Source: Hyphomonas sp. Mor2
GTDB lineage: Bacteria; Pseudomonadota; Alphaproteobacteria; Caulobacterales; Hyphomonadaceae
Length of the DNA stretch: 64,000 bases
Assembly: GCF_001854405.1 (NCBI RefSeq)
Contig: NZ_CP017718.1
Location: 372,001-436,000 of the forward strand
Direction of reading: 5' to 3'
The notes under the pieces were generated by a model. It did not search any database, was not told where the DNA came from, and worked only from the letters and a program-made list of their open reading frames with translations. Positions 1-64,000 of the stretch are shown here, in pieces; the stretch's first letter is position 1; each line of letters begins with the position of its first letter. A program made the translations under genes and the position numbers.

Positions 1-522
1 CGCCGTAAACGCGACCTCTGCGATGTCATCTACATCGACATATGGCTCCACCATATCGCCCGCTGGCAATGTGATGGTTCCAGCGTGCACCATATCGATG
101 AAGGCGCCTTCCGAATAGTTCTGGTTGAACCAGCTGGCGCGCACGACGGTCCAATCGATGCCGCTTTGAGCGACGATACGCTCACAAGCTTGCGCTTCCT
201 CTTCACCTCGACCAGACAATAGGACGAGTTTCTTGACCCCGTGTTTTTTGGCCTTGGCGACCAGAGATTGAATGGCATCCGTCGCGCCCGGCATAGCCAG
301 GTCTGGTGCGTAATTGATATAGACCGCGGAAACGCCCTTGAGGCAGTCATCCCAGCCTTTCTCATTCGACCAATCGAATGATGGGGCTGCCGAGCGAGAG
401 CCTTCTCGAACGGGGAGATCGCTCTCGCGCAGCATGTCGACGATTCTACGGCCGGTTTTTCCAGTTGCACCGAGGACCAGAGTCAAACCCGGCGTTTTTT
501 TGTGTTTAGAGAAGAAATTCAT
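1..522 (-). CDS. NAD(P)H-binding NmrA-type reductase, partial
   Basis: From an ATG at 522 the minus strand stays open for 174 codons to the window edge, so the C-terminus is missing. A Rossmann nucleotide-binding motif, LVLGATGKTGR, lies at residues 15-25. A later stretch, KKLVLLSGRGEEEA, is typical of NmrA/SDR-a5 proteins that bind NAD(P)H and act as atypical oxidoreductases or redox sensors. A GGGAG ribosome site sits 7 bases before the ATG. The gene is divergent from an AraC-type regulator with about 130 bp between them, which suggests that the regulator controls it (inference). The substrate cannot be told from the sequence. Confidence 0.85.
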   Translation of the reverse strand, partial: MNFFSKHKKTPGLTLVLGATGKTGRRIVDMLRESDLPVREGSRSAAPSFDWSNEKGWDDCLKGVSAVYINYAPDLAMPGATDAIQSLVAKAKKHGVKKLVLLSGRGEEEAQACERIVAQSGIDWTVVRASWFNQNYSEGAFIDMVHAGTITLPAGDMVEPYVDVDDIAEVAFTA

Positions 523-651
523 GACACGCTCCCATGTTTTCGCGTGCCTCCTATGTGTTCTCGATTTTGAGATCATTCTTGACCGATCGCGCCAATCCTT
601 TGGCGGAAGGCGACAAAGCAGCTCTTTCGGATTCGGACTTAATGCGCTTGC

Positions 652-1701
652 TTGAAAACGACCGCGAATTATGTCGAGTTCGTGGGCCAGATAACATCAC
701 TCTTCGTTTATAAGGTCATGCGTCAGGCGAGCGCGGGCGTTGAAACGGATGACCTCTGTGAAGCGTTCGGACTCGATCCGAATGGTCCCGTCGACGCGAA
801 ACGCATGGTGTCTTCGGCGGACTATTATGCATACCTCGCCGAACTGGCCCGACGCGAGCCTGACGGAACGACTTTACCGCTGCGGTCCGGCGCGGCCATG
901 ATTTGCGACGATTACGGTGCGTTTGGACTCGCCTGGAAATCGGCTCCCAATTTGAGAGCATCCTACGACCGAGCCGAGAGATTCGGACGTCGCCTCACCA
1001 GCGTATCCACTTACACGGTTGAGGCGGTGAAAGGCGGTGCCTTTTTGAATCTCCACCGCGACGGAGAGCGGCATTTGGGAATGCGCCTCTCGAACGAATC
1101 CACGATCGCGGCTCTACATGCGATCAGTCAGGAAGCGAGTGAAAGCGACTTTGTGCCGATCGAAGTTCGCTTCAAGCACGATGAACCAAAATCGATCCGG
1201 GCCCATCTCGACTATTTTGGGTGTCCTGTCTTATTCGGTTCGGATCGCGACGCCCTCCTGGTTTCTGACAATACGCTCCTAAGCCCCAATCGAATTGCGG
1301 ATGAAGGCATATCGAGCTTCTTCGAGAGTCACCTTGAAGAAGAACTACAGAGCTTGCAGGGCACATCTGATTTAGAACAGCGCGTGAAGCGCAAGATTTC
1401 TGAAACGCTTAGCGATGGTGTGCCGAATCTATCCACAATTGCGGGCAGTCTAGGCATGGGCGGTCGAACGCTCCAACGCAGGCTATCTGACGCGGGACAT
1501 TCGTATCAGGGCTTGCTCGACGCGGCCCGTCGTGAACTTTCGCTGCGGCTGTTGCGAGATTCAAGCTTCAGTCTCTCCGAAATTGCGTTTTTGACAGGGT
1601 TCTCCGAGCAGAGTGCATTCACTCGGGCATTTAATCGTTGGGCAGGCCAATCTCCACGATCCTATCGGATCGATAAATCGAGAACCTCCACGAGCGAGTA
1701 A
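652..1701 (+). CDS. AraC-family transcriptional regulator
   Basis: A 349-residue protein with an N-terminal Arabinose_bd-like ligand domain (about residues 20-210) and a C-terminal AraC double helix-turn-helix (about 255-340). The latter is seen in LSTIAGSLGMGGRTLQRRL and in LSEIAFLTGFSEQSAFTRAF. This is the architecture of the OruR/ArgR-like AraC group. There is an in-frame stop at 640-642, so the start must be TTG at 652 or a later codon. TTG is preferred because the first helix of the ligand domain begins before the first Met (718). It probably regulates the divergent NmrA-type gene (inference from position). Confidence 0.85.
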   Translation: MKTTANYVEFVGQITSLFVYKVMRQASAGVETDDLCEAFGLDPNGPVDAKRMVSSADYYAYLAELARREPDGTTLPLRSGAAMICDDYGAFGLAWKSAPNLRASYDRAERFGRRLTSVSTYTVEAVKGGAFLNLHRDGERHLGMRLSNESTIAALHAISQEASESDFVPIEVRFKHDEPKSIRAHLDYFGCPVLFGSDRDALLVSDNTLLSPNRIADEGISSFFESHLEEELQSLQGTSDLEQRVKRKISETLSDGVPNLSTIAGSLGMGGRTLQRRLSDAGHSYQGLLDAARRELSLRLLRDSSFSLSEIAFLTGFSEQSAFTRAFNRWAGQSPRSYRIDKSRTSTSE

Positions 1702-1804
1702 GTTTCGTACGTGTCGCTGATTCTTCCTTTGTGAAATTATGTGATCGGCGACAGCACCGCTGTCGATTTGGAGAAGTTCAGGATGTCCCCTCCCGACCCT
1801 AACC

Positions 1805-2605
1805 CTAGACCGTCTTCGCCGTGTCCGCCCCTGGCGTTGCGATTGAGCCCTTGTCAGGATCCGGCAGCAGCTTGGTCGGCTCGACGGGGCGGCCTGTCGC
1901 CTCGGCAATCAGTTCTGCCGAACGCGTCTCGATCGCGTCGGTCAGGCGTTTCAGGGCTTCGGCCTTGGGCAGGCCGGCTGGGATTGGCTCCAGGAACTCG
2001 ATCACGGCGGTGCCGGGTGTCTTCTCGATCTCTTCCTGATTCCAGAAACAGTTGAGATTGGTGGCCACCGGGACGATCGGGACGTCCATCGCCTTTTGCA
2101 TGTGCCAGACGCCGGGCTTGTAGCGGAAATGATAGCCGACCGGGGCCAAATGGCCCTCAGGATAGATCAGCACGCGGCGACCGTCCTCGCGGGCCCGGCT
2201 CATGCCTTCGGCGAGCGAGGCGGCCTTGCGTTCGCCGCCGCCGCACGTGTCGATCACGATGGCGCCGAGCTTGCGCAGGATACCGCCCACCAGCGGGAAG
2301 CGTTCCAGATGATCGCCCGTGACGAAGGCGAGATTCTTCACTTCCGGATAGACCATGAAGCCGTCTCCCCAGCTGGCATGTTTGGGCGCCAGAATGAACG
2401 CGCCTTCGGGCAGGTTTTCGCGCCCGCGCACCTCTTTCTTGACGCCGCCAATCAGGTGCAGCGCATGGTTCACCGCGCGGGTGTAGGAGCGGATGATGGC
2501 TGTCACGGGTCCGCGCCCCGGCAGAGCCAGGAAGGGCAGCGAAGCAAGAACATAGACAAAGGACAGGACGTAATAGACGCCCGTGAAAAGCAGACCGCGG
2601 ATCAT
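1805..2605 (-). CDS. PlsC-type lysophospholipid acyltransferase
   Basis: A 266-residue 1-acyl-glycerol-3-phosphate acyltransferase family protein. The catalytic H-x4-D motif is at residues 76-81 (HASWGD) and the third motif is PEGH at 149-152 rather than the common PEGT. A hydrophobic N-terminus (residues 5-28) fits inner-membrane attachment. It would transfer an acyl chain to a lysophospholipid in membrane lipid synthesis or remodelling. AGGAG precedes the ATG. It follows a TetR regulator by 18 bp on the same strand, so the two form an operon. A lipid-responsive repressor controlling an acyltransferase is the likely arrangement (inference). Confidence 0.88.
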   Translation of the reverse strand: MIRGLLFTGVYYVLSFVYVLASLPFLALPGRGPVTAIIRSYTRAVNHALHLIGGVKKEVRGRENLPEGAFILAPKHASWGDGFMVYPEVKNLAFVTGDHLERFPLVGGILRKLGAIVIDTCGGGERKAASLAEGMSRAREDGRRVLIYPEGHLAPVGYHFRYKPGVWHMQKAMDVPIVPVATNLNCFWNQEEIEKTPGTAVIEFLEPIPAGLPKAEALKRLTDAIETRSAELIAEATGRPVEPTKLLPDPDKGSIATPGADTAKTV

Positions 2606-2623
2606 GATGTGTCTCCTGGTGAC

Positions 2624-3214
2624 TTACTTCTGTTGAAGGATCGCCATGATGGTGCGCGTGAACGGTTCAACATGCTGGCTGAACGGCCCGGGCAGGCGGT
2701 TATAGATCTTGTTGAGGCCGGCTTGCATGACCACGCCGAGCGACATGGCGGCAATCAGGGCCGGGTCGCCTTTCGGGATCTCTCCGGCGTCCATCAGAGC
2801 GGCGACGAGGGTTTCGACGATGGAGACCGGGTCATCATCGCGGCGGGTATCATGCGGGATGAACTTGTTCAGCGAGACCAGGTGAAAGCTGAACAGCAAC
2901 CAATCCTCATCCGCGAGCTCACAATAGGCAGACACGGCCCGGCGCACGCGCTCTTCGATCGTACCGGGCTGGGTAAACGCCTCCTGCATCATCACGGAAA
3001 GGCGATTGTGGGTCTCCATGAACAAAGCCAGGGCCAGTTCGTCCTTGCCTTTGTAATGCCGGTAAAGGGCACCTTCCGAGACGCCCGCCACGTCCGCGAT
3101 CTCACGGGTGGTGGCCGCATCGACGCCTTCGCTGATGAAGAGTTTGAGCGCCGCGCGTTCGATTTTCGGGCGGGCATTTCGCGCCCTTGGGCGTTTCTGA
3201 TCGGTTGTAACCAT
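2624..3214 (-). CDS. TetR-family transcriptional regulator
   Basis: A 196-residue TetR repressor. The N-terminal helix-turn-helix (about residues 15-60) contains TTREIADVAGVSEGALYRHY, a near-textbook TetR recognition helix, followed by KGKDELALALF. The C-terminal ligand domain is not diagnostic. It is first in an operon with the plsC-like gene and is divergent from the HD-domain gene at 3354. Two inverted repeats in the shared promoter (3231-3248 and 3271-3286) are candidate operators, so it may repress itself, plsC and possibly the HD gene. An acyl-CoA or fatty acid effector is an inference from the neighbour only. Confidence 0.9.
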   Translation of the reverse strand: MVTTDQKRPRARNARPKIERAALKLFISEGVDAATTREIADVAGVSEGALYRHYKGKDELALALFMETHNRLSVMMQEAFTQPGTIEERVRRAVSAYCELADEDWLLFSFHLVSLNKFIPHDTRRDDDPVSIVETLVAALMDAGEIPKGDPALIAAMSLGVVMQAGLNKIYNRLPGPFSQHVEPFTRTIMAILQQK

Positions 3215-3230
3215 GGGGAATCAGCTCCAA

Positions 3231-3286
3231 TTAGTGAGCGCTTGATAACATAGAGGGTTGAGCTCTGCAAGTGATTAATTGCTCAC
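3231..3286. promoter_or_regulatory. two candidate TetR operators
   Basis: Two inverted repeats lie between the divergent tetR and HD-domain genes. At 3231-3248 the arms TTA...AGC and GCT...TAA surround a perfect AGCGCT core (12 of 18 positions symmetric). At 3271-3286 GTGA and TCAC flank 8 bases. Both contain a half-site like GTGAGC. Repeats 15-50 bases upstream of a TetR gene are where autoregulatory operators usually lie. No binding evidence is available from sequence alone. Confidence 0.45.
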
Positions 3287-3353
3287 AAATATGATTTGAC
3301 CCTCCTTCGCGTCAACGGGCAATCTTGAGTGAAACACGATAAGGGAGTGACCA

Positions 3354-3953
3354 ATGGCCGACGGACAGGCACCGGTACAGGCAAAATTCCGCGAAATGCT
3401 GGAAGGCACCAAGGAAGACTGGGACATCATCGCTGAGCATTCCAAAGGCTTTAACAAAGGGCTGGCGAAGCGTGTTCTGGATCATCTCCGGCTTCTGGAT
3501 GGGGACTTTGGTGGCTTTCCGGTCGATCGCTTGACCCATTCCCTGCAGACCGCGACGCGAGCGCATCGGGATGGGCGGGACGAAGAATATGTCGTTTGCG
3601 CGCTGCTCCACGATATTGGCGACACGCTGGGCAGCTACAATCACCCGGACGTCGCAGCGGCGATTCTCAAACCGTTCGTGTCCGAGCAGAACCACTGGAT
3701 GGTGGCCAATCATGGCATGTTCCAGGGCTATTACTTCTTCCATCATCTGGGACTCGATCGCGATATGCGGGACCAGTTCAAGGATCATCCGCACTACGAA
3801 TACACCGCGCAGTTCTGTCATCTGTATGACCAGTCGGCCTTCGATCCGGACTATGAGAGCGAGCCGCTGGAGTTCTTCGAGCCAATGGTCGAACGGGTTT
3901 TCGCGAACCCGAAAAACTCGATGTATCTGAAGGCGCTTGAGACCGGCGAATAA
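3354..3953 (+). CDS. HD-domain protein, PhnZ/TmpB-like diiron oxygenase candidate
   Basis: A 199-residue HD-domain protein. Likely metal ligands in order are H62 (THSLQTA), H86-D87 (LLHDIGD), H97 or H114, H120 and a late Asp near D159. The 24-residue spacing from H62 to the HD pair and the surrounding sequence resemble HD-type mixed-valent diiron oxygenases (PhnZ, TmpB, myo-inositol oxygenase relatives) more than HD phosphohydrolases. A GGGAG ribosome site precedes the ATG. It is divergent from tetR-plsC. No phosphonate genes are nearby, so the substrate is unknown; a quaternary-ammonium or phosphonate-related substrate is a guess from family resemblance. Confidence 0.7.
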   Translation: MADGQAPVQAKFREMLEGTKEDWDIIAEHSKGFNKGLAKRVLDHLRLLDGDFGGFPVDRLTHSLQTATRAHRDGRDEEYVVCALLHDIGDTLGSYNHPDVAAAILKPFVSEQNHWMVANHGMFQGYYFFHHLGLDRDMRDQFKDHPHYEYTAQFCHLYDQSAFDPDYESEPLEFFEPMVERVFANPKNSMYLKALETGE

Positions 3954-4100
3954 GCGTCGGGACACGATTCAACGATTTCGCTCTTGAAAGCGCAGCGCAT
4001 TCGGTCGATCTGAATGCGTGACCGACCGCATTCGCCCAATTGCTAAAGGGCGGGCGCATCGATATACGAGCGCAACTGATTTGTTGAAGGTGACTCTTTC

Positions 4101-4463
4101 ATGCGGAAACTTGCTTCCCTGACTCTCGCGGCCCTGGCGTTGACGCCGGCCGCGCTCGCACAAGACGCCGGCGCCGGTGGCGGTCTGTTCCAAAGCCTGA
4201 TCATGTTCGTGCCGCTCATCCTGATCTTCTATTTCCTGCTGATCCGGCCGCAGCAGCAGCGCCAGAAAAAGCATCGCGAGATGATCGAGGCGGTGAAGAA
4301 GGGCGACACAGTCGTCACCGCAGGCGGCCTGATCGGCAAGATCACGCGTGTGGCCGATACGGAAGTGACGGTTGAGCTGGCCGATGGCGTCCGCGTGCGG
4401 TCGCTGAAAGGCATGATCGCCGACGTGCGGGACAAGAACACACCTGTCGCTGCCAACGACTAA
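4101..4463 (+). CDS. yajC: preprotein translocase subunit YajC
   Basis: A 120-residue YajC, the small inner-membrane partner of SecDF. After a cleavable-looking N-terminus (residues 1-20, ending AALAQDA) comes the single membrane helix (about 30-48: LIMFVPLILIFYFLLIRP). The conserved cytoplasmic region QQQRQKKHREMIEAVKKGD and the small beta domain with VVTAGGLIGKI follow. The extra signal-like segment before the helix makes it a little longer than E. coli YajC. It lies 18 bp upstream of secD, giving the usual yajC-secD-secF operon. Confidence 0.95.
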   Translation: MRKLASLTLAALALTPAALAQDAGAGGGLFQSLIMFVPLILIFYFLLIRPQQQRQKKHREMIEAVKKGDTVVTAGGLIGKITRVADTEVTVELADGVRVRSLKGMIADVRDKNTPVAAND

Positions 4464-4481
4464 GATAAGGGCCTAACCGCC

Positions 4482-6155
4482 ATGTTGAATTTCCCGCTCT
4501 GGAAAGTCGGAATAATTGTTGTCGTCTTGTTGTGGGGCACCATCCTGGCGCTGCCCAACATGTTCTCTGACGGATTTCTCGGCATCGAGCCGAAAGAGGT
4601 GTCTGATCCGACCAATACGGCGGCGGTGGCAGCCTATGAGCAGCAGCTGGCAGAAGCGGAAGAGTCCTGGTGGTTCCTGCCCAGCGGCAAGCTCAATCTC
4701 GGCCTCGACCTGCAGGGCGGTGTCTATCTGCTGATGGAAATCGATCCGGCCGAAATCGCTGCGAACCGTCTGGAAACGGTCCAGGCGGATATCCGCACGG
4801 CTTTCAATCGCAATCCGCTGGTTGAACGCAACCCACCCGTCCAGAACGAGGATCGCCTGACGATCGAGATTCTCAACCCGGCCGAGGATATGGATGAAGC
4901 GATCCGCCGGCTGAACCGTCTCAATCCGACGATCGGCACCACCCAGACCGAACTGTTCGATGTGGAGCGTACCGGCGACCGGTTCATCCAGCTGACCGTG
5001 CCGAACAATGCCCGCACCGCGCTCGCTGCAGATGCGCAGAGCAAGATGATGGAGATCATTCGCCGCCGGATCGACCCGGATGGTGTGGCAGAAATCTCGA
5101 TCACGCCGCAGGGCGACAATCGCATTATCCTGGAAGCGCCTGGTGAGGCCGATCCGAAACGGATCAAGGATATTCTCGGGCAAGCTGGCCGGCTGACCTT
5201 CAACATGGCCAATCTGGACAGTTCCGCGATCGAGGCGGCGATCAATTCAGGCCGGACGCTGCCGCGCCAGCAGCTGATCGATTCCTCTGAACGCGGCAAG
5301 ATCCTGATCAATCGCATCCCGGAACTGACCGGCGCCGATATCGCCACCGCCAATCGCTGCTTTGATGAGGCGAACTTCCCGGCTGTGTGTTTCCGCTTGA
5401 ACAGTTCGGCGGCAACCAAGTTCTACAATCTGACCCGCAACAATACCGGCAAGAACTTCGCCATCGTCCTCGATGACGTCTCCATGTCTTCGCCGACCAT
5501 CCGGACACCTATTCCAGGCGGCAACGTGATCATTGAAGGTCGCTTCACCATTGAGGAAGCCGAAGATCTGGCAGCGATTATCGAAGCGGGTGAGCTGCCG
5601 GCCAAACTGAATTTCCTGGATGAACGAACCGTCGGTCCGACCTTGGGCGCGGAATCGATCGCAGCGGGCTCGCGCGCCAGCCTGATCGGCCTGGCCTTTG
5701 TCGGCGTGTTCATGATCCTCGCATACGGCCTGATTGGCGGCTTTGCGGTCGGCTCGCTGCTGTCCAACATTGTCCTGATCATTGGCGCCCTCTCAGGGTT
5801 CGGCGCGACGCTGACCCTGCCAGGGATTGCCGGGATCATTCTGACCATTGGTATGGCGGTGGACGCCAATGTGATCGTGTTTGAGCGGATACGCGAGGAA
5901 CAAGCCTCCGGGCGCTCCCCGGCGACGGCGATCCAGGCGGGGTATGAACGCGCCCTGTCAGCGATTCTCGACGCCAACATTACCACCTTCATTGCCGCCT
6001 CCATTCTGTACATGGTCGGATCCGGACCGGTGAAAGGCTTCGCGGTGACGCTTGCGATCGGGATTTTGACCTCGGTCTTTACCGCCTTCGTCGTGACCCG
6101 GTGGCTGACCGTCATGTACTTGCGCACCCTGCGCCCCAAACGGCTGGCCATGTAA
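4482..6155 (+). CDS. secD: protein translocase subunit SecD
   Basis: A 557-residue RND-family membrane protein of the SecDF complex, which uses the proton gradient to pull exported proteins out on the periplasmic side. The N-terminal helix (about residues 8-26) is followed by LGLDLQGGVYLLMEID, the SecD signature, then the large periplasmic P1 domain. A C-terminal bundle of five helices follows (about 385-545), with MAVDANVIVFERIREE in helix 4. Length is normal for alphaproteobacteria. SecF starts 15 bp downstream. Confidence 0.97.
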   Translation: MLNFPLWKVGIIVVVLLWGTILALPNMFSDGFLGIEPKEVSDPTNTAAVAAYEQQLAEAEESWWFLPSGKLNLGLDLQGGVYLLMEIDPAEIAANRLETVQADIRTAFNRNPLVERNPPVQNEDRLTIEILNPAEDMDEAIRRLNRLNPTIGTTQTELFDVERTGDRFIQLTVPNNARTALAADAQSKMMEIIRRRIDPDGVAEISITPQGDNRIILEAPGEADPKRIKDILGQAGRLTFNMANLDSSAIEAAINSGRTLPRQQLIDSSERGKILINRIPELTGADIATANRCFDEANFPAVCFRLNSSAATKFYNLTRNNTGKNFAIVLDDVSMSSPTIRTPIPGGNVIIEGRFTIEEAEDLAAIIEAGELPAKLNFLDERTVGPTLGAESIAAGSRASLIGLAFVGVFMILAYGLIGGFAVGSLLSNIVLIIGALSGFGATLTLPGIAGIILTIGMAVDANVIVFERIREEQASGRSPATAIQAGYERALSAILDANITTFIAASILYMVGSGPVKGFAVTLAIGILTSVFTAFVVTRWLTVMYLRTLRPKRLAM

Positions 6156-6170
6156 GGAAAGAGACGCATC

Positions 6171-7148
6171 ATGCTTTTACGACTTTGGCCTGAAAAAACC
6201 GCCGTATCCTTCATGAGCCTGCGCTTCATCGCGCTGGTCATCTCGGTTGTCGCCCTGATTGCGTCGGCGGCGCTGCTGACCACGCGCGGCCTCAATCTCG
6301 GCATCGACTTTGCGGGCGGCGCGGTTATCGAAATCGACAAGCCGGAAGATGTCTCCGCGGACCAGATCCGCGATACGGTGACCAGTCTCGTCACTGGCGA
6401 CGTGCAAGTGAACTCCGCCCGCGGCACCGGCCCGAATGCGCCGGAAATCGCGGTCATTCGCTTTGAACCACAGCCGCCTGTCGGCGATGAAACGCCAGAT
6501 GAAGCCCAGAACCGGGCCGGCGATGTTGTCAGCGCGGCGATGCGCGACCTGATCGGTGCGGAACGGTTCAATCTTCGCTCCGAAGCCTCGGTCGGACCGA
6601 AAGTCTCCGGAGAGCTGTTCCGGTCGGGGATTATTGCCCTCACGGTCGCGCTGGCCTTGATGATGATCTACATCTCGTTCCGCTTCCAGTGGCAGTATGC
6701 GCTCGGCGCCGTGGCGGCGCTGTTCCACGATGTCATTTTGACCATGGGCATGTTCGCGTTCACGGCGTTTGAGTTCAACCTGGCCACGATTGCGGCTTTG
6801 CTGACCATTGTCGGTTATTCGATGAACGACACCGTGATTGTGTTTGACCGCGTCCGCGAGGAGGCGCGCAAATACAAGAAGCTGGAATTGTTCAAGGTGG
6901 TCGACCTGGCGATCAACGCGACCATGTCACGAACCTTGCTGACCTCGAGCACGACGCTTCTGGCGCTGCTTTCGATCTTCCTGTTCGGCGGACCGGTGCT
7001 GCGCGGCATGAGCTTCGCGCTGATCTTCGGTGTGATTGTCGGGACGTATTCGTCAATCTTCGTGGCGTCTGCAGTCGTCTTGCTGCTCGGCATTGATCGC
7101 GGCGACAAGCCGAAGCGGGAAGTCGAAGGCTTTCAGGGCGTCGGCTAG
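6171..7148 (+). CDS. secF: protein translocase subunit SecF
   Basis: A 325-residue partner of SecD. The first helix is at about residues 15-37, followed by the SecF signature GLNLGIDFAGGAVIEID. A short periplasmic domain comes next, then five helices (about 145-305) including GYSMNDTVIVFDRVREE. It is the last gene of yajC-secD-secF. Its stop codon lies inside a perfect hairpin (7142-7162) shared with the convergent Hpt gene. Confidence 0.97.
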   Translation: MLLRLWPEKTAVSFMSLRFIALVISVVALIASAALLTTRGLNLGIDFAGGAVIEIDKPEDVSADQIRDTVTSLVTGDVQVNSARGTGPNAPEIAVIRFEPQPPVGDETPDEAQNRAGDVVSAAMRDLIGAERFNLRSEASVGPKVSGELFRSGIIALTVALALMMIYISFRFQWQYALGAVAALFHDVILTMGMFAFTAFEFNLATIAALLTIVGYSMNDTVIVFDRVREEARKYKKLELFKVVDLAINATMSRTLLTSSTTLLALLSIFLFGGPVLRGMSFALIFGVIVGTYSSIFVASAVVLLLGIDRGDKPKREVEGFQGVG

Positions 7149-7162
7149 GGCAGTCCTAGCCG
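7142..7162. terminator. shared hairpin between convergent secF and Hpt genes
   Basis: A perfect 8-bp stem (CGGCTAGG / CCTAGCCG) with a 5-base loop spans the stop codons of both secF and the convergent Hpt gene. There is no T tract on either side, so it may be a weak or Rho-assisted bidirectional terminator or an mRNA 3'-end stabiliser. Confidence 0.45.
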
Positions 7163-7650
7163 TGCAGGCGGCCGCGAACCTGGTCTTCAAGCGCCTGACA
7201 GACGGCGTCTGCCACATCGTCAGCGGCTGATCCATCACCGAGTGCGGCGGCGCGGCAGGCCTGAACGTGCAGGTTTACCAGAGCCGCTTCGGTTTGCAGG
7301 TCTTCGACACCGGATACCAGTTCCTGCAGCGAGCCTGACAAACGAGTCAGAGCGCCGCCCCCATAGGCCCCCGAAGCACCATGCAGATTGTGCAGCGCGC
7401 GGCGGAAGGCCTCGACAGACTCTTCGTCTTCGGGCGTGTCGCAGCAGGCTTGCCAGGTGGATTGCAGCAGGTCGAGATCGTTCTGTTTCCAGGTCTCAAC
7501 AGCTTCTGCAGGCTCGAGTTCGGCTTCAGTGGCGACCGAGGCTTCAGACTCGTCGTCGGCGGCCCCAACCACTCGTGTGATGTCGAGCTCAGTGAGGAGT
7601 TCGGAGCCGGCTTTCGGCTTCTTGAACATATTGAATAGCGACTTAACCAT
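7156..7650 (-). CDS. orphan Hpt-domain protein
   Basis: A 164-residue soluble protein. The C-terminal half (about residues 55-160) looks like a histidine phosphotransfer four-helix bundle. The pattern H87-N-L-H90-G followed by ASGAYG aligns with the H-x-L-K-G phosphorylation loop, with H87 the expected phosphohistidine and His replacing the usual Lys. The first 50 residues are acidic and low in complexity. No histidine kinase or receiver gene is adjacent; NAD kinase lies 63 bp upstream on the same strand. Partners are unknown. Confidence 0.65.
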   Translation of the reverse strand: MVKSLFNMFKKPKAGSELLTELDITRVVGAADDESEASVATEAELEPAEAVETWKQNDLDLLQSTWQACCDTPEDEESVEAFRRALHNLHGASGAYGGGALTRLSGSLQELVSGVEDLQTEAALVNLHVQACRAAALGDGSAADDVADAVCQALEDQVRGRLHG

Positions 7651-7713
7651 GGCGTCAGTTATAGCAAACGCGGCTTAACAAACGACTGATTAAATGGCGA
7701 AAAAAGGTTAAGC

Positions 7714-8478
7714 CTAGAAGGCGAATTGTTCACGCAATATGCGCTCATCCAGGGCGTGACCAGGGTCGAACAGCATGGTCAGATGCTGCGATCGATCGGC
7801 CCGGATAGAGACCCGGCTGACATCCCGAACCTCTTGATTGTCCGCCGAAGCGGCGACCGGGCGACGCCGCGGCGCGATGACATCAATATCGACCTGCGCG
7901 TCATGACGGAGCAGGGCCCCGCGCCATCTTCGGGGACGAAATGCACTGACAGGGGTCAGCGCCAGCAAGTTGGCCCCGATGGGCAGGATCGGACCATGCG
8001 CCGAAAGATTGTAGGCGGTGGAGCCTGCCGGTGTCGCCACCATGATTCCATCGCAGGACAGTTCGGCCATCCGCTCTTTGCCATCGACGATGATGCGCAG
8101 CTTTGCCGTTTGCGCCGTCTGGCGCAGGATCGAGACTTCATTGATCGCCAGGCGACGGTGCGTTTCATCATGTATGTCGGTCACATCCATGCGCAGCGGC
8201 ATGACGGTGGCCCGCTCGGCCCGGTCAATGCGGGCAACCAGGTCGTCTTCATCATACTCGTTCATCAGGAAGCCGACCGTGCCGCGATTCATGCCGTAGA
8301 CCGGTTTGTGGTCCTCAAAGCGTCGTCGCATTGCGTCCAGCATCGCGCCGTCACCGCCAAGCGCGACGATCACGTCGGCCTTGTCTTCATCATACTGGCC
8401 ATACTTCTTTGTCAGGCGCGTCAGGGCTTCCTGAGCTTCCGGGCGTTTTGAGGCTGTGAAGGCGATACAGGTGGTCAT
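7714..8478 (-). CDS. nadK: NAD kinase
   Basis: A 254-residue NAD kinase, which phosphorylates NAD to NADP in the cytoplasm. GGDGAML at residues 41-47 is the catalytic GGDG motif. MNRGTVGFLMN, INEVSI and the glycine-rich loop CDGIMVATPAGSTAYNLSAHGP are the remaining family motifs, all in order. Length is typical of the short alphaproteobacterial form. The start is the ATG at 8478, just ahead of the first beta strand (CIAFTAS). Confidence 0.95.
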   Translation of the reverse strand: MTTCIAFTASKRPEAQEALTRLTKKYGQYDEDKADVIVALGGDGAMLDAMRRRFEDHKPVYGMNRGTVGFLMNEYDEDDLVARIDRAERATVMPLRMDVTDIHDETHRRLAINEVSILRQTAQTAKLRIIVDGKERMAELSCDGIMVATPAGSTAYNLSAHGPILPIGANLLALTPVSAFRPRRWRGALLRHDAQVDIDVIAPRRRPVAASADNQEVRDVSRVSIRADRSQHLTMLFDPGHALDERILREQFAF

Positions 8479-8586
8479 GCGCCTTTATGTCGGGGGCATT
8501 GGACGCGGGGTCAAGCGCCGCCTTCAATTGCCCAAACGGAAGCGAACCGGTACTATGTCCGCAACGCACATATCGGAGGATAGACA

Positions 8587-9363
8587 ATGGCAGACGGAAT
8601 GCAGATCACCAGCCTGAAAGGGCAGGTCAGTGAAGAAGAGTGGAAAACCCGCGTAGACCTGGCCGCGATGTATCGTCTGACGGCCCTGTATGGCTGGACG
8701 GACATGATCTTCACACACATCTCGCACCGTGTGCCGGGACCGGATCATCACTTTCTGATCAATCCCTATGGCATGTTCTTCGAAGAGATCACGGCCTCGT
8801 CCCTGGTCAAGGTCGATCTTGACGGCAACGTGGTTCAGGAAACGCCATACTTTATCAATCCGGCCGGTTTCACCATTCACTCCGCCATCCATGCGGCGCG
8901 TGAAGACGCGCAGGTTGTGATGCACTTGCACACCGATGACGGCGTCGCGGTTTCTGCCAACAAGGAAGGCCTGCTGCCACTCAGCCAGACCGCCATGCTG
9001 GCGCGTCACGATCTTGCCTATCACGTCTATGAGGGCGTGGCGCTGGACCATGGCGAGCGCGAGCGCCTGGTCGCGGATATGGGCGATAAGAACAATATGC
9101 TGCTCTACAATCACGGCACGCTGACGGTCGGCGGCACTGCGGCTGAGTGCTTCCTGCGCATGTTCTTCCTCGAGCGGGCCTGTTCGATGCAGGTGCGGGC
9201 GCTGACGGCGGGACGGGAAAATATGGTCATTCCGTCGCAAGAGGTTCAGGACGTGGTCAAAGGGCAAGCAAACCCTGAGGGCACGAAAACCCTGGCAAAC
9301 ATGTTGGCCTGGCCAGGATTGCTGCGGAAACTCGACCGCGAAGCGCCGGGCTATGACGCCTAA
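8587..9363 (+). CDS. class II aldolase/adducin family protein
   Basis: A 258-residue protein of the class II aldolase/adducin fold. Metal-binding histidines are visible in VVMHLHTDDG and in a late NHGTLTVGG. The N-terminal GWTDMIFTHISHRVPG and INPYGMFFEEITASSLVKVD are typical. Family members are fuculose- or ribulose-phosphate aldolases, but many alphaproteobacterial copies annotated only as class II aldolase have no known substrate, and this looks like one of them. It has a good AGGA ribosome site and stands alone between nadK and hemA. Confidence 0.88.
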   Translation: MADGMQITSLKGQVSEEEWKTRVDLAAMYRLTALYGWTDMIFTHISHRVPGPDHHFLINPYGMFFEEITASSLVKVDLDGNVVQETPYFINPAGFTIHSAIHAAREDAQVVMHLHTDDGVAVSANKEGLLPLSQTAMLARHDLAYHVYEGVALDHGERERLVADMGDKNNMLLYNHGTLTVGGTAAECFLRMFFLERACSMQVRALTAGRENMVIPSQEVQDVVKGQANPEGTKTLANMLAWPGLLRKLDREAPGYDA

Positions 9364-9371
9364 AGAAATTA

Positions 9372-9395
9372 CCTATACGGGTAGTCCCGAATAGG
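9372..9395. promoter_or_regulatory. 24-bp inverted repeat upstream of hemA
   Basis: Arms CCTAT-a-CGGG and CCCG-a-ATAGG flank a 4-base centre (TAGT), so nine of ten arm pairs match. It lies 87 bp before the hemA ATG and just after the aldolase stop. No T tract follows, which favours a protein-binding site over a terminator. Its GGG-N4-CCC core recurs in the next repeat at 9434-9449. Confidence 0.5.
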
Positions 9396-9433
9396 ATTTC
9401 ACAGTAGTGCGTCCATTGATACCGTTTTCAAAC

Positions 9434-9449
9434 TAGGGGCTATCCCCTA
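9434..9449. promoter_or_regulatory. 16-bp perfect inverted repeat upstream of hemA
   Basis: TAGGGG and CCCCTA flank CTAT, a perfect 6-bp inverted repeat 33 bp before the hemA ATG. It has the same GGG-N4-CCC core as the repeat at 9372. It could be a second operator for one regulator or a hairpin in the 5' leader. Confidence 0.45.
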
Positions 9450-9482
9450 CATCCCGGTTCGTACGCAACGGAACAGATCGCC

Positions 9483-10703
9483 ATGAAACACTTGAAAGCC
9501 TTCGAAAGCGCGCTGGACACGATCCACGATGAGGGGCGCTATCGCGTTTTTGTCGACCTACACCGCCACAAGGGCGAGTTCCCGAAGGCGACGGCGCGGT
9601 TCGATCATGGCGAACGCGAGATCATCGTCTGGTGCTCGAATGACTATCTCGGCATGGGCCAGGATGATGATGTCATAGACGCCATGCACGAAGCGATTGA
9701 CAGTTTCGGCGCGGGCTCTGGCGGGACACGTAACATTTCCGGCACGACCCGCTATCATGTCGACCTGGAGCGAGAGCTCGCAGATCTGCACGGTAAGTCC
9801 GGCGCATTGCTGTTCACATCGGGATACGTGTCGAATGATGCGACCCTGTCGACGCTCGGCAAGATCCTGCCAAACCTGATCATCTATTCCGACGCGCTGA
9901 ACCATGCCTCGATGATCGAAGGCATTCGCCGCTCGGGCGCCGATTATCGTGTCTTCAAGCACAATGATGTCGAACACCTGCGCGCCTTGATCGAGAATGA
10001 CGATCCGGAGCGTCCGAAAGTGATCGCGTTTGAAAGCGTCTATTCCATGGACGGCGATGTCGGCCCGATTGAAGCGATTTGCGATCTCGCAGACGAGTTT
10101 GATGCGTTGACCTATCTCGACGAAGTCCATGCCGTTGGCATGTATGGCGAGGAGGGCGCCGGCGTGGCCCAGCGCGACAATGTCATGCATCGCCTCGACA
10201 TTGTCGAAGGCACGCTCGGCAAGGCGTTCGGCGTCATGGGCGGCTATATCGCTGCGCACGAGACGATCATCGATGCCATTCGCTCAACCGCGTCCGGTTT
10301 CATCTTCACCACGTCCACCTGTCCCGTCATGGCGGCCGGTGCGCTCGCCAGCATTCGCAAGCTGCGCTCGGAAGAAGGGCGTAAGCTGCGCAAGTCCCAC
10401 CAGGCTCAGGCGGCGCTGCTCAAGCAGAAATTCCGCGATGCCGGGCTGCCGCTGATGGAAAGCGAAACGCATATTGTTCCGCTTCTCGTCGGCGATCCGG
10501 AGAAGTGCAAGGCGCTGTCCGACACATTGCTGTTCGACTTCGGCATCTATGTTCAGCCGATCAACTATCCGACGGTTCCGAAAGGCACAGAGCGCCTGCG
10601 CTTTACCCCCGGTCCCGTGCACACGGAAGCCATGATGGACGACCTGGTCGCCGCCATCCTGGCCGTCTGGAAACAGCTGGGACTGGATGAAAAAGCGGCC
10701 TAG
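9483..10703 (+). CDS. hemA: 5-aminolevulinate synthase
   Basis: A 406-residue PLP enzyme that condenses glycine and succinyl-CoA to 5-aminolevulinate, the first step of haem synthesis by the C4 (Shemin) route of alphaproteobacteria. The PLP lysine is K247 in [14 protein letters not shown]. The substrate region [11 protein letters not shown] and the glycine-rich [13 protein letters not shown] are canonical. Length is normal. Two inverted repeats upstream suggest regulated transcription. The gene converges on mucR with a 4-bp overlap of stop codons. Confidence 0.97.
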
Positions 10704-11104
10704 TCGGCGCGCTTTCGTCCGAGACCAATCTCCTTGGCAAAGGCCGAACGCCGTTTGGCGTAGTTCGGCGCGACCATCGGGTAATCGCTCGGCAAGCCCC
10801 AGCGCGCCCTATACTCTTCCGGCGTCAGATCAAATCGCGATCGCAGATAGCGCTTGAGCATCTTCAGCTTGCGGCCATCTTCCAGGCAGATGATGTGATC
10901 GGGCGTGATGGATTTCGAAATCGGTACAGCGGGATCCGGGCGCGGCGGTTTTGCAGGCGCGTCCGTTGCCAGGTCTTGCACCGTATCATGAACTGTCTTG
11001 ATCAGATCAGGCAGTCCACTTGCGGGGACTGGATTGTTTGCAACGAAAGAAGCGACGATGTCAGTCGTCATTTCGAGCAACTCGGCTTTTGATTGCTGGG
11101 GCAT
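10700..11104 (-). CDS. MucR/Ros-family transcriptional regulator
   Basis: A 134-residue MucR/Ros protein, a global repressor family binding AT-rich promoter DNA. The C-terminal domain shows [36 protein letters not shown] and KEIGLGRK, all hallmarks. The zinc site is degraded: of the Cys-Cys(or Asp)-His-His set only the first Cys and the following Asp remain, with Tyr and Arg/Phe where the histidines are expected. Zinc-free Ros homologues are known in Rhizobiales, so this need not mean loss of function. It converges with hemA and is divergent from glyA. Confidence 0.93.
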
Positions 11105-11314
11105 GTGTCGGCTCTTGAATATTTATCTAGAAACCCGCTCTCCGTCGGGCTCGGAAACAATAAGAGCATCGAATCGACCAAGAATTCAACCTTGCGATTG
11201 TAATAGAACACAGAATTGCTCGGTAATGACGGTCGAGTATTCACGAGCGAAAAAGACCGCTTGCAGGCCGACGCGTGTCACCGTACATGGACGGTCAGAA
11301 TTAGGGAATGCGCC

Positions 11315-12622
11315 ATGCCAGACACCAGCCATCCGACTCGCTTCGATACCGCGACCTTCTTTTCTCAAACTCTGAAGGAACGCGACAAGGATGTTTTTGC
11401 CGCGATTGAGCAGGAACAAACGCGTCAACAGCACCAGATTGAGCTGATCGCCTCCGAGAATATTGCCTCTCAGGCAGTGCTGGAAGCGCAGGGGACGGTG
11501 CTCACCAACAAGTATGCGGAAGGCTATCCTGGTCGCCGCTATTATGGCGGATGCGAGTATGTCGACATTGTCGAGGATATTGCCCGCGATCGCGCCAAGG
11601 AGATGTTTGAGTGTGGATTTGCCAATGTGCAGCCAAATTCGGGGTCTCAAGCCAACCAGGCCGTGTTCCAGGCCTTGATTCAGCCCGGCGACACCATTCT
11701 CGGCATGAGCCTGGATGCCGGCGGCCACCTCACCCATGGCGCCCGTCCAAACCAGTCGGGCAAGTGGTTCAATGCCATCCAGTACGGTGTGCGCGAGGAT
11801 GATCATCTAATCGATTTCGACCAGGTTGAAGCCTTGGCCAAGGAGCATCAGCCGAAACTGATTATTGCTGGCGGATCGGCGTATCCCCGCCAGATCGATT
11901 TTGCCCGCTTCCGGGCGATTGCCGATGAAGTCGGCGCCTTCTTCATGGTCGACATGGCTCACTTTGCCGGCCTGGTCGCAGGCAAGGCGCACCCGAACCC
12001 GCTTGATCATTGTCATGTGGCGACGACCACCACGCACAAGACCTTGCGTGGCCCGCGCGGCGGTATGGTGCTGACAAATGATGCGGATATTTCCAAGAAG
12101 GTGAATTCTGCCGTCTTCCCGGGCATTCAGGGCGGGCCTCTGATGCATGTCATTGCCGGTAAAGCTGTTGCGTTCGGCGAGGCTCTGACCCCGGAGTTCA
12201 GGCAATATGCCGCCGATGTGGTGGAGAATGCCAAGGCCATGGCCAATGCGGCCAAGGAGGCTGGCATGGATCTGGTGTCCGGCGGCACCGACACGCATGT
12301 TGCGCTGATTGACCTGCGCCCGAAAGGCGTGACCGGCCGCGATGCCGAGCACGCCCTCGAGCGCGCTTACATAACCTGCAACAAGAATGGCGTTCCTTTC
12401 GATCCGGAAAAACCGATGGTGACCAGCGGAATTCGGGTCGGCTCTCCTGCCGGCACTACCCGCGGATTCGGCGTCGAGGAGTTCACGCAAATCGGTCGCT
12501 GGATCGGCGAAGTCGTCGATGCCGTGGCGAGCGGCGAGTCCAGTGCAACTGAGGCGAAAGTTCGCTCAGAAGTTGAGAAGATGACCGCTAAGTTCCCGAT
12601 TTATAACGGATTAGGGGCCTGA
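11315..12622 (+). CDS. glyA: serine hydroxymethyltransferase
   Basis: A 435-residue PLP enzyme interconverting serine and glycine with tetrahydrofolate. The PLP lysine is K242 in [14 protein letters not shown]. Other family motifs are [24 protein letters not shown] and [15 protein letters not shown]. The frame is open from 11216, but the ATG at 11315 was chosen because AGGG lies 8 bases before it and the protein then begins like its relatives. NrdR follows after 4 bp, the usual alphaproteobacterial order. Confidence 0.97.
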
Positions 12623-12626
12623 TCGA

Positions 12627-13085
12627 TTGCGGTGTCCTTTCTGCGGATCTGAAAATACGGCGGTCAAGGACAGCCGACCTGCAGAAGACAATACCGCTGT
12701 GCGCCGTCGCCGAGGCTGCGATAATTGCGGCGCGCGATTTACCACGTTCGAGCGGGTTCAATTGCGCGAAATCATGGTCGTCAAGCGCGACGGAAAGCGC
12801 GTGCCCTTCCAGCGTGAGAAGCTGGCTCGCGTGATTACCATCGCCCTGCGCAAACGCCCCGTTTCAACCGAACAGATCGACCAGATCGTCTCCGGTATTG
12901 CGCGAAAGCTTGAAAGCAGTGGTGAGACAGAAGTTGCGTCTCAGGATATTGGCGAGCTTGCCATGGAGAGCCTGCGCGTCGTCGATCCGGTCGGCTATGT
13001 ACGATATGCCAGCGTCTATCGAGACTTTGATGCCCCATCGGATTTTGCCGCCTTTATCAAACAGTCCGAACTGGACGAGGACTAG
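12627..13085 (+). CDS. nrdR: transcriptional repressor NrdR
   Basis: A 152-residue ATP/dATP-sensing repressor of ribonucleotide reductase genes. An N-terminal zinc ribbon (CPFC at residues 3-6 and a second Cys pair in GCDNCG) is followed by the ATP-cone (about 46-136; [16 protein letters not shown]). The start codon is TTG: the CPFC motif begins two codons later, AGGGG lies upstream and no ATG is possible. It begins 4 bp after glyA and precedes the RibD-like gene. Confidence 0.95.
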
Positions 13086-13091
13086 ACCCGC

Positions 13092-13751
13092 ATGTCTCGT
13101 CCGCAGGTGACCCTTAAAATCGCCACCAGCATGGATGGTCGAATTGCGCTTGCAAATGGCGTCAGCCAGTGGATCACGGGCAGCGACAGCCGCGCGCGCG
13201 TGCACCGCATGCGGGCTGAGCATGATGCCGTTCTGGTCGGCGTCGGAACGGTTCTGGCGGATGATCCGCTCCTGACCGCGCGCACGGTCCCGCCGCCGGA
13301 GAAGCAACCGGTTCGGATCGTCGCCGACAGCCAGCTTCGCACACCCGCCCACGCCCGATTATTGTCCTCGCAAGGCCTCGGCAAGGTTGTCCTGGCCAGC
13401 GCCGGTCCGGCGACCGGATTTCCCGATGCGGCGCTGCAGGCCGGTCCGGAGATCTGGGTGGTCCCTGGCGAAGACGGGAAAGTCTCACCCCAGCGTCTGT
13501 TGGATCGCTGCGCGGTCGAAGGGCTGGCACGCGTGTTCCTTGAAGGCGGCGGCAAGCTGGCCGCGAGCTTTATTGCAGCGGGTCTCGTCGACACCATCCA
13601 GTGGTTTCGTGCCCCGATCCTGATTGGCGGCGATGGCCTGCCTGCCGTCGCAGCGCTGGGCCTGTCAGAGATGACGGATGCGCCGCGTTGGCGCACGACC
13701 GCCACGGAACGGATTGGGGATGACACGCTGGAGACGTATCGCAAGTCCTGA
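13092..13751 (+). CDS. RibD reductase domain, stand-alone
   Basis: A 219-residue protein covering only the C-terminal reductase half of RibD (5-amino-6-ribosylaminouracil phosphate reductase, an NADPH-dependent DHFR-like fold). Motifs are LKIATSMDGRIA, QWITGSDSRARVHRMRAEHDAVLVGVGTVLADDP and VFLEGGGKLAASF. The N-terminal deaminase domain with its zinc HAE/PCxxC motifs is absent, and the preceding nrdR ends 6 bp upstream, so there is no room for it. The position between nrdR and ribE is the normal ribD slot. The pathway therefore needs a deaminase encoded elsewhere. Confidence 0.88.
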   Translation: MSRPQVTLKIATSMDGRIALANGVSQWITGSDSRARVHRMRAEHDAVLVGVGTVLADDPLLTARTVPPPEKQPVRIVADSQLRTPAHARLLSSQGLGKVVLASAGPATGFPDAALQAGPEIWVVPGEDGKVSPQRLLDRCAVEGLARVFLEGGGKLAASFIAAGLVDTIQWFRAPILIGGDGLPAVAALGLSEMTDAPRWRTTATERIGDDTLETYRKS

Positions 13752-13756
13752 GCGAT

Positions 13757-14203
13757 TCATCCTGCATCATCAGCTGCCACGTCTTGAATGCGCTCCAGAT
13801 AGTTTGCGAACTGTTCTAACTCCTGGTCAGAAAGGGCGCGTTCAAGGATTGCATTGATGGTTGAGAAGGGGGCGACCGTTTCGGCCAGGATACCGTTCCC
13901 CGCCTCGGTGATCGTCAATTGCCAGATACGACCATCGGTTTGGCTTTTCGTGCGCTCGATATAGCCCGCCTTGATAAGGCGGTTCATCATCGCGGTGATG
14001 GCGGACTCGTTCAATCCGAGCGCGCGGGCGATTCCGCGTTGTGAATTTGCTTCCTCGTTCTTCAATGCCGAAAGCACGGCGGCTTGAGCGGTGGTGATTG
14101 GCGCGACCTGTGCGATGCGTTGATCTGCCAGCTTTTGCAGGCGATGTGTCACCACTGATAGCTTATGAAATATTCGACGTTGACGCGCAGTCATTTGATC
14201 CAC
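13757..14203 (-). CDS. MarR-family transcriptional regulator
   Basis: A 148-residue MarR protein with the winged helix at about residues 35-100 (SQRGIARALGLNESAITAMMNRLIKAGYIERTKSQTDGRIWQLTIT). MarR proteins are dimeric repressors relieved by small ligands. It is transcribed away from the DUF1330-like gene at 14264, and a 20-bp palindrome (14225-14244) lies between them. It converges on ribD with only 5 bp between stops, so the pair looks inserted in the riboflavin run. Confidence 0.92.
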   Translation of the reverse strand: MDQMTARQRRIFHKLSVVTHRLQKLADQRIAQVAPITTAQAAVLSALKNEEANSQRGIARALGLNESAITAMMNRLIKAGYIERTKSQTDGRIWQLTITEAGNGILAETVAPFSTINAILERALSDQELEQFANYLERIQDVAADDAG

Positions 14204-14224
14204 CGGCTTGACCTGCCATCGCAG

Positions 14225-14244
14225 TTACTTCATTAGTGAAGTAA
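14225..14244. promoter_or_regulatory. MarR operator candidate
   Basis: A near-perfect 20-bp palindrome with arms TTACTTCA and TGAAGTAA around four central bases; only the central positions break symmetry. It sits 22 bp upstream of the MarR start and 20 bp upstream of the divergent DUF1330-like gene, where a site controlling both promoters is expected. Size and symmetry fit MarR operators. Confidence 0.7.
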
Positions 14245-14263
14245 ATTCAAGTAAGGCCCTGTC

Positions 14264-14551
14264 ATGTCTGTTTTCGTGTTGGCACAACTGAGTTTCAAGG
14301 ATGAAGCGCGCTACCGATCCTATCAGGCGTCGTTCCCGGACGTGTTCGCGCAATCCGGGGGCGAGGTGATCATTGCAGACGAAAATCCCGAATTGCTGGA
14401 AGGCGATTGGTATGGCGACAAAGTTGTCCTACTCAGGTTCTCCGGCCGGAATGTCGCACAGAGGTTTTTGCAGAGCCCGGCCTATCAAGAGATTTCCGAG
14501 CACCGAAAAGCCGGTGCGGATACGATCTCACTGATGTTGCACGGGCTGTAA
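14264..14551 (+). CDS. DUF1330-like small protein
   Basis: A 95-residue protein resembling the DUF1330 / dimeric alpha-beta barrel group: FVLAQLSFKDEARYRSYQASFPDVFAQSGGEVIIADENPELLEGDW, then VVLLRFSGRNVAQRFLQSPAYQEI. Members are small cytoplasmic proteins without a proven activity. It is divergent from a MarR regulator across a palindrome and is probably its target, perhaps with the promoter of ribE downstream (83 bp gap). Confidence 0.75.
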   Translation: MSVFVLAQLSFKDEARYRSYQASFPDVFAQSGGEVIIADENPELLEGDWYGDKVVLLRFSGRNVAQRFLQSPAYQEISEHRKAGADTISLMLHGL

Positions 14552-14633
14552 ATTCATTGAAGCATTTCCGTGGGGATAGCTATTGGGTTCGCGATCAACG
14601 TCTATACATGACACAAGCAAGATAGAGGGCTCC

Positions 14634-15278
14634 ATGTTTACAGGTCTGGTCACAGATGTGGGAAAGATCCGCAAAGCCGAAGACCGCAATGGTCTGCGCA
14701 GGTTCCAGGTTGAATGCGCCTATCCGGTCGAGAGTATCGAAATGGGCGCCTCGATCATGCATGCAGGTGTGTGCCTCACCGTGGTCGATTTCGGGGCGCG
14801 GGGCGAGGGCAGCTGGTTTGAAGTGGAGGCGGTTCCCGAAACCCTGTCTCTGACTGTGCTCGGCGATTGGCAAGAAGGCAGCGCCGTCAATCTCGAGCAA
14901 AGCCTGAAGCTCGGCCAGGAGCTCGGCGGACACTTCGTCTTCGGCCATGTCGATGGCGTGGGGGAGGTCGTTTCGGTTGAGCCCGAGGGGCAGAGCTACC
15001 GGATCACCATTCGCCCGCCTGCTGATATTGCCAAATATTTCGCCAAGAAGGGATCGGTCGCGATCAATGGCGTGTCGCTGACGGTGGCTGAGGCCTTGCC
15101 GAATGGCGACTTCCAGGTCGCGATCATTCCGCATACCTGGGACGTGACGACCCTGCGGGAATTACAGCCCGGATCCAGGGTTAATCTTGAGATCGATATG
15201 CTGGCGCGCTACGTGGCTCGGATGATTGGCGTCGATGCGCCGACCCCGCATGACGCTGAAGGAGCCAAGGATGGCTGA
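14634..15278 (+). CDS. ribE: riboflavin synthase alpha subunit
   Basis: A 214-residue enzyme that dismutates two 6,7-dimethyl-8-ribityllumazine molecules to riboflavin. It has the diagnostic N-terminus MFTGLVTDVG and two tandem lumazine-binding barrels; the second contains GSVAINGVSLTVAE. The frame is open further upstream, but AGAGGG before the ATG at 14634 and the canonical MFTGLV start decide the call. Its last 8 bases overlap the start of ribBA, implying coupled translation. Confidence 0.96.
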   Translation: MFTGLVTDVGKIRKAEDRNGLRRFQVECAYPVESIEMGASIMHAGVCLTVVDFGARGEGSWFEVEAVPETLSLTVLGDWQEGSAVNLEQSLKLGQELGGHFVFGHVDGVGEVVSVEPEGQSYRITIRPPADIAKYFAKKGSVAINGVSLTVAEALPNGDFQVAIIPHTWDVTTLRELQPGSRVNLEIDMLARYVARMIGVDAPTPHDAEGAKDG

Positions 15279-16395
15279 AGACTTTTCCGCTGCCATTTCC
15301 AGCATTGATGAGATCATCGAAGATGCCCGCAACGGCAAGATGTACATTCTCGTCGATGCGGAAGACCGCGAGAATGAAGGCGATCTCATCATCCCGGCGA
15401 ATTTCGCCACGCCGGAAGCGATCAATTTCATGGCCAAGTTCGGCCGCGGCCTGATCTGCCTGGCAATGACCGGCGAACGTGGCCGGGCCCTCAATCTTGA
15501 CATGATGGCCCGGGAAAACCGCGAAAGCATGGGCACAGCCTTCACCGTCTCGATCGAGGCGGCCGAAGGGGTCACGACCGGTATCTCGGCGCATGATCGC
15601 AGCCATACGGTGCAGGTCGCCATCGATCCGATGTGCGATGCGGCGGATATCGTCTCTCCGGGCCATGTCTTTCCACTGATCGCCAAGGATGGCGGGACCC
15701 TGGTTCGGGCTGGACACACTGAAGCCGCGGTCGACATTTCGCGCATGGCCGGACTGTATCCTGCGGGCGTGATCTGCGAGATCATGAATGATGATGGCAG
15801 CATGGCGCGTTTGCCCGAACTGGTCTCGTTCGCGCAGCTCCATGGTCTGAAAATCGGAACGATCGCCGATCTGATCGAGTATCGCCGCAAGCATGACCGC
15901 TATCTTGAGCGCCGCGTCGAGGCACCGCTTGAGAGTGCTTACGGTAAGGGCTTCAAAACAGTTATCTTCCGCAATGCGCTCGACAATACGGAGCACATCG
16001 CCATCGTGCACGGCGCGATCGAGCGGGACAGCACGACAATTGTCCGCGTCCACCGCACCGATGTTCTGGCGGATATTCTCGGCGAGAAAGGTCCGCGAGA
16101 AGGACTGGTCGAACGCGCCATGAAGATTATCGCGGATGCGGCCGAGCCTGGCGTCGTCGTATTTGTGAACACGATGCGCCCGAACGCGCTCGCCCAGCGT
16201 CTTGGCATGAAGACATCCGAGCCGGGCGACACGCACGCGCCGCTGCGCGAATATGGTGTCGGGGCGCAGATTCTGCGCGAACTGGGCGTGCGCAAGATGA
16301 TTTATCTCTCCGACACTGAACCAACCCGGGTGGCCGGCCTCGACGGCTACGGGCTGTCCATCGAGGGCTGGCAGCCGCTTTCTGACAAGGACTAA
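15271..16395 (+). CDS. ribBA: 3,4-dihydroxy-2-butanone 4-phosphate synthase with degenerate GTP cyclohydrolase II domain
   Basis: A 374-residue protein. The N-terminal half (about 1-205) is a complete Rib[60 protein letters not shown]. The C-terminal half has the RibA fold outline but lacks the zinc-binding cysteine cluster (normally ECLTGD...SLRCDCG); that region reads [24 protein letters not shown]. This is the RibBX type common in alphaproteobacteria, so GTP cyclohydrolase II activity is not expected here. The ATG at 15271 is preceded by GGAG. Confidence 0.93.
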
Positions 16396-16400
16396 GAGCT

Positions 16401-16835
16401 ATGACGCACCGCATTCTGATCGTGAACTCTCCCTACTATGCCCACATCTCGGAAGAGCTGGAAAAGGGGGCGCGTGAAGCGCTGGATGCATCCGAAGAGC
16501 CCTGCGAGATCGAAACCATCATGGTGCCCGGGGCGTTTGAAGTCCCTGGCGCGATCGCCATGGCCGCCGACAGCGCAAAGTATGACGGCTATATCGCCTT
16601 GGGGTGCGTCATTCGCGGGGAGACCACGCATTATGATTATGTCTGCGGCGAGAGCGCCAAAGGCTTGATGTTTCTGACCACGGACCGCCGACTGGCGATC
16701 GGCTACGGCATCCTGACTGTGGAAAACGAGGCGCAGGCGCTGGCGCGCGCGGAACGGTCACAGAAGAATAAAGGCCGGGATGCAGCCATTGCCTGTCTGG
16801 AGATGCTGAAACTGCGAAAGAAGTTCGTTCGGTAA
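16401..16835 (+). CDS. ribH: 6,7-dimethyl-8-ribityllumazine synthase
   Basis: A 144-residue lumazine synthase that joins the RibB product with the pyrimidine intermediate. Family motifs are [29 protein letters not shown] and [18 protein letters not shown]. Length is typical. It starts 5 bp after ribBA. In related genomes nusB follows directly; here about 500 bp holding a GIY-YIG gene separate them. Confidence 0.96.
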
Positions 16836-16850
16836 GCTTCGCACCGCTGC

Positions 16851-16875
16851 ATCCTTCGACTTCGCTCAGGATGAG
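16851..16875 (+). repeat. 25-bp repeat, left copy flanking the GIY-YIG gene
   Basis: The sequence begins ATCCTTCGACTTCGC and ends TCAGGATGAG. It is the exact reverse complement of 17239-17263 and matches, base for base, the reverse complement of 41053-41077. ATCCT and AGGAT inside it can pair as a short stem. It begins 15 bp after the ribH stop. Similar repeats recur between genes in many alphaproteobacterial genomes. Confidence 0.9.
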
Positions 16876-16891
16876 CTGTACAGTCGCTGTG

Positions 16892-17248
16892 ATGCAGTTT
16901 TTTGTTTACATCCTGCGCTGCGCGAATGGCGCCTACTATGTCGGTAGCCACCGCGGGGATGACGTGATGGATCGTGTAAATCAGCATAATGAATGGCGCG
17001 ACCCCAAGGCCTATACCTACAAACGTCGTCCAGTTGAGCTTGTATGGAGCGAGGTCTTTGAAGATCCGAACGATATGATCGATGCAGAGCGTCGCCTTAA
17101 AGGTTGGAGCCGCGCTAAGAAGGAAGCCTATATCAAGGGTGATCTATCCAAACTTAAATCCCTTGCCAAATCGAGAACCGCACCACCGGATCCCGCCAAG
17201 AGCAAATTCTACAAGCTAACGGGCACCAAACGCTCACGCTCATCCTGA
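16892..17248 (+). CDS. GIY-YIG nuclease-family protein
   Basis: A 118-residue single-domain GIY-YIG protein. VYI (residues 5-7) and YVG (16-18) are the name motif; R28, H32 and E66 (in DAERRLKGWSRAKKEAYI) are the expected catalytic and metal residues, so it looks active. The basic tail ends RSRSS. The ATG at 16892 is preferred over the in-frame ATG at 16871 because the domain starts there and the earlier ATG lies in the repeat. The stop codon lies within the right-hand repeat. It interrupts the ribH-nusB order. The function of such small UPF0213-like nucleases is unknown. Confidence 0.85.
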   Translation: MQFFVYILRCANGAYYVGSHRGDDVMDRVNQHNEWRDPKAYTYKRRPVELVWSEVFEDPNDMIDAERRLKGWSRAKKEAYIKGDLSKLKSLAKSRTAPPDPAKSKFYKLTGTKRSRSS

Positions 17249-17263
17249 GCGAAGTCGAAGGAT
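17239..17263 (-). repeat. 25-bp repeat, right copy flanking the GIY-YIG gene
   Basis: A perfect inverted copy of 16851-16875. It overlaps the last codons and the TGA of the GIY-YIG gene, so gene and repeat form one unit of about 413 bp. No target-site duplication is obvious beside the two copies. Confidence 0.9.
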
Positions 17264-17345
17264 TAGCGAGCCCAAACCCAGTTTTCACACCCCGCACGAC
17301 ACAAAGGGAATAGCTTTTTCGGCGCGCCAATGGCAAGGACGCGCG

Positions 17346-17822
17346 ATGAGCGAACAGAAACTCCCATTTGAAGTCATTCGGGCCCGCCGAGCTGGCGCCC
17401 GGCTGGCGGCTGTTCAGGCCCTGTATCAAATGGAGCAGACCGGTCAGAGCGGCAAGTCAGCCATTCGCGACCTGATGGACGACCGTCTCGGATTGGGTCC
17501 GGACGAGGATCCGGTGGAAGAGGCGGATCCAGATCTGTTCAAATCGATCGTCAACGCCACGATCGAACACCAGAGCACAGTCGATAAAGCCATTCTGGCG
17601 CGCCTGTCCAAAGGCTGGAAACTCTCTCGCCTGGACTCGACCACGCGCTCGATCCTGCGTGCGGCGACGGCGGAACTGGTGGCGCACCAGGAATTGTCAC
17701 GTCGTATTCTACTCGATGAATATGTCTCTCTGGCGCACGATTTCTTCGACAAGACGGAAGCGAATTTCGTTAATGCCGTGCTCGACAATGTCTCAAAAGA
17801 CTTGCGGCCCGAAGAGGCTTAG
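17346..17822 (+). CDS. nusB: transcription antitermination factor NusB
   Basis: A 158-residue all-helical NusB, which with NusE (S10) binds boxA RNA for rRNA antitermination. Motifs are RRAGARLAAVQALYQMEQTG at the N-terminus, LSRLDSTTRSILRAATAEL in the middle and LLDEYVSLAHDFFDKTEANFVNAVLDN near the end. It is separated from ribH by the GIY-YIG unit and so must use its own promoter between 17264 and 17345. thiL follows 25 bp downstream. Confidence 0.96.
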   Translation: MSEQKLPFEVIRARRAGARLAAVQALYQMEQTGQSGKSAIRDLMDDRLGLGPDEDPVEEADPDLFKSIVNATIEHQSTVDKAILARLSKGWKLSRLDSTTRSILRAATAELVAHQELSRRILLDEYVSLAHDFFDKTEANFVNAVLDNVSKDLRPEEA

Positions 17823-17847
17823 GCCTTAGTCCCCGGCGGAGACCCGC

Positions 17848-18744
17848 ATGGACGAGACAGCCTGGATCAAACGCCATATTGCCCCGCTGGTAACGTCAGA
17901 CGGCGCTGACGCCTTGCGCGACGATGTGGCGTTGCTGACGACCATCGGGCCAATCATCGCGACCATGGATACGCTTGTTGAGGGCGTTCACTTCCTGCCC
18001 ACAGACCCGCCGGCCACGATCGGGCAGAAACTGATCCGCGTGAACGTCTCCGATATCCATGCCAAGGGGGCGCAGCCGCTCGAGACGCTCCTGTCGATTG
18101 CCTGGCCGCGGTCGCGATCCGAGGCCGCATTCGCCGACCTGATGAGCGGTATAGCCCGTGATCTGGAGGCCTTTGGCGTGTCCTTGATTGGCGGCGATCT
18201 GGTGCGCCATGACGGTCCGCTGACGCTCACGCTATCTTTGACGGGGCGTTGTATTGGCAAACGACCCGTTCGGCGCAGTGGTGGACGAGCCGGAGAGGCC
18301 CTCTATGTGAACGGGGAGGTTGGATGGGGCGGAATTGGCCTTGAAGCGGCTCGGGGGCAGATGGCGTCTGAAACGGCCGAGCGCTACCGCGTGCCGCAAA
18401 TCAGCCCGCTTACTGCGGCTCAGATCGTCGCGGACACCGCCACGGCCAGTATGGACGTGTCGGACGGGCTGCTGCTGGATGCTCACCGCATGGCGGATGC
18501 GTCCGGGTGTGGGGCCCTGTTGGAACTGGACCGCGTCCCCCTGGCGTCGCGGACGACAGATCTGGACGACATCCTGTCTCAGTGCACGGCCGGCGATGAT
18601 TATCGGATCTTGATGAGTGCCCCCCCGGGGCTGGTCCTTCAAGGGTTCACCGAGATCGGAAAACTGACGGAATCACCTGGTCTCCAGCTGGGCTTCAGAG
18701 GACAGTCCGTTAACCCTCCATCAACTCTTGGGTTTGAGCATTAG
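17848..18744 (+). CDS. thiL: thiamine-monophosphate kinase
   Basis: A 298-residue ThiL that phosphorylates thiamine phosphate to thiamine diphosphate. The PurM-like fold is shown by RDDVALL, MDTLVEGVHFLP, RVNVSDIHAKGAQPLETLLSIAWP, LIGGDLVRHDGPLTLTLSLTG and MDVSDGLLLDAHRMA, with a C-terminal GDDYRILM. It sits in the usual nusB-thiL order of alphaproteobacteria. Confidence 0.93.
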   Translation: MDETAWIKRHIAPLVTSDGADALRDDVALLTTIGPIIATMDTLVEGVHFLPTDPPATIGQKLIRVNVSDIHAKGAQPLETLLSIAWPRSRSEAAFADLMSGIARDLEAFGVSLIGGDLVRHDGPLTLTLSLTGRCIGKRPVRRSGGRAGEALYVNGEVGWGGIGLEAARGQMASETAERYRVPQISPLTAAQIVADTATASMDVSDGLLLDAHRMADASGCGALLELDRVPLASRTTDLDDILSQCTAGDDYRILMSAPPGLVLQGFTEIGKLTESPGLQLGFRGQSVNPPSTLGFEH

Positions 18745-18881
18745 CCTGAATTGTAGAGTTCTGACTCGCGCCCGGCGCGATTATCCTTGCGAATGCGCCG
18801 TGACTGTTGCAGTCATGGTCCCACAAACACTCAGGGCAGGGCTGTGAGAGGCTTGCCATATAATTAGGGAGGAAGGGCTAA

Positions 18882-21032
18882 ATGACCCTCTGGTTTTGGA
18901 TAGCCTTAGTCGCGGCTGTGCTCGCGATTGGCTTCGGATGGCTGCAAAGTCAATCCATTATGAAAGCGGATGCGGGTAATGACCGCATGAAAGAGATCGC
19001 AGCAGCGATTCAGGAAGGCGCGAATGCCTATCTGAGCCGCCAGTACCGCACGATCGCCATGGTCGGCGTGGGCGTGGTTATCGTGCTCGCCATCCTGTTC
19101 CGCAATTGGGAAGTGCCGCTTGGCTTCGTCATCGGTGCGGTTCTGTCCGGTGCGGCCGGCTTTATCGGCATGAAAGTGTCCGTTCAGGCCAATGTGCGCA
19201 CCACCCATGCGGCCAGCAATTCTCTTCAGGACGGGCTGTCCATGGCCTTCAAATCAGGCGCGGTGACGGGCCTGCTCGTGGTCGGTCTCGCTCTACTGGG
19301 TGTGGTTGCCTATTACGGTCTGCTGGTCGGCGTGGTTGGCTATGAAGAAAGTAGCCGCAAGGTTGTCGACGGCCTCGTGGCGCTCGGTTTTGGCGCGTCC
19401 CTGATCTCGATCTTCGCGCGACTCGGCGGCGGTATCTTCACCAAAGGGGCTGATGTCGGCGGCGACATGGTCGGCAAGGTGGAAGCCGGTATTCCGGAAG
19501 ACGATCCACGCAACGCTGCGACCATCGCGGACAATGTTGGCGATAATGTCGGCGATTGCGCCGGTATGGCCGCTGACCTGTTCGAGACCTATGCCGTGAC
19601 GATTGTGGCGACCATGGTGCTCAGCGCGATCTATTTCGGTGGCACCAGCTATCTTGGCGCGATCCTGCTATTCCCGCTGGCGATTTGTGCGGTGTGTATC
19701 ATCGCCTCGGTCATCGGGACATATTTCGTCAAGCTCGGCAAAGGCTCCACGAACATCATGGGCGCGCTCTACAAGGGCCTGATTGCAACCGGTATCCTGA
19801 CCGTTGGCGGTCTTGCCATTGCGGTGAACTATGCGCTGCCTAACGGCTTCGGCGAACTGGAAGGCGCCGCGACGGCTCTTGGTCTTACCGGATCCGTGAC
19901 GGGTATGGACCTGTTCCTCTGCGGCGTTGCAGGCCTGGTTGTGACCGCTCTGATCGTGGTCATCACCGAGTACTATACCGGTGTTGATTATCGTCCGGTG
20001 AAGTCTGTGGCCGAAGCTTCGTCTTCAGGACATGGTACGAACGTGATCCAGGGCCTCGCTGTGTCTCTGGAATCAACCGCGCTGCCGGCGATCACAATTA
20101 TCGCGGGCATCATCCTGACCTTCAATCTGGCTGGTCTGTTCGGGATCGCGATCGCGACCACTACGATGCTGGCGCTTGCGGGCATGATCGTGGCGCTCGA
20201 TGCGTTCGGTCCTGTCACCGACAATGCCGGCGGTATCGCCGAGATGGCCGAGCTACCAAGCTCTGTCCGTGACACCACGGACGCGCTCGATGCGGTGGGC
20301 AACACCACCAAGGCGGTGACCAAGGGCTATGCGATCGGTTCAGCTGGTCTCGGGGCGCTTGTGCTGTTTGCGGCCTATAATGAGGACCTCAAATATTTCG
20401 CCGTGAATGCCGCGGAGAGCTCCATCCTGCATGGCGTTTCCGTCGACTTCTCGATTGCGAACCCATATGTCGTGGTTGGCCTGCTGTTCGGCGGTCTGCT
20501 GCCCTTCCTGTTCGGCGGTATGTCGATGATGGCCGTTGGCCGCGCCGCGCAAGCCGTGGTCGAGGAAGTTCGTAGCCAGTTCAAGAACGATCCGGGCATC
20601 ATGGAAGGCACCTCCAAGCCGAACTATGGCAAGGCGGTCGATATCCTGACCTCGGCGGCGATCAAGGAAATGATTGTTCCATCCTTGCTGCCGGTTCTGT
20701 CGCCGGTCGTGCTGTTCCTGCTGATCTGGTGGATTGCAGGCGTACCAGCGGCTCTGGCGGCTGTTGGCGCCATGCTGCTCGGCGTGATCGTGACAGGCCT
20801 GTTTGTGGCCATCTCGATGACCTCTGGCGGCGGTGCCTGGGACAATGCCAAGAAGTATATCGAAGACGGCAATCATGGCGGCAAGGGCTCCGAAGCCCAC
20901 AAGGCCGCTGTGACCGGCGATACAGTCGGTGATCCGTACAAGGATACGGCTGGTCCAGCTGTGAATCCGATGATCAAGATCACCAATATCGTGGCGCTCT
21001 TGATGCTCGCCGTCTTGGCGGGCGGTCACTAA
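18882..21032 (+). CDS. hppA: proton-translocating membrane pyrophosphatase, K+-independent
   Basis: A 716-residue membrane pyrophosphatase with about 16 helices that couples PPi hydrolysis to proton export. The catalytic loop [23 protein letters not shown] and the following [18 protein letters not shown] bind Mg-PPi. A Lys at residue 477 in GNTTKAV, where K+-dependent enzymes have Ala, marks the K+-independent H+-pumping class. A GGAGG ribosome site lies 9 bases before the ATG and a TATAAT hexamer is at 18859-18864. A strong terminator follows. Confidence 0.97.
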
Positions 21033-21056
21033 AAGCAACCTGCAATAGAATCAGGG

Positions 21057-21085
21057 AAACCCGCGTCTTTCGGCGCGGGTTTTTC
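21057..21085 (+). terminator. Rho-independent terminator of hppA
   Basis: A 9-bp stem (AAACCCGCG / CGCGGGTTT) with an 8-base loop runs into TTTTT, 25 bp after the hppA stop. Confidence 0.92.
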
Positions 21086-21157
21086 TATGTCAGATCGTTA
21101 ACGATGATTGGTCCGGAATTTGCTGCGTATTCGGGGGCTAGCTGAATATGAACGCAA

Positions 21158-22159
21158 ATGTTGTTAACGAGTCTGACGAAATTTACGCGCTCAGAGCAAT
21201 CAAATGGTCGCTATGTTTTAGCGCCCTTTGTCTGGGTGTTTGCGTTTTTGTTGTCACTCGCCCGGTTGGCTGGCGGACCGTCATTGCTGGCCGAGTCCGC
21301 GATTCTTATTGTGCCGGAAGATCCGGTTGAAGAGCTAGAAGACCCAACAGACAGCACCGATACGGTGGATATCCGACCGGTTCGGCCCGAGCCGACGCGC
21401 GAACCGCGACCAATCCGGAGAGGGTCGTTCTTTGCGGATCTGCGTCAGCCGATCGATTTCAATTACTGGCGCGTCTCCACCTACAGGAATGATCAACCCG
21501 GGGCTTATTATGGCGGACCGTGGCTGCTTGAGAATATTATCCAGCAGCACGACCGACTGATCCTGCGCGTCAATGCGAGTGTCGATGGGGCGCCTCCGAC
21601 CATGGCGGAAATGCGAACGCGGGAAAAGTATGGCTATGGGCGATACGAAGTGATCATGCGCCCGTCAGGCGAGAGCGGGGTCGTGTCGACCTTCTTTACC
21701 TATACCGGCCCGTGGGATGGCGACCCCAAGGACGAAATTGATATCGAGTTCGTCGGCAAGCGCCCCACGATCGCTGAATACAATTACTGGAAGAACGGGC
21801 AAACCGGGGAGTATAGCCGGGAACCGCTCGGGTTCGACTATTCCGAGCGCCTGAATCTGTTCGCGTTTGAGTGGCACCCGGACGAGATTATCTGGTTTGT
21901 GAATGGCGAAGAGCACTATCGCTCCCCCCGCGACGCGTCGCAGATTCCAACGCATCCGGGGAATATCTATCTTAGTGCCTGGACCGGGCGACCGGGAATG
22001 TACCCCTGGACAGGCCCGCCTGAGTTCGGCGAGAGCGCGCAGGCAGAGTATGCGTGCGTCTCCTACGTGCCGTTTGAGAGCGATTCCTATTCGTGCGCGG
22101 ACTTATGGGGGGAAGACCCGCAATTTCAGCGTGAAGACGCTGCAGACGACGAGGACTAG
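21158..22159 (+). CDS. glycoside hydrolase family 16 protein
   Basis: A 333-residue exported beta-glucanase-like protein. A hydrophobic segment at about residues 20-42 is a signal peptide or anchor, followed by an acidic/Pro-rich linker (50-80). The GH16 jelly-roll domain (about 85-310) carries the catalytic triad E193-I-D195-I-E197 in DEIDIEFVG, with E193 the nucleophile and E197 the acid/base. Lichenase, laminarinase or ExoK-type activity is possible; the linkage cannot be told. The extreme C-terminus is acidic (DDED). It converges with bamE, with a 4-bp overlap. Confidence 0.88.
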   Translation: MLLTSLTKFTRSEQSNGRYVLAPFVWVFAFLLSLARLAGGPSLLAESAILIVPEDPVEELEDPTDSTDTVDIRPVRPEPTREPRPIRRGSFFADLRQPIDFNYWRVSTYRNDQPGAYYGGPWLLENIIQQHDRLILRVNASVDGAPPTMAEMRTREKYGYGRYEVIMRPSGESGVVSTFFTYTGPWDGDPKDEIDIEFVGKRPTIAEYNYWKNGQTGEYSREPLGFDYSERLNLFAFEWHPDEIIWFVNGEEHYRSPRDASQIPTHPGNIYLSAWTGRPGMYPWTGPPEFGESAQAEYACVSYVPFESDSYSCADLWGEDPQFQREDAADDED

Positions 22160-22632
22160 CGGCGACCGGTCGGATTGCCCGGCGTGCGCTCATCCGTTTG
22201 CGGCAATGCGACCGCACCCACGGTTCCGAAGATTTGCTCCAGCAAACCCAGCTCACGACCCCGGGTCGGTGTCTCACGGGACGCATAGCGGATGACGGAC
22301 CCATCGGATTCGTCATAGGTTAGCAGCTCTTCGACCACATCATCCTCGCCAAACCGGATTGCGGTGATGGAGCGCGCTTTCGTGCGCGGTGTGAAGAAGG
22401 CGATTCGCTCGCGCTGCGTCGTGATGTAGAACCAGGTGTTCTCGTCAAACACGCTCTCGGTCGATGCCGATCCCAATTGCGCCAGAACGCTGGCGCGCGA
22501 ATCTTCACCGACCTTGATATTTTGCGGCAAGACTTCGTCAGCGGTGTAGCCGTGATAGTCCTCAATCGGGCTGATACAGGCCGTGGTGAGGCCCGCCAAT
22601 GCGATGGATGCAAGAATGACACGTCGCGCCAT
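22156..22632 (-). CDS. bamE: outer membrane assembly lipoprotein BamE
   Basis: A 158-residue BamE/SmpA-domain lipoprotein of the BAM complex. The frame is open further upstream, but MARRVILASIALAGLTTAC at 22632 is a clear lipoprotein signal (lipobox LTTAC) with AGGAG ahead of it. The mature part has the BamE pattern: the N-terminal ...DEVLPQNIKVGEDSRASVLAQLGSAS, then WFYITTQ, then VEELLTYDE. The C-terminal third is a longer tail than in E. coli. It is divergent from the CBP3-type chaperone gene, as in many alphaproteobacteria. Confidence 0.9.
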   Translation of the reverse strand: MARRVILASIALAGLTTACISPIEDYHGYTADEVLPQNIKVGEDSRASVLAQLGSASTESVFDENTWFYITTQRERIAFFTPRTKARSITAIRFGEDDVVEELLTYDESDGSVIRYASRETPTRGRELGLLEQIFGTVGAVALPQTDERTPGNPTGRR

Positions 22633-22729
22633 GAGGCTACTCCTGATAACTGAGCTGGAGATAAGGCCGAAAACCTGTAATTGGCAAGCGTCAGGAAACA
22701 CCAGGGACAAGACGAAAATAGGGCGATTC

Positions 22730-23242
22730 ATGTTTGGATGGTTCAAGAAGACAAATGCTGACCCCGTAGCGGTCAAGAAGTGGCGCGATGCTGTGACCAG
22801 AATGGCGCGCGAGCCGGAGCCATTCCTGCGCGGCTGGACGCCGGACACGATTTACGGACGCTTTCATATGGTCGCGCTGGTCGCCACGCTGGCCATGCGC
22901 CGGTTCCGGGAACAGGGCCAGGAGGGAAACGCCTTGTCGAAGGCCTTCTCTGAGATGTTGTTCTCCGATTTTGACCACTCGCTGCGCGAGCATGGGGTTG
23001 GGGATTCCTCGATTGCCCGACGGATCCGCAAGATGGGCGAGGAATTTTATGGCCTGGCAAGCGCCGTTGATGAGGCGCTGGAGCAGGGCGGGCCTGACAA
23101 ACACCTCGCCCAGGTGATCCAGCGCAATATCCAGCAAGACGCCGAAAAGGCGCTTGAGCTGGCCAATTATGTGCTCGATCTGAACCTGCGTGTGGAGCGT
23201 GTGAAGGACGCCCTGGTTCTGGAAGGACCAGACGAGCTTTGA
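22730..23242 (+). CDS. ubiquinol-cytochrome c chaperone (CBP3/UQCC1 family)
   Basis: A 170-residue protein of the CBP3 family, which assists assembly of cytochrome b in the bc1 complex. MFGWFKK begins the protein, followed by YGRFHMVALVATLAMRRFRE and the helical core MLFSDFDHSLREHGVGDSSIARRIRKMGEEFYG, which is the family signature. The ATG at 22730 is chosen over earlier in-frame Met codons because those fall inside the divergent bamE promoter. plsX lies 93 bp downstream. Confidence 0.9.
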   Translation: MFGWFKKTNADPVAVKKWRDAVTRMAREPEPFLRGWTPDTIYGRFHMVALVATLAMRRFREQGQEGNALSKAFSEMLFSDFDHSLREHGVGDSSIARRIRKMGEEFYGLASAVDEALEQGGPDKHLAQVIQRNIQQDAEKALELANYVLDLNLRVERVKDALVLEGPDEL

Positions 23243-23335
23243 CTTCGCGTAAAGTAAGCTCATTCTATCCGTTGCCTTTCGCATCGGTCGCGCATAGGTT
23301 GCGCCGACTTTTGAGGCATTGTGGAGTTCCGCCGA

Positions 23336-24373
23336 ATGGCCAGCCTTATTCTGTCAATTGACGCCATGGGCGGCGACGCGGCCCCGACGGTTGTCCTTGA
23401 CGGTCTGAAACTATTTGCCGCCCAGCGAAAGAATGTCCTGTTCGAGGTCCATGGCCGCGCAGAAGACATCACTGCGGGCATTGAATCTCGCGATTTGATG
23501 GATCGCTGTACGATCTTCCATCATGACGATGTCGTCGACATGAGCGAGAAGCCCTCCGCGGCGCTGCGGCGGGCCAAGACCACCAGCATGTGGGGCGCGG
23601 TCCAGGCGGTCAAAGCCGGACGCGCAGGCGCCGCCGTATCGGCTGGTAATACCGGCGCGCTGATGGCGTTCTCGATGATGTCCCTGCGCAAGATGGAGGG
23701 CGTGCACCGACCCGCCATGACGGCGATCTGGCCGACCGTGGAAGGGCGGTCCATCGTCCTCGATGTCGGTGCCAACCTGGATGCGGATTCGGACCAGCTG
23801 GTGACGTTCGCCATTATGGGCGAAGCCTATGCGCGGGCGGTCACTGGCAAAGCCAAGCCGACGATTGGATTGCTGAATATCGGGTCCGAGGACGGCAAGG
23901 GCCGGGATACGCTGAAACTGGCGGCTGAACGCTTGCGCGAATCCGAACTTGGGCTTGATTTTCGCGGCTATATTGAAGGCAATGACATTGCCATGGGCGC
24001 CGTCGATGTCGTCGTGACGGATGGATTTACCGGCAATGTGGCGCTGAAGACGGCCGAGGGCACGGCCCGCCTGGTCGCGTCCTATGTGCGTGAAGCATTG
24101 ACCTCCGGCGTGATCTCGAAAGTCGGGGCGGCCCTGGCCAGCTCCGGCCTCAAGCGGTTGAAGGAAAGAATGGATCCGTCAAATGTGAATGGCGGCGTGC
24201 TTCTCGGACTCAATGGAGTTGTGGTAAAAAGCCATGGCGGAACCGATGCCGAAGGCTACGCCACCGCAGTGAAACTGGCCGCAGATCTCGCCGCCAGTCA
24301 GTATATGGAAGAAGTTGCCGCTGGTCTCAGTCGAGACCGGGTCGAGGTCAGCTTGAGTGAGGCCTCAGAATGA
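23336..24373 (+). CDS. plsX: phosphate acyltransferase PlsX
   Basis: A 345-residue PlsX, which makes acyl-phosphate from acyl-ACP for phospholipid synthesis. Motifs are [68 protein letters not shown] and [16 protein letters not shown]. The ATG at 23336 has GGAG 9 bases upstream; an in-frame GTG at 23321 is less likely. The stop overlaps the fabH start (ATGA), so the two are translationally coupled. Confidence 0.96.
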
Positions 24374-25344
24374 GTGCGATCAGAAGTGTCATTCGCGGCA
24401 CAGGCGGCTACCTGCCTGAGCGCATCATGACCAATGACGAGATGTCTGAAATCGTCGAGACGTCGGATCAGTGGATCCAGGAACGGACCGGAATTCGCCA
24501 ACGCCATATTGCCGCTGACGGTGAGCTGACCTCTGATCTCGCGACCCAGGCGGCGCGCTCGATCCTGGCGGATGCGGGCATCGCGGCTGAAGACGTCGAC
24601 CTGATCGTTCTTGCGACGACGACACCGGACAAAACCTTCCCTGCAACGGCGACGGCGGTGCAGGCCAATCTCGGCATGGGCTCCGGCGCGGCATTTGATG
24701 TACAGGCCGTGTGTTCCGGCTTCCTGTTCGCCCTGGCGACGGCGGATTCGATGCTCAAGACCGGCCTGTTCAAGACGGCTCTGGTGATTGGCGCGGAGAC
24801 CTTTACCCGCATCCTCGACTGGTCGGATCGCGGCACGTGTGTCCTGTTTGGCGATGGCGCCGGCGGCGTTGTCCTGACCGCGGAAAGCGAAGCGGACGCT
24901 GGCGATCGCGGCGTCCTGACCCATCATATCCGCACCGACGGCACCAAGAGCGAGCTCTTGCATGTCGATGGCGGCGTGTCTTCCACCGGCACGATCGGGC
25001 ATGTGCGCATGCTCGGCAACCAGGTCTTCAAGCATGCCGTGACGAATATTTCGAGCGCCATCAACGCAGTCTATGAAGAGACCGGGATCGGGTCGGATGA
25101 TGTCGACTGGTTCGTGCCGCACCAGGCCAATCAGCGTATTCTGAATGGCGTGGCGAAGAAAATGAAGCTCGACGAGAACAAGGTCATTTCGACCGTCGGC
25201 CAGCACGGCAATACGTCTGCGGCTTCGATTCCACTTGCTTTACACACAGCAGTCAGCGATGGTCGCATTCAACCGGGCCATTTGGTGCTCAGTGAAGCCA
25301 TGGGTGGTGGATTTTCCTGGGGTGCGAGTCTCTTCCGCATCTGA
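24370..25344 (+). CDS. fabH: beta-ketoacyl-ACP synthase III
   Basis: A 324-residue KAS III that condenses acetyl-CoA with malonyl-ACP to start fatty acid synthesis. The catalytic triad is C115 (VQAVCSGF), H251 (VPHQANQRI) and N281 (GNTSAAS). The C-terminus [13 protein letters not shown] is typical. It is in the standard plsX-fabH-ihfA order. Confidence 0.97.
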
Positions 25345-25404
25345 CCCGCCTTTGGATTTCGTTAAGAACTCGGTCGCTATTGTTAACTATGAGGAGCTGA
25401 TAAC

Positions 25405-25695
25405 GTGACGAATGCAACGCTCACACGTGTGGAATTGACTGACGCCATTGTGCGTGAGGTCGGTCTGACGCGGCAGGAATCCTCGCACTTGCTCGACCGA
25501 ATGCTGGAAATGATCAGCGAAAGCCTGGAACAGGATGGGAGTGTGAAACTCTCCCGTTTTGGAAATTTCAATGTCCGTAAGAAAGCGGCCCGCGAAGGGC
25601 GCAATCCTAAAACGGGTATTCAGGCGACAATATCGGCGCGCAAGGTTGTGACTTTCAAACCTTCTCCGATGCTCAAAGATCGCGTCGGAGGCTAA
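25405..25695 (+). CDS. ihfA: integration host factor alpha subunit
   Basis: A 96-residue HU/IHF-fold DNA-bending protein. The beta-arm region carries FGNFNVRKKAAREGRNPKTG, which includes the proline that intercalates DNA. The start codon is GTG at 25405, preceded by GAGGAG at 25391-25396. Its position between fabH and a MerR gene is conserved in alphaproteobacteria and supports the alpha rather than the beta subunit. Confidence 0.95.
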   Translation: MTNATLTRVELTDAIVREVGLTRQESSHLLDRMLEMISESLEQDGSVKLSRFGNFNVRKKAAREGRNPKTGIQATISARKVVTFKPSPMLKDRVGG

Positions 25696-25714
25696 ACGCG
25701 AGACCAAAAAAGAG

Positions 25715-26215
25715 ATGCCGAGTTCTGCTGCCCGCAAGATTGAAAAATCCGCTGATGCCTATCGTTCAATCGGGGAAGCCGCTGAAGAGCTTGGCCTGCA
25801 GCCACATGTGCTGCGCTATTGGGAAACCAAGTTCGCCAAATTCGTGAAGCCGCTGAAGCGCCGCGATGGCCGCCGCATGTTCCGTCCGGAAGACATGGCG
25901 GCTCTGCGCGCCATTCAGACACTGGTCCATGATCAGGGCATGACCTTGAAGGGCGCCGGCAAGCTGCTCGGCGAGCAGGGGGTCGACTCCGTCCTCGGCG
26001 GCGAAGCACGAATTGTCGCCCCTGCCGACTCAGGCGATGTTGCGGCAACGGCCAGCCCGGCCAGAGAGATGCAGGAAACCGTGCGCAAAGCCTTCGAAGC
26101 CAGTCAGCCAGATGCCCCCGCCAGCGGCACCCAGGAGCGCCTGGAGACGATCCTGTCGGATCTCACCGACATCAAGGCCCGTCTCGACGCTGTCCGCCTC
26201 AAGAAGGCCGCCTGA
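25715..26215 (+). CDS. MerR-family transcriptional regulator
   Basis: A 166-residue protein with an N-terminal MerR helix-turn-helix (about residues 15-85: [48 protein letters not shown]) and a variable C-terminal half with a coiled-coil-like end. It lacks metal-binding cysteines. It follows ihfA by 19 bp, as in most alphaproteobacteria, where its targets are not established. Confidence 0.9.
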
Positions 26216-26281
26216 AGACCCAAAGCGCCGTCATTTCCCATTGCCAATTTTCGAGATGCGCCTATACCACCGCACTTGGTT

Positions 26282-26358
<77 letters not shown>

Positions 26359-26379
26359 TTTGAACGCGGTGCTGTCCCC

Positions 26380-26408
26380 AAAAAAAAGGGGCAGCCTGAA
26401 GCTGCCCC
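26380..26408 (-). terminator. Rho-independent terminator of the TonB-dependent receptor gene
   Basis: Read on the minus strand, an 8-bp stem (GGGGCAGC / GCTGCCCC) with a 5-base loop runs into eight T. It lies 31 bp beyond the receptor stop codon. Confidence 0.93.
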
Positions 26409-26438
26409 AAGGGAGGAATACGCGTTTTTTGATCTCAC

Positions 26439-28991
26439 TCAAAACCGCGTTCTCAAGGTCACGCCATAGGTGGCTGGATCCTGAGTGAATTGACCGCGAG
26501 CCCGTGCGCCTTCGCCGCCCCGTAGCGGGATGTTGAAGGTCACATTCTTGGTGATCTCATCGGTCACGTTTCGGCCCCAGAGCTCGAGGGTCCATCGATC
26601 ATCTGGCGAAGAGACACCGACCCGAAGATTGAGCTTGGTATGGGCCTCCTGAATGTCGCCCGGTAAAGGAACATCGGTCAGAAGTTCGGTCGGCTGAGTG
26701 CTGGTTCGACGATCCGATTCATACCGGAAATTGGCATTGGCAAACCAGTCGAAGCCACCGCCTTCAAACTCATAGGTTGCGCCGCCGACCAGGACATTTT
26801 CCGGCGCATTGGTCAGGCTGTTGCCACACAGATTCGCCGCGTTCGGATTGAAGCGTGGATCTGTCTGATCGAGAATGTCGCAATCGTTCGGGTAGCGGGC
26901 ATCCGAATAGGTCCAGTTCAGATTGGCGGACCAGTTATCGGTCAGCTGCGCTTCGGTCTCGATTTCGAGACCTGTCGCCAGGGCCTCACCAACATTGAAG
27001 GTCTGGAACCGCACACCGGTGAATTCGAGCACCTGGAAGCCTTCCAGTTCCTGATGGAAGACCGCGACATTGGCGCGCGCCCGGCCATCAAACAGGGTCG
27101 ATTTCAAACCGAACTCCCACGCATCCACCAATTCTGAGTCGAAGCGGGGGTCGGCGCCGCCCGCCGCGGCGGACGCATCCAGATTGAAGCCCCCGGACTT
27201 GAAGCCATGCGTGAAGCCGCCATAGACATTGATATCCGGCGTGATCGCGTAGCCGAGCTTGATCGTGTAGACCAGTTCCTCGTCTTCGAACCGGTCATCG
27301 AATTCCTGGGGCAGCAGCGCATCAAGACCACTGCCGGAAAAGGCGCCGAAGAGCGGTCCGAAATTCTGCTGGTTGAAAACCGGTGCCGCAAAGACGAAAC
27401 AGTTCAACGCCACAGCGGGTCCGGCAAGGGTACCCGGAATCGTGCCTGGGCTGGTTGCCAGCGTGTTGAACGTGCCGAGGCAGGCGTCGAAATTGCCGTC
27501 AATCTGCTGGAAGCGACCATCCTTGCTCTCCTCCACGTAGCGAAGGCCGACCGTCAGATCCAGTTTGTCGGTCACGGACAGGATATTGTGGGTGAAGATG
27601 GAAAATGACTCACCTTCCTGCAGGAACGCATTGTCGGCAAAATCACCCGTGGCATCGACGCCGCCAGAGAACGCGTTCAGCAGGTTAACCGGGGAGCCGA
27701 GCAGTCCTGCGCTGACCCCCGACTGGAATTCGTCAAGCAGGGTCAAGGACCCGCGGGAATCGATGGTCTCGTCGGAATAATAGAGGCCCACCAACCAATC
27801 CAGGCGGTCATCAAAGGCCGAGTTTTGCAGTCTCAGCTCATGGGTGGTCGTCTCAATCGAGGTGACATTGCCACCTGGCGTGAACGGTGATCCCGCCAGC
27901 GCTTGGGCTTCCGGCGACCGGCCTACGGTGAAAATGTTCAAGCCGGTATAATCCGTGCTCCGAAAGGTTTCATCTTCGAAGTCTCGATAGGCCCCGATAT
28001 AGGTCAGCGCCCCAATTGGCGTGTCGACATTATACTCCAGCGAAAAGCCGGTCTGCTCAAATGGATTGGAAAACTCGCTATCGTTCGAGCGTAGATTCTC
28101 CAGGGCCGATGGTCCGACATTTGGCGCGCCGCCATCTGCCGGCAGACCTGCCGCAGCGAACGCAGCCGCCGCGGGCGTGTCATTGAACCAGATTGCATGA
28201 CAGCACTGCTCGTTCGCGTCAGCATAGTCGAGAATGGCGCGGACCGTCCCGTTCTCTCCAAGGTCCGCATAGGCCTGGCCACGCAGCACGACGCGGTCGC
28301 GATCATGGCTCTCTGCGCCGTTCAAGCCCTCGATAAAGCCATCGCGTTCGCGGATTGCGCCGGACACCCGTACCGCCAGTGTGTCCTTGACCAACGGCAC
28401 ACTGATCCCGGCTTGCAGGTTGCGGAGATTGAAGTTGCCCGCCGTCAAAGTGCCAAAACCTTCGACCTCTTCCAGGTTCGGCTTTCGTGTCTTGATGTTC
28501 AGCGCACCGGCTGAGGTGTTGCGTCCGAACAGGGTCCCTTGGGGGCCGCGCAAAACTTCAATCTGTTCCAGATCAAGAAGATCGCCTAGCGCAACACCGG
28601 GGCGCGAGAGGTAGACTCCATCCAGAAACACACCGACCGAACTTTCAAGGCCGATATTATTGCCGGTCGTTCCGACGCCGCGAATTCGCAGCGTAGTGCC
28701 GCCTGTGGTCGTATCCGAGCTGTTCAGATTAAAGCTGGGTGCGACGCTGTCTAATGCGGTCACGTCTGCGACACCGGCGCGCTCCAGAATTTCCGGATTC
28801 AGAGCGGTGACAGCGATCGGAACATCCTGGATGCTCTCGGTCCGTTGCGTGGCCGTGACAGTCACGGTGGACAGACGCCGGTCTGCGTCGTCTGCATCCG
28901 TGTTTTGCGCGACACCGATTGGCGTCGTCGCGACCAGCGCGGTGGCTGAAACGCTGACCAGGCACGCGATCTTGGTTCGTATTGAGGACAT
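26439..28991 (-). CDS. TonB-dependent outer-membrane receptor
   Basis: An 850-residue TonB-dependent receptor. The signal peptide is about residues 1-28. A TonB box-like segment ([12 protein letters not shown]) leads into the plug domain (about 50-165: [44 protein letters not shown]). The 22-strand barrel follows and ends in a terminal aromatic (RTRF). The family moves siderophores, cobalamin or oligosaccharides across the outer membrane with TonB energy. The substrate is unknown and no transport or degradation genes adjoin it. It has its own terminator. Confidence 0.95.
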
Positions 28992-29523
28992 TTATGTTTC
29001 ACTCCCGTGGCCGCCCAATTTGGTTGTCAGGAATTTGTTTGGTGCGGGTGCGGGTAGGACTGATCAGCGGTCTGATCACCGTCAATTCACGTCATCTTGA
29101 CCTGACAAAGTGTTGATCTGATCGGTCTATCTTCTGACAGAGTGCTCGCCAGTTTCAGCCGTTCGGCGCGGTGATCCCGCGGCGCGTGCTCGGGGATGTC
29201 GATCTGTGATTGTGGAGGATGAATCTGAGAAGAGACCGACGCTGATTGCAGGTACGATCGATCAGGATCGATATCGCTTTGTTCCGACCAATCCTAGCTG
29301 ACAACCCAGTAGGCCAGACCTCCGAACAAAACGAGGAGGGGCCCGTAACACACCAGAGTCACAAGGATCGCGTTATACCGTTTCTTTTGCAATGGACGCA
29401 GCATAACAGGGATCATGCATACATGATGCCAGTAAGGATTCTGTTAACCTTGTGAGCCGGCTGAAAGAGGCGCGAAAATGGGCGCTTGTCTCAGGCTGCG
29501 AGCCCGGCTAACGAAGGCGCCGT
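28992..29523. other. 532-bp intergenic stretch between the receptor gene and tRNA-Leu
   Basis: The stretch should contain the promoter of the TonB-dependent receptor and of tRNA-Leu. The only plausible coding content is a 40-codon membrane-protein frame on the minus strand (29294-29416). No long repeats, transposase fragments or riboswitch-like folds were recognised in the rest. Confidence 0.5.
29294..29416 (-). CDS. possible 40-residue single-helix membrane protein
   Basis: A short frame starts at an ATG at 29416. The N-terminus is basic (LRPLQKKRYN), then one hydrophobic helix spans residues 16-39 (AILVTLVCYGPLLVLFGGLA and on) and the end is WVVS. The pattern of a positively charged cytoplasmic end and one clean membrane span is what real small membrane proteins show. 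There is no clear ribosome site, and the conservation is unknown. Confidence 0.4.
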   Translation of the reverse strand: MIPVMLRPLQKKRYNAILVTLVCYGPLLVLFGGLAYWVVS

Positions 29524-29612
29524 GCCCGCGTGGTGAAATTGGTAAACACAGCGGACTTAAAATCCGCCGCCTATTATTGGGCTTGCCGGTTCAAGTCCGG
29601 CCGCGGGCACCA
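29524..29612 (+). tRNA. tRNA-Leu (anticodon TAA)
   Basis: An 89-nt class II tRNA. Acceptor GCCCGCG pairs with CGCGGGC, the anticodon stem GCGGA/TCCGC encloses CTTAAAA (anticodon TAA), and there is a long variable arm. The T arm carries GGTTCAAGTCC. CCA is encoded. Confidence 0.95.
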
Positions 29613-29684
29613 TTCGCACAGCTTCGCTGCGCTTTGCGGCATTTGAGCGAGTTTCAGCAGCATTTCGGCGACGCTCAGGCGGCT

Positions 29685-30092
29685 CTAAGTGGCCCCCAGA
29701 CTCTGCCCAAATTGCCAGATCGCGGTCCCGCCAGCGATCAACATGACCAGCATCGACCCCATCGCGCCAATCGCCCGAAGCGGGTGGGTGATATCATCCT
29801 TCTTGAGCCCGATCGGATGCGCAATCCGGGCCAGGATATAGGCAATGCCGAGCCCGTGCAGAAGCATGGAAGAGGCGCCATTGATCTCTATGATCGCCAT
29901 GGCCAGCAAGGTCAGCGCGGCGGTCTCAACCAGGTTGCCGTGCCTGCGCATGCGCAGCAGCGTCTCCGGATCGCCGCCATCCCCGATCGAGATCTTGGTC
30001 TTGCCGCGATAGGTGCCAATTCCGGCGCTGAGGATGAAAGCGAGAACGATGGTGAGGCCGGTATACAGGCCTGTAATCGGTAAGTCTGGCAT
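29685..30092 (-). CDS. MAPEG-family membrane protein
   Basis: A 135-residue protein with four membrane helices (about residues 6-25, 55-72, 78-95, 105-128) and the family signature RMRRHGNLVETAALTLLAMAIIEING. MAPEG proteins are glutathione- or eicosanoid-related membrane enzymes in eukaryotes; the bacterial members mostly have no known substrate. It is divergent from mgtE with 133 bp between them. Confidence 0.9.
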   Translation of the reverse strand: MPDLPITGLYTGLTIVLAFILSAGIGTYRGKTKISIGDGGDPETLLRMRRHGNLVETAALTLLAMAIIEINGASSMLLHGLGIAYILARIAHPIGLKKDDITHPLRAIGAMGSMLVMLIAGGTAIWQFGQSLGAT

Positions 30093-30225
30093 GAGCGAAG
30101 CCCTCCCTTGCTGTGGCTCGGCTCTGAGCTTGCGCTACGGCGCGGCGACGAGCAAGGGCAGGGACAGTGCAAAATCGTTCCAAAAACGCCTTGCACGCGC
30201 CAGCCGATCAAGCCAAAGAGTCGCT

Positions 30226-31602
30226 ATGAGTGAGGCTCCGGATCAGTCGGCCCAGGATGGCGAAGAACAGCGCGCACAGCTGGCGAGTGATCTGCGCGAT
30301 GCGATTGATATGGGCGAAGGTGACTGGGTCCGCGAAACCCTGGAAGACATGCACCCCGCCGATGCCTCGGACCTGCTCGAACACCTGTCGACAGAGCGGT
30401 TTGAAGCTGCCGTCGAGCTGCTCGGCGGCGAGTTGCCATCAGAGATCCTGATTGAGCTGCGGGAAGAGTATCGTGAAGACGCCGTCGAGGTGATGAGCGA
30501 CGAGGCCGTGGTCGAAGCGCTGGATGATCTCGATACAGATGACGCGACCGCGGTTCTGGAAGACCTGGATGAAGATCGCCGCGAGCGGATCCTGGAAGAA
30601 CTGGAGCCGGAAGACCGGGCTGTGCTCGAGGCCAGTTTCGAATTTGAGGAAGATACAGCCGGGCGCCTGATGCAGCGCGATTTTCTGGCCGCTCCGGAAT
30701 TCTGGACAATCGGTCAAACTATTGATTTTGCAAGGGATAATGCCGAAGATCTGCCGACTGATTTTTATGAGATCTACGTGGTCGATCCGACCAACAAGCC
30801 GCTCGGCTATGTGCTTCTATCTCAGCTTTTGAGAACCGAGCGAGACGTCAAACTGGCCGACATCATGGAGGCCTTCAACTCCGATATTCATGTCGATCTG
30901 GACCAGGAAGAGGTCGCCTATCAGTTCCAGAAATACGCGCTGGCCTCGGCGCCTGTGAAGGATCGCGACGGGCGCCTGGTCGGGATGATCACAGTCGATG
31001 ACATGGTCCATGTCATCCAGGAGGAAAACACCGAAGACCTGCTGGCACTGGCCAATGTGACGTCGGCGGACGGTTCAGACACGGTCTGGGAATCGGTCAA
31101 GGCGCGCGCGCCCTGGCTGGGCGTCAATCTGGTCACGGCCTTCATCGCTTCGGCTATTATCGCGCTGTTCGAGGGCACGTTGGATCGACTGGTGCAGCTG
31201 GCGATCCTGATGCCGGTTGTGGCGGCGCTCGCGGGCAATGCAGGCAGCCAGGGCCTGGCCGTTGCGGTGCGTGCCATCGCCGAGCGTGAAATGGAAGGAA
31301 AAGCCGGGCGCCGCGCGGTGGTGCGTGAGACGCTGACAGGCTTGGTCAACGGGGTGATTTTCGCCATTGGCGTCGGTCTCGTCGCGCTGTTCTGGTTCCA
31401 GGACATGAATCTGGCCATAGTGCTTGCGGTGGCGATGCTGGCCAGCTTTATCTGGGCGGGCGTATCAGGCATTCTGGTGCCGCTCACGCTGAAACGAATG
31501 GGCGCAGACCCGGCGGTTGCGTCTTCAGTTTTTGTTCTGACCCTCACAGACACCATGGCCTTTTTCAGTTTTCTCGGGTTGGCGACGCTATTTCTGTTGT
31601 AA
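30226..31602 (+). CDS. mgtE: magnesium transporter MgtE
   Basis: A 458-residue Mg2+ channel. The N-terminal MgtE_N domain (about 15-130) is a run of short acidic helical repeats (DASDLLEHLSTERFEAAVELL, DDATAVLEDLDEDRRERILE). A pair of CBS domains (about 140-260) senses Mg2+. Five C-terminal helices (about 290-458) form the pore, including LMPVVAALAGNAGSQGLAV, the selectivity segment. The frame is open earlier, but the ATG at 30226 gives the normal length and lies after the divergent MAPEG promoter. Confidence 0.94.
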   Translation: MSEAPDQSAQDGEEQRAQLASDLRDAIDMGEGDWVRETLEDMHPADASDLLEHLSTERFEAAVELLGGELPSEILIELREEYREDAVEVMSDEAVVEALDDLDTDDATAVLEDLDEDRRERILEELEPEDRAVLEASFEFEEDTAGRLMQRDFLAAPEFWTIGQTIDFARDNAEDLPTDFYEIYVVDPTNKPLGYVLLSQLLRTERDVKLADIMEAFNSDIHVDLDQEEVAYQFQKYALASAPVKDRDGRLVGMITVDDMVHVIQEENTEDLLALANVTSADGSDTVWESVKARAPWLGVNLVTAFIASAIIALFEGTLDRLVQLAILMPVVAALAGNAGSQGLAVAVRAIAEREMEGKAGRRAVVRETLTGLVNGVIFAIGVGLVALFWFQDMNLAIVLAVAMLASFIWAGVSGILVPLTLKRMGADPAVASSVFVLTLTDTMAFFSFLGLATLFLL

Positions 31603-31683
31603 AAACGGGAAGTTATCGCCCGGCGCGTGGTTTGCAGTCCTTCCTCAATCGGATAGATAATCTGTCCCAAACCGGAGCAGGTG

Positions 31684-32886
31684 ATGGCATTAAATATGCG
31701 CACATCTCAAGCGGGACTGGACGTCATCAAGGCGTTTGAGGGGTTTCGCGCACGCTCAGAAGCATTGCCCAATGGTCGCTGGATCATTGGATACGGGCAC
31801 ATGCGCCGTGCGCGCAAAGGCATCCGGATCAGCGAGACCGAAGCCGAAGCCATCCTGCGTGAGTATGATCTGCCTCCGGTAGAGCGCTATGTCATGCGCT
31901 GTGTGCTTGCGCCAATGTCGCAAAATGAGTTCGACGCGCTGGTCTCCCTCGCGTTCAATATTGGGCCGAAAGCGTTTGCCAGCTCCGATGTGGTTGCCGG
32001 TATTAATGGTGGAAACCGTCTGGAAGCAGCGGAAGCGTTTGACCTTTGGCGTCAGGCAAAGATTGGCGGCCGCGTTCAGATTGTCGATGCTTTGGTGCGT
32101 CGCCGCGCGGCGGAGAAAGCCTTGTTCCTGAATGCGCCTGGGCGAATGCCGGTGGCCTCGTCACGACTGTATCGGGCCTTGCACGACTCTCAGGCGATCA
32201 TGGCACCGCCTGAGACGCGCGAAATCCTGGTTGAGCATCATGGAGAGCGCGCAGACACGCGCCCCCAGATCGAGGCCCAACCTGCAGAGCGCGGGCGGAC
32301 CGCGACAGAAGAAGCAGCGGAGTCTGTTCGCCAGCAAATGGTCCGAATTCTGGGCGAAACCAGTCCAGCGCCAACGTCCGATGAGGGCTCCACGGATGGG
32401 GCGTCACCAGAAGAAATCACCGCAGCCATTTCAGAGCTCGCGGGCGGCGATCAAGCGCCTCGCGTTCAGAAATCCGTTTGGCCGCAACGCGAAGATCTGC
32501 CGCCGCCGCCATTTCTGGACACTGGTACAAGCCAGACGGGTGCGGTGGAACCGCAACCACAGCTGGCGCCAGAGATGATTGACGATCTGGAAGAGGTGCA
32601 AGTCTCAAAAGAGAGCATTGAACGTGCAATCGAAGTCAATCACGCCATGGAAGTTGAAGCGCGCACCGGTAGTTTCTTAGCCGCGTTCCCGTTTGCGGTT
32701 CTGGCACTCATCGGGTTTGCCCTGGCGGGGTATGGGGTCGCCAGCCAATTCGGTCTCGTCGGATCGGAAATCGACTATAGGTCCGGCGTTGAGGTGTTCC
32801 TGCCCATCTTCCTGATCTTGCTCGGGCTGATCCTGTTCGGCGTGATGGGGTATTATTTCGTTCGGACGCTGGTGAGGGACGACTAG
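31684..32886 (+). CDS. spmX: SpmX-like polar muramidase-domain protein
   Basis: A 400-residue protein with the SpmX layout: an N-terminal GH24 phage-lysozyme-like domain (about 1-150), an acidic Pro-rich linker (about 165-310) and two C-terminal membrane helices (about 330-352 and 365-392). In Caulobacter, SpmX marks the stalked pole and recruits DivJ through PopZ. The catalytic Glu is kept (E19, FEGFR), but the Asp and Thr of the lysozyme triad are replaced by Leu28 and Met40 in a consensus alignment by eye. The ATG at 31684 is favoured over GTG 31681 for its GGAG spacing. It is not part of a prophage. Confidence 0.85.
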   Translation: MALNMRTSQAGLDVIKAFEGFRARSEALPNGRWIIGYGHMRRARKGIRISETEAEAILREYDLPPVERYVMRCVLAPMSQNEFDALVSLAFNIGPKAFASSDVVAGINGGNRLEAAEAFDLWRQAKIGGRVQIVDALVRRRAAEKALFLNAPGRMPVASSRLYRALHDSQAIMAPPETREILVEHHGERADTRPQIEAQPAERGRTATEEAAESVRQQMVRILGETSPAPTSDEGSTDGASPEEITAAISELAGGDQAPRVQKSVWPQREDLPPPPFLDTGTSQTGAVEPQPQLAPEMIDDLEEVQVSKESIERAIEVNHAMEVEARTGSFLAAFPFAVLALIGFALAGYGVASQFGLVGSEIDYRSGVEVFLPIFLILLGLILFGVMGYYFVRTLVRDD

Positions 32887-32923
32887 CGCTTCTCGGATCG
32901 GACTATCCGGATCGAAACCAGGG

Positions 32924-34729
32924 TCAAACCACCTGCAGCGTACAGCACTGGCTCTTCAGGTCGCTTTCTTTAAGAGCCGTCATGGCTGCCTGATAGCCAG
33001 CTTCCACGGCATCGTCATACGCTTTCCAATCCCGCAATTCGATGTCCTTCAGCTCCGGCAGGACCAGAATGTCGACCAGCTCTCTCCCGGCATTCGGGTT
33101 TATGCTCACCGTCGCGGACCGCATCAGGAGGCCGGCAATGGGTGGGGCGTTGGAGAATCCATGGCGGGCAATCCAGCCGAAGAAGCCGGGCGGATTGACG
33201 AATTCGGAAGCATCCAGGCCCTCAGGCGCACGCGCCACATCGCAGCCGACGACGAATCCGCGTTGAAACTCGCGCATCACATCCGTCGGGAAGTTGTTCA
33301 GGACCGCGCCGTCGACCAGCACTTCGCCTTCATCAATCACCGGCGGCAGGATGCCAGGCAAGGCGATCGTCGCTCGCAACGCCTTACGCAACAGGCCGCG
33401 GCGATGCACGCGATATGCGCCATCCGTTAGGTTTGTGGAGACGGCGAAGAAGGGCATGTCCAGATCACCAATCTCCGCCTCACCGAAATGCTCCTTTAGG
33501 CGGGCATCGACCCGGTGGCCCTTGACCATGCCTACGACCGGAATGTTCCAGTCGCCAAGCGGATTGGTTTCGACGAAGCCTTTGCGAATGCGGTAATCGA
33601 TTTCGTCATCGTCCCAGCCCATTGCAACGCAGCCCGCGACGACCGCCCCCATCGAGGCGCCGCCGGCAAAGTCGATCGGGATGCCCAGCTCCCGCATGGC
33701 TCTGACGACACCGATATGGGCATAGGCTCGGGCGCCACCGCCAGAGAACACGACGCCGACACTGCGCCCGGCAATCGTGCGGGCGAGGCGGTCGCAATGC
33801 TCATTGTTGACGTCCTGCCAGTGGAATACGCGCGCCGCGCCGGCCGCGCGCAACCAATCTGCGGGACGGCAAGCCTTGCGGTCTTCGCCATGGTGCAGCA
33901 GCAGCACATCCACGAGCTTGAGGGATTGTGCCGGGGAGTTTTCCTCCGGAAAGAGCGGGTAGGATGGTTTCGCATCGGCGCGGGCAACAACCCAGATACG
34001 GTCAGCCTGGCGCATGGAAAGACGATACCAGGCATTGTCCCCTAGGGTGGAGATCAGGATGACAATGTCATTTTCGGTTTCCAGTGCATCGAAGAAGGCA
34101 GATGGCTTTTCATCCCCTTCCGATTCTTCAACGATGCGGGTTTTTACGCCGAGCTTTTCCAGCGAGTCGCGCAACCGCTCTGCCCGCAGGCCGAGATCAA
34201 TGGTCGGAGAAGTGCCGACCAGGGTGAAGACTTTTGGCGCGGTTCTGCGATTGCGCTGATTGCCTTCGCGCAGGCGCGACAGGATCAGGCGGATCATCGC
34301 ATTGAGAATTTCCGGTTCGGCGGCGCTGATCCGTTGAAAACCTTGTCGCGAGATTTCCAGCACTTCGCTGTCGCGCAGCGCATAGACTGAAGAAGAATGT
34401 GGGACATTATCTGGCGATCCGTCGCCATCAATGTCGACACCGCCCTGGAACATGGCCATTTCGCCAACCGGCTCTCCCGCCCGGATATGACCCATGAACT
34501 CGCTGCGCCCGTCGCGCATCGCCTTGAACGCGCCGAACGAACCAGACAGGACGAAGAAGATCGAATCCGACATCTCACCGGCGCGAAACAGAGGCCAGCC
34601 GGCCGGAACGGAAAACCAACGCGCTTCCTTACCCGCGGCCCGCAAGGCGCGGCGCGGAACATCCTCAAGGAACTTGATCGAGGCAAGGGCAGGGACGACG
34701 TCCAAACTCATGCCACCAAATATACGCAT
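32924..34729 (-). CDS. patatin-like phospholipase with cyclic-nucleotide-binding domain
   Basis: A 601-residue NTE-type protein. The N-terminal cyclic nucleotide-binding domain (about 15-150) has a phosphate-cassette-like [11 protein letters not shown] linker domain (about 165-330) follows, then a patatin lipase domain (about 325-510) with [12 protein letters not shown] (oxyanion loop), nucleophile S359 in GASMG and D473 in VDGA, the Ser-Asp dyad. The family hydrolyses phospholipids or lysophospholipids at the inner membrane. It converges with spmX. An alternative start is the Met at residue 7. Confidence 0.93.
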
Positions 34730-34874
34730 TACTCGCTCTCCGTCATATGGAAGGCTCTATGCAAATATGGGGCAATATCATGAAGGAATTGATGACATTC
34801 GGTCACAAGTCCGGGATGACAGGGTGCTCAGGCCCCGTTATGGCATTGAAAAAATGGTTGTGGGAGTAACCTTT

Positions 34875-36482
34875 ATGCCGGTTCTGAAGTCCAAGCTTGA
34901 TGTCGCCAGCGCCGCCTATTCGGCCAATCGCAGAGCGATGGAAGCCTTAGTCGAAGAGCTGCAATCGCATACCGCAAAAGCTGCCGCCGGCGGCTCGGAA
35001 CAGGCCCGGGAACGGCATGTATCGCGCGGAAAGCTGTTGCCCCGCCAGCGCGTTGAGAAATTGCTGGATCCGGCCACGCCCTTCCTGGAAATCGGGGCTC
35101 TGGCGGCGCATGACATGTACGACAATGAGGCGCCCGGCGCGAGCATGATTGCCGGTATTGGCCGGGTCGAAGGCCGGGAATGCGTGATTGTTTGCAATGA
35201 TGCGACGGTCAAGGGCGGGACGTACTATCCGATGACCGTGAAGAAGCATTTGCGGGCCCAGGAAATCGCCCTGCAAAACAGATTGCCGTGCATCTATCTC
35301 GTCGATAGCGGCGGGGCAAATCTCCCGCACCAGTCGGAGATCTTCCCGGATCGGGAGCATTTCGGACGGATTTTCTACAATCAGGCCAATATGAGCGCCA
35401 AGGGCATCCCACAGATCGCCTCTGTCATGGGGTCCTGCACCGCCGGCGGCGCCTATGTCCCTGCCATGTCGGACGAGACCGTGATTGTTCGCAAACAGGG
35501 GACGATCTTCCTCGGCGGCCCGCCACTGGTGAAAGCGGCGACGGGTGAGGTGATTTCTGCTGAAGATCTTGGCGGCGCCGATGTGCATGCCCGCCAGTCC
35601 GGCGTGGCGGACCATTATGCTGCGAGCGATGAGCACGCGCTCGCGATTGTCAGGTCGATTGTCCGCACGCTGCACTTGCCCAAGCCTGAAACGGTCGGGC
35701 TGCAGGAGCCGGCGGAACCGCTTTACGATCCGGCAGAGCTGCATGGGCTCATCCCGCAGGACGTGCGCGAGCCGTATGACGCACGCGAAGTGATCGCGCG
35801 TCTGGTCGATGGCTCGGAGTTTCACGAGTTCAAGAAACTCTATGGAGAAACCCTGGTTTGCGGTTTTGCGCATCTGTATGGCATGCCCGTCGCCATCCTT
35901 GCCAATAATGGCATCCTGTTCAGCGAAAGTGCACAGAAGGCGGCGCACTTTATCGAACTCGCCGATCAACGACGGATTCCGTTGCTTTTCCTGCAAAACC
36001 TCACCGGGTTCATGGTGGGGTCGAAATATGAGGCGGGCGGGATCGCCAAGGACGGCGCCAAGATGGTGACGGCAGTCGCGACGGCTTCTGTTCCCAAACT
36101 CACGCTCGTCACGGGCGGGTCGTTCGGCGCCGGGAATTACGGCATGTGCGGTCGCGCCTATAGCCCGCGTTTCATGTTCATGTGGCCAAATGCCCGAATC
36201 TCCGTGATGGGCGGCGAGCAAGCCGCGTCTGTGCTTGCCACAGTCAAGCGTGACGGCATGGAGCGTCGGGGCGAAGACTGGTCTGCCGATGAAGAAGAAG
36301 CGTTCAAGGCGCCGATCCGGGAACGGTACGAACATGAAGGATCGCCCTATTATTCCTCCGCCCGGCTTTGGGATGATGGCATTATCGACCCTGCTGATAC
36401 GCGACGCGTGCTTGGCCTCGCCCTGTCGGCGGCCTTGAATGCACCGTTCGATGAGCGTGGGTTTGGCGTCTTCCGCATGTAG
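34875..36482 (+). CDS. mccB: methylcrotonoyl-CoA carboxylase beta subunit
   Basis: A 535-residue biotin-dependent carboxyltransferase. Crotonase-like halves carry [49 protein letters not shown] and, in the second half, [21 protein letters not shown] with [19 protein letters not shown]. These motifs separate MCC from propionyl-CoA carboxylase. It acts in leucine breakdown with MccA (38876). The frame is open much further upstream, but the ATG at 34875 has GGAG before it and matches family length. Confidence 0.93.
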
Positions 36483-36724
36483 CTCGCGTGCTCCGGATTG
36501 CCGGTTTGAATTAAATCTTTGCCACGCTTCAGATGGGTGGCGACGCTGAGTGAAGTGTCATTGACGCTGACTGACCGCCTAGTGGCGGGCATCGGCGATT
36601 TTCCTGCAAATCTGTCGTGAACCGCATGTCATCCGGGTTTCGGATTCGTCACGGGTTTTTGCTTCGTCCGCGCGGCAGTCTTGCCTCCGCCACACGCCGT
36701 GGTGTGATTCTATGGAGTAAGCCA

Positions 36725-37021
36725 ATGACCCGATTTCTTTTTCTTCTGGCCTTTGCCGCCAGTGCTTTCAGCGCTTCGGCGGGGGAAGACGCGACCTTCA
36801 AGACGGTTGATGCCAATCAGGACGGTTTCGTATCCGAGAGTGAGTTTGTCAGTTGGAAAACCAGTGCAGGGGATATGTCACCAGCCGAAGCTCTGGTTCT
36901 ATTTATCGAGATTGATGCAGATGCCAGCGGAATGATTTCAGAGGCTGAGATGGCCGCCGCCCAGGCCGCTACGTCCGAGCATGATTCCGCAAGCTCGGGG
37001 GCAGATGACAGTCAGATGTAA
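36725..37021 (+). CDS. secreted EF-hand protein
   Basis: A 98-residue protein with a signal peptide (residues 1-19, ending SAGEDA) and two EF-hand loops, DANQDGFVSESEF and DADASGMISEAEM. Each has the Asp/Gly/Glu spacing of a calcium loop. It is probably periplasmic and binds Ca2+. The ATG has GGAG 9 bases upstream. A palindrome-based terminator candidate follows, then a second EF-hand gene. Its place between mccB and liuC-like genes is unexplained. Confidence 0.8.
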   Translation: MTRFLFLLAFAASAFSASAGEDATFKTVDANQDGFVSESEFVSWKTSAGDMSPAEALVLFIEIDADASGMISEAEMAAAQAATSEHDSASSGADDSQM

Positions 37022-37051
37022 CAGACGCATTGCCTGTCCTGATGCAGCGGG

Positions 37052-37073
37052 AACGCCTGTAATTACGGGCGTT
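37052..37073 (+). terminator. palindromic hairpin after the first EF-hand gene
   Basis: A 22-bp near-perfect palindrome with arms AACGCC-GTA and TAC-GGCGTT; the single mismatch is a G-U pair in RNA. It is followed by T-rich sequence and begins 31 bp after the stop codon, so a Rho-independent terminator is likely. Confidence 0.55.
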
Positions 37074-37113
37074 TCCGTTCGTTTCTACATTCATTACAAA
37101 ATAGTAACTACAA

Positions 37114-37137
37114 ATGTAACACGCGAGATTGTTACAT
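37114..37137. promoter_or_regulatory. inverted repeat upstream of the second EF-hand gene
   Basis: ATGTAAC and GTTACAT flank 10 bases, a perfect 7-bp inverted repeat 59 bp before the EF-hand ATG at 37196. A looser TTACAA/GTAAC pair lies just upstream (37094-37109). The spacing fits a dimeric regulator across one helical turn. The regulator is unknown. Confidence 0.45.
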
Positions 37138-37195
37138 CTGTAGTGCGCCACCCTTTACGGGCGCTCACTCAAACTGTTCCAGGGAGGAACTTTCG

Positions 37196-37501
37196 ATGAA
37201 AACCAAACTCCTGACCGGTGCGTTCGGTCTGTTTGCCGCAAGTGCGTTTGCGGTTGCGCATGCTGGCTCGCCAGCCGACTATTTCAACAAGATCGACGCT
37301 GATGCGAGCGGCGTAATCACTCAAGCCGAGTACGTGGCTTACAAAACCGCTGACGGCAAATACACCGCCGAAAAAGTCAGCGAAAAATTCGCCAAGATCG
37401 CTGGCGACGACGGAGAACTGACCTTGGCTGAGTTCGAGTCAGCGATGAAGGCTTCGAAGAAGAAGAAGCATGGCGACAAGGACAAGGAGCGGTCTTCCTA
37501 G
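37196..37501 (+). CDS. secreted EF-hand protein
   Basis: A 101-residue protein with a signal peptide (residues 1-23, AVAHAGS), one good EF-hand loop (DADASGVITQAEY) and a weaker second loop (AGDDGELTLAEF). The C-terminal tail is very basic (KKKKHGDKDKERSS). A GGAGG ribosome site sits 9 bases before the ATG. It is a likely periplasmic Ca2+-binding protein, and a strong terminator follows. Confidence 0.8.
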   Translation: MKTKLLTGAFGLFAASAFAVAHAGSPADYFNKIDADASGVITQAEYVAYKTADGKYTAEKVSEKFAKIAGDDGELTLAEFESAMKASKKKKHGDKDKERSS

Positions 37502-37533
37502 AGACGGCCGTCTCGTTCCCCACGACTTTTCAC

Positions 37534-37568
37534 GAGGCGCTCGCAGGGTTTGCGGGCGCTTCTTTTTT
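37534..37568 (+). terminator. Rho-independent terminator of the second EF-hand gene
   Basis: GAGGCGC-CGCA pairs with TGCG-GCGCTTC (two G-U pairs) around a short loop and is followed by TCTTTTTT. It lies 33 bp after the EF-hand stop. Confidence 0.85.
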
Positions 37569-37633
37569 GTCGCGGGGACCCCCCTTCGCATCGCTCGATT
37601 TGCGTTTACAGTAGGGGATCAGGAGTACGCCCC

Positions 37634-38428
37634 ATGAGTGAATACGAAACCATCACCCTCGATGCGACGCGCGATGGCATTGCCATACTGACGCTGAACC
37701 GGCCGGATAAGCACAATGCCTTTAACAGCCAGGTGATCGAGGAGCTGACCGACGCGCTGGAAACGCTCGAGGAGCAGGACACGCTGCGCATGGTGATCCT
37801 GCGCGGAGCAGGCAAAAGCTTCTCAGCCGGGGCGGATCTGGAATGGATGAAAGCCGCGCAGCATTGGACACGTGAGGACAATGAACAGGATGCGCTGGCG
37901 CTCGCCGAAATGCTGCGCAAACTCGCCGAACTGCCACAGATGACGCTGGCTCTGGTCCAGGGCGCTGCCATGGGCGGCGGCGCCGGTCTGGTCGCGGCCT
38001 GCGATGTCGCCGTTGCGGTGAAAGGCACAAAATTCCGCTTCAGCGAGGTCCGTCTCGGTCTCACCCCAGCGACCATCTCGCCCTTCGTGATCAGCGCGAT
38101 CGGACCGCGCTGGGCCAAGGCCTTGTTCGTGACAGCTGAAATGTTCGATGCGGACTATGCCGAGAAGATCGGGTTGGTGCAGTACGTCGTCTCTGACCTG
38201 GAAGAGCTCGCCGGCATGGAGGAGCATATCGCAGATCTCGCCATGGGCGCGGCGCCGGGGGCCATTCGGGATGCCAAGAATCTCGTGCTCGACTTTACCG
38301 ACGAGCCATATAGCGCGGCGCTCAGCCGGGCGACTGCCAAACGGATCGCCGAACGGCGGACCAGCGATGAAGGCAAGGAAGGTCTCGCGGCCTTCCTGGA
38401 AAAACGCAAACCGGATTGGGCGAGCTAG
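37634..38428 (+). CDS. liuC: enoyl-CoA hydratase, methylglutaconyl-CoA hydratase type
   Basis: A 264-residue crotonase. The oxyanion-hole segments are SFSAGADLEWM and GAAMGGGAGLVAACDVAVA. FSEVRLGLTPATISPFVISAIG is characteristic of 3-methylglutaconyl-CoA hydratases (LiuC/AtuE), which act on the MccAB product in leucine degradation. The nearby mccB and mccA support that role over generic fatty-acid oxidation. The start at 37634 has AGGAG upstream; the open frame extends further, but into the preceding terminator. Confidence 0.87.
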   Translation: MSEYETITLDATRDGIAILTLNRPDKHNAFNSQVIEELTDALETLEEQDTLRMVILRGAGKSFSAGADLEWMKAAQHWTREDNEQDALALAEMLRKLAELPQMTLALVQGAAMGGGAGLVAACDVAVAVKGTKFRFSEVRLGLTPATISPFVISAIGPRWAKALFVTAEMFDADYAEKIGLVQYVVSDLEELAGMEEHIADLAMGAAPGAIRDAKNLVLDFTDEPYSAALSRATAKRIAERRTSDEGKEGLAAFLEKRKPDWAS

Positions 38429-38429
38429 A

Positions 38430-38771
38430 TCACTCGATCCCCGGCACAGCGCCAACCGGCAGTCCCAGATCCCTCAGGAAACTCACCGTCGCATCCACCG
38501 GGTTTATGCCGGTGAGCGCTTCGATCTGGTTCTGGAACACGAAGATCAGAACGCCGAACATGATGAGATAGATGATGAACTGCATCGCAGACTTGAGCAG
38601 GAAGGCGCCCGCACTGCCGGCCACGAGGCCAACGCCGCCCATGATCAGGGCGCCCGCGACGGGTTCCAGTCCGCTGACATCTGCGGCTTGCGTATAGCCA
38701 ATATACCCCCCGACCCCGGCGCCGATCAGTCCGGCCAGACTGCTGAGGCGAACGCCTGATGCATATGCCAT
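38430..38771 (-). CDS. small membrane protein of unknown function
   Basis: A 113-residue protein rich in Gly/Ala with two or three membrane helices (about residues 10-25, 38-58 and 63-82; FIIYLIMFGVLIFVFQNQ). It has a short C-terminal tail. It lies antisense between liuC and mccA, ending 1 bp from the liuC stop. No family was recognised; it resembles small inner-membrane proteins with glycine-zipper-like helices. Confidence 0.7.
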   Translation of the reverse strand: MAYASGVRLSSLAGLIGAGVGGYIGYTQAADVSGLEPVAGALIMGGVGLVAGSAGAFLLKSAMQFIIYLIMFGVLIFVFQNQIEALTGINPVDATVSFLRDLGLPVGAVPGIE

Positions 38772-38875
38772 TTGTTTCCCCTTACTCTTTCCTCTGAGGT
38801 AGCTTAGGCGGTAAGAGGAGGCCGGGGCAAGGTTTTATGACCAGCCGGTAGTTCAGACCGCAAGGACACAGCCGA

Positions 38876-40774
38876 ATGATATCATCGCTTTTGATTGCCA
38901 ATCGTGGCGAGATCGCCTGCCGCATCCTGCGCTCCTGTCGGGCGCTCGGCATACGAGGCATCGCGGTCTATTCCGATGCTGACGCGCGGGCGAAACATGT
39001 GCGCGAAGCCGATGAGGCGGTGTGGATAGGCGCTTCTGCGGCGACGGAAAGCTATCTCGATGCGGACCGTATCATTGCGGCCGCAAAAGCGGTCGGGGCA
39101 GAGGCCATTCACCCGGGCTATGGGTTCCTGTCGGAAAACGCTGCCTTCGCGCGCGCCGTTGAACAGGCAGGATTGATCTGGGTCGGTCCAAAAGCCGATA
39201 CGATCGAGGCCATGGGCCTGAAAGATCGCGCCAAGGCGATCGCGGAAGAGGCGGGCGTGCCGGTCCTGCCAGGGTATCGCGGCGAGGCTCAGGATGCCAA
39301 AACGCTGACCAAGGAAGCCGATCAGATCGGCTACCCGCTCCTGATCAAGGCGGTTGCTGGCGGCGGCGGGCGCGGCATCCGCCTGGTCGCAAAGGCGAAG
39401 GATCTCGCGGGCGAACTGGAGAGCGCGGTGCGGGAAGCCGAAGCGGCCTTTGGCGATGGCCGCGTGATGCTGGAGAAACTGGTCGAACAACCGCGACATA
39501 TCGAGGTCCAGGTCTTCGGCGACAGCCATGGCAGTGCGGTCCACTTGTTCGAGCGCGATTGCTCGCTGCAACGCCGCCGTCAGAAAGTGATCGAGGAAGC
39601 CCCGGCGCCCGGCATGCCGGAAAAGGTTCGCAAGGCGATGTGCGATTCGGCGGTCAAGCTGGCCAAGTCTGTCGGCTATGAAGGCGCTGGTACGGTCGAG
39701 TTCATTGTCGATGGCGCGAAGCCTCTGGCGCTCGATACGTTCTGGTTCCTGGAAATGAATACCCGCCTTCAGGTCGAGCATCCGGTGACAGAGATGGTCA
39801 CCGGCACCGATCTGGTCGAATGGCAATTGCGTGTGGCAAGCGGCGAGAAACTGCCAGCCAAGCAAAAGGACATCAAACTCCTCGGCCACGCAATTGAAGC
39901 GCGGATCTGCGCCGAAGACCCAGCCGATGACTTCCGTCCCGGCGCCGGCCTGATCGAGGAGTTCGGCATGCTGGCCGATCCCGAGGCCGACTGGTTACGC
40001 TGGGAGGCGGGATTCGAGAGCGGCGACCGGGTTCCGGCCGTCTATGACTCGATGATCGCCAAACTGGTCGTGTGGGGCGAGGACCGCGAACAGGCCAATG
40101 ACCATCTGATCGATACGCTGGCGCATCTGCAGCTGGTCGGCGTGCCCGGCAATATCGGCTTCCTGCGTCGCTGCGCGATGGCGGACGCTTTCATCGATGG
40201 GACGCATCACGTGAACTGGATTGCAGAGCAGGGCGACACGCTGAGCCAGGCGCCCGACGCGCATCAGCATGCCTCGGTCATGGCGGCGTCTGATATCCTG
40301 CTCGGCGAAGATGGCGCCGACCCGTGGACCGTTCGCGATGGCTGGCGACTGAACGCCGACGCGCAGACCCGGGTGGCCGTGGCGGTTGGCGAAGATGCCG
40401 ACTGGTTCGATCCGTCCGAGCATGAGGTCGCGGACGACATCTCCATGCCCCTGGTCACAGACCTGTCCCCGCGCCGGTTTGCGGTGACGACGGGCGGCGA
40501 CAGCGTGCTCGTCGAAGTCCCGGACTTTGAAGCTGAAGCCGAGGCGCTGGCCGGCGGCGACGCCGTCAAGGCGCCGATGCCCGGCAAGGTCATCGCGGTC
40601 AATGTGGGCGTCGGCGACACGGTCGAAAAAGGCCAAACCGTCGCCGTCATGGAAGCGATGAAAATGGAACACTCGCTGACCGCGCCGCGCGATGGCGTGG
40701 TCGAAGCGGTCGGGGTTGCGGTCGGCGCGCAGGTGCCTGAGGGGGAGATTCTGGTGGCATTGGCGGAGGCGTAG
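38876..40774 (+). CDS. mccA: methylcrotonoyl-CoA carboxylase alpha (biotin) subunit
   Basis: A 632-residue biotin carboxylase with its own biotin carrier domain. Biotin carboxylase (about 1-445): LLIANRGEIACRI, AIHPGYGFLSENAAFA, GGGGRGIRLV, MNTRLQVEHPVTEMVTG. The C-terminal biotinyl domain (about 560-632) has biotin Lys K596 in EAMKMEHSL. Together with MccB it carboxylates 3-methylcrotonyl-CoA. Assignment to MCC rather than propionyl-CoA carboxylase rests on mccB and liuC nearby. Confidence 0.92.
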   Translation: MISSLLIANRGEIACRILRSCRALGIRGIAVYSDADARAKHVREADEAVWIGASAATESYLDADRIIAAAKAVGAEAIHPGYGFLSENAAFARAVEQAGLIWVGPKADTIEAMGLKDRAKAIAEEAGVPVLPGYRGEAQDAKTLTKEADQIGYPLLIKAVAGGGGRGIRLVAKAKDLAGELESAVREAEAAFGDGRVMLEKLVEQPRHIEVQVFGDSHGSAVHLFERDCSLQRRRQKVIEEAPAPGMPEKVRKAMCDSAVKLAKSVGYEGAGTVEFIVDGAKPLALDTFWFLEMNTRLQVEHPVTEMVTGTDLVEWQLRVASGEKLPAKQKDIKLLGHAIEARICAEDPADDFRPGAGLIEEFGMLADPEADWLRWEAGFESGDRVPAVYDSMIAKLVVWGEDREQANDHLIDTLAHLQLVGVPGNIGFLRRCAMADAFIDGTHHVNWIAEQGDTLSQAPDAHQHASVMAASDILLGEDGADPWTVRDGWRLNADAQTRVAVAVGEDADWFDPSEHEVADDISMPLVTDLSPRRFAVTTGGDSVLVEVPDFEAEAEALAGGDAVKAPMPGKVIAVNVGVGDTVEKGQTVAVMEAMKMEHSLTAPRDGVVEAVGVAVGAQVPEGEILVALAEA

Positions 40775-41052
40775 GGGGGAAGTTCCTGGAAGCGGACAGA
40801 AGCTGAAACCTGGCTAACGTCCGCTTTGGGTCAGGAGAATCCGCTCAGCTTCGACCGCATCCTACTTCCGGCGCTCTGCCCAGCCTGGTCTGGGCACGCT
40901 CTGCCCGACTTGATCGGGCAGCCCATCACCCGCACGTGCCGTGAAGATCGGGAGCGAAAACACCTCTCCCGACCTCAGCTGCCAGATCTCGTGCTGGGCC
41001 CCACGGACAAGCCCGTGGGGAGCGCTTGAAGGGGGCCTCAGGTCTTCAGGCC

Positions 41053-41077
41053 CTCATCCTGAGCGAAGTCGAAGGAT
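41053..41077 (-). repeat. 25-bp repeat, third copy
   Basis: It is identical base for base to the right-hand repeat of the GIY-YIG unit (17239-17263), 24 kb away. It pairs with an inverted, slightly diverged copy at 41118-41142; only 40 bp without a gene lie between them. Confidence 0.9.
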
Positions 41078-41117
41078 AAAGGGCCGGGCTTCCGGGCGTT
41101 TGCCTCAAGCCCGCCTC

Positions 41118-41142
41118 GTCCTTCGACTGCGCTCAGGATGAG
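41118..41142 (+). repeat. 25-bp repeat, fourth copy (diverged)
   Basis: It matches the left repeat 16851-16875 except at two positions (first base G for A, and CTGCG for CTTCG). It is inverted relative to 41053-41077, so the two form a doublet that could fold as a long hairpin. Confidence 0.85.
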
Positions 41143-41310
41143 GCTTCAAGGGGGTATCTCGAGCTTTACGTCCCCTGCGACGCCGACAGGAGACATTGGC
41201 CTTACGTCCGCGTTTGCTCACTTTGCCCACCTCTTCGTATACCCCCCCTGAATCCCCCCAATCCCACCCCCTAAATCCGACCGCGTTCGCTGCCGCTTAC
41301 AGTCCCCGGC

Positions 41311-41754
41311 ATGGCGAACAGCACTCCCAAACATAGATTTCGATGGACCGCGCAGGTGCGGCGGGCGGCGGTGTTGTTGTCGGCTTGCGGCTATTCGGAT
41401 CGCAAGATTGGCGACTGTCTCGGCTGTCATGGAGGCACGATCGGGCGGCGGCTGGGGCTGCGGGCCGAGCGGCCGCAGCTCAGCCCGCAAGAGCTGATTG
41501 AGCTGTTTGAGCGCTATGATGCGCAGCGCAATCTGGAAGAGGTCCTCACCGCCGCCAGCGGGACGACCGAGCAGGCCCGCCTGCGGACCAGTTTGCGGGT
41601 GCGGGGCCGTCCGCCCGGCCCGCGCGCCGCTTATCGTCCGCACGCTCCGCACTCCCCACAAGACCCGAACAAGGAGGCGCTCAGTGATGAGCAATTACGC
41701 CGCGAAGTGGAAGCCCTGGTGGGACACGCAATTGAGGTCCGCAAAGGCCCTTGA
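41311..41754 (+). CDS. GTA gp1-like small terminase candidate
   Basis: A 147-residue protein directly upstream of, and overlapping by 68 bp, the large terminase gene. The N-terminal part, AAVLLSACGYSDRKIGDCLGCHGGTIGRRLGL, has a helix-turn-helix pattern. Then come a helical segment (ELIELFERYDAQRNLEEVL) and a basic Pro-rich stretch. Position and DNA-binding look match gp1 of RcGTA, reported as its small terminase subunit. Sequence identity to gp1 was not recognised directly, so the call rests mainly on context. Confidence 0.55.
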   Translation: MANSTPKHRFRWTAQVRRAAVLLSACGYSDRKIGDCLGCHGGTIGRRLGLRAERPQLSPQELIELFERYDAQRNLEEVLTAASGTTEQARLRTSLRVRGRPPGPRAAYRPHAPHSPQDPNKEALSDEQLRREVEALVGHAIEVRKGP

Positions 41755-42997
41755 TGGGGCGCAGTGCTGGGACTTGTATCGCTTTCCATTTCTGCATCTG
41801 GCGCGCCAGGCGCAGCGCCCGCCGCAAGGGACCTGGCGAACCTGGTTGTTCATTGGCGGACGCGGGGCGGGCAAGACGCGAGCCGGGGCGGAATGGACGC
41901 GTTATGCAGCCTTGCGCGGGGGATGTCAGCGCATCGCCTTGATTGGTCCGACCTTGAGCGATGCCCGCGAAGTGATTATTGAAGGCCCGTCAGGATTACG
42001 ACAGATCGAGCCGATCGCTCACCTGCGCCCGCGCTATAGTGTCTCCCGGCGGCGCCTGGAATGGCCGAACGGGGCGGTGGGTCTGGTCTTCTCGGCTGAG
42101 GACCCGGAGAGTTTGCGCGGGCCGCAATTTGATGCCGCCTGGTGCGACGAGATCGGGGTCTGGGCGTATGGCGAAGCCGCTTGGAACAACCTGCAATTCG
42201 GCTTGCGGCTGGGCGAGTCGCCGCGCAGTGTCGCGACCACGACGCCGCGTCCGGTGCAACTGGTCAAGCGGTTGATGGCCGGGGAGGCGGTGGTGACGCA
42301 CAGCTCGACCCGCGACAATGCCGACCAGCTCGCAGACGGGTTCCTGGACGCGATGGAAGCGGCCTATGCGGGGACGGCCCTGGCGCGTCAGGAACTGTTC
42401 GGCGAATTGCTCGAAGACGTGGACGGCGCGCTTTGGAAGCGCGCGCATATCGAGGACAATCGCGTCGCCGCTCCGCCTGCGGAATTTGAGGATCTGATCG
42501 TCGCGATCGATCCCCCGACGACCAGCCATCGCGGCTCTGACGCCTGCGGAATTGTCGCTGCCGGGATCAGCACACCGCCGGGGTTTCGCGAGCACGGGTT
42601 CATTCTTGCCGATGCGACCGCGCAGGGCCTGACGCCCTCGGACTGGGCCGCGCGGGCCGTCAGTCTGGCACGGAATTGCGGTGCCTCGAGGATTGTCGCG
42701 GAGTCCAATCAGGGCGGCGACATGTTGCGCACCGTGTTTGACAGCGTGTCCTGCGATCTGCCCGTGGACCTGGTGCATGCCCGGCTTGGCAAACGGGCGC
42801 GCGCGGTGCCGGTGGCGGCGCTCTACCAACAAAACCGGATCTCCCATGTCGGCGCGTTTCCGGCGCTGGAAGACGAAATGTGTCGGTTTGGCACCGAAGG
42901 CTTCATCGGGTCACCGGACCGCGTGGACGCGCTGGTCTGGGCGATCAGCGCCTTGATGTTGAGACAGGGCGGGACCCCGCGCGTTCGGCGGCTTTAA
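41687..42997 (+). CDS. gene transfer agent large terminase (gp2)
   Basis: A 436-residue packaging ATPase/nuclease of the RcGTA type. Walker A is GGRGAGKT at residues 57-64 in WLFIGGRGAGKTRAGAEW. A Walker B-like FDAAWCDE follows, and the C-terminal RNase H-like nuclease begins at LIVAIDPP. Length is complete and no frameshift is seen. ATG 41687 has AGGAG 10 bases upstream. The usual next gene, portal gp3, is displaced: two antisense genes follow and the portal survives only as a fragment at 44528. It is thus an intact-looking gene in a broken cluster. Confidence 0.9.
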   Translation: MSNYAAKWKPWWDTQLRSAKALDGAQCWDLYRFPFLHLARQAQRPPQGTWRTWLFIGGRGAGKTRAGAEWTRYAALRGGCQRIALIGPTLSDAREVIIEGPSGLRQIEPIAHLRPRYSVSRRRLEWPNGAVGLVFSAEDPESLRGPQFDAAWCDEIGVWAYGEAAWNNLQFGLRLGESPRSVATTTPRPVQLVKRLMAGEAVVTHSSTRDNADQLADGFLDAMEAAYAGTALARQELFGELLEDVDGALWKRAHIEDNRVAAPPAEFEDLIVAIDPPTTSHRGSDACGIVAAGISTPPGFREHGFILADATAQGLTPSDWAARAVSLARNCGASRIVAESNQGGDMLRTVFDSVSCDLPVDLVHARLGKRARAVPVAALYQQNRISHVGAFPALEDEMCRFGTEGFIGSPDRVDALVWAISALMLRQGGTPRVRRL

Positions 42998-43422
42998 CGC
43001 CCGGTCCGAAAGGCCTTGCGGCCGAGATACTTGTTCTTGGCCGGGGTGGGGGCTTCAGGGGCTGCTGCTGCGGCATCTTCTGTCGGCTTTGGGGCAACCT
43101 CTCCGGCCAGCACCTTGCGCACATGCGAGAGGGCGGAGCTGCCTGTATTCACCTCGATTTCGGCGGCGGTTTTGTCCAGGCGCCGGGCCAGTAGCTTCAC
43201 ATGATAAGGCGTGAGACTGTCGAGGGTTTTTTCGAACATGTCCTCGCCGACGGTGCGCTTTAACTCCAGCAGGTCTTCGCGGGTCAGGCCGGCGGCGATG
43301 ATCTGCTTTCGCGCCAGCTTGATCGCTGCGGCTGAGAGGTCAGAATCCTTGACGCGTGGAAACAAATTCTCATGAGCGAGGATCGCTGAGAGCGCTGCGC
43401 GTCCGTCTGGGATGAGGGCCAT
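42994..43422 (-). CDS. unknown protein paired with ParA
   Basis: A 142-residue protein starting 4 bp after the ParA stop, hence in one operon with it. The first 100 residues are predicted helical and mixed in charge (RVKDSDLSAAAIKLARKQII, TREDLLELKRTVGEDMFEK, YHVKLLARRLDKTAAEIE). A low-complexity Ala/Pro/Glu linker follows, then a basic end, NKYLGRKAFRTGR. No family was recognised. By analogy with ParA-adaptor pairs such as McdA/McdB it may link the ATPase to a cargo (inference). Its stop overlaps that of the terminase by 4 bp. Confidence 0.7.
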   Translation of the reverse strand: MALIPDGRAALSAILAHENLFPRVKDSDLSAAAIKLARKQIIAAGLTREDLLELKRTVGEDMFEKTLDSLTPYHVKLLARRLDKTAAEIEVNTGSSALSHVRKVLAGEVAPKPTEDAAAAAPEAPTPAKNKYLGRKAFRTGR

Positions 43423-43426
43423 GATC

Positions 43427-44335
43427 TTATGCTGCTGCCGGTTTGGATTGCGCCGCGAGTCGGGCTTGGACTTCCTGATATAGCATATTCACCGTGGCCA
43501 GAGCATCCCCAGGCCATTTCTGGGCCAGCGTCGGGTTGGCGCCGAGTTCGACCGGGTTGGCGGCGAAGTCCGATTTCTGCGGAATGACAGTCTGGAAGAT
43601 GTCATACTCGCTGTCCGGATCAGCGGCCCCTTCGCGCATGGCGTCGAGGACAATGCTCTGATGGGCTGAGCCATCAAACTTCGTCGGAAGCACGACTGGA
43701 CGGTTTGAAAGACCGCGCTTTTTCAGGCTTTCGATAATGTCGCCCGTGAACAGGTCGAGGCCGAGCGTCGACATGAAATCCGGGATGGTCGGCACGATGA
43801 TCAGATCAGAGGCAGACAGCGTCGCTTCCGTCATCGCGGAAATTCCCGGCGGGCAGTCGCAGATGACGATGTCATACTGCTTCCTGAGATCAGCCATGTC
43901 CTGGCGCAGGCGCAGGCCGACGCGGCCTTCGATCGCGGTCATCGAATAGCCTTGCTCGGTCAGGATGTAGATCAACTCCCGTTCGGCCCGCCGCAGGCCC
44001 GGCGTGGCGGGCACCAGTGACAGATCCAGCGGCTTGCCCATGAACGAGACATCACTCGCATGCGGGACGATGAATTTGGTCATGTGGGCGAAACACTCGC
44101 CGAGGAAATTCTCGCGCAGATAGTCGGAGACATTGGTGTAATTGTGGATCGCATCGTACAGGCGTTCATCGCCTTTCTCGCCATAGATAAGCAGCGAGGC
44201 ATTGGCCTGGCTGTCGAGATCGACGACCAGCGTCTTGTACCCTTCCGCGGCAAAGGCCTCGGCCAGTGAAACGGTTGTGGTTGTTTTGCCGACGCCGCCT
44301 TTTGAATTGGCAACGGAAATGACGCGTCCGAGCAT
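43427..44335 (-). CDS. ParA/MinD-family ATPase
   Basis: A 302-residue ParA-type ATPase. The deviant Walker A KGGVGKTT at residues 12-19 follows ISVANS; the Walker A' region reads TLVVDLDSQANASLLIYG and Walker B IVICDCPPGISAMTEA. There is no N-terminal helix-turn-helix and no parB or parS nearby, so it is an orphan that probably positions a cellular cargo on the nucleoid. Its partner is likely the 142-residue protein downstream. The pair lies antisense between GTA terminase and portal remains. Confidence 0.9.
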   Translation of the reverse strand: MLGRVISVANSKGGVGKTTTTVSLAEAFAAEGYKTLVVDLDSQANASLLIYGEKGDERLYDAIHNYTNVSDYLRENFLGECFAHMTKFIVPHASDVSFMGKPLDLSLVPATPGLRRAERELIYILTEQGYSMTAIEGRVGLRLRQDMADLRKQYDIVICDCPPGISAMTEATLSASDLIIVPTIPDFMSTLGLDLFTGDIIESLKKRGLSNRPVVLPTKFDGSAHQSIVLDAMREGAADPDSEYDIFQTVIPQKSDFAANPVELGANPTLAQKWPGDALATVNMLYQEVQARLAAQSKPAAA

Positions 44336-44527
44336 ATAGCCCCCTTGTTCAATTACGTACCGATGTCAGGAAATTACGCCGCCCGGCCCGTCAGGGTGGG
44401 GAACCAGTACACTCAATACCCATCAAATCGCCTGAAAAAACTTAAGAAACCGGAAACGAATCCGGTGGGGTCAGGACCCGCGTACATTCCATAGCGTTGA
44501 GAACTGTCAGAGGGATCGGAGAGCTGG

Positions 44528-44956
44528 ATGAAGCTGCCCTGGTCAAAACCAGATTTGAAAAGTGGTGAGAGCTGGATCGCGCTTGCAGGATTGCCGGATG
44601 CGAGCTGGGGTCGAACCGATCCGGCGACACTGGTCCGCGATGGCTATGCTGGCAATGCCATTGTCTATCGCTGCGCCCGGATGATCGCTGAAGCAGCCGC
44701 GTCGATCACGCTCCAATGTGATCATGAAGCGGCGCAATCCCTGCTGGAGGTGCCATCGCCCGATCAATCCGGCCAGGATTTGCTGGAACAGCTCTATATC
44801 GACTTGCAGGTCACAGGGAATGCCTGGGCCGAAGCGGTTATCCGCTCGTCATGGGAGACGGGCGGGCGCACGCGCTGGCGGCGCGTCGATTGTCGGATCT
44901 TCTGGAGACCAACCGCAAAGCCTTGGCCTTGCCGCCCGGGACGGCCACAGGATTAG
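44528..44956 (+). pseudogene. GTA portal protein (gp3) fragment
   Basis: Residues 1 to about 108 match the start of GTA/HK97-type portal proteins: SWGRTDPATLVRDGYAGNAIVYRCARMIAEAAASI, LLEVPSPDQSGQDLLEQLYIDLQVTGNAWAEAV. After about 44850 the homology stops and the frame runs through foreign sequence to a stop at 44954. Portal proteins of this type are near 400 residues, so roughly three quarters is missing. The ATG and GGAG ribosome site are intact. The break coincides with the start of gp15-like sequence in another frame. Confidence 0.8.
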
Positions 44957-45975
44957 AGGTTCTCGATCGCGTCGCACTGGACGCGTCTGATTGGATTGTG
45001 CAGCGCATTGAGGAACGGGGCCTGCAGCGCCGTTTCGAGTTGCGTCCGGCGCGCAATTCGTGGTCACCAGCACGCTCTGTATCAGCGCCTATGTCCTCAC
45101 CGGTCGCGATCCTTGGCGCGGACCCTTTGCTCAAGATCATCGATGGGCCGGCGCTGGATATTCTGGAGGGCGCGTCTGTTTACGCGATCGCGAGCGCCAC
45201 GCCCTGGGTCGCGCCTTCGACCTTGAAGATGGGTACAGCTTTGGACACCTTGTCCGCAGTCGCGACGATCCCCTCGGCAGGCGGTCTCGGGCGGCTGGAG
45301 GACGCGCTAGGGGCAGGTCCGTTGGGGCGATGGGACGAGGCCAACGTGATCGCGTTGTATATGCCGAATGAATCGCCGGCTTCGTCGATTGAAGAATTGG
45401 TTCTGTCAGGACGAAATCGGATCCTGATCGAGAACGCGGCGGGGTGGGAGCTTGTCGCATGGCGCGATGCGACCCTTGTTTCCGCCAATTTCTGGCATCT
45501 TTCGGGGCTCCTTCGTGGGCTATCCGGGAGTCCCATTCGATCTGTCGAACTCGGCGCAGATGCCGTTCTCGTTGATGACCGACTTGTCCCGATATCGTTG
45601 TCTCGTGAGGATTTCGGCCGGACATTCGTGACGCAGATTGACAGCGGTGAGCCCGGTTCTTTCACCTTCCAGGATAAGGCCACTTTGCCTTGGCGCGTGG
45701 GACATTTGTGTGTTCGTCAGCTCGATGGGGTAGCACACATAAGCTGGAGCGCTTGCGGCGCTGAATACTCGAACAATTGGGATGTTCAGGACGCGCTCGT
45801 AGCACCAGAATTTGTAGTTGAATTCTATCTCGGTGAGACGCTGTTGTCACAGGCGACCGTGACTGAAACCAAGCTGAATTTACCGGACAATGGGGCCGAT
45901 CTGGTCCGTGTTGCTGCTGTGTCTGCGGCGGGGCGAGTGGGCGAGTGGGGTTCCATTCCTTTGCCACGTGCTTAA
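44851..45975 (+). pseudogene. GTA gp15-like tail-tip protein, C-terminal fragment
   Basis: A 374-codon frame that matches only the C-terminal part of the about 1300-residue GTA gp15 host-specificity/tail protein: GRAHALAARRLSDLLETNRKALALPPGTA, EVLDRVALDASDWIVQRIEERG, then GWELVAWRDATLVSANFWHLSGLLRGLSG. It begins exactly where portal homology ends, in a different frame, so one deletion removed everything from mid-gp3 to late gp15. The remaining frame is open to the natural end and might still be translated from ATG 44851, but no ribosome site stands out. Confidence 0.75.
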
Positions 45976-46010
45976 GTGTGCACCGGAATGAGTCCGGAAC
46001 CGCGACGGCG

Positions 46011-46859
46011 ATGAGCAAAGACCTGTATCAGATCCTGGGTGTTTCGCGCACAGCAAGCGCGGATGAGATCCGCCGCGCATACAAGCGCAAGGCCAAGGAA
46101 TCGCATCCTGATCTGCACCCGGGCGACGCCAAGAAAGCGGAGACGTTTAAATCCGTCTCCGCGGCCTATGAAATCCTCGGTGACGCCAAGAAGCGCGGGC
46201 AGTTCGATCGCGGCGAAATCGATTCTGAAGGCAACCCTCGCGGATTCGGCGGCCATCAGGGCTTTGGTGGAGGCGGACAAGCGTCAGGCGGATTCCAGGG
46301 CGACCCATTTGACGAGATCTTTTCCGGCATGTTCGGCGGCGGTCGAAGACGACCCGGGCCACGAAGGGGCAATGATATCCGCTACCGGGTTGAAATTGCC
46401 TTCGAAGACTCTGTCACGGGCGCGCGCCGCGAACTGACCGTGGCGGATGGACGGGCGCTCAACGTCACGATTCCGGCAGGGATCGAGACGGGCCAGACGC
46501 TGCGCTTGAAAAGCCAGGGCAAACCCGCAAGAGGCGGCGGCCCCCCCGGAGACGCGCTGCTGGAGATCATCGTGCGCCCCAGCAGGATCTGGACGCGTGA
46601 GGGCAATGATATCCGCATGACCGTGCCGGTGCCGCTGAAAACGGCTGTGCTGGGTGGTCAGGTGCAAGTGAATACACCATTGGGATCGATCGCCCTGAAA
46701 ATCCCTGAAGGATCCAATTCCGGGGCCGTCCTGAGATTGCGTTCAAAAGGCGTGCAAGTGCCCGGCAAAACAGGTCATCTTTACGCGCGCCTCGAGATTC
46801 AGATCGAGAATCCGAAAGATCCCGGCCTGAGAGAATGGGCAAAGGGATCGCAAGTATGA
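46011..46859 (+). CDS. DnaJ-class co-chaperone (CbpA-like)
   Basis: A 282-residue J-domain protein. The J domain (residues 1-66) has the catalytic HPD in ESHPDLHPGD. A Gly/Phe-rich linker (about 72-125) follows, then two beta-barrel C-terminal substrate domains (about 128-280) without the zinc finger of DnaJ. This is the CbpA/type II DnaJ architecture, a DnaK partner. The start is the ATG at 46011; the frame is open upstream, but the J domain begins here. It follows the GTA gp15 remnant. Confidence 0.92.
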   Translation: MSKDLYQILGVSRTASADEIRRAYKRKAKESHPDLHPGDAKKAETFKSVSAAYEILGDAKKRGQFDRGEIDSEGNPRGFGGHQGFGGGGQASGGFQGDPFDEIFSGMFGGGRRRPGPRRGNDIRYRVEIAFEDSVTGARRELTVADGRALNVTIPAGIETGQTLRLKSQGKPARGGGPPGDALLEIIVRPSRIWTREGNDIRMTVPVPLKTAVLGGQVQVNTPLGSIALKIPEGSNSGAVLRLRSKGVQVPGKTGHLYARLEIQIENPKDPGLREWAKGSQV

Positions 46860-46920
46860 CTGAATTCCTTTGTCCCTATTCACTATCCATTCAGAGGCTT
46901 TTGCGCATATCGGGATCGTG

Positions 46921-47232
46921 ATGAAGAAAATTGTCGCCCTCTGTGTATCCGTCGCCTTGGCGATGACCGCTGTGCCAGCCCTGGCGCACGCGCAATTGGG
47001 CAATTCATTCACCGCAGATCAGGCGCGAGACGCCCGCGACAAGGGCAATGTCGTGCCGCTGCGGGACATTTTCCGCCAGTTGAAAAGCCGATATGGCGGC
47101 TATCAGGTTGATGCCAACCTGTACAATCGCGGCGGAGGCCAGGTTTATGTCATCGACTGGATGACCGAAAAGGGCGAAAGACTGCGAATCACGGTCAATG
47201 CTCAAACTGGACGTATTATCTCTACGAGCTAG
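46921..47232 (+). CDS. PepSY-domain periplasmic protein
   Basis: A 103-residue exported protein with a signal peptide (about 1-24, ending ALAHAQ) and a PepSY-like domain: ARDKGNVVPLRDIFRQLKSRYGGYQVDANLYNRGGGQVYVIDWMTEKGERLRITVNAQTGRI. It begins at the ATG 46921. It is followed within 10 bp by an OmpR-type regulator and a sensor kinase, a common PepSY-RR-HK arrangement in which the small protein may modulate the sensor (inference). Confidence 0.85.
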   Translation: MKKIVALCVSVALAMTAVPALAHAQLGNSFTADQARDARDKGNVVPLRDIFRQLKSRYGGYQVDANLYNRGGGQVYVIDWMTEKGERLRITVNAQTGRIISTS

Positions 47233-47242
47233 GGTATCAATC

Positions 47243-47929
47243 ATGAGAATTCTTGTTGTTGAAGACGAAGCGGACCTTCGCCGCCAATTGGCCGATGCGC
47301 TGACCCATGCCGGATATGCCGTCGATCTCGCCGCCGATGGTGAGGATGGGCACTTCCTGGGGGACACCGAGCCTTATGATGCCGTGATCCTCGACCTGGG
47401 CCTGCCCAAGATGGATGGCGTGACGATTCTTGAGCGCTGGCGCGAGGACGGCAAGACCTTTCCCGTGATGATCCTGACCGCCCGCGATCGCTGGAGCGAA
47501 AAGGTGGCTGGGTTTGATGCCGGGGCCGATGATTACGTCACCAAACCGTTTTACACCGAAGAGGTCCTGGCCCGCTTGCGAGCGCTCTTGCGGCGCGCGT
47601 CCGGACATGCCGTGGCCGCGATCGAAGCCGGAGCCCTGCGGCTGGACACACGCGCCGCGCGCGCGACTGTGAATGGCGAGCCGATCAAACTTACCGCGCA
47701 TGAGTACAAGGTGCTCAGCTATCTCATCCACCATCAGGGCCGGGTTGTACCGCGGACCGAGCTGGTCGAGCACATCTACGATCAGGATTTCGATCGTGAT
47801 TCGAATACGATCGAAGTGTTCATCGGGCGCTTGCGCAAGAAGATCGGCAATGACCGCATTCAGACCGAGCGTGGCCTCGGCTATCGCCTGGTGGTGCCGG
47901 ATGACGAACGCTCAGGCGTTGTGACTTAG
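47243..47929 (+). CDS. OmpR/PhoB-family response regulator
   Basis: A 228-residue regulator with a receiver domain (about 1-115; acidic pair E8-D9, phospho-acceptor D51 in VILDLGLPKMDG, conserved Lys in DDYVTKPF) and a winged-helix DNA-binding domain (about 130-220; LTAHEYKVLSYLIHHQGRVV, DSNTIEVFIGRLRKKIG). It resembles PhoP/QseB. AGGG overlapping the previous stop serves as ribosome site for ATG 47243. Its cognate kinase follows after 25 bp. Confidence 0.94.
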   Translation: MRILVVEDEADLRRQLADALTHAGYAVDLAADGEDGHFLGDTEPYDAVILDLGLPKMDGVTILERWREDGKTFPVMILTARDRWSEKVAGFDAGADDYVTKPFYTEEVLARLRALLRRASGHAVAAIEAGALRLDTRAARATVNGEPIKLTAHEYKVLSYLIHHQGRVVPRTELVEHIYDQDFDRDSNTIEVFIGRLRKKIGNDRIQTERGLGYRLVVPDDERSGVVT

Positions 47930-47954
47930 TCCCAATTCGGGCAGTCCGGTAGAC

Positions 47955-49367
47955 ATGGAAGCCTCGCCCGCCCCTGTGAAGACAAAGCGCAGACTTTCGC
48001 TTGCGCGTCGAATTCTGATCGGCGCCTTGTTGTGGAGTGCGCTGATTGTTGCAGGCGGCGTGGTCGCGATCTCCGCCGTTTACCGCGCGCAAACAATCAA
48101 TTTGCTGGATGCAGATCTCGATTCCACGCTGGTCACATTGGCGCGGGCGATCGAGCCATTGGAAGATGGCTCTGGCCGAATCAGAGATATCCCGGAACGC
48201 TTGCCGAGTGATCCTCGATTTGAGACGCCCTTGTCGGGTCAGTACTGGGTGATCATTGCCGTTCGGGACGATGGCACATTTACCGATGATATCCGCCCGA
48301 GAAGCGTTTGGGATGGCGAGCCGCCTTTGCCAGCTGAAATGGCGCTGGAAGCTTTGGCCAGTCCCGGCGCTGTCATTCGCGGCAATGAACCCAATGGTCC
48401 GGCGGGCGAGCCGATCCGCATCGCTGTCCAGTCGATTACCATTCCAAATCGCGACAATCCGATCCTGTTGGTCGCGGCGTCGGACCGGACACAGTCAAAC
48501 GAAGGGGCCGATCAGCTTCGCACGATCCTGATCATTGCGATGACGACCCTGGCTGCCGGAACGCTCCTGGCCATGGCGCTGGGTCTTCGTTTTGCATTGC
48601 GGCCGCTCGTGCGAATTCAGTCCGATATCTCCGACATCCGAGAAGGACGGCAGGCCGGCCTCTCGGACGATTACCCGGAAGAGGTGCAACCGCTGAGCGC
48701 CGAACTGAACAAACTGCTGGAGCATAATCGCTCAGTCGTGTCGCGCGCGCGGACGCATGTCGGGAATCTGGCGCATGCCTTGAAGACGCCGCTGGCGGTG
48801 CTGCGCAACGAGGCCAAAGGCGATACGCAGCTGGACGATGTCGTCCGGCGCCAGACCGAGACGATGCACGCCAATGTCGAGCACTATCTGCGCCGCGCCC
48901 AGGCGGCCGCACGCGCTGAAGCGCTTGGGGTCAGGACACAGGTCCTCGAGGCCGCGGACGGCATCGCGCGGGTCATGAACAAGCTTTTCGCGCGCGATGG
49001 CAAACAGGTCTCGGTCGATATTGACGAGGCGCTTTATGTGCGGACCGAGCAGCAGGACCTGGAAGAGATTCTCGGCAATCTCCTCGACAATGCCTGCAAG
49101 TGGACGCGAAACGATGTGCAGATCAGCGCACGACCTGATGTCGACGGCATGATCGTGATTCATATTGACGATGACGGGCCCGGCTTGTCCCCGAATGAGC
49201 GTGAGCAGGCTGTGAAACGCGGAATCCGGCTCGATGAGACCGCACCCGGCACGGGGCTCGGCCTGTCTATCGTGGCCGACATTGCCGGAATGAATGGCGG
49301 CAGCCTGACTCTGGATGAGAGCCCAACCGGAGGATTGCGGGCGTCGGTGCGTTTGCGCCGGGCGTGA
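47955..49367 (+). CDS. membrane sensor histidine kinase
   Basis: A 470-residue PhoQ-like kinase. Two membrane helices (about residues 18-42 and 190-212) bound a periplasmic sensor domain of about 145 residues. A HAMP segment follows, then the DHp domain with phospho-acceptor H274 in NLAHALKTPLAVL. The HATPase_c domain (about 350-470) has EILGNLLDNACKWT (N box), DDDGPGLSPNE (G1) and GTGLGLSIV (G2). It forms a pair with the preceding regulator; the signal is unknown. Confidence 0.94.
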   Translation: MEASPAPVKTKRRLSLARRILIGALLWSALIVAGGVVAISAVYRAQTINLLDADLDSTLVTLARAIEPLEDGSGRIRDIPERLPSDPRFETPLSGQYWVIIAVRDDGTFTDDIRPRSVWDGEPPLPAEMALEALASPGAVIRGNEPNGPAGEPIRIAVQSITIPNRDNPILLVAASDRTQSNEGADQLRTILIIAMTTLAAGTLLAMALGLRFALRPLVRIQSDISDIREGRQAGLSDDYPEEVQPLSAELNKLLEHNRSVVSRARTHVGNLAHALKTPLAVLRNEAKGDTQLDDVVRRQTETMHANVEHYLRRAQAAARAEALGVRTQVLEAADGIARVMNKLFARDGKQVSVDIDEALYVRTEQQDLEEILGNLLDNACKWTRNDVQISARPDVDGMIVIHIDDDGPGLSPNEREQAVKRGIRLDETAPGTGLGLSIVADIAGMNGGSLTLDESPTGGLRASVRLRRA

Positions 49368-49405
49368 TCAACGTGCCGCAGGGCAAATCAGGAAAGAGCG
49401 ATTAT

Positions 49406-49855
49406 ATGGGCGGTATGAGAGCTCGTACGAAAAGACTCTACGCGGTTGCCATTGCGGCCGCATTGGTGGTCTCCGCCGTCATCGTCGCCGGCGCAGCGCT
49501 GCGCCAGCATGCGGACTTGTTCTACACACCGCAATTACTGGTCGAGCGCGGAATGCCCGAGGCCGGAAAACGCGTCCGAATAGGCGGCTTTGTGCAACCG
49601 CAGTCGCGCCGCAATGGCGACGGCGCGGAGATGCTGTTCGTGATCGAAGATGGCTCCGGCGAAACCGTTCAGGTGTCTTATACTGGCCTTGTCCCGGACT
49701 TGTTCCGCGAGGGTGAAGGCGTGGTCGCCACTGGCAGTTTTGAAGCTGGTTCTGACGTGTTTGTCGCCAAGGAAATCCTCGCCAAGCATGATGAGAACTA
49801 CCAGCCTCGCGAACTTGAGGATATCGAGCGGCCCGTGAGCGCCGAAGCGTACTGA
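49406..49855 (+). CDS. ccmE: cytochrome c maturation haem chaperone CcmE
   Basis: A 149-residue CcmE with an N-terminal membrane anchor (about 10-32) and an OB-fold periplasmic domain: KRVRIGGFVQPQSR, FVIEDGSGETVQVSYTGLVPDLFREGEGVVATG. The haem-binding pair is H128 and Y132 in AKHDENYQP. It hands haem to apocytochromes c. No other ccm gene adjoins it, whereas ccmE usually precedes ccmF. It starts 38 bp after the kinase, with ATG 49406 preceded by AGGAAAGAG. Confidence 0.93.
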   Translation: MGGMRARTKRLYAVAIAAALVVSAVIVAGAALRQHADLFYTPQLLVERGMPEAGKRVRIGGFVQPQSRRNGDGAEMLFVIEDGSGETVQVSYTGLVPDLFREGEGVVATGSFEAGSDVFVAKEILAKHDENYQPRELEDIERPVSAEAY

Positions 49856-49935
49856 TCACGACATAGAGATCAGCTCTTGATTGGCGCGGGGCGCATCCTC
49901 ACTCTATCTGCATCTTAACGAGATGGAGCAGGGAC

Positions 49936-51165
49936 ATGCAAAGCGACCGCGTCGAATTTACCAATGCCAGGGGTGAGACCTTGTCTGGCGTGCTTGAAAC
50001 GCCTGGCGATGGCGTGCGGGCATGGGCGGTGTTTGCCCACTGTTTCACCTGTTCCAAGAAGAGCCTTGCCGCCAGTCGTGTGGCGCGGGGACTGGCCGAG
50101 CAGGGCATCGGTGTTCTGAGATTTGACTTTACCGGTCTCGGCGATTCCGAAGGGGATTTTTCTACCAGCGGCTTCTCTTCGAATGTCGCTGACCTGGTCG
50201 CCGCAACGGAATGGATGGCGAGCCAGGGCAAACCGGTGCGTTTGCTGATTGGTCATTCGCTGGGCGGTGCAGCCACGGTTGTGGCCGCCGGGCAGGTCGA
50301 CAGCGTCGCCGCGGTCGTCACCCTCGGCGCCCCCTCGGATGCCGGACACGTGGTCGAACAGTTCAAGGACAGCGTTCCGGAAATCGAGGCCAAGGGCGCA
50401 GCGCAGGTGAACCTGGCCGGTCGGCCCTTCACACTGAGCCGCGAATTCCTGGACGATGTCCGCGCTGCAAGCGTCAAGGAGGCGGCCGCGTCGCTCCGCA
50501 AGCCCCTCCTGATCCTGCACGCGCCGGGCGACGATGTCGTTGGCATCGATAATGCCACCGGCCTGTTTCTGGCCGCCAAACATCCAAAGAGCTTTGTCAG
50601 TCTCGACAATGCGGATCACCTGCTGACGGGCAAGGATGATGCGAGCTTCGTCGTTGACGTGATCGCTGGGTGGGCGGGGCGTTATGTGAGCGCACCTGAC
50701 GACTCGGCAAAACCATCTGAGCCGCAATCCCACAAGACGATTGTGCGCGAAACACTCGCCAATGGTCCTTATCAGAATGAGGTCCTGGTCGGTGGTCGGC
50801 GCTATCTCGCCGATGAGCCGACAAGCGTCGGCGGGGCGGATACAGGTCCTGATCCGTACGCCTGGGTGACGGCGGGACTTGGCGCCTGCACGTCGATGAC
50901 CTTGCGCATGTACGCGAACCGCAAGAACTGGCCGCTTGAGCGTGTCACTGTCGGGCTGGACCACGCCAAGAAACACGCCGATGACTGTATCGACTGCGGT
51001 CCAGGGGACAGAATTGATGTCTTCACACGTTACATTCAGATCGAAGGAGATCTGGATGAAGAGCAACGCCAACGCTTGCTGGAAATCGCAGATCGGTGTC
51101 CGGTGCACCGAACCCTTGAACATGGCGCGAAAGTGGAAACACATCTCGCCACAAATCCGGCTTAA
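49936..51165 (+). CDS. alpha/beta hydrolase-OsmC fusion protein
   Basis: A 409-residue two-domain protein. The N-terminal alpha/beta hydrolase (about 1-250) has nucleophile motif GHSLGG, acid in HAPGDDVVG and a His in LDNADHLL. The C-terminal OsmC/Ohr domain (about 270-405) has GACTSMTLRMYANRK with the first redox Cys and ADRCPVHRTLE with the second. OsmC proteins reduce organic hydroperoxides, so the fusion may cleave a peroxidised ester and detoxify it (inference). This domain pairing is common in alphaproteobacteria. Confidence 0.92.
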   Translation: MQSDRVEFTNARGETLSGVLETPGDGVRAWAVFAHCFTCSKKSLAASRVARGLAEQGIGVLRFDFTGLGDSEGDFSTSGFSSNVADLVAATEWMASQGKPVRLLIGHSLGGAATVVAAGQVDSVAAVVTLGAPSDAGHVVEQFKDSVPEIEAKGAAQVNLAGRPFTLSREFLDDVRAASVKEAAASLRKPLLILHAPGDDVVGIDNATGLFLAAKHPKSFVSLDNADHLLTGKDDASFVVDVIAGWAGRYVSAPDDSAKPSEPQSHKTIVRETLANGPYQNEVLVGGRRYLADEPTSVGGADTGPDPYAWVTAGLGACTSMTLRMYANRKNWPLERVTVGLDHAKKHADDCIDCGPGDRIDVFTRYIQIEGDLDEEQRQRLLEIADRCPVHRTLEHGAKVETHLATNPA

Positions 51166-51248
51166 TGATCTTTAATGAGTGTTAGGCTGTTACTTTCGTA
51201 AAATTCGTACCAGATAGGTGCGATACATCTTTGGAGGCTTGGAAGTCG

Positions 51249-52757
51249 ATGAAATTGTTTGGCATTTCCCGAAATGCATTGGTCGCAGGTATGATCGGTG
51301 CGGGCGCCATGGGCGTGTTCTTGTTGGGGCCACAATTCCCAAATGCCGATGCCAATCCGATCACTCTGGAAGCGCCGGGCGGCGCGCCGCTGTCATTTGC
51401 TGATCTGATTGAGCAAGTGAGCCCCGCGGTTGTCGGCGTTCGTGTGCGGACGGAAATTCAACTGTCGGACCGCGAGCTTACCGATCGCGAGCGTTTCCTG
51501 GAGCAGTTTGGTGAGCAGTTCGGCCTCGTTCCACGAGATGAGGCGCCACAGCCCCGCGAAGGGTTTGGACAAGGCTCGGGCTTCTTCATTTCCGCAGAAG
51601 GGCACATCGTCACCAATAATCATGTTGTCGATAATGCGGTTGAGATCGTGGTGACGACAGACGATGGCTCCGAGCTCGAAGCGGAGCTTGTCGGTGTCGA
51701 TTCTGAAACAGATCTGGCTGTCCTGAAAGTTGTCAGCCCGGGACCTCACCCATTCGTTGAGTTTGGGGCCTCCAAGCAACTTCGCCGCGGCGACTGGGTG
51801 GTGGCCGTCGGCAGCCCACTTGGATTCTCTGGGACCGCAACGGCAGGTATCGTCTCTGCCGTCGGTGAGCCGGGCGATATTCGTCGCTCACAGTCCTATA
51901 CCGACTATCTGCAAATCGATGCGGCGATCAATCGGGGCAATTCCGGCGGACCAACCTTTGACATGAATGGCCGAGTTGTCGGGGTGAACACCTGGATTGC
52001 ATCGACCACAGGCGGCTCGATCGGTCTTGGCTTCGCCATTCCATCCGAACTGGTGAACCAGGTGACGACAACCCTGATCAATGAAGGCCGCGTCTCGCGC
52101 GGTTGGCTTGGTGTCCAGATTGGTAATGTGTCCGAGGAAATGGCCGATGCCGTCGGGCTCAGCGACAATCGCGGCGCGATTGTTTCCAGCGTCACCGAAG
52201 ACAGCCCGGCTGATCTTTCCGGACTCGAGCGCGGCGACATCATTGTCAAAGTCAATGGTCGCCAGGTGGATGATGCCACGTCGACGACACGCATGGTCGG
52301 CGCTCTGGCGGTTGGCTCCAAGAACAAGTTCGAAATCTACCGTGACGGCAAACGCCGGGTCATTGATGTGACTGTAGGGGATCGCAGTGTTGGTCTCGGA
52401 CAAACGACGACCCTTGCAAGCTCGCGGTCTTCTGAACCCGAAGAAAATGAGAGCGGCCCGCTGGGCGTCTCGTTGAAACCGCTCACCGATGAAGAGCGCG
52501 AACGGCTGAATCTGGACCCCAATGAAGCCGGTATGCTGATCACCGAACTTGATCCGGAGAGTGCCCTGTATGGCGAAGGCGTGCGTGAGGGCATGGCCAT
52601 TCTGGATGTTAACTACAATAAACTCGACAGCATCGACGTGCTGGAAGAAGAGTTGGAAGAAGTCCGGTCTAGCGATCGCAATCGCCTGCTTCTGGCGATC
52701 CAGGACGAACGGTTCGGAACCCGGTTCGTTGCGATCGATGTCGATGAAGACGAATAA
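51249..52757 (+). CDS. Do-family periplasmic serine protease (DegP/DegQ-like)
   Basis: A 502-residue periplasmic protease. An N-terminal signal or anchor (about 8-30) precedes a trypsin-like domain with catalytic triad H125 (TNNHVVD), D155 (SETDLAVLK) and S232 (RGNSGGP). Two PDZ domains follow (about 290-370 and 395-490). It degrades or refolds misfolded envelope proteins. It is followed at once by an OmpR-type regulator and kinase, then glnE, an order seen in other Caulobacterales. The ATG at 51249 is used since the signal peptide begins there. Confidence 0.94.
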   Translation: MKLFGISRNALVAGMIGAGAMGVFLLGPQFPNADANPITLEAPGGAPLSFADLIEQVSPAVVGVRVRTEIQLSDRELTDRERFLEQFGEQFGLVPRDEAPQPREGFGQGSGFFISAEGHIVTNNHVVDNAVEIVVTTDDGSELEAELVGVDSETDLAVLKVVSPGPHPFVEFGASKQLRRGDWVVAVGSPLGFSGTATAGIVSAVGEPGDIRRSQSYTDYLQIDAAINRGNSGGPTFDMNGRVVGVNTWIASTTGGSIGLGFAIPSELVNQVTTTLINEGRVSRGWLGVQIGNVSEEMADAVGLSDNRGAIVSSVTEDSPADLSGLERGDIIVKVNGRQVDDATSTTRMVGALAVGSKNKFEIYRDGKRRVIDVTVGDRSVGLGQTTTLASSRSSEPEENESGPLGVSLKPLTDEERERLNLDPNEAGMLITELDPESALYGEGVREGMAILDVNYNKLDSIDVLEEELEEVRSSDRNRLLLAIQDERFGTRFVAIDVDEDE

Positions 52758-52774
52758 GTAGAGGAGGCATGCCC

Positions 52775-53449
52775 ATGCATGTGCTGGTAATTGAAGATGA
52801 TCGAGAGCACGCTCAGTTTATTGAGAAAGTGCTCAGCGAAGCAGGCCATAGTGTCGAAACCGCGGGAGACGGCGTAGGCGGTCTCAGCCGCGCTCGTGAA
52901 GATCAATTCGATGCGCTCGTGGTTGATCGCATGCTGCCGGAAAAACCGGGCCTGCAACTGGTTGAGGAATTCAGGAATGGCGGCGGCACCACGCCGGCCC
53001 TGTTCCTGTCGGCCCTGTCAGATGTCGATAACCGGGTCGAGGGCTTGAAAGTCGGCGCGGATGACTACCTCTCCAAACCCTTCGCCCCTGAAGAGCTTGT
53101 CGCACGGATCGAGGCGCTGGGACGTCGTCAACCGACTGGCGAACCCCCCGTAACAGTTCTGAAAGTCGGCGATCTCGAAATGGATTTGCTGGCGCGAAAA
53201 GTGACCCGCGGGGACACCAAGATCGATCTCCAGCCGCGCGAGTTCAAACTGCTTGAATACCTGATGCGGCATGCCGGTCAAACGGTGACGCGGACCATGC
53301 TTCTGGAGAAAGTCTGGAACTATCACTTTGACCCTCAGACCAATGTGATCGACGTCCACATCTCACGTCTGCGCGCGAAGATCGATAAAGAATTTGATCA
53401 ACCGCTCTTGCAGACCGTACGCGGGGCGGGCTACTGCCTGCAGGCATGA
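52775..53449 (+). CDS. OmpR/PhoB-family response regulator
   Basis: A 224-residue regulator: receiver domain with acidic pair E8-D9, phospho-acceptor D51 (LVVDRMLPEKPG), Lys in DDYLSKPF, and a winged helix (LQPREFKLLEYLMRHAGQTVTR, VIDVHISRLRAKID). ATG 52775 lies 7 bases after GAGGAGG; the in-frame ATG at 52769 is too close to it. The stop overlaps the kinase start (ATGA). Similar to envelope-stress regulators of the CzcR/QseB group. Confidence 0.94.
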   Translation: MHVLVIEDDREHAQFIEKVLSEAGHSVETAGDGVGGLSRAREDQFDALVVDRMLPEKPGLQLVEEFRNGGGTTPALFLSALSDVDNRVEGLKVGADDYLSKPFAPEELVARIEALGRRQPTGEPPVTVLKVGDLEMDLLARKVTRGDTKIDLQPREFKLLEYLMRHAGQTVTRTMLLEKVWNYHFDPQTNVIDVHISRLRAKIDKEFDQPLLQTVRGAGYCLQA

Positions 53450-54840
53450 AGTCAGGCCCCTTCGCGTTTGTCCGGACCACGACGTTTCGGCTTGCGCTAG
53501 TTTACTCAATTCTCTTCGCGCTGTTCTCGGCGGGGCTGCTTGCATACCTTTTTCAAGCCACCGTCGGGACCATGCGGGCGGACGCGAAGTCGCGCCTGGA
53601 AGCTGAATTTCGAACCCTTGCGAATGCCTGGAATACAGGCGGACCGACGCGTCTTGAACAATCTCTGCTTGAACGCGTGCTCGTCGACCTTCGCGATTTC
53701 ACCTATCAGTTCGAAGACGCCAATGGCCGAACCATTGTCGGCGACATGCCGCGGATGCCGGTCGAGCCGAGCGATGGGTATGGCGCATCGAGGCTCGTCA
53801 TTTTCGAGATTGAACGCCCCGGACCGCAGGGCGGAACCACGATCACACCGATCGAGGCGCTGATTGTTCGACTTGGTGATGACAGCGTTCTGCTGGTGGG
53901 CATCAAGATGGATGAGCGGGTCCGACAAGTGAACAGGATTACGCGGGCTGTGGCGACGGCTGCGCCGATTGGCTTTCTCCTGGCTTTGCTCGGCGGCTTT
54001 TTCAGCGCGCGCTATGCCGCTCATAGAGCCGAAAGTCTGACCAAGACCGCGCAAGGCGTGATGTCTGGCGATCTCTCATTACGGGCGCCCGTTGGGGCGT
54101 CCGGGGATGAGTTTGACCGTCTGGCGGAGCAGTTGAATGCGATGTTGGAACGGCTCGAAACGCTCATGGCGACAACCCGTCATGCCGGCGAGTCGATCGC
54201 GCATGATTTGCGATCTCCCTTGTCGCGGCTCCGCAATCAGCTGGAAGCGCGGCTGCGCGGCCCGATCGACGAGGTGAGTGCGCGTGAGACGCTGGGCGAA
54301 ACGGTTGAGGAGGTGGATAATGTCCTCGCGACATTCAATGCCATCCTGCGACTCTCGCGCGTGAATGAAGGCGCTGAGGGCAAACTTCTGCCGCTCGATC
54401 TGTCCGAACTGTGCGAAGAAATGGCGGAATTGTTCGAGCCGGCCTGCGAGGATGCGGGGATCGAATTCTCTGCGAACATCGAACGCGGGTTGGAAATGAT
54501 GGGTGACCGCACGCTCATTGCGCAAGCGGTGTCCAATCTGCTCGACAATGCCGTGAAATATACGCCATCCGGTCAGAGTATTCATCTCGACGCCGCGATG
54601 AAGAATGATCTGATAGAGATCATCGTTGCCGATACCGGCCCTGGAATCCCGGCAACGGACCTGCACCGGGTGAAAGAGCGGTTCGTCCGTCTGGACGAGG
54701 CTCGGACGCAAACGGGTTCCGGACTAGGGCTAGCGCTGGTGGAGGCCATATCCGAGCTACATTCCGGCACCTTCACTTTGACTCGCGGAGACGATGATAC
54801 TGGCCTAAAAGCCATGCTGACCTTTATGCCCAGACGCTAG
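53446..54840 (+). CDS. membrane sensor histidine kinase
   Basis: A 464-residue kinase translationally coupled to the regulator. It has two membrane helices (about 14-38 and 168-190) around a periplasmic region of about 130 residues, a HAMP domain (about 190-245), H253 in SIAHDLRSPLSRLRNQ, and an ATPase domain with NLLDNAVKYT, VADTGPGIP and GSGLGLALVEA. Being downstream of a Do protease, envelope stress is a plausible signal (inference). Confidence 0.94.
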   Translation: MKSGPFAFVRTTTFRLALVYSILFALFSAGLLAYLFQATVGTMRADAKSRLEAEFRTLANAWNTGGPTRLEQSLLERVLVDLRDFTYQFEDANGRTIVGDMPRMPVEPSDGYGASRLVIFEIERPGPQGGTTITPIEALIVRLGDDSVLLVGIKMDERVRQVNRITRAVATAAPIGFLLALLGGFFSARYAAHRAESLTKTAQGVMSGDLSLRAPVGASGDEFDRLAEQLNAMLERLETLMATTRHAGESIAHDLRSPLSRLRNQLEARLRGPIDEVSARETLGETVEEVDNVLATFNAILRLSRVNEGAEGKLLPLDLSELCEEMAELFEPACEDAGIEFSANIERGLEMMGDRTLIAQAVSNLLDNAVKYTPSGQSIHLDAAMKNDLIEIIVADTGPGIPATDLHRVKERFVRLDEARTQTGSGLGLALVEAISELHSGTFTLTRGDDDTGLKAMLTFMPRR

Positions 54841-54848
54841 GAGCGCGC

Positions 54849-57542
54849 TTGCTTAAACCGATTGCTATCTCCGAAGATCCCGCAATCGCCATTGAAGCGG
54901 CGGCCCAGCATGCGCCCTATCTTGCCAGCCTGGTTCAGGTCATTGACGGGGCGGGCAATCCCGACGCGCTGTTGCAGACCGCTTATGCCGCGTGCGGGGC
55001 CGTTTCTGAGGGGGGCGAAGATGACGCGCGCGCGCTGCGTCTGGCCAAGAAGCAAGCCCACCTGGCAATTGCCGCCGGGGATCTGAGCGGAACGTACACA
55101 CTCGCCGAGACGACGCGGCATATCACGGAGTTTGCTGACGCCGCGCTGGGCGCCGCACTTTCTGCGACGCTGCGCAGAGCGAACTTGTCGGATCGAGGAT
55201 TGTTCGCAATTGCGCTCGGGAAAATGGGCGCGTTTGAACTCAACTATTCCAGCGATATCGACATCGCCGTGTTCTTTGATCCCGATCTGTTTGATGGCGG
55301 CGAACGTGAACCGGTTGACGCGGCGGTGCGTGGCATTCGAAAGACGATTGGCCTGCTCGATGACCGCACTCCGGAGGGATATGTTTTCCGGACCGATTTG
55401 CGCTTGCGACCAGATCCGAGTTCGACCCCGGTCGCCGTCTCAACGCGCCGGGCAGAGCTGTACTATGAGAGCGTTGGTCAGAACTGGGAGCGTATGGTCT
55501 GGATCAAGGGGCGTCCCGCGGCAGGCGACAAAATGGCCGGCGACGCCTTCATCAAAGCCCTGGAACCGTTTGTGTGGCGTCGGCATCTCGACTATTGGGC
55601 CATCGCCGATGTCCATGCGATCAAGAACATGATCAATGCCAAGGCCGGGGATCAGTCGCTGGAAGATGTCGCGCCTGATGTGAAACTGGGGCCAGGCGGC
55701 ATTCGCGAGATCGAATTCTTCGTCCAGACGCAGCAAATCATTCTTGGAGGCCGCAATCCCGCCCTCAGGGTACGAGGGACGCTGGAAGGCATGCAGCGCC
55801 TTGTCGATCTCGGGGCGGTTGAAGCGTCCGCATCGGCGGCGCTCACCGAAGCTTACAATGCGCTTCGTATCGTCGAACACCGGATCCAGATGCTCGATGA
55901 TGCGCAAACGCACACACTGCCCGGATTTGAGGCCAAGCGTGCGGCCGTGGCGGCGCTGTGCGGGTATGCCTCTCTGGATAGGTTCGATCGCGACCTGATC
56001 GAAACGCGAAAATGCGTGCACGAACACTATCGAGCACTGTTCGCGGACGAGGCCGAGAAGAGCCAAAGCGGAATACATGGCAATCTAATGTTTACCGGGG
56101 TGGATAATGACCCGGAAACGGTGAAGACCCTGACCGATCTGGGGTTTGCTTCGCCCGACCTGGTTATCGAAACGATCCGCCACTGGCACCGTGGACGCAC
56201 GCCAGCGACCCGCACCACGCGGGGGCGGGAATTGCTGACGGCGATCTTGCCGGATCTGCTCGCGGCCATGGGCAAGACTGGGGAGCCGGATGAAGCGTTC
56301 CGGCGGTTCAGCCGGTTCTTCGAAGGCTTGCGGTCCGGGGTGCAGGTCCTGTCCATGCTGGTCGCAGAGACCGCCCTGATGGATGATCTGGTCACCACGC
56401 TCGCCATTGCTCCTCGCATCGCCGATATCCTGGCCCGACGCCCCGGCTTGCTCGAGGCCTTGCTGTTCGTTTCGGATCGGAAGGAAACACCGATCCTGGA
56501 CGAGACCACCGATTTTGAAACAGGCATGGAACTGGTCCGACGCTGGCAGGGCGAGCGGGCCTTCCTGATCGGGCATCAGCTTCTGCACGGCCAGATCAAG
56601 GCGCGCGACGCCGCCGCTGCCTGGACGGAGCTGGCCGACACCTGCATCGAATTGATGAGCCAATTGGCGGAGCATGAAACCATCCGAAGATTCGGACCGC
56701 CGCCCGGGACCTGGTCGGTGATCGGACTGGGCAAGCTCGGCGGGCGGGAAATGACCGCCGGTTCGGATCTCGATCTACTGGTGATTTATGATCCCGATGG
56801 CAGTGAGAACGCACAAAAGTGGTTCACTCGGTTCACACAGCGCCTGATCACGGCCTTGTCGGCCGAGACGGGTGAGGGACGCCTGTATGAAGTGGATATG
56901 CGCCTTCGGCCATCCGGACGCGCGGGACCGGTGGCGACATCGATCACGTCTTTCGAGCGCTATCATCAGGACGAGGCCTGGACCTGGGAACATATGGCGC
57001 TGACGCGCCTGCGGGCTGTCGCGGGTGATCAACCGCTCGGTGAACGGATCGGCGTCATCGCCGAACGTGTGATCCAGGCCGGGGATGACCAAGCCAGAAC
57101 GCAAGATATTCTGGATATGCGCGCACGCCTGCATCGCGACAAACCGGCGGCCGGGTCATGGGACCTGAAGATGTTTGCCGGGGGTTTGATCGATCTCGAA
57201 TTCGTCACGCAACATGCCATCCTGACATCGCGCGCGCCACAGGCGCTGGCGCCTGAGCTGGGGCAGGCTCATCGCCAATTGCTCGAGACCGGCGAATGGG
57301 ATGAGCCGACCTATCGCGCTATGTCAGAGGCATTCAAATTCCTGCAGGCCCTGCAACAGGTTCAGCGGATCGCTCATGAAGGCGCGGTGTCCGAAGCAGA
57401 CCTGTCCAGCGGCTTGAAAGACCGCCTCTGCCGCGCTGTGGGTCGGTCCGATTTCGACACCCTGTCAGAACAGTTGCAAACCACTCATGAAACGATCACT
57501 GCGATTTTTCAGCAGAAACTTGGGTCACCTCCGACGGATTAA
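54849..57542 (+). CDS. glnE: bifunctional glutamine synthetase adenylyltransferase/deadenylase
   Basis: An 897-residue GlnE that adds and removes AMP on glutamine synthetase in nitrogen control. Two nucleotidyltransferase domains are present: the N-terminal deadenylase with LGKMGAFELNYSSDIDIAVFF and the C-terminal adenylylase with LGKLGGREMTAGSDLDLLVIY, separated by a helical linker, with GlnD_UR-like regions. The start is TTG at 54849, supported by AGGAG 5 bases upstream, which overlaps the kinase stop. Length is slightly under the usual 950-1000, mostly at the N-terminus. Confidence 0.95.
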   Translation: MLKPIAISEDPAIAIEAAAQHAPYLASLVQVIDGAGNPDALLQTAYAACGAVSEGGEDDARALRLAKKQAHLAIAAGDLSGTYTLAETTRHITEFADAALGAALSATLRRANLSDRGLFAIALGKMGAFELNYSSDIDIAVFFDPDLFDGGEREPVDAAVRGIRKTIGLLDDRTPEGYVFRTDLRLRPDPSSTPVAVSTRRAELYYESVGQNWERMVWIKGRPAAGDKMAGDAFIKALEPFVWRRHLDYWAIADVHAIKNMINAKAGDQSLEDVAPDVKLGPGGIREIEFFVQTQQIILGGRNPALRVRGTLEGMQRLVDLGAVEASASAALTEAYNALRIVEHRIQMLDDAQTHTLPGFEAKRAAVAALCGYASLDRFDRDLIETRKCVHEHYRALFADEAEKSQSGIHGNLMFTGVDNDPETVKTLTDLGFASPDLVIETIRHWHRGRTPATRTTRGRELLTAILPDLLAAMGKTGEPDEAFRRFSRFFEGLRSGVQVLSMLVAETALMDDLVTTLAIAPRIADILARRPGLLEALLFVSDRKETPILDETTDFETGMELVRRWQGERAFLIGHQLLHGQIKARDAAAAWTELADTCIELMSQLAEHETIRRFGPPPGTWSVIGLGKLGGREMTAGSDLDLLVIYDPDGSENAQKWFTRFTQRLITALSAETGEGRLYEVDMRLRPSGRAGPVATSITSFERYHQDEAWTWEHMALTRLRAVAGDQPLGERIGVIAERVIQAGDDQARTQDILDMRARLHRDKPAAGSWDLKMFAGGLIDLEFVTQHAILTSRAPQALAPELGQAHRQLLETGEWDEPTYRAMSEAFKFLQALQQVQRIAHEGAVSEADLSSGLKDRLCRAVGRSDFDTLSEQLQTTHETITAIFQQKLGSPPTD

Positions 57543-57590
57543 CAATCCGCCATCGTTTTATCATTGAGTTCAAAAGAAAGGCTCAATGAT

Positions 57591-58070
57591 ATGAAAAAAC
57601 TCACGATTGCAGCGCTTGTCACCCTCGGCCTGGGCGGCCTGACCTACACGGCCGTGGCCCAGCATGGTGGACCCGGGTCGCATGCGCCTCGCCTTGAAGC
57701 TGTGGATGCCAACCAGGACGGAAACATCACCAAGGACGAAATTGCCGCGCACCGCGCCGAGAAGTTCGAAAATGCTGACACCAATGGGGACAATCAGGTC
57801 TCTGCCGAAGAATTCGAAGCCTTTGCAGAAGCCGAACAGGAACGCCGCCGCGCCGAACGCCAGGCGAAACGTTTCGCCAAGCTTGATGCCAATGGCGACG
57901 GCGTGATTACCGCTGATGAGCATGCCAGCGCCGCAGATGAGCGCATGGATCGCATGTTCGCGCGCGTCGACACGGATGGAGACGGCGTCATCACCGAAGC
58001 CGAACGTGAAGCGGCCAAGGAGAAGATGCGCGAAAGACGCGGAAAACGCGGCTTTGGTCGCCAGGGATAA
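57591..58070 (+). CDS. secreted protein with four EF-hands
   Basis: A 159-residue protein with a signal peptide (about 1-22, TAVAQH) and four calcium loops: DANQDGNITKDE, DTNGDNQVSAEE, DANGDGVITADE and DTDGDGVITEAE. Each has Asp or Asn at 1, 3 and 5 and Glu at 12. The spaces between loops are rich in Glu/Arg/Ala helices (EQERRRAERQAKRFAK), and the tail is basic. It is likely a periplasmic Ca2+ buffer or sensor. It lies upstream of an ECF sigma factor, with two hairpins in the gap. Confidence 0.87.
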   Translation: MKKLTIAALVTLGLGGLTYTAVAQHGGPGSHAPRLEAVDANQDGNITKDEIAAHRAEKFENADTNGDNQVSAEEFEAFAEAEQERRRAERQAKRFAKLDANGDGVITADEHASAADERMDRMFARVDTDGDGVITEAEREAAKEKMRERRGKRGFGRQG

Positions 58071-58078
58071 GTTGCGGA

Positions 58079-58146
58079 GGCGGACTTTACCCATCCGCCG
58101 CAAAGTCCCTGGGCAAGTGCGAGATTTCCTCCCGCTCGCACTTGCC
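58079..58146. terminator. two hairpins between the EF-hand and sigma-factor genes
   Basis: GGCGGA/TCCGCC (58079-58099) and a perfect 12-bp stem GGCAAGTGCGAG/CTCGCACTTGCC (58112-58146). Neither has a T tract. The second ends 23 bp before the GTG of the sigma gene, so it may act as a terminator, an attenuator in the leader, or a REP-like element. Confidence 0.45.
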
Positions 58147-58169
58147 GGGGAATCCGCTAGAGTGACTGC

Positions 58170-58721
58170 GTGTCAGGGATCGGTGAGAGCGAGCAGATTG
58201 CCCGCGCAGCGGGCGGTGACAGAGCGGCGCAGGCGGCTCTGGTCAATCGCAATATGCCGATTGTCTTTCGCGTCGCCTATCGCATGTTACAGGACCGCGC
58301 AGAGGCCGAAGACGTGACCCAGGAGACCTTTCTTCGCGCCTGGAAACAATTGCCGGACTGGCAACCCAAGGCGAAGTTTTCGACCTGGGCCTGCACCGTC
58401 GCGCTCAATCTCTGCCGCGATCGGTTACGGAAGAAGAAGCCCGTCCTGATGGATGAGTTGCCAGAGCGCGTCGATACCGCGCTCCGCCCGGAAGAAGCCC
58501 TGGCGTCGCAGCAAGGAATAGAAGGCATTGCGGAAAAAATCGCCGCCTTGCCGGAGCGCCAGCGCGAAGCTCTGACTTTGTGCGCGCTTGAGGGCATGAG
58601 CAATATTGAAGCGGCCGCCGCGATGGATGTCGGGGTCCGCGCCTTGGAGAGCTTGTTGGCGCGCGCCAGACGATCGCTACGTGCGAGCCTTGGAGCGCAG
58701 TTGGATGGGGATGAAAAATGA
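58170..58721 (+). CDS. ECF RNA polymerase sigma factor
   Basis: A 183-residue ECF sigma factor: region 2 (about 25-95; VFRVAYRMLQDRAEAEDVTQETFLRAWK) and region 4 (about 125-180; IAALPERQREALTLCALEGMSNIEAAAAMDVGVRALESLLARARRSL). Region 3 is absent, as in all ECFs. The start is GTG 58170; an AGAGTGA lies upstream. Its stop overlaps the next gene, a putative anti-sigma factor, giving a coupled sigma/anti-sigma pair. Confidence 0.93.
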   Translation: MSGIGESEQIARAAGGDRAAQAALVNRNMPIVFRVAYRMLQDRAEAEDVTQETFLRAWKQLPDWQPKAKFSTWACTVALNLCRDRLRKKKPVLMDELPERVDTALRPEEALASQQGIEGIAEKIAALPERQREALTLCALEGMSNIEAAAAMDVGVRALESLLARARRSLRASLGAQLDGDEK

Positions 58722-59176
58722 CGGTGAATGGTATGACCCACGATCGTGTATTGGAACTGATTGAGGCCTTCGGCGCGGAACCGATGGGGTGGCCTGAACA
58801 AGACCGCGAAGCGGCGCGTGCGATTCTGGAGTCAGACCCGGACGCGTTCACCGAAGCGTTGGCGGAGGCCCGGGCGCTGGATGCGGCGCTGGCCCTTGAT
58901 CCTATGCCCGAGCCGTCTGCACAGCTTGCGGACGCGATCCTCGCCGCCGCACCGCGCGCGCCTCGTGCGCGCTCTGGTGTGTTTGGCGGACTCTCTTCAC
59001 TCTTGTTTCCGCAAGGCGTGCGCTGGCCAGCCGGTGCGGCGCTTGCAAGTCTGCTCATGGGGCTGGTTGGTGGCTATGCTTATGCATCAACCGGCGCCGG
59101 GTATGACCAGGCCGATAGCGCCTATTATGCGGCCTTCGGTTTTGACAATGGCGCAGAATGGGGCAGTTTGGAGTAG
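58718..59176 (+). CDS. putative anti-sigma factor, one membrane span
   Basis: A 152-residue protein beginning in the sigma stop (ATGA). The N-terminal cytoplasmic part (about 1-95) is acidic and helical. A single membrane helix lies at about 105-125 (WPAGAALASLLMGLVGGYAYA), and a short acidic periplasmic tail follows. It has no zinc-binding HxxxCxxC motif. Layout and coupling to the sigma gene support an anti-sigma role (inference). Confidence 0.75.
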   Translation: MTVNGMTHDRVLELIEAFGAEPMGWPEQDREAARAILESDPDAFTEALAEARALDAALALDPMPEPSAQLADAILAAAPRAPRARSGVFGGLSSLLFPQGVRWPAGAALASLLMGLVGGYAYASTGAGYDQADSAYYAAFGFDNGAEWGSLE

Positions 59177-59179
59177 GGG

Positions 59180-59692
59180 ATGAGCGAAGCAAGAACATCC
59201 AAATTGCCGATCTGGCTGGTCGTTTCACTGATTGTGAATGCGCTTCTCATTGGCGTATTGATCGGCGGTGGTCTTGGCCAGCGTAAAGCGGGTCCTCCCC
59301 CTGGAGGTGGTCCAGGCGGTGAGCAGGCGCTGATGCGCGGTATAGAACGCGCCTTGCCCGACGAGGAAAGACAGATCGTCCGCCGCGCCTTCCGCCGGGC
59401 GTTTGCAGAGTCGCGCGATGAACGAATTGCCGTGCGCGAAGCCCGTCAAAGGCTGGCCCGCGTGCTTGCCGCGGAAGATTATGATGCCGACGCGGTGCGC
59501 CAAGGCTTCCTTGAGCTGCGCCAGGCGGACGCCGCCATGCGCGCACAGATGCAGGATGTGCTGGCCGAACAGTTCGGCACGCTGACGGCAGAGCAACGCC
59601 GGGCGATCATTGAAGACATGAATCGCCGCGGGCAGAGACGCGGAGGTCCCAACGGGGAGCATCGCCGTCCACCACCACCGCCCCGAGATTAG
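59180..59692 (+). CDS. periplasmic heavy-metal-sensor-like protein (CnrX/CpxP-type)
   Basis: A 170-residue protein with a membrane anchor (about 9-31) and a helical periplasmic domain of the Metal_resist/Spy-CpxP type: ERALPDEERQIVRRAFRRAF, VREARQRLARVLAAEDYDADAVRQGFLELRQADAAM, LAEQFGTLTAEQRRAI. A Pro-rich linker and tail flank the domain. It starts 3 bp after the anti-sigma gene, so the three genes resemble CnrYXH-type modules, in which a periplasmic sensor controls sigma release. Confidence 0.83.
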   Translation: MSEARTSKLPIWLVVSLIVNALLIGVLIGGGLGQRKAGPPPGGGPGGEQALMRGIERALPDEERQIVRRAFRRAFAESRDERIAVREARQRLARVLAAEDYDADAVRQGFLELRQADAAMRAQMQDVLAEQFGTLTAEQRRAIIEDMNRRGQRRGGPNGEHRRPPPPPRD

Positions 59693-60084
59693 TCGCGCGA
59701 CTTGTGGGCCAGGGCCGCGGCATTGGCTTCCCAGTTCTGGCCGTCAAACGAGTTGATGGTGACATCCAGATCCATCCAATTGTCGAGACAGCGCCAGGTC
59801 ACGGCAAACCCGTCCTGATTGGACCGGGGCACGTAGAAACTCTTGATCCCGCAGGTCTTGCAGAAGCGGTGTTTGGCACCGCCCGTATTGAACGTGTACT
59901 CGCTGAGATTATCCGCGCCTTGGAGCAGCCTGAAACGTGAGGCCGGGACGATGACGTGGATGTTGCCGCTCATCGCGCAAATGGAGCAATTGCAGTCTTC
60001 CACATCGAAGTGATCCGGCAGATCGACTTCAAAGCGCACGGCGCCGCAATGGCATCCGCCGAGATGGGTTTTGAGTTGAGGCAT
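59689..60084 (-). CDS. GFA-family zinc-binding protein
   Basis: A 131-residue GFA/CENP-V-fold protein. The zinc cysteines are visible in GGCHCGAVRFEV, CNCSICAMSG and FCKTCGIKSFY. The group includes glutathione-dependent formaldehyde-activating enzyme, but most small members have no proven activity. The ATG at 60084 begins the domain; the frame stays open upstream only because it crosses the repeat doublet. It converges with the metal-sensor gene (4-bp overlap). Confidence 0.9.
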   Translation of the reverse strand: MPQLKTHLGGCHCGAVRFEVDLPDHFDVEDCNCSICAMSGNIHVIVPASRFRLLQGADNLSEYTFNTGGAKHRFCKTCGIKSFYVPRSNQDGFAVTWRCLDNWMDLDVTINSFDGQNWEANAAALAHKSRD

Positions 60085-60129
60085 GATCCGTCCTTTCCGC
60101 CCTCTCGCGACGCGCCCCTGAAGACCGCC

Positions 60130-60220
60130 GGTTCCTGCGCAGGCAGGAACCCATGGACCAGATCTCGCCGCCTGTCGACGTCTTACCATCTGTCCCCGGA
60201 TACCTGCCTGCGCAGGTATC
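60130..60220. repeat. REPIN-like doublet of inverted palindromes
   Basis: Two 22-bp perfect hairpins, 60130-60151 (arms GGTTCCTGC/GCAGGAACC) and 60199-60220 (arms GATACCTGC/GCAGGTATC), each have a 4-base centre. The inner 14 bases of one are the exact reverse complement of the other. Two inverted REP hairpins 47 bp apart have the form of a REPIN. It lies between the GFA gene and the amidase gene. Confidence 0.8.
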
Positions 60221-60261
60221 ACCGGAAAATGGTTTAGGGGCGGATGTCGTTGGTTTCTCTG

Positions 60262-61698
60262 TTATCCCACCCAGACCGGAGGGCGGCGATGCGCCCAGGG
60301 GGCCGCGCGTTCGAGCTGGCCTGCAAGTTGATACAGCTCCCATTCGCGGCCGCAGCGCGCGCCGAACATCATGCCAATGGGCAGGTTCTCGTCCGTCCAG
60401 TGCAAGGGAACAGACATGGCGGGTGAGCCGGCCTGGTTCGAGATCGCACACCAGGCGGCGAAACTCGTCACCGCTTCGGTGTAGCCATCCATGCTTTCCG
60501 GTGCGAGCGACAGGACGCCCAGCTTGTCCGGCACCCGCGCCATGGTCGGCGACAGGATCATGTCATAGCCGCCATCGACCAGGAAGCGATCATAGACGAG
60601 GCCCGCCGTGATCGAAGATTGGGTCGCCTTCATCAGCTCTTTCATCGCGATCGTGTTACCCAGCTCAACGAAGCGCGCCGTGATCGGTTCCATATCGTCA
60701 GGGCCAAGCTCACGGCCCAGCGCCGCGCCGCGGGCTTCCATCACCATGGCAATGGCGGCCGAGACGGTGACCATCAGACCCTTGCCGAGCGCTTCCCCAT
60801 CAAACTCCGGACCGGCAATCTCGACGGTGTGCCCCAGCTCCTCGAGCAGCTTTGTCGTGGCCGCGAGGCCGGCGGCGGCGTCGGCATCGGGTTTGGTGCC
60901 ATTTGGCGCTGTGTCCCAGAGGGCGATCTTGAGTGGCTCCGGTTCGCGATCCAGAGCGCTCAGATAGGAGCGTGTTTCGGCGGGCGCGTCATAGCGCGAG
61001 CCGACCTCCATGCCGTGGGTGAGATCCAGCAGCGCGGCATTGTCCCGCACGCTACGCGAGACCGCGTGATGCGTGGACTGACCGTTCCAGCCTTCGGTCG
61101 TCAACGGCCCCATCGGCGTGCGCCCGCGCGACGGCTTCATGCCGAACAGGCCGGTACAGCCCGCCGGAATGCGGATCGAGCCACCCCCATCACTGGCATG
61201 CGCGAGCGGGATCACACCGGCAGCCACGGTTGCGCTGGCGCCGCCTGATGAGCCGCCGGAGGTGCGGGTCGTATCCCAGGGGTTGCAGGTCTGGCCGTAC
61301 AGTGTGCTCTCGGTTGTGGTCGTGAGGCCGAATTCCGGGCTGGTCGTTTGACCGAACAGGGTAAAGCCAGCGGCCTTGTAGCGCTCGCACATGACACTGT
61401 CATGCGGCGCTATATTGCCCTTGAAGGCCTGCGAGCCATTGGTGATTGGCAGGCCCTTGATCTCGAAACCGAGATCCTTCACCGCCATGGGCACACCGGT
61501 GAACGGACCCTCCGGCAAGCCGTCGGCAATCTGGTGTTCTGCATAGTCCGGAAACATGGCGGAGAAGCAGTTCAACTCCTTTTGCGCCGCTTCCGCGCGC
61601 GTCACCGCTTCGCCGAGCAATTCCCTGGCGCTGACTTCGCCATTGCGCACCAGTTCGGCGAGGCCCATCGCGTCGTAACTTGCATAATCGTCCATCAT
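60262..61698 (-). CDS. amidase signature enzyme
   Basis: A 478-residue amidase with the Ser-cisSer-Lys triad: K74 (AVKDLG), S150 (TSGGSSGG) and S174 (GGGSIRIPAG). GLFGMKPSRGRTP is a further signature element. It hydrolyses an amide of unknown nature; the GatA subunit is unlikely since no gatB/gatC adjoin and the C-terminus differs. It is transcribed on the minus strand after the methyltransferase and mutase genes, with a 63-bp gap. Confidence 0.92.
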   Translation of the reverse strand: MMDDYASYDAMGLAELVRNGEVSARELLGEAVTRAEAAQKELNCFSAMFPDYAEHQIADGLPEGPFTGVPMAVKDLGFEIKGLPITNGSQAFKGNIAPHDSVMCERYKAAGFTLFGQTTSPEFGLTTTTESTLYGQTCNPWDTTRTSGGSSGGASATVAAGVIPLAHASDGGGSIRIPAGCTGLFGMKPSRGRTPMGPLTTEGWNGQSTHHAVSRSVRDNAALLDLTHGMEVGSRYDAPAETRSYLSALDREPEPLKIALWDTAPNGTKPDADAAAGLAATTKLLEELGHTVEIAGPEFDGEALGKGLMVTVSAAIAMVMEARGAALGRELGPDDMEPITARFVELGNTIAMKELMKATQSSITAGLVYDRFLVDGGYDMILSPTMARVPDKLGVLSLAPESMDGYTEAVTSFAAWCAISNQAGSPAMSVPLHWTDENLPIGMMFGARCGREWELYQLAGQLERAAPWAHRRPPVWVG

Positions 61699-61761
61699 TC
61701 CCTCCGCTGATTTTGCGCGAGGATGGACCGGAACCGGGGGCTTGAAAAGCCTCTCCTCGTG

Positions 61762-62373
61762 TCAGGTTTTCTCGAACACGAGTTTTGTCCACTCGATCTT
61801 GTTGGCGCGGTTCTCGGCCTGGATCGACTCCGCCCGTTCATGGAGCAAATGGGTGAGACCGTGCTCCGCGGCGAGCGCGATGGTCTCCGCGCCGCTGACA
61901 TCGAACATACGTCGTCCCTCCGGCACAGGCCCATGGCGCTGGCTCATCGCGATCCGCCCGCCGGGCAGCAGCAATTGCGCAAGATTGGCCATGCCTGCGC
62001 GGCGCTCGTCTTCGGTCAGATGCATCCACACGGCATGCATGAGGATGAGATCAAACGTCTCCCCGCGCGCGATGACGTGAGGGATGTCTGGCAGGATATC
62101 ATCCAGCCATTCAATCTCCGGTTCGGGATGGAGCACGGCGGCCCGCGTTCTCAGCGCATCGGTGGGCTCAACCGCCAGCACCGAATGCCCGAGCGAGGCA
62201 AACCAGGCCGCATCGCGCCCGGTGCCCGCGCCAATGTCGAGAATGCGGGCAGGGGGCTCGGGAAAGAACTGCGCCCAGCGCGCGTGAATACCAGCCGGGT
62301 CGCGGAACTCATAGCGCTCGAAAAGGCTATCGACTTCGTTGGCGTAGCCAGCGTTGGAAGCGCCGTCCGTCAC
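61762..62373 (-). CDS. class I SAM-dependent methyltransferase
   Basis: A 203-residue methyltransferase: motif [28 protein letters not shown] (SAM binding), motif II-like [13 protein letters not shown] and motif [15 protein letters not shown]. The substrate is unknown. Its first bases overlap the mutase stop (ATGA), so it is co-translated with methylmalonyl-CoA mutase, though a functional link is not evident. Confidence 0.9.
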
Positions 62374-64000
62374 TCCGCCGCCCGCACACCGTCGCCTTCA
62401 TCGCCAAGCGCTTCCAGCATCGCCACCGCGCAATCAGCAATCACGCTGCCGGGCGGGAAGATGGCCACGGCACCTGCCGCATAGAGGGCATCAAAGTCCT
62501 GCGGTGGGATCACGCCGCCGACCATGATCTTGGTCGCCGCAGCGCCTTCATTGCCGAGCGCGCGTTTCAGCTCGGGCACCAGTGTCAGGTGACCGGCCGC
62601 GAGTGACGAGGCGGCGACAATGTCCACGCCTGCAGCGCGCGCATCCTTGGCGGCTTCTTCCGGGGTCTGGAAGAGGGGGCCGATCTCGACCTCCCAGCCG
62701 AGATCCATCAGCGCCGAGGCAACGACCTTCTGGCCGCGATCATGGCCGTCCTGGCCCATCTTGGCGATGTAGATTTTCGGGCGGCGGCCATGTTTGGCCT
62801 CGAATGCCTCGGCCAGGCCGGTGGCTTCCTTGGCGCGTTCGGTGGTCTTCACCCCAGCGCCATAGACGCCTTTGATCGAGCGGATAACCGCCTTGTGGCG
62901 GCCCTGGCTGCGCTCAACCGCTTCAGAGATTTCGCCGACCGTCGCCTTGGCGCGCGCGGCATCGACGGCCAGCGCCAGCAGGTTGCCTTCGGTGCCAGCC
63001 GCAGCGGTGGCGATCGCATCGAGCTTGGCTTCGACTTCGGCCTGGTCGCGGTCCGACTTCAGGCGCGCCAGCTTGTCGAGCTGCATCCGGCGGACAGTGG
63101 CATTGTCGACTTTCAGGACCGGGACTTCCTCTTCCTCGTCGAGCAGGAATTTGTTGACGCCGACCACGGTCTGTTCGCCGCTATCGATACGGGCCTGAGT
63201 GTTGGCCGCCGCTTCTTCGATGCGCAGTTTCGGAATGCCTTCCTCAATCGCTTTGCGCATCCCGCCCAGTTTCTCGACCTCAGCAATATGTTCCAGCGCC
63301 TTGGCGGCGAGGTCGTGGGTCAGGCGCTCGACATAATAAGAGCCGCCCCACGGGTCGATGGTCTGCGCGGCGCCGGCTTCCTGTTGCAGAAAGAGCTGCG
63401 TGTTGCGTGCGATCCGAGCCGAAAAATCGGTCGGCAGGGCGAGCGCTTCGTCGAACGCGTTTGTGTGCAGGCTCTGGGTCTGCCCGCCCGCCGCGGCGAT
63501 GGCTTCGAGGCAGGTGCGGACGACATTGTTGTAGACATCCTGCGCGGTCAGCGACCAACCAGAGGTCTGCGAGTGTGTGCGCAGCGAGGTGGATTTGGAA
63601 TTCTTCGGCGAGAATTCCTCGCTGACCAGTTTCGCCCAGATCAGACGCGCAGCCCGCATCTTGGCGACCTCCATGAACGTGTTCATGCCAATCGCCCAGA
63701 AGAAGCTGAGGCGCGGGGCGAACGCATCGACATCGAGGCCTGCGGCGACGCCCGCACGAATGTATTCGATGCCGTCTGCGATCGTGTAGGCGAGCTCCAG
63801 ATCCGCCGTCGCTCCGGCTTCCTGCATGTGATAGCCGGAAATCGAGATCGAGTTGAATTTCGGCATGTTCTGCGAGGTATAGGCAAAGATGTCCGAAATG
63901 ATCCGCATGCTCGGCTTGGGCGGATAGATATAGGTGTTGCGGACCATGAACTCTTTCAGAATGTCGTTCTGAATGGTGCCCGCGAGCTTTTCTGGCCCGA
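62370..64000 (-). CDS. scpA: methylmalonyl-CoA mutase, partial
   Basis: The frame stays open beyond the right edge ([16 protein letters not shown] continues upstream), so the N-terminal third is missing. The TIM-barrel substrate part has [31 protein letters not shown] and [13 protein letters not shown]. The C-terminal cobalamin domain has [15 protein letters not shown] with the lower-ligand His, then [13 protein letters not shown]. It interconverts methylmalonyl-CoA and succinyl-CoA in propionyl-CoA use. A single-chain homodimeric form is likely. Confidence 0.95.

Follow-up and report, generated by a model that had tools for sequence, protein, structure and literature searches.

Hairpin repeats and single-domain GIY-YIG genes in Hyphomonas and other bacteria: candidate cognate enzymes for two classes of repeat

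Results

A GIY-YIG gene between inverted repeats separates ribH and nusB

We analyzed a window of 64,000 nucleotides from Hyphomonas sp. Mor2, in which a compact GIY-YIG gene, bounded by two inverted copies of a repeat, lies between genes that we name ribH and nusB by resemblance (Table 1). The left repeat reads ATCCTTCGACTTCGCTCAGGATGAGC, and the right one is its exact reverse complement, over 26 bp rather than the 25 bp of the original prediction; the unit (L035 among the loci compared below) has an inverted-repeat score of 26. The reported overlap between the repeat and the end of the gene was also found: the open reading frame begins with an ATG at 16892, with an alternative in-frame start open at 16871, and its TGA (17246-17248) falls within the right repeat. 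A scan of 16750-17400 revealed one terminator-like site, away from the repeats, and no promoter-like site.

Table 1. Coordinates of the unit, its neighbors and a gene-free doublet in the window
Feature	Position	Strand	Basis or location
ribH, left neighbor of unit	16401..16835	+	ORF; orthologues by tblastn in 28 loci
Left 26-bp repeat copy	16851..16876	-	TGAG-loop-TCGAA on minus strand
Family-1 GIY-YIG gene, 118 aa	16892..17248	+	PF01541, alignments A1/A3, AlphaFold2 model, fold match
Right 26-bp repeat copy, inverted relative to left	17238..17263	+	sequence
nusB, right neighbor of unit	17346..17822	+	ORF; ribH-nusB loci compared
Gene-free doublet, first copy, core 20 bp	41057..41076	+	G000:C1:413057-413076
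Gene-free doublet, second copy, one substitution, core 20 bp	41119..41138	-	G000:C1:413119-413138
Dispersed repeat (~250-360 bp) carrying doublet	40816..41199		G000:C1:412816-413199

The unit interrupts a gene pair that is normally adjacent, as had been proposed. A search of the genus found nusB in 28 of 29 genomes (counting Mor2 itself), which provided the readable ribH-nusB loci, and in 26 of these 28 nusB follows the ribH stop within 95 bases, with no unit. The unit is present at this site only in Mor2 and in one other genome, G016; one genome with an empty site (G008) encodes an identical NusB protein. The insertion point, judged by eye, lies ~10-20 bp from the ribH stop, and no clear target duplication was seen when filled and empty sites were compared by eye. 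The TGAG/TCGAA motif of the repeats (see below) was absent beside nusB from all 26 empty loci. Thus, the repeats and the gene appear jointly at the nusB locus.

The protein is a predicted single-domain GIY-YIG nuclease of the UPF0213 type

The window protein matches the Pfam GIY-YIG model (PF01541) at 7.4e-15 and no other Pfam domain. The catalytic residues of GIY-YIG nucleases are Tyr, Tyr, Arg, His and Glu, and these occupy invariant columns (Y6, Y16, R28, H32 and E66 in A3 numbering) in alignments of 24 and 23 proteins, bearing out the claim that the gene retains its catalytic residues. In the AlphaFold2 model (mean pLDDT 81.9), confidence is good up to about residue 90 and low in the tail, residues 103-118. 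A profile matched the solved UPF0213 structures 1zg2 (2.2e-16) and 1ywl (8.6e-14), and the same two ranked first and second in Foldseek, followed by Slx1 structures at ranks 3-12. E ≤ 0.001 was reached by the first rank alone, and the query TM-scores were 0.42-0.53. Some of the Slx1 entries among these fold matches are titled for branched-DNA processing; a branch-selective nuclease would suit hairpin repeats.

The family to which this protein belongs (family 1) is patchily distributed, with matches at E ≤ 1e-8 in 27 of 101 genomes (counting Mor2), and the gene is present in one or two copies per genome. No NCBIfam model matched the three family members tested. We considered that the gene might be cargo of plasmids or phages, or a defense gene. 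Plasmid matches at E ≤ 1e-10 were found in 4 of 72,556 records, phage matches at E ≤ 1e-5 in 7 of 50,697 records, none covering 80%, and PADLOC gave no match for two proteins. There are four GIY-YIG matches in the Mor2 genome.

Inverted hairpins flank most family-1 genes

We scored inverted repeats between the upstream and downstream sequences of 30 loci fetched from the 101-genome set, and found scores from 6 to 48, with 25 of the 30 loci above the highest shuffled score, 13. High scores also arise when the flanks of one locus are paired with those of another (median 10, 95th percentile 24), since the loci have repeats in common. A profile search of named genomes (with one conserved peptide pattern) confirmed at least 526 of at least 590 stretches, and the best 80 of these were used; they come mainly from Alphaproteobacteria and also include Variovorax, Methylobacter, Flavobacterium, Empedobacter and Mariniflexile. 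Inverted repeats scoring at least 14 were present at 59 of these best 80 loci, compared to 10 of 3087 same-size control windows from the same loci, and repeats scoring at least 20 at 36 of the best 80, compared to 1 of 3087. Homologues without such flanking repeats are therefore the minority among the best 80.

Similarly, at 74 of the best 80 named loci a TGAG/TCGAA hairpin lies no more than 200 bp from the gene (45 on both sides), as it does at 24 of 28 loci of relatives (19 on both sides). Since each locus has two sides, it is fairer to compare sides than loci with the 200-bp control pieces; the counts are then 43 of 56 compared to 1 of 163 for the relatives, and 119 of 160 compared to 21 of 1589 for the best 80. 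The 28 relatives' loci are the 30 fetched loci minus L060, moved to the second family described below, and L061, a distant copy with a stop. L114 and L139 duplicate L063 and L064, the sets of 80 and 28 overlapping by two, and the pairing, orientation and subtype-tree analyses cover 106 of the 108 family-1 loci. With these counts, the REP/RAYT-like association of the GIY-YIG gene with repeats, which the original prediction had suggested from a single locus, is strongly supported.

Two sets of control loci were negative. At 29 loci of another GIY-YIG family (L004 type; 30 loci with one short flank dropped, among at least 38 matches), we found the TGAG motif at 0, an inverted repeat at 0 and the CGTC motif described below at 2; at 26 nusB loci (two filled sites excluded), the corresponding counts were 0, 0 and 1. 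Chance and terminator readings of the repeats are opposed by these loci as well as by the control windows and control pieces.

Where family-1 loci have units on both sides, these are inverted in 62 of 72 cases. The inversion has one sense at 43 of these loci and the opposite sense at 19, with the window gene among the 19.

The inner stems of the repeats vary with compensation

The repeats vary in their letters and mostly share a common form, which consists of a stem, TGAG, a loop or an inner hairpin, TCGAA and the other arm of the stem; the window repeat reads CTCATCC-TGAG-CGAAG-TCGAA-GGAT. We examined pairing in 154 distinct units, chosen regardless of pairing, with one arm slid by one base as the control. 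At the three innermost positions of the stem, 87%, 90% and 87% of units are paired (75%, 25% and 20% with the slid arm), and both sides have changed in 10, 29 and 28 units (10, 13 and 16 with the slid arm), so that the inner stem pairs change in compensation. Positions 4 and 5 pair in 59% and 66% (compared to 13% and 25%), and at positions 6-8 pairing in these units was no better than with slid arms.

Folding of five sequences as single strands gave mixed results. The minimum-energy fold of the window 26-mer as single-stranded DNA is a different, weak hairpin rather than the proposed stem (z = -1.2), and one copy from a named genome (L093) also folds differently from the proposed stem. For longer copies taken from two relatives, the fold is an 11-bp stem (z = -2.5 and -4.2), and a copy from the second family forms a strong hairpin (z = -4.7).

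A second GIY-YIG family is paired with CGTC-type hairpins

The same profile found lower-scoring GIY-YIG genes, which we call family 2 and presume to be YhbQ-like. We collected 40 loci, mostly top-ranked, from at least 40 such matches, and the addition of L001 and then L060 gave sets of 41 and 42. A quick tree separated 94 family-1 proteins (of 106, the 12 with stops being excluded) from the 42 family-2 proteins, all intact, by one fully supported branch.

Among the matches listed, inverted repeats score at least 14 at 25 of 41 family-2 loci, compared to 0 of 126 control windows, and (C/T)GTC-ATCCCGG...CCGGGAT-CCA, or a variant of it, is the sequence of many of them. A CGTC-type hairpin (TC-stem8-loop3..30-stem8-CCA) occurs within 200 bp at 25 of 42 of these listed loci, or by side at 40 of 84 compared to 10 of 88 control pieces (P = 1e-7). 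The pairing is specific to each family. The TGAG/TCGAA motif was found at 1 of 42 family-2 loci among the matches listed (1 of 84 sides, compared to 1 of 88 control pieces), and the CGTC type at 1 of 28 loci of family-1 relatives and 7 of the best 80 named loci, which by side is the background level (1 of 56 compared to 9 of 163, and 7 of 160 compared to 110 of 1589). The family-2 gene of Mor2 itself (L001, G000:C1:2630450) is flanked on its upstream side only, by two CGTC-type hairpins in inverted orientation.

We also mapped repeat subtype onto a quickly built tree of 106 family-1 proteins, which is based on 101 columns and has 7 of its 103 inner branches starred. Subtype requires 31 changes on this tree, compared to a mean of 51 after shuffling, and none of 200 shuffles was as low, although near-copies help such clustering. 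The Bradyrhizobium proteins fall in two groups, one with mostly GTG-type loops (L097 and L123 being exceptions) and the other with GAG-type loops only.

Repeat abundance tracks the genes across genomes

We asked how the repeats and genes are distributed in a class-level set of 289 genomes, in which family 1 (every match of at least 82 bits) is present in 31 and family 2 in 82. Because our first pattern was narrow, we used a broader one at this level, TCCTGAGN{2,32}TCGAAGGA, which covers one stem only. This TGAG pattern reaches 10 or more copies in 21 genomes, of which 16 have family 1, compared to 15 of the other 268 (odds ratio 54, Fisher P = 6e-14). Likewise, of the 27 genomes with at least three copies of the CGTC pattern, 21 have family 2 (odds ratio 11.5, P = 3e-8). 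Over all genomes the crossed associations are smaller (CGTC ≥3 with family 1, odds ratio 5.5, P = 7e-4; TGAG ≥10 with family 2, odds ratio 3.1, P = 0.014), and they vanish in genomes that have the other family alone (odds ratios 0.8 for CGTC, in 13 family-1-only genomes, and 0.35 for TGAG). Since related genomes are not independent, we also made the comparison within taxonomic families. In 14 of the 18 families with both states, repeats are more numerous in the genomes that have family 1; the reverse holds in 2 families, and the other 2 are tied (P = 0.004 by sign test and 3e-4 by permutation). One of the 31 family-1 genomes, G376, scores higher with the family-2 profile; it lies outside the 16 of 21 and inside one of the 14 upward families.

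The expectation that repeats would be scarcer in genomes without the gene stood at class level and within families, with counterexamples closer to home. The first, narrower pattern occurs 20 or more times in each of the 11 genomes of the genus that carry the gene, but it also occurs at least 10 times in 8 of the 18 gene-less ones. Elsewhere in the family we saw no association with this narrow pattern (6 compared to 26 genomes, P = 0.64). At class level, no family-1 gene was detected in 5 of the 21 repeat-rich genomes, G204 among them, and the one-stem pattern stays below 10 copies in 15 of the 31 genomes with family 1. These mismatches could reflect gene losses, other stems, missed genes or repeats that persist without the gene; a gene may be missed because the screens scored at most 17 (family 1) and 19 (family 2) candidates per genome. 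Copy numbers of the TGAG pattern in this set reach 154 per genome. Two genomes stand apart: G204 has 44 TGAG and 27 CGTC copies and matches neither GIY-YIG profile, and G274 has 58 CGTC copies and no match to the family-2 profile, possibly due to a third enzyme clade, to gene loss or to a missed gene.

Most copies in the Mor2 genome are gene-free doublets

The Mor2 genome (3,628,091 bases in one contig) has 35 sites within two mismatches of the repeat core TCCTTCGACTNCGCTCAGGA, and the reversed control pattern has none. Thus, the repeat exceeds chance. The 35 copies make up 15 gene-free inverted doublets, the gene-flanking pair and three singles. Thirteen of the 15 doublets are in minus-plus order, with starts 52, 61 or 62 bases apart, opposite to the orientation of the gene-flanking pair, and two are in the gene-like plus-minus order with spacings of 58 and 59. 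The gene-free doublet that had been reported at 41053-41142 of the window is one of these, with one substitution in the second copy (Table 1); Rfam gave no match there (40700-41300).

The gene-free doublets are embedded in longer conserved surroundings. The dispersed repeat that carries the window doublet is 85% identical to a copy near 946 kb, and copies lie near 206, 413, 946, 2175, 2471, 2805, 2946, 3134 and 3553 kb. At least nine of the 15 doublets are carried by this element, which also has copies in G016 and could be a composite mobile element organized around the paired repeats. When one gene-free doublet was compared with possible empty sites, in the main a single flank aligned. Beyond the window doublet, 41300-43000 resembles, by eye, a phage or gene-transfer-agent terminase region (GGRGAGKTRAGAEW).

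Discussion

We consider it quite probable that the unit is a hairpin repeat paired with its own nuclease, which recognizes the hairpin, nicks it at its base and lets the paired repeats move. In detail, a single-domain, Slx1-like (UPF0213-type) GIY-YIG gene would travel between two inverted copies of its own repeat. The hairpin would be extruded in single-stranded or cruciform DNA, recognized through its TGAG/TCGAA internal loop and nicked at its base by the nuclease, and the paired repeats would then be copied or transferred into other intergenic regions; the gene between them would move more rarely. We infer each of these enzymatic steps (recognition, cleavage and movement) from the arrangement and distribution of genes and repeats. 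A sister group of GIY-YIG proteins would do likewise for CGTC-type REPs. Our best reading of the two families together is that two superfamilies of hairpin repeats have their cognate enzymes in single-domain Slx1-like GIY-YIG nucleases. It is somewhat better than an even chance, in our view, that the two clades are dedicated enzymes, one for TGAG/TCGAA hairpins and the other for CGTC REPs, and that GIY-YIG was recruited independently of HUH transposases.

The closest parallel is the REP-RAYT system (REPtrons, TnpA-REP). As described in the accessible parts of two reports (PMC2817692, PMC3733652), it likewise has a nuclease gene flanked by two inverted palindromic repeats, further copies of the repeat scattered through the genome, frequently in inverted pairs, and palindromes kept by complementary changes. 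According to the same parts of these reports, enzyme and repeat trees agree in Stenotrophomonas, to which we liken the agreement in the GIY-YIG system. The proposed nuclease might thus act on its repeats much as RAYT is thought to act on REP elements, with unrelated chemistry. In contrast, RAYT proteins have an HUH/tyrosine (Y1) transposase domain, which is absent from the window protein, for which Pfam gives GIY-YIG only, and their repeats have a GTAG (or GTGG) head, in place of which the window repeat has a TGAG/TCGAA internal loop and the family-2 repeats a CGTC-type tag.

The family-2 hairpins resemble CGTC REPs, which in the accessible text of Di Nocera and colleagues (2013, PMC3733652) have a CGTC, TGTC or CCTC tag, a stem of 8-9 that starts with AT, loops of 4-5 nt and a CCA tail, and 'apparently lack a dedicated transposase'. 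The (C/T)GTC tag, the AT at the start of the stem and the CCA tail are shared, although several family-2 loops are longer than the 4-5 nt published, and family-2 repeats have a GIY-YIG gene alongside where that text reports no dedicated enzyme. The window repeat is different, with its TGAG/TCGAA loop and no CCA tail.

The best sequence and fold matches of the window protein, the single-domain prokaryotic Slx1-like proteins (UPF0213/YhbQ/YazA; 1zg2, 1ywl), have the same domain organization. YhbQ and YazA belong to the Slx1 family according to the part of PMC7017083 available, and stand-alone Slx1-like proteins are included in a GIY-YIG survey (PMC1564403), whose available sections leave flanking repeats unmentioned. 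No repeat partner is mentioned in the accessible portions of either source, whereas family-1 and family-2 genes have one. In literature outside subscription journals and preprints, we found no paper linking GIY-YIG genes to such repeats. Neither 'GIY' nor 'nuclease' occurs in the available text of RepRanger (PMC12306157), and the sole co-mention of GIY-YIG with 'extragenic palindrom' or RAYT, in partial text, was a Moraxella pangenome with GIY-YIG in a gene table and a REP paper in its references.

We weighed four other explanations of the association. Seg-family homing endonucleases are, like the window gene, stand-alone GIY-YIG genes inserted between genes, and the likeliest of the alternatives, though an unlikely one, is that a free-standing homing-type gene uses existing repeat doublets as landing sites, the doublets being made and spread by something else. 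The clade-specific pairing and the repeat-rich genomes without the gene would be expected here too, and the GIY-YIG superfamily does include such free-standing nucleases (Seg family; PMC1564403, in its accessible part, where they cut empty target alleles). But the TGAG/TCGAA motif is missing beside nusB at all 26 empty loci, repeat abundance tracks the gene both across and within families, 13 of 15 doublets in Mor2 are oriented opposite to the gene-flanking pair, and the proteins match UPF0213 and Slx1. It is doubtful, too, that the gene encodes a domesticated structure-selective nuclease that clears or trims repeat hairpins in replication, with the nearby repeats as its regulatory hairpins. 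Such a role would account for the Slx1-like fold and for one or two gene copies per genome, and repeats upstream of the gene and over its stop could set its expression. The patchy presence of the gene (27 of 101 genomes), stop codons in 8 of the best 80 named copies and 5 of the 28 relatives' copies, the varied contexts and the inverted, non-random orientation in 62 of 72 loci argue against housekeeping.

More remote is an ordinary small insertion sequence, with the repeats as its terminal inverted repeats, the GIY-YIG protein as its transposase and the doublets as deletion derivatives. We regard this as improbable: the inverted ends, the gene-sized unit, the empty site and the two gene-free doublets in gene-like orientation fit it, but we saw by eye no clear target duplication at ribH-nusB, the gene stays at one or two copies while repeats reach 154, the ends are themselves hairpins with compensating inner stems, and 13 of 15 doublets in Mor2 are in the opposite orientation. 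Finally, some of these genomes are rich in such repeats, which could lie near an unrelated gene by coincidence. This is hardly credible given 59 of the best 80 loci compared to 10 of 3087 control windows, the negative controls (L004-type GIY-YIG and nusB loci) and the clade specificity of the pairing.

The pairing of repeat and nuclease that we favor provides a candidate enzyme, open to test, for CGTC REPs and for a second class of hairpins. If it is true, the small UPF0213-type GIY-YIG proteins gain a function, and REP-like systems arose with two unrelated nuclease chemistries.

The units lie in varied contexts: blastn found few contexts shared among the 28 relatives' loci, with synteny between distant genomes being invisible to blastn. 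These contexts, together with the stop codons, look like gain, loss and decay of the gene. One locus, L037, has its left context in common with L040 and its right context in common with L041, which suggests rearrangement at or beside the unit.
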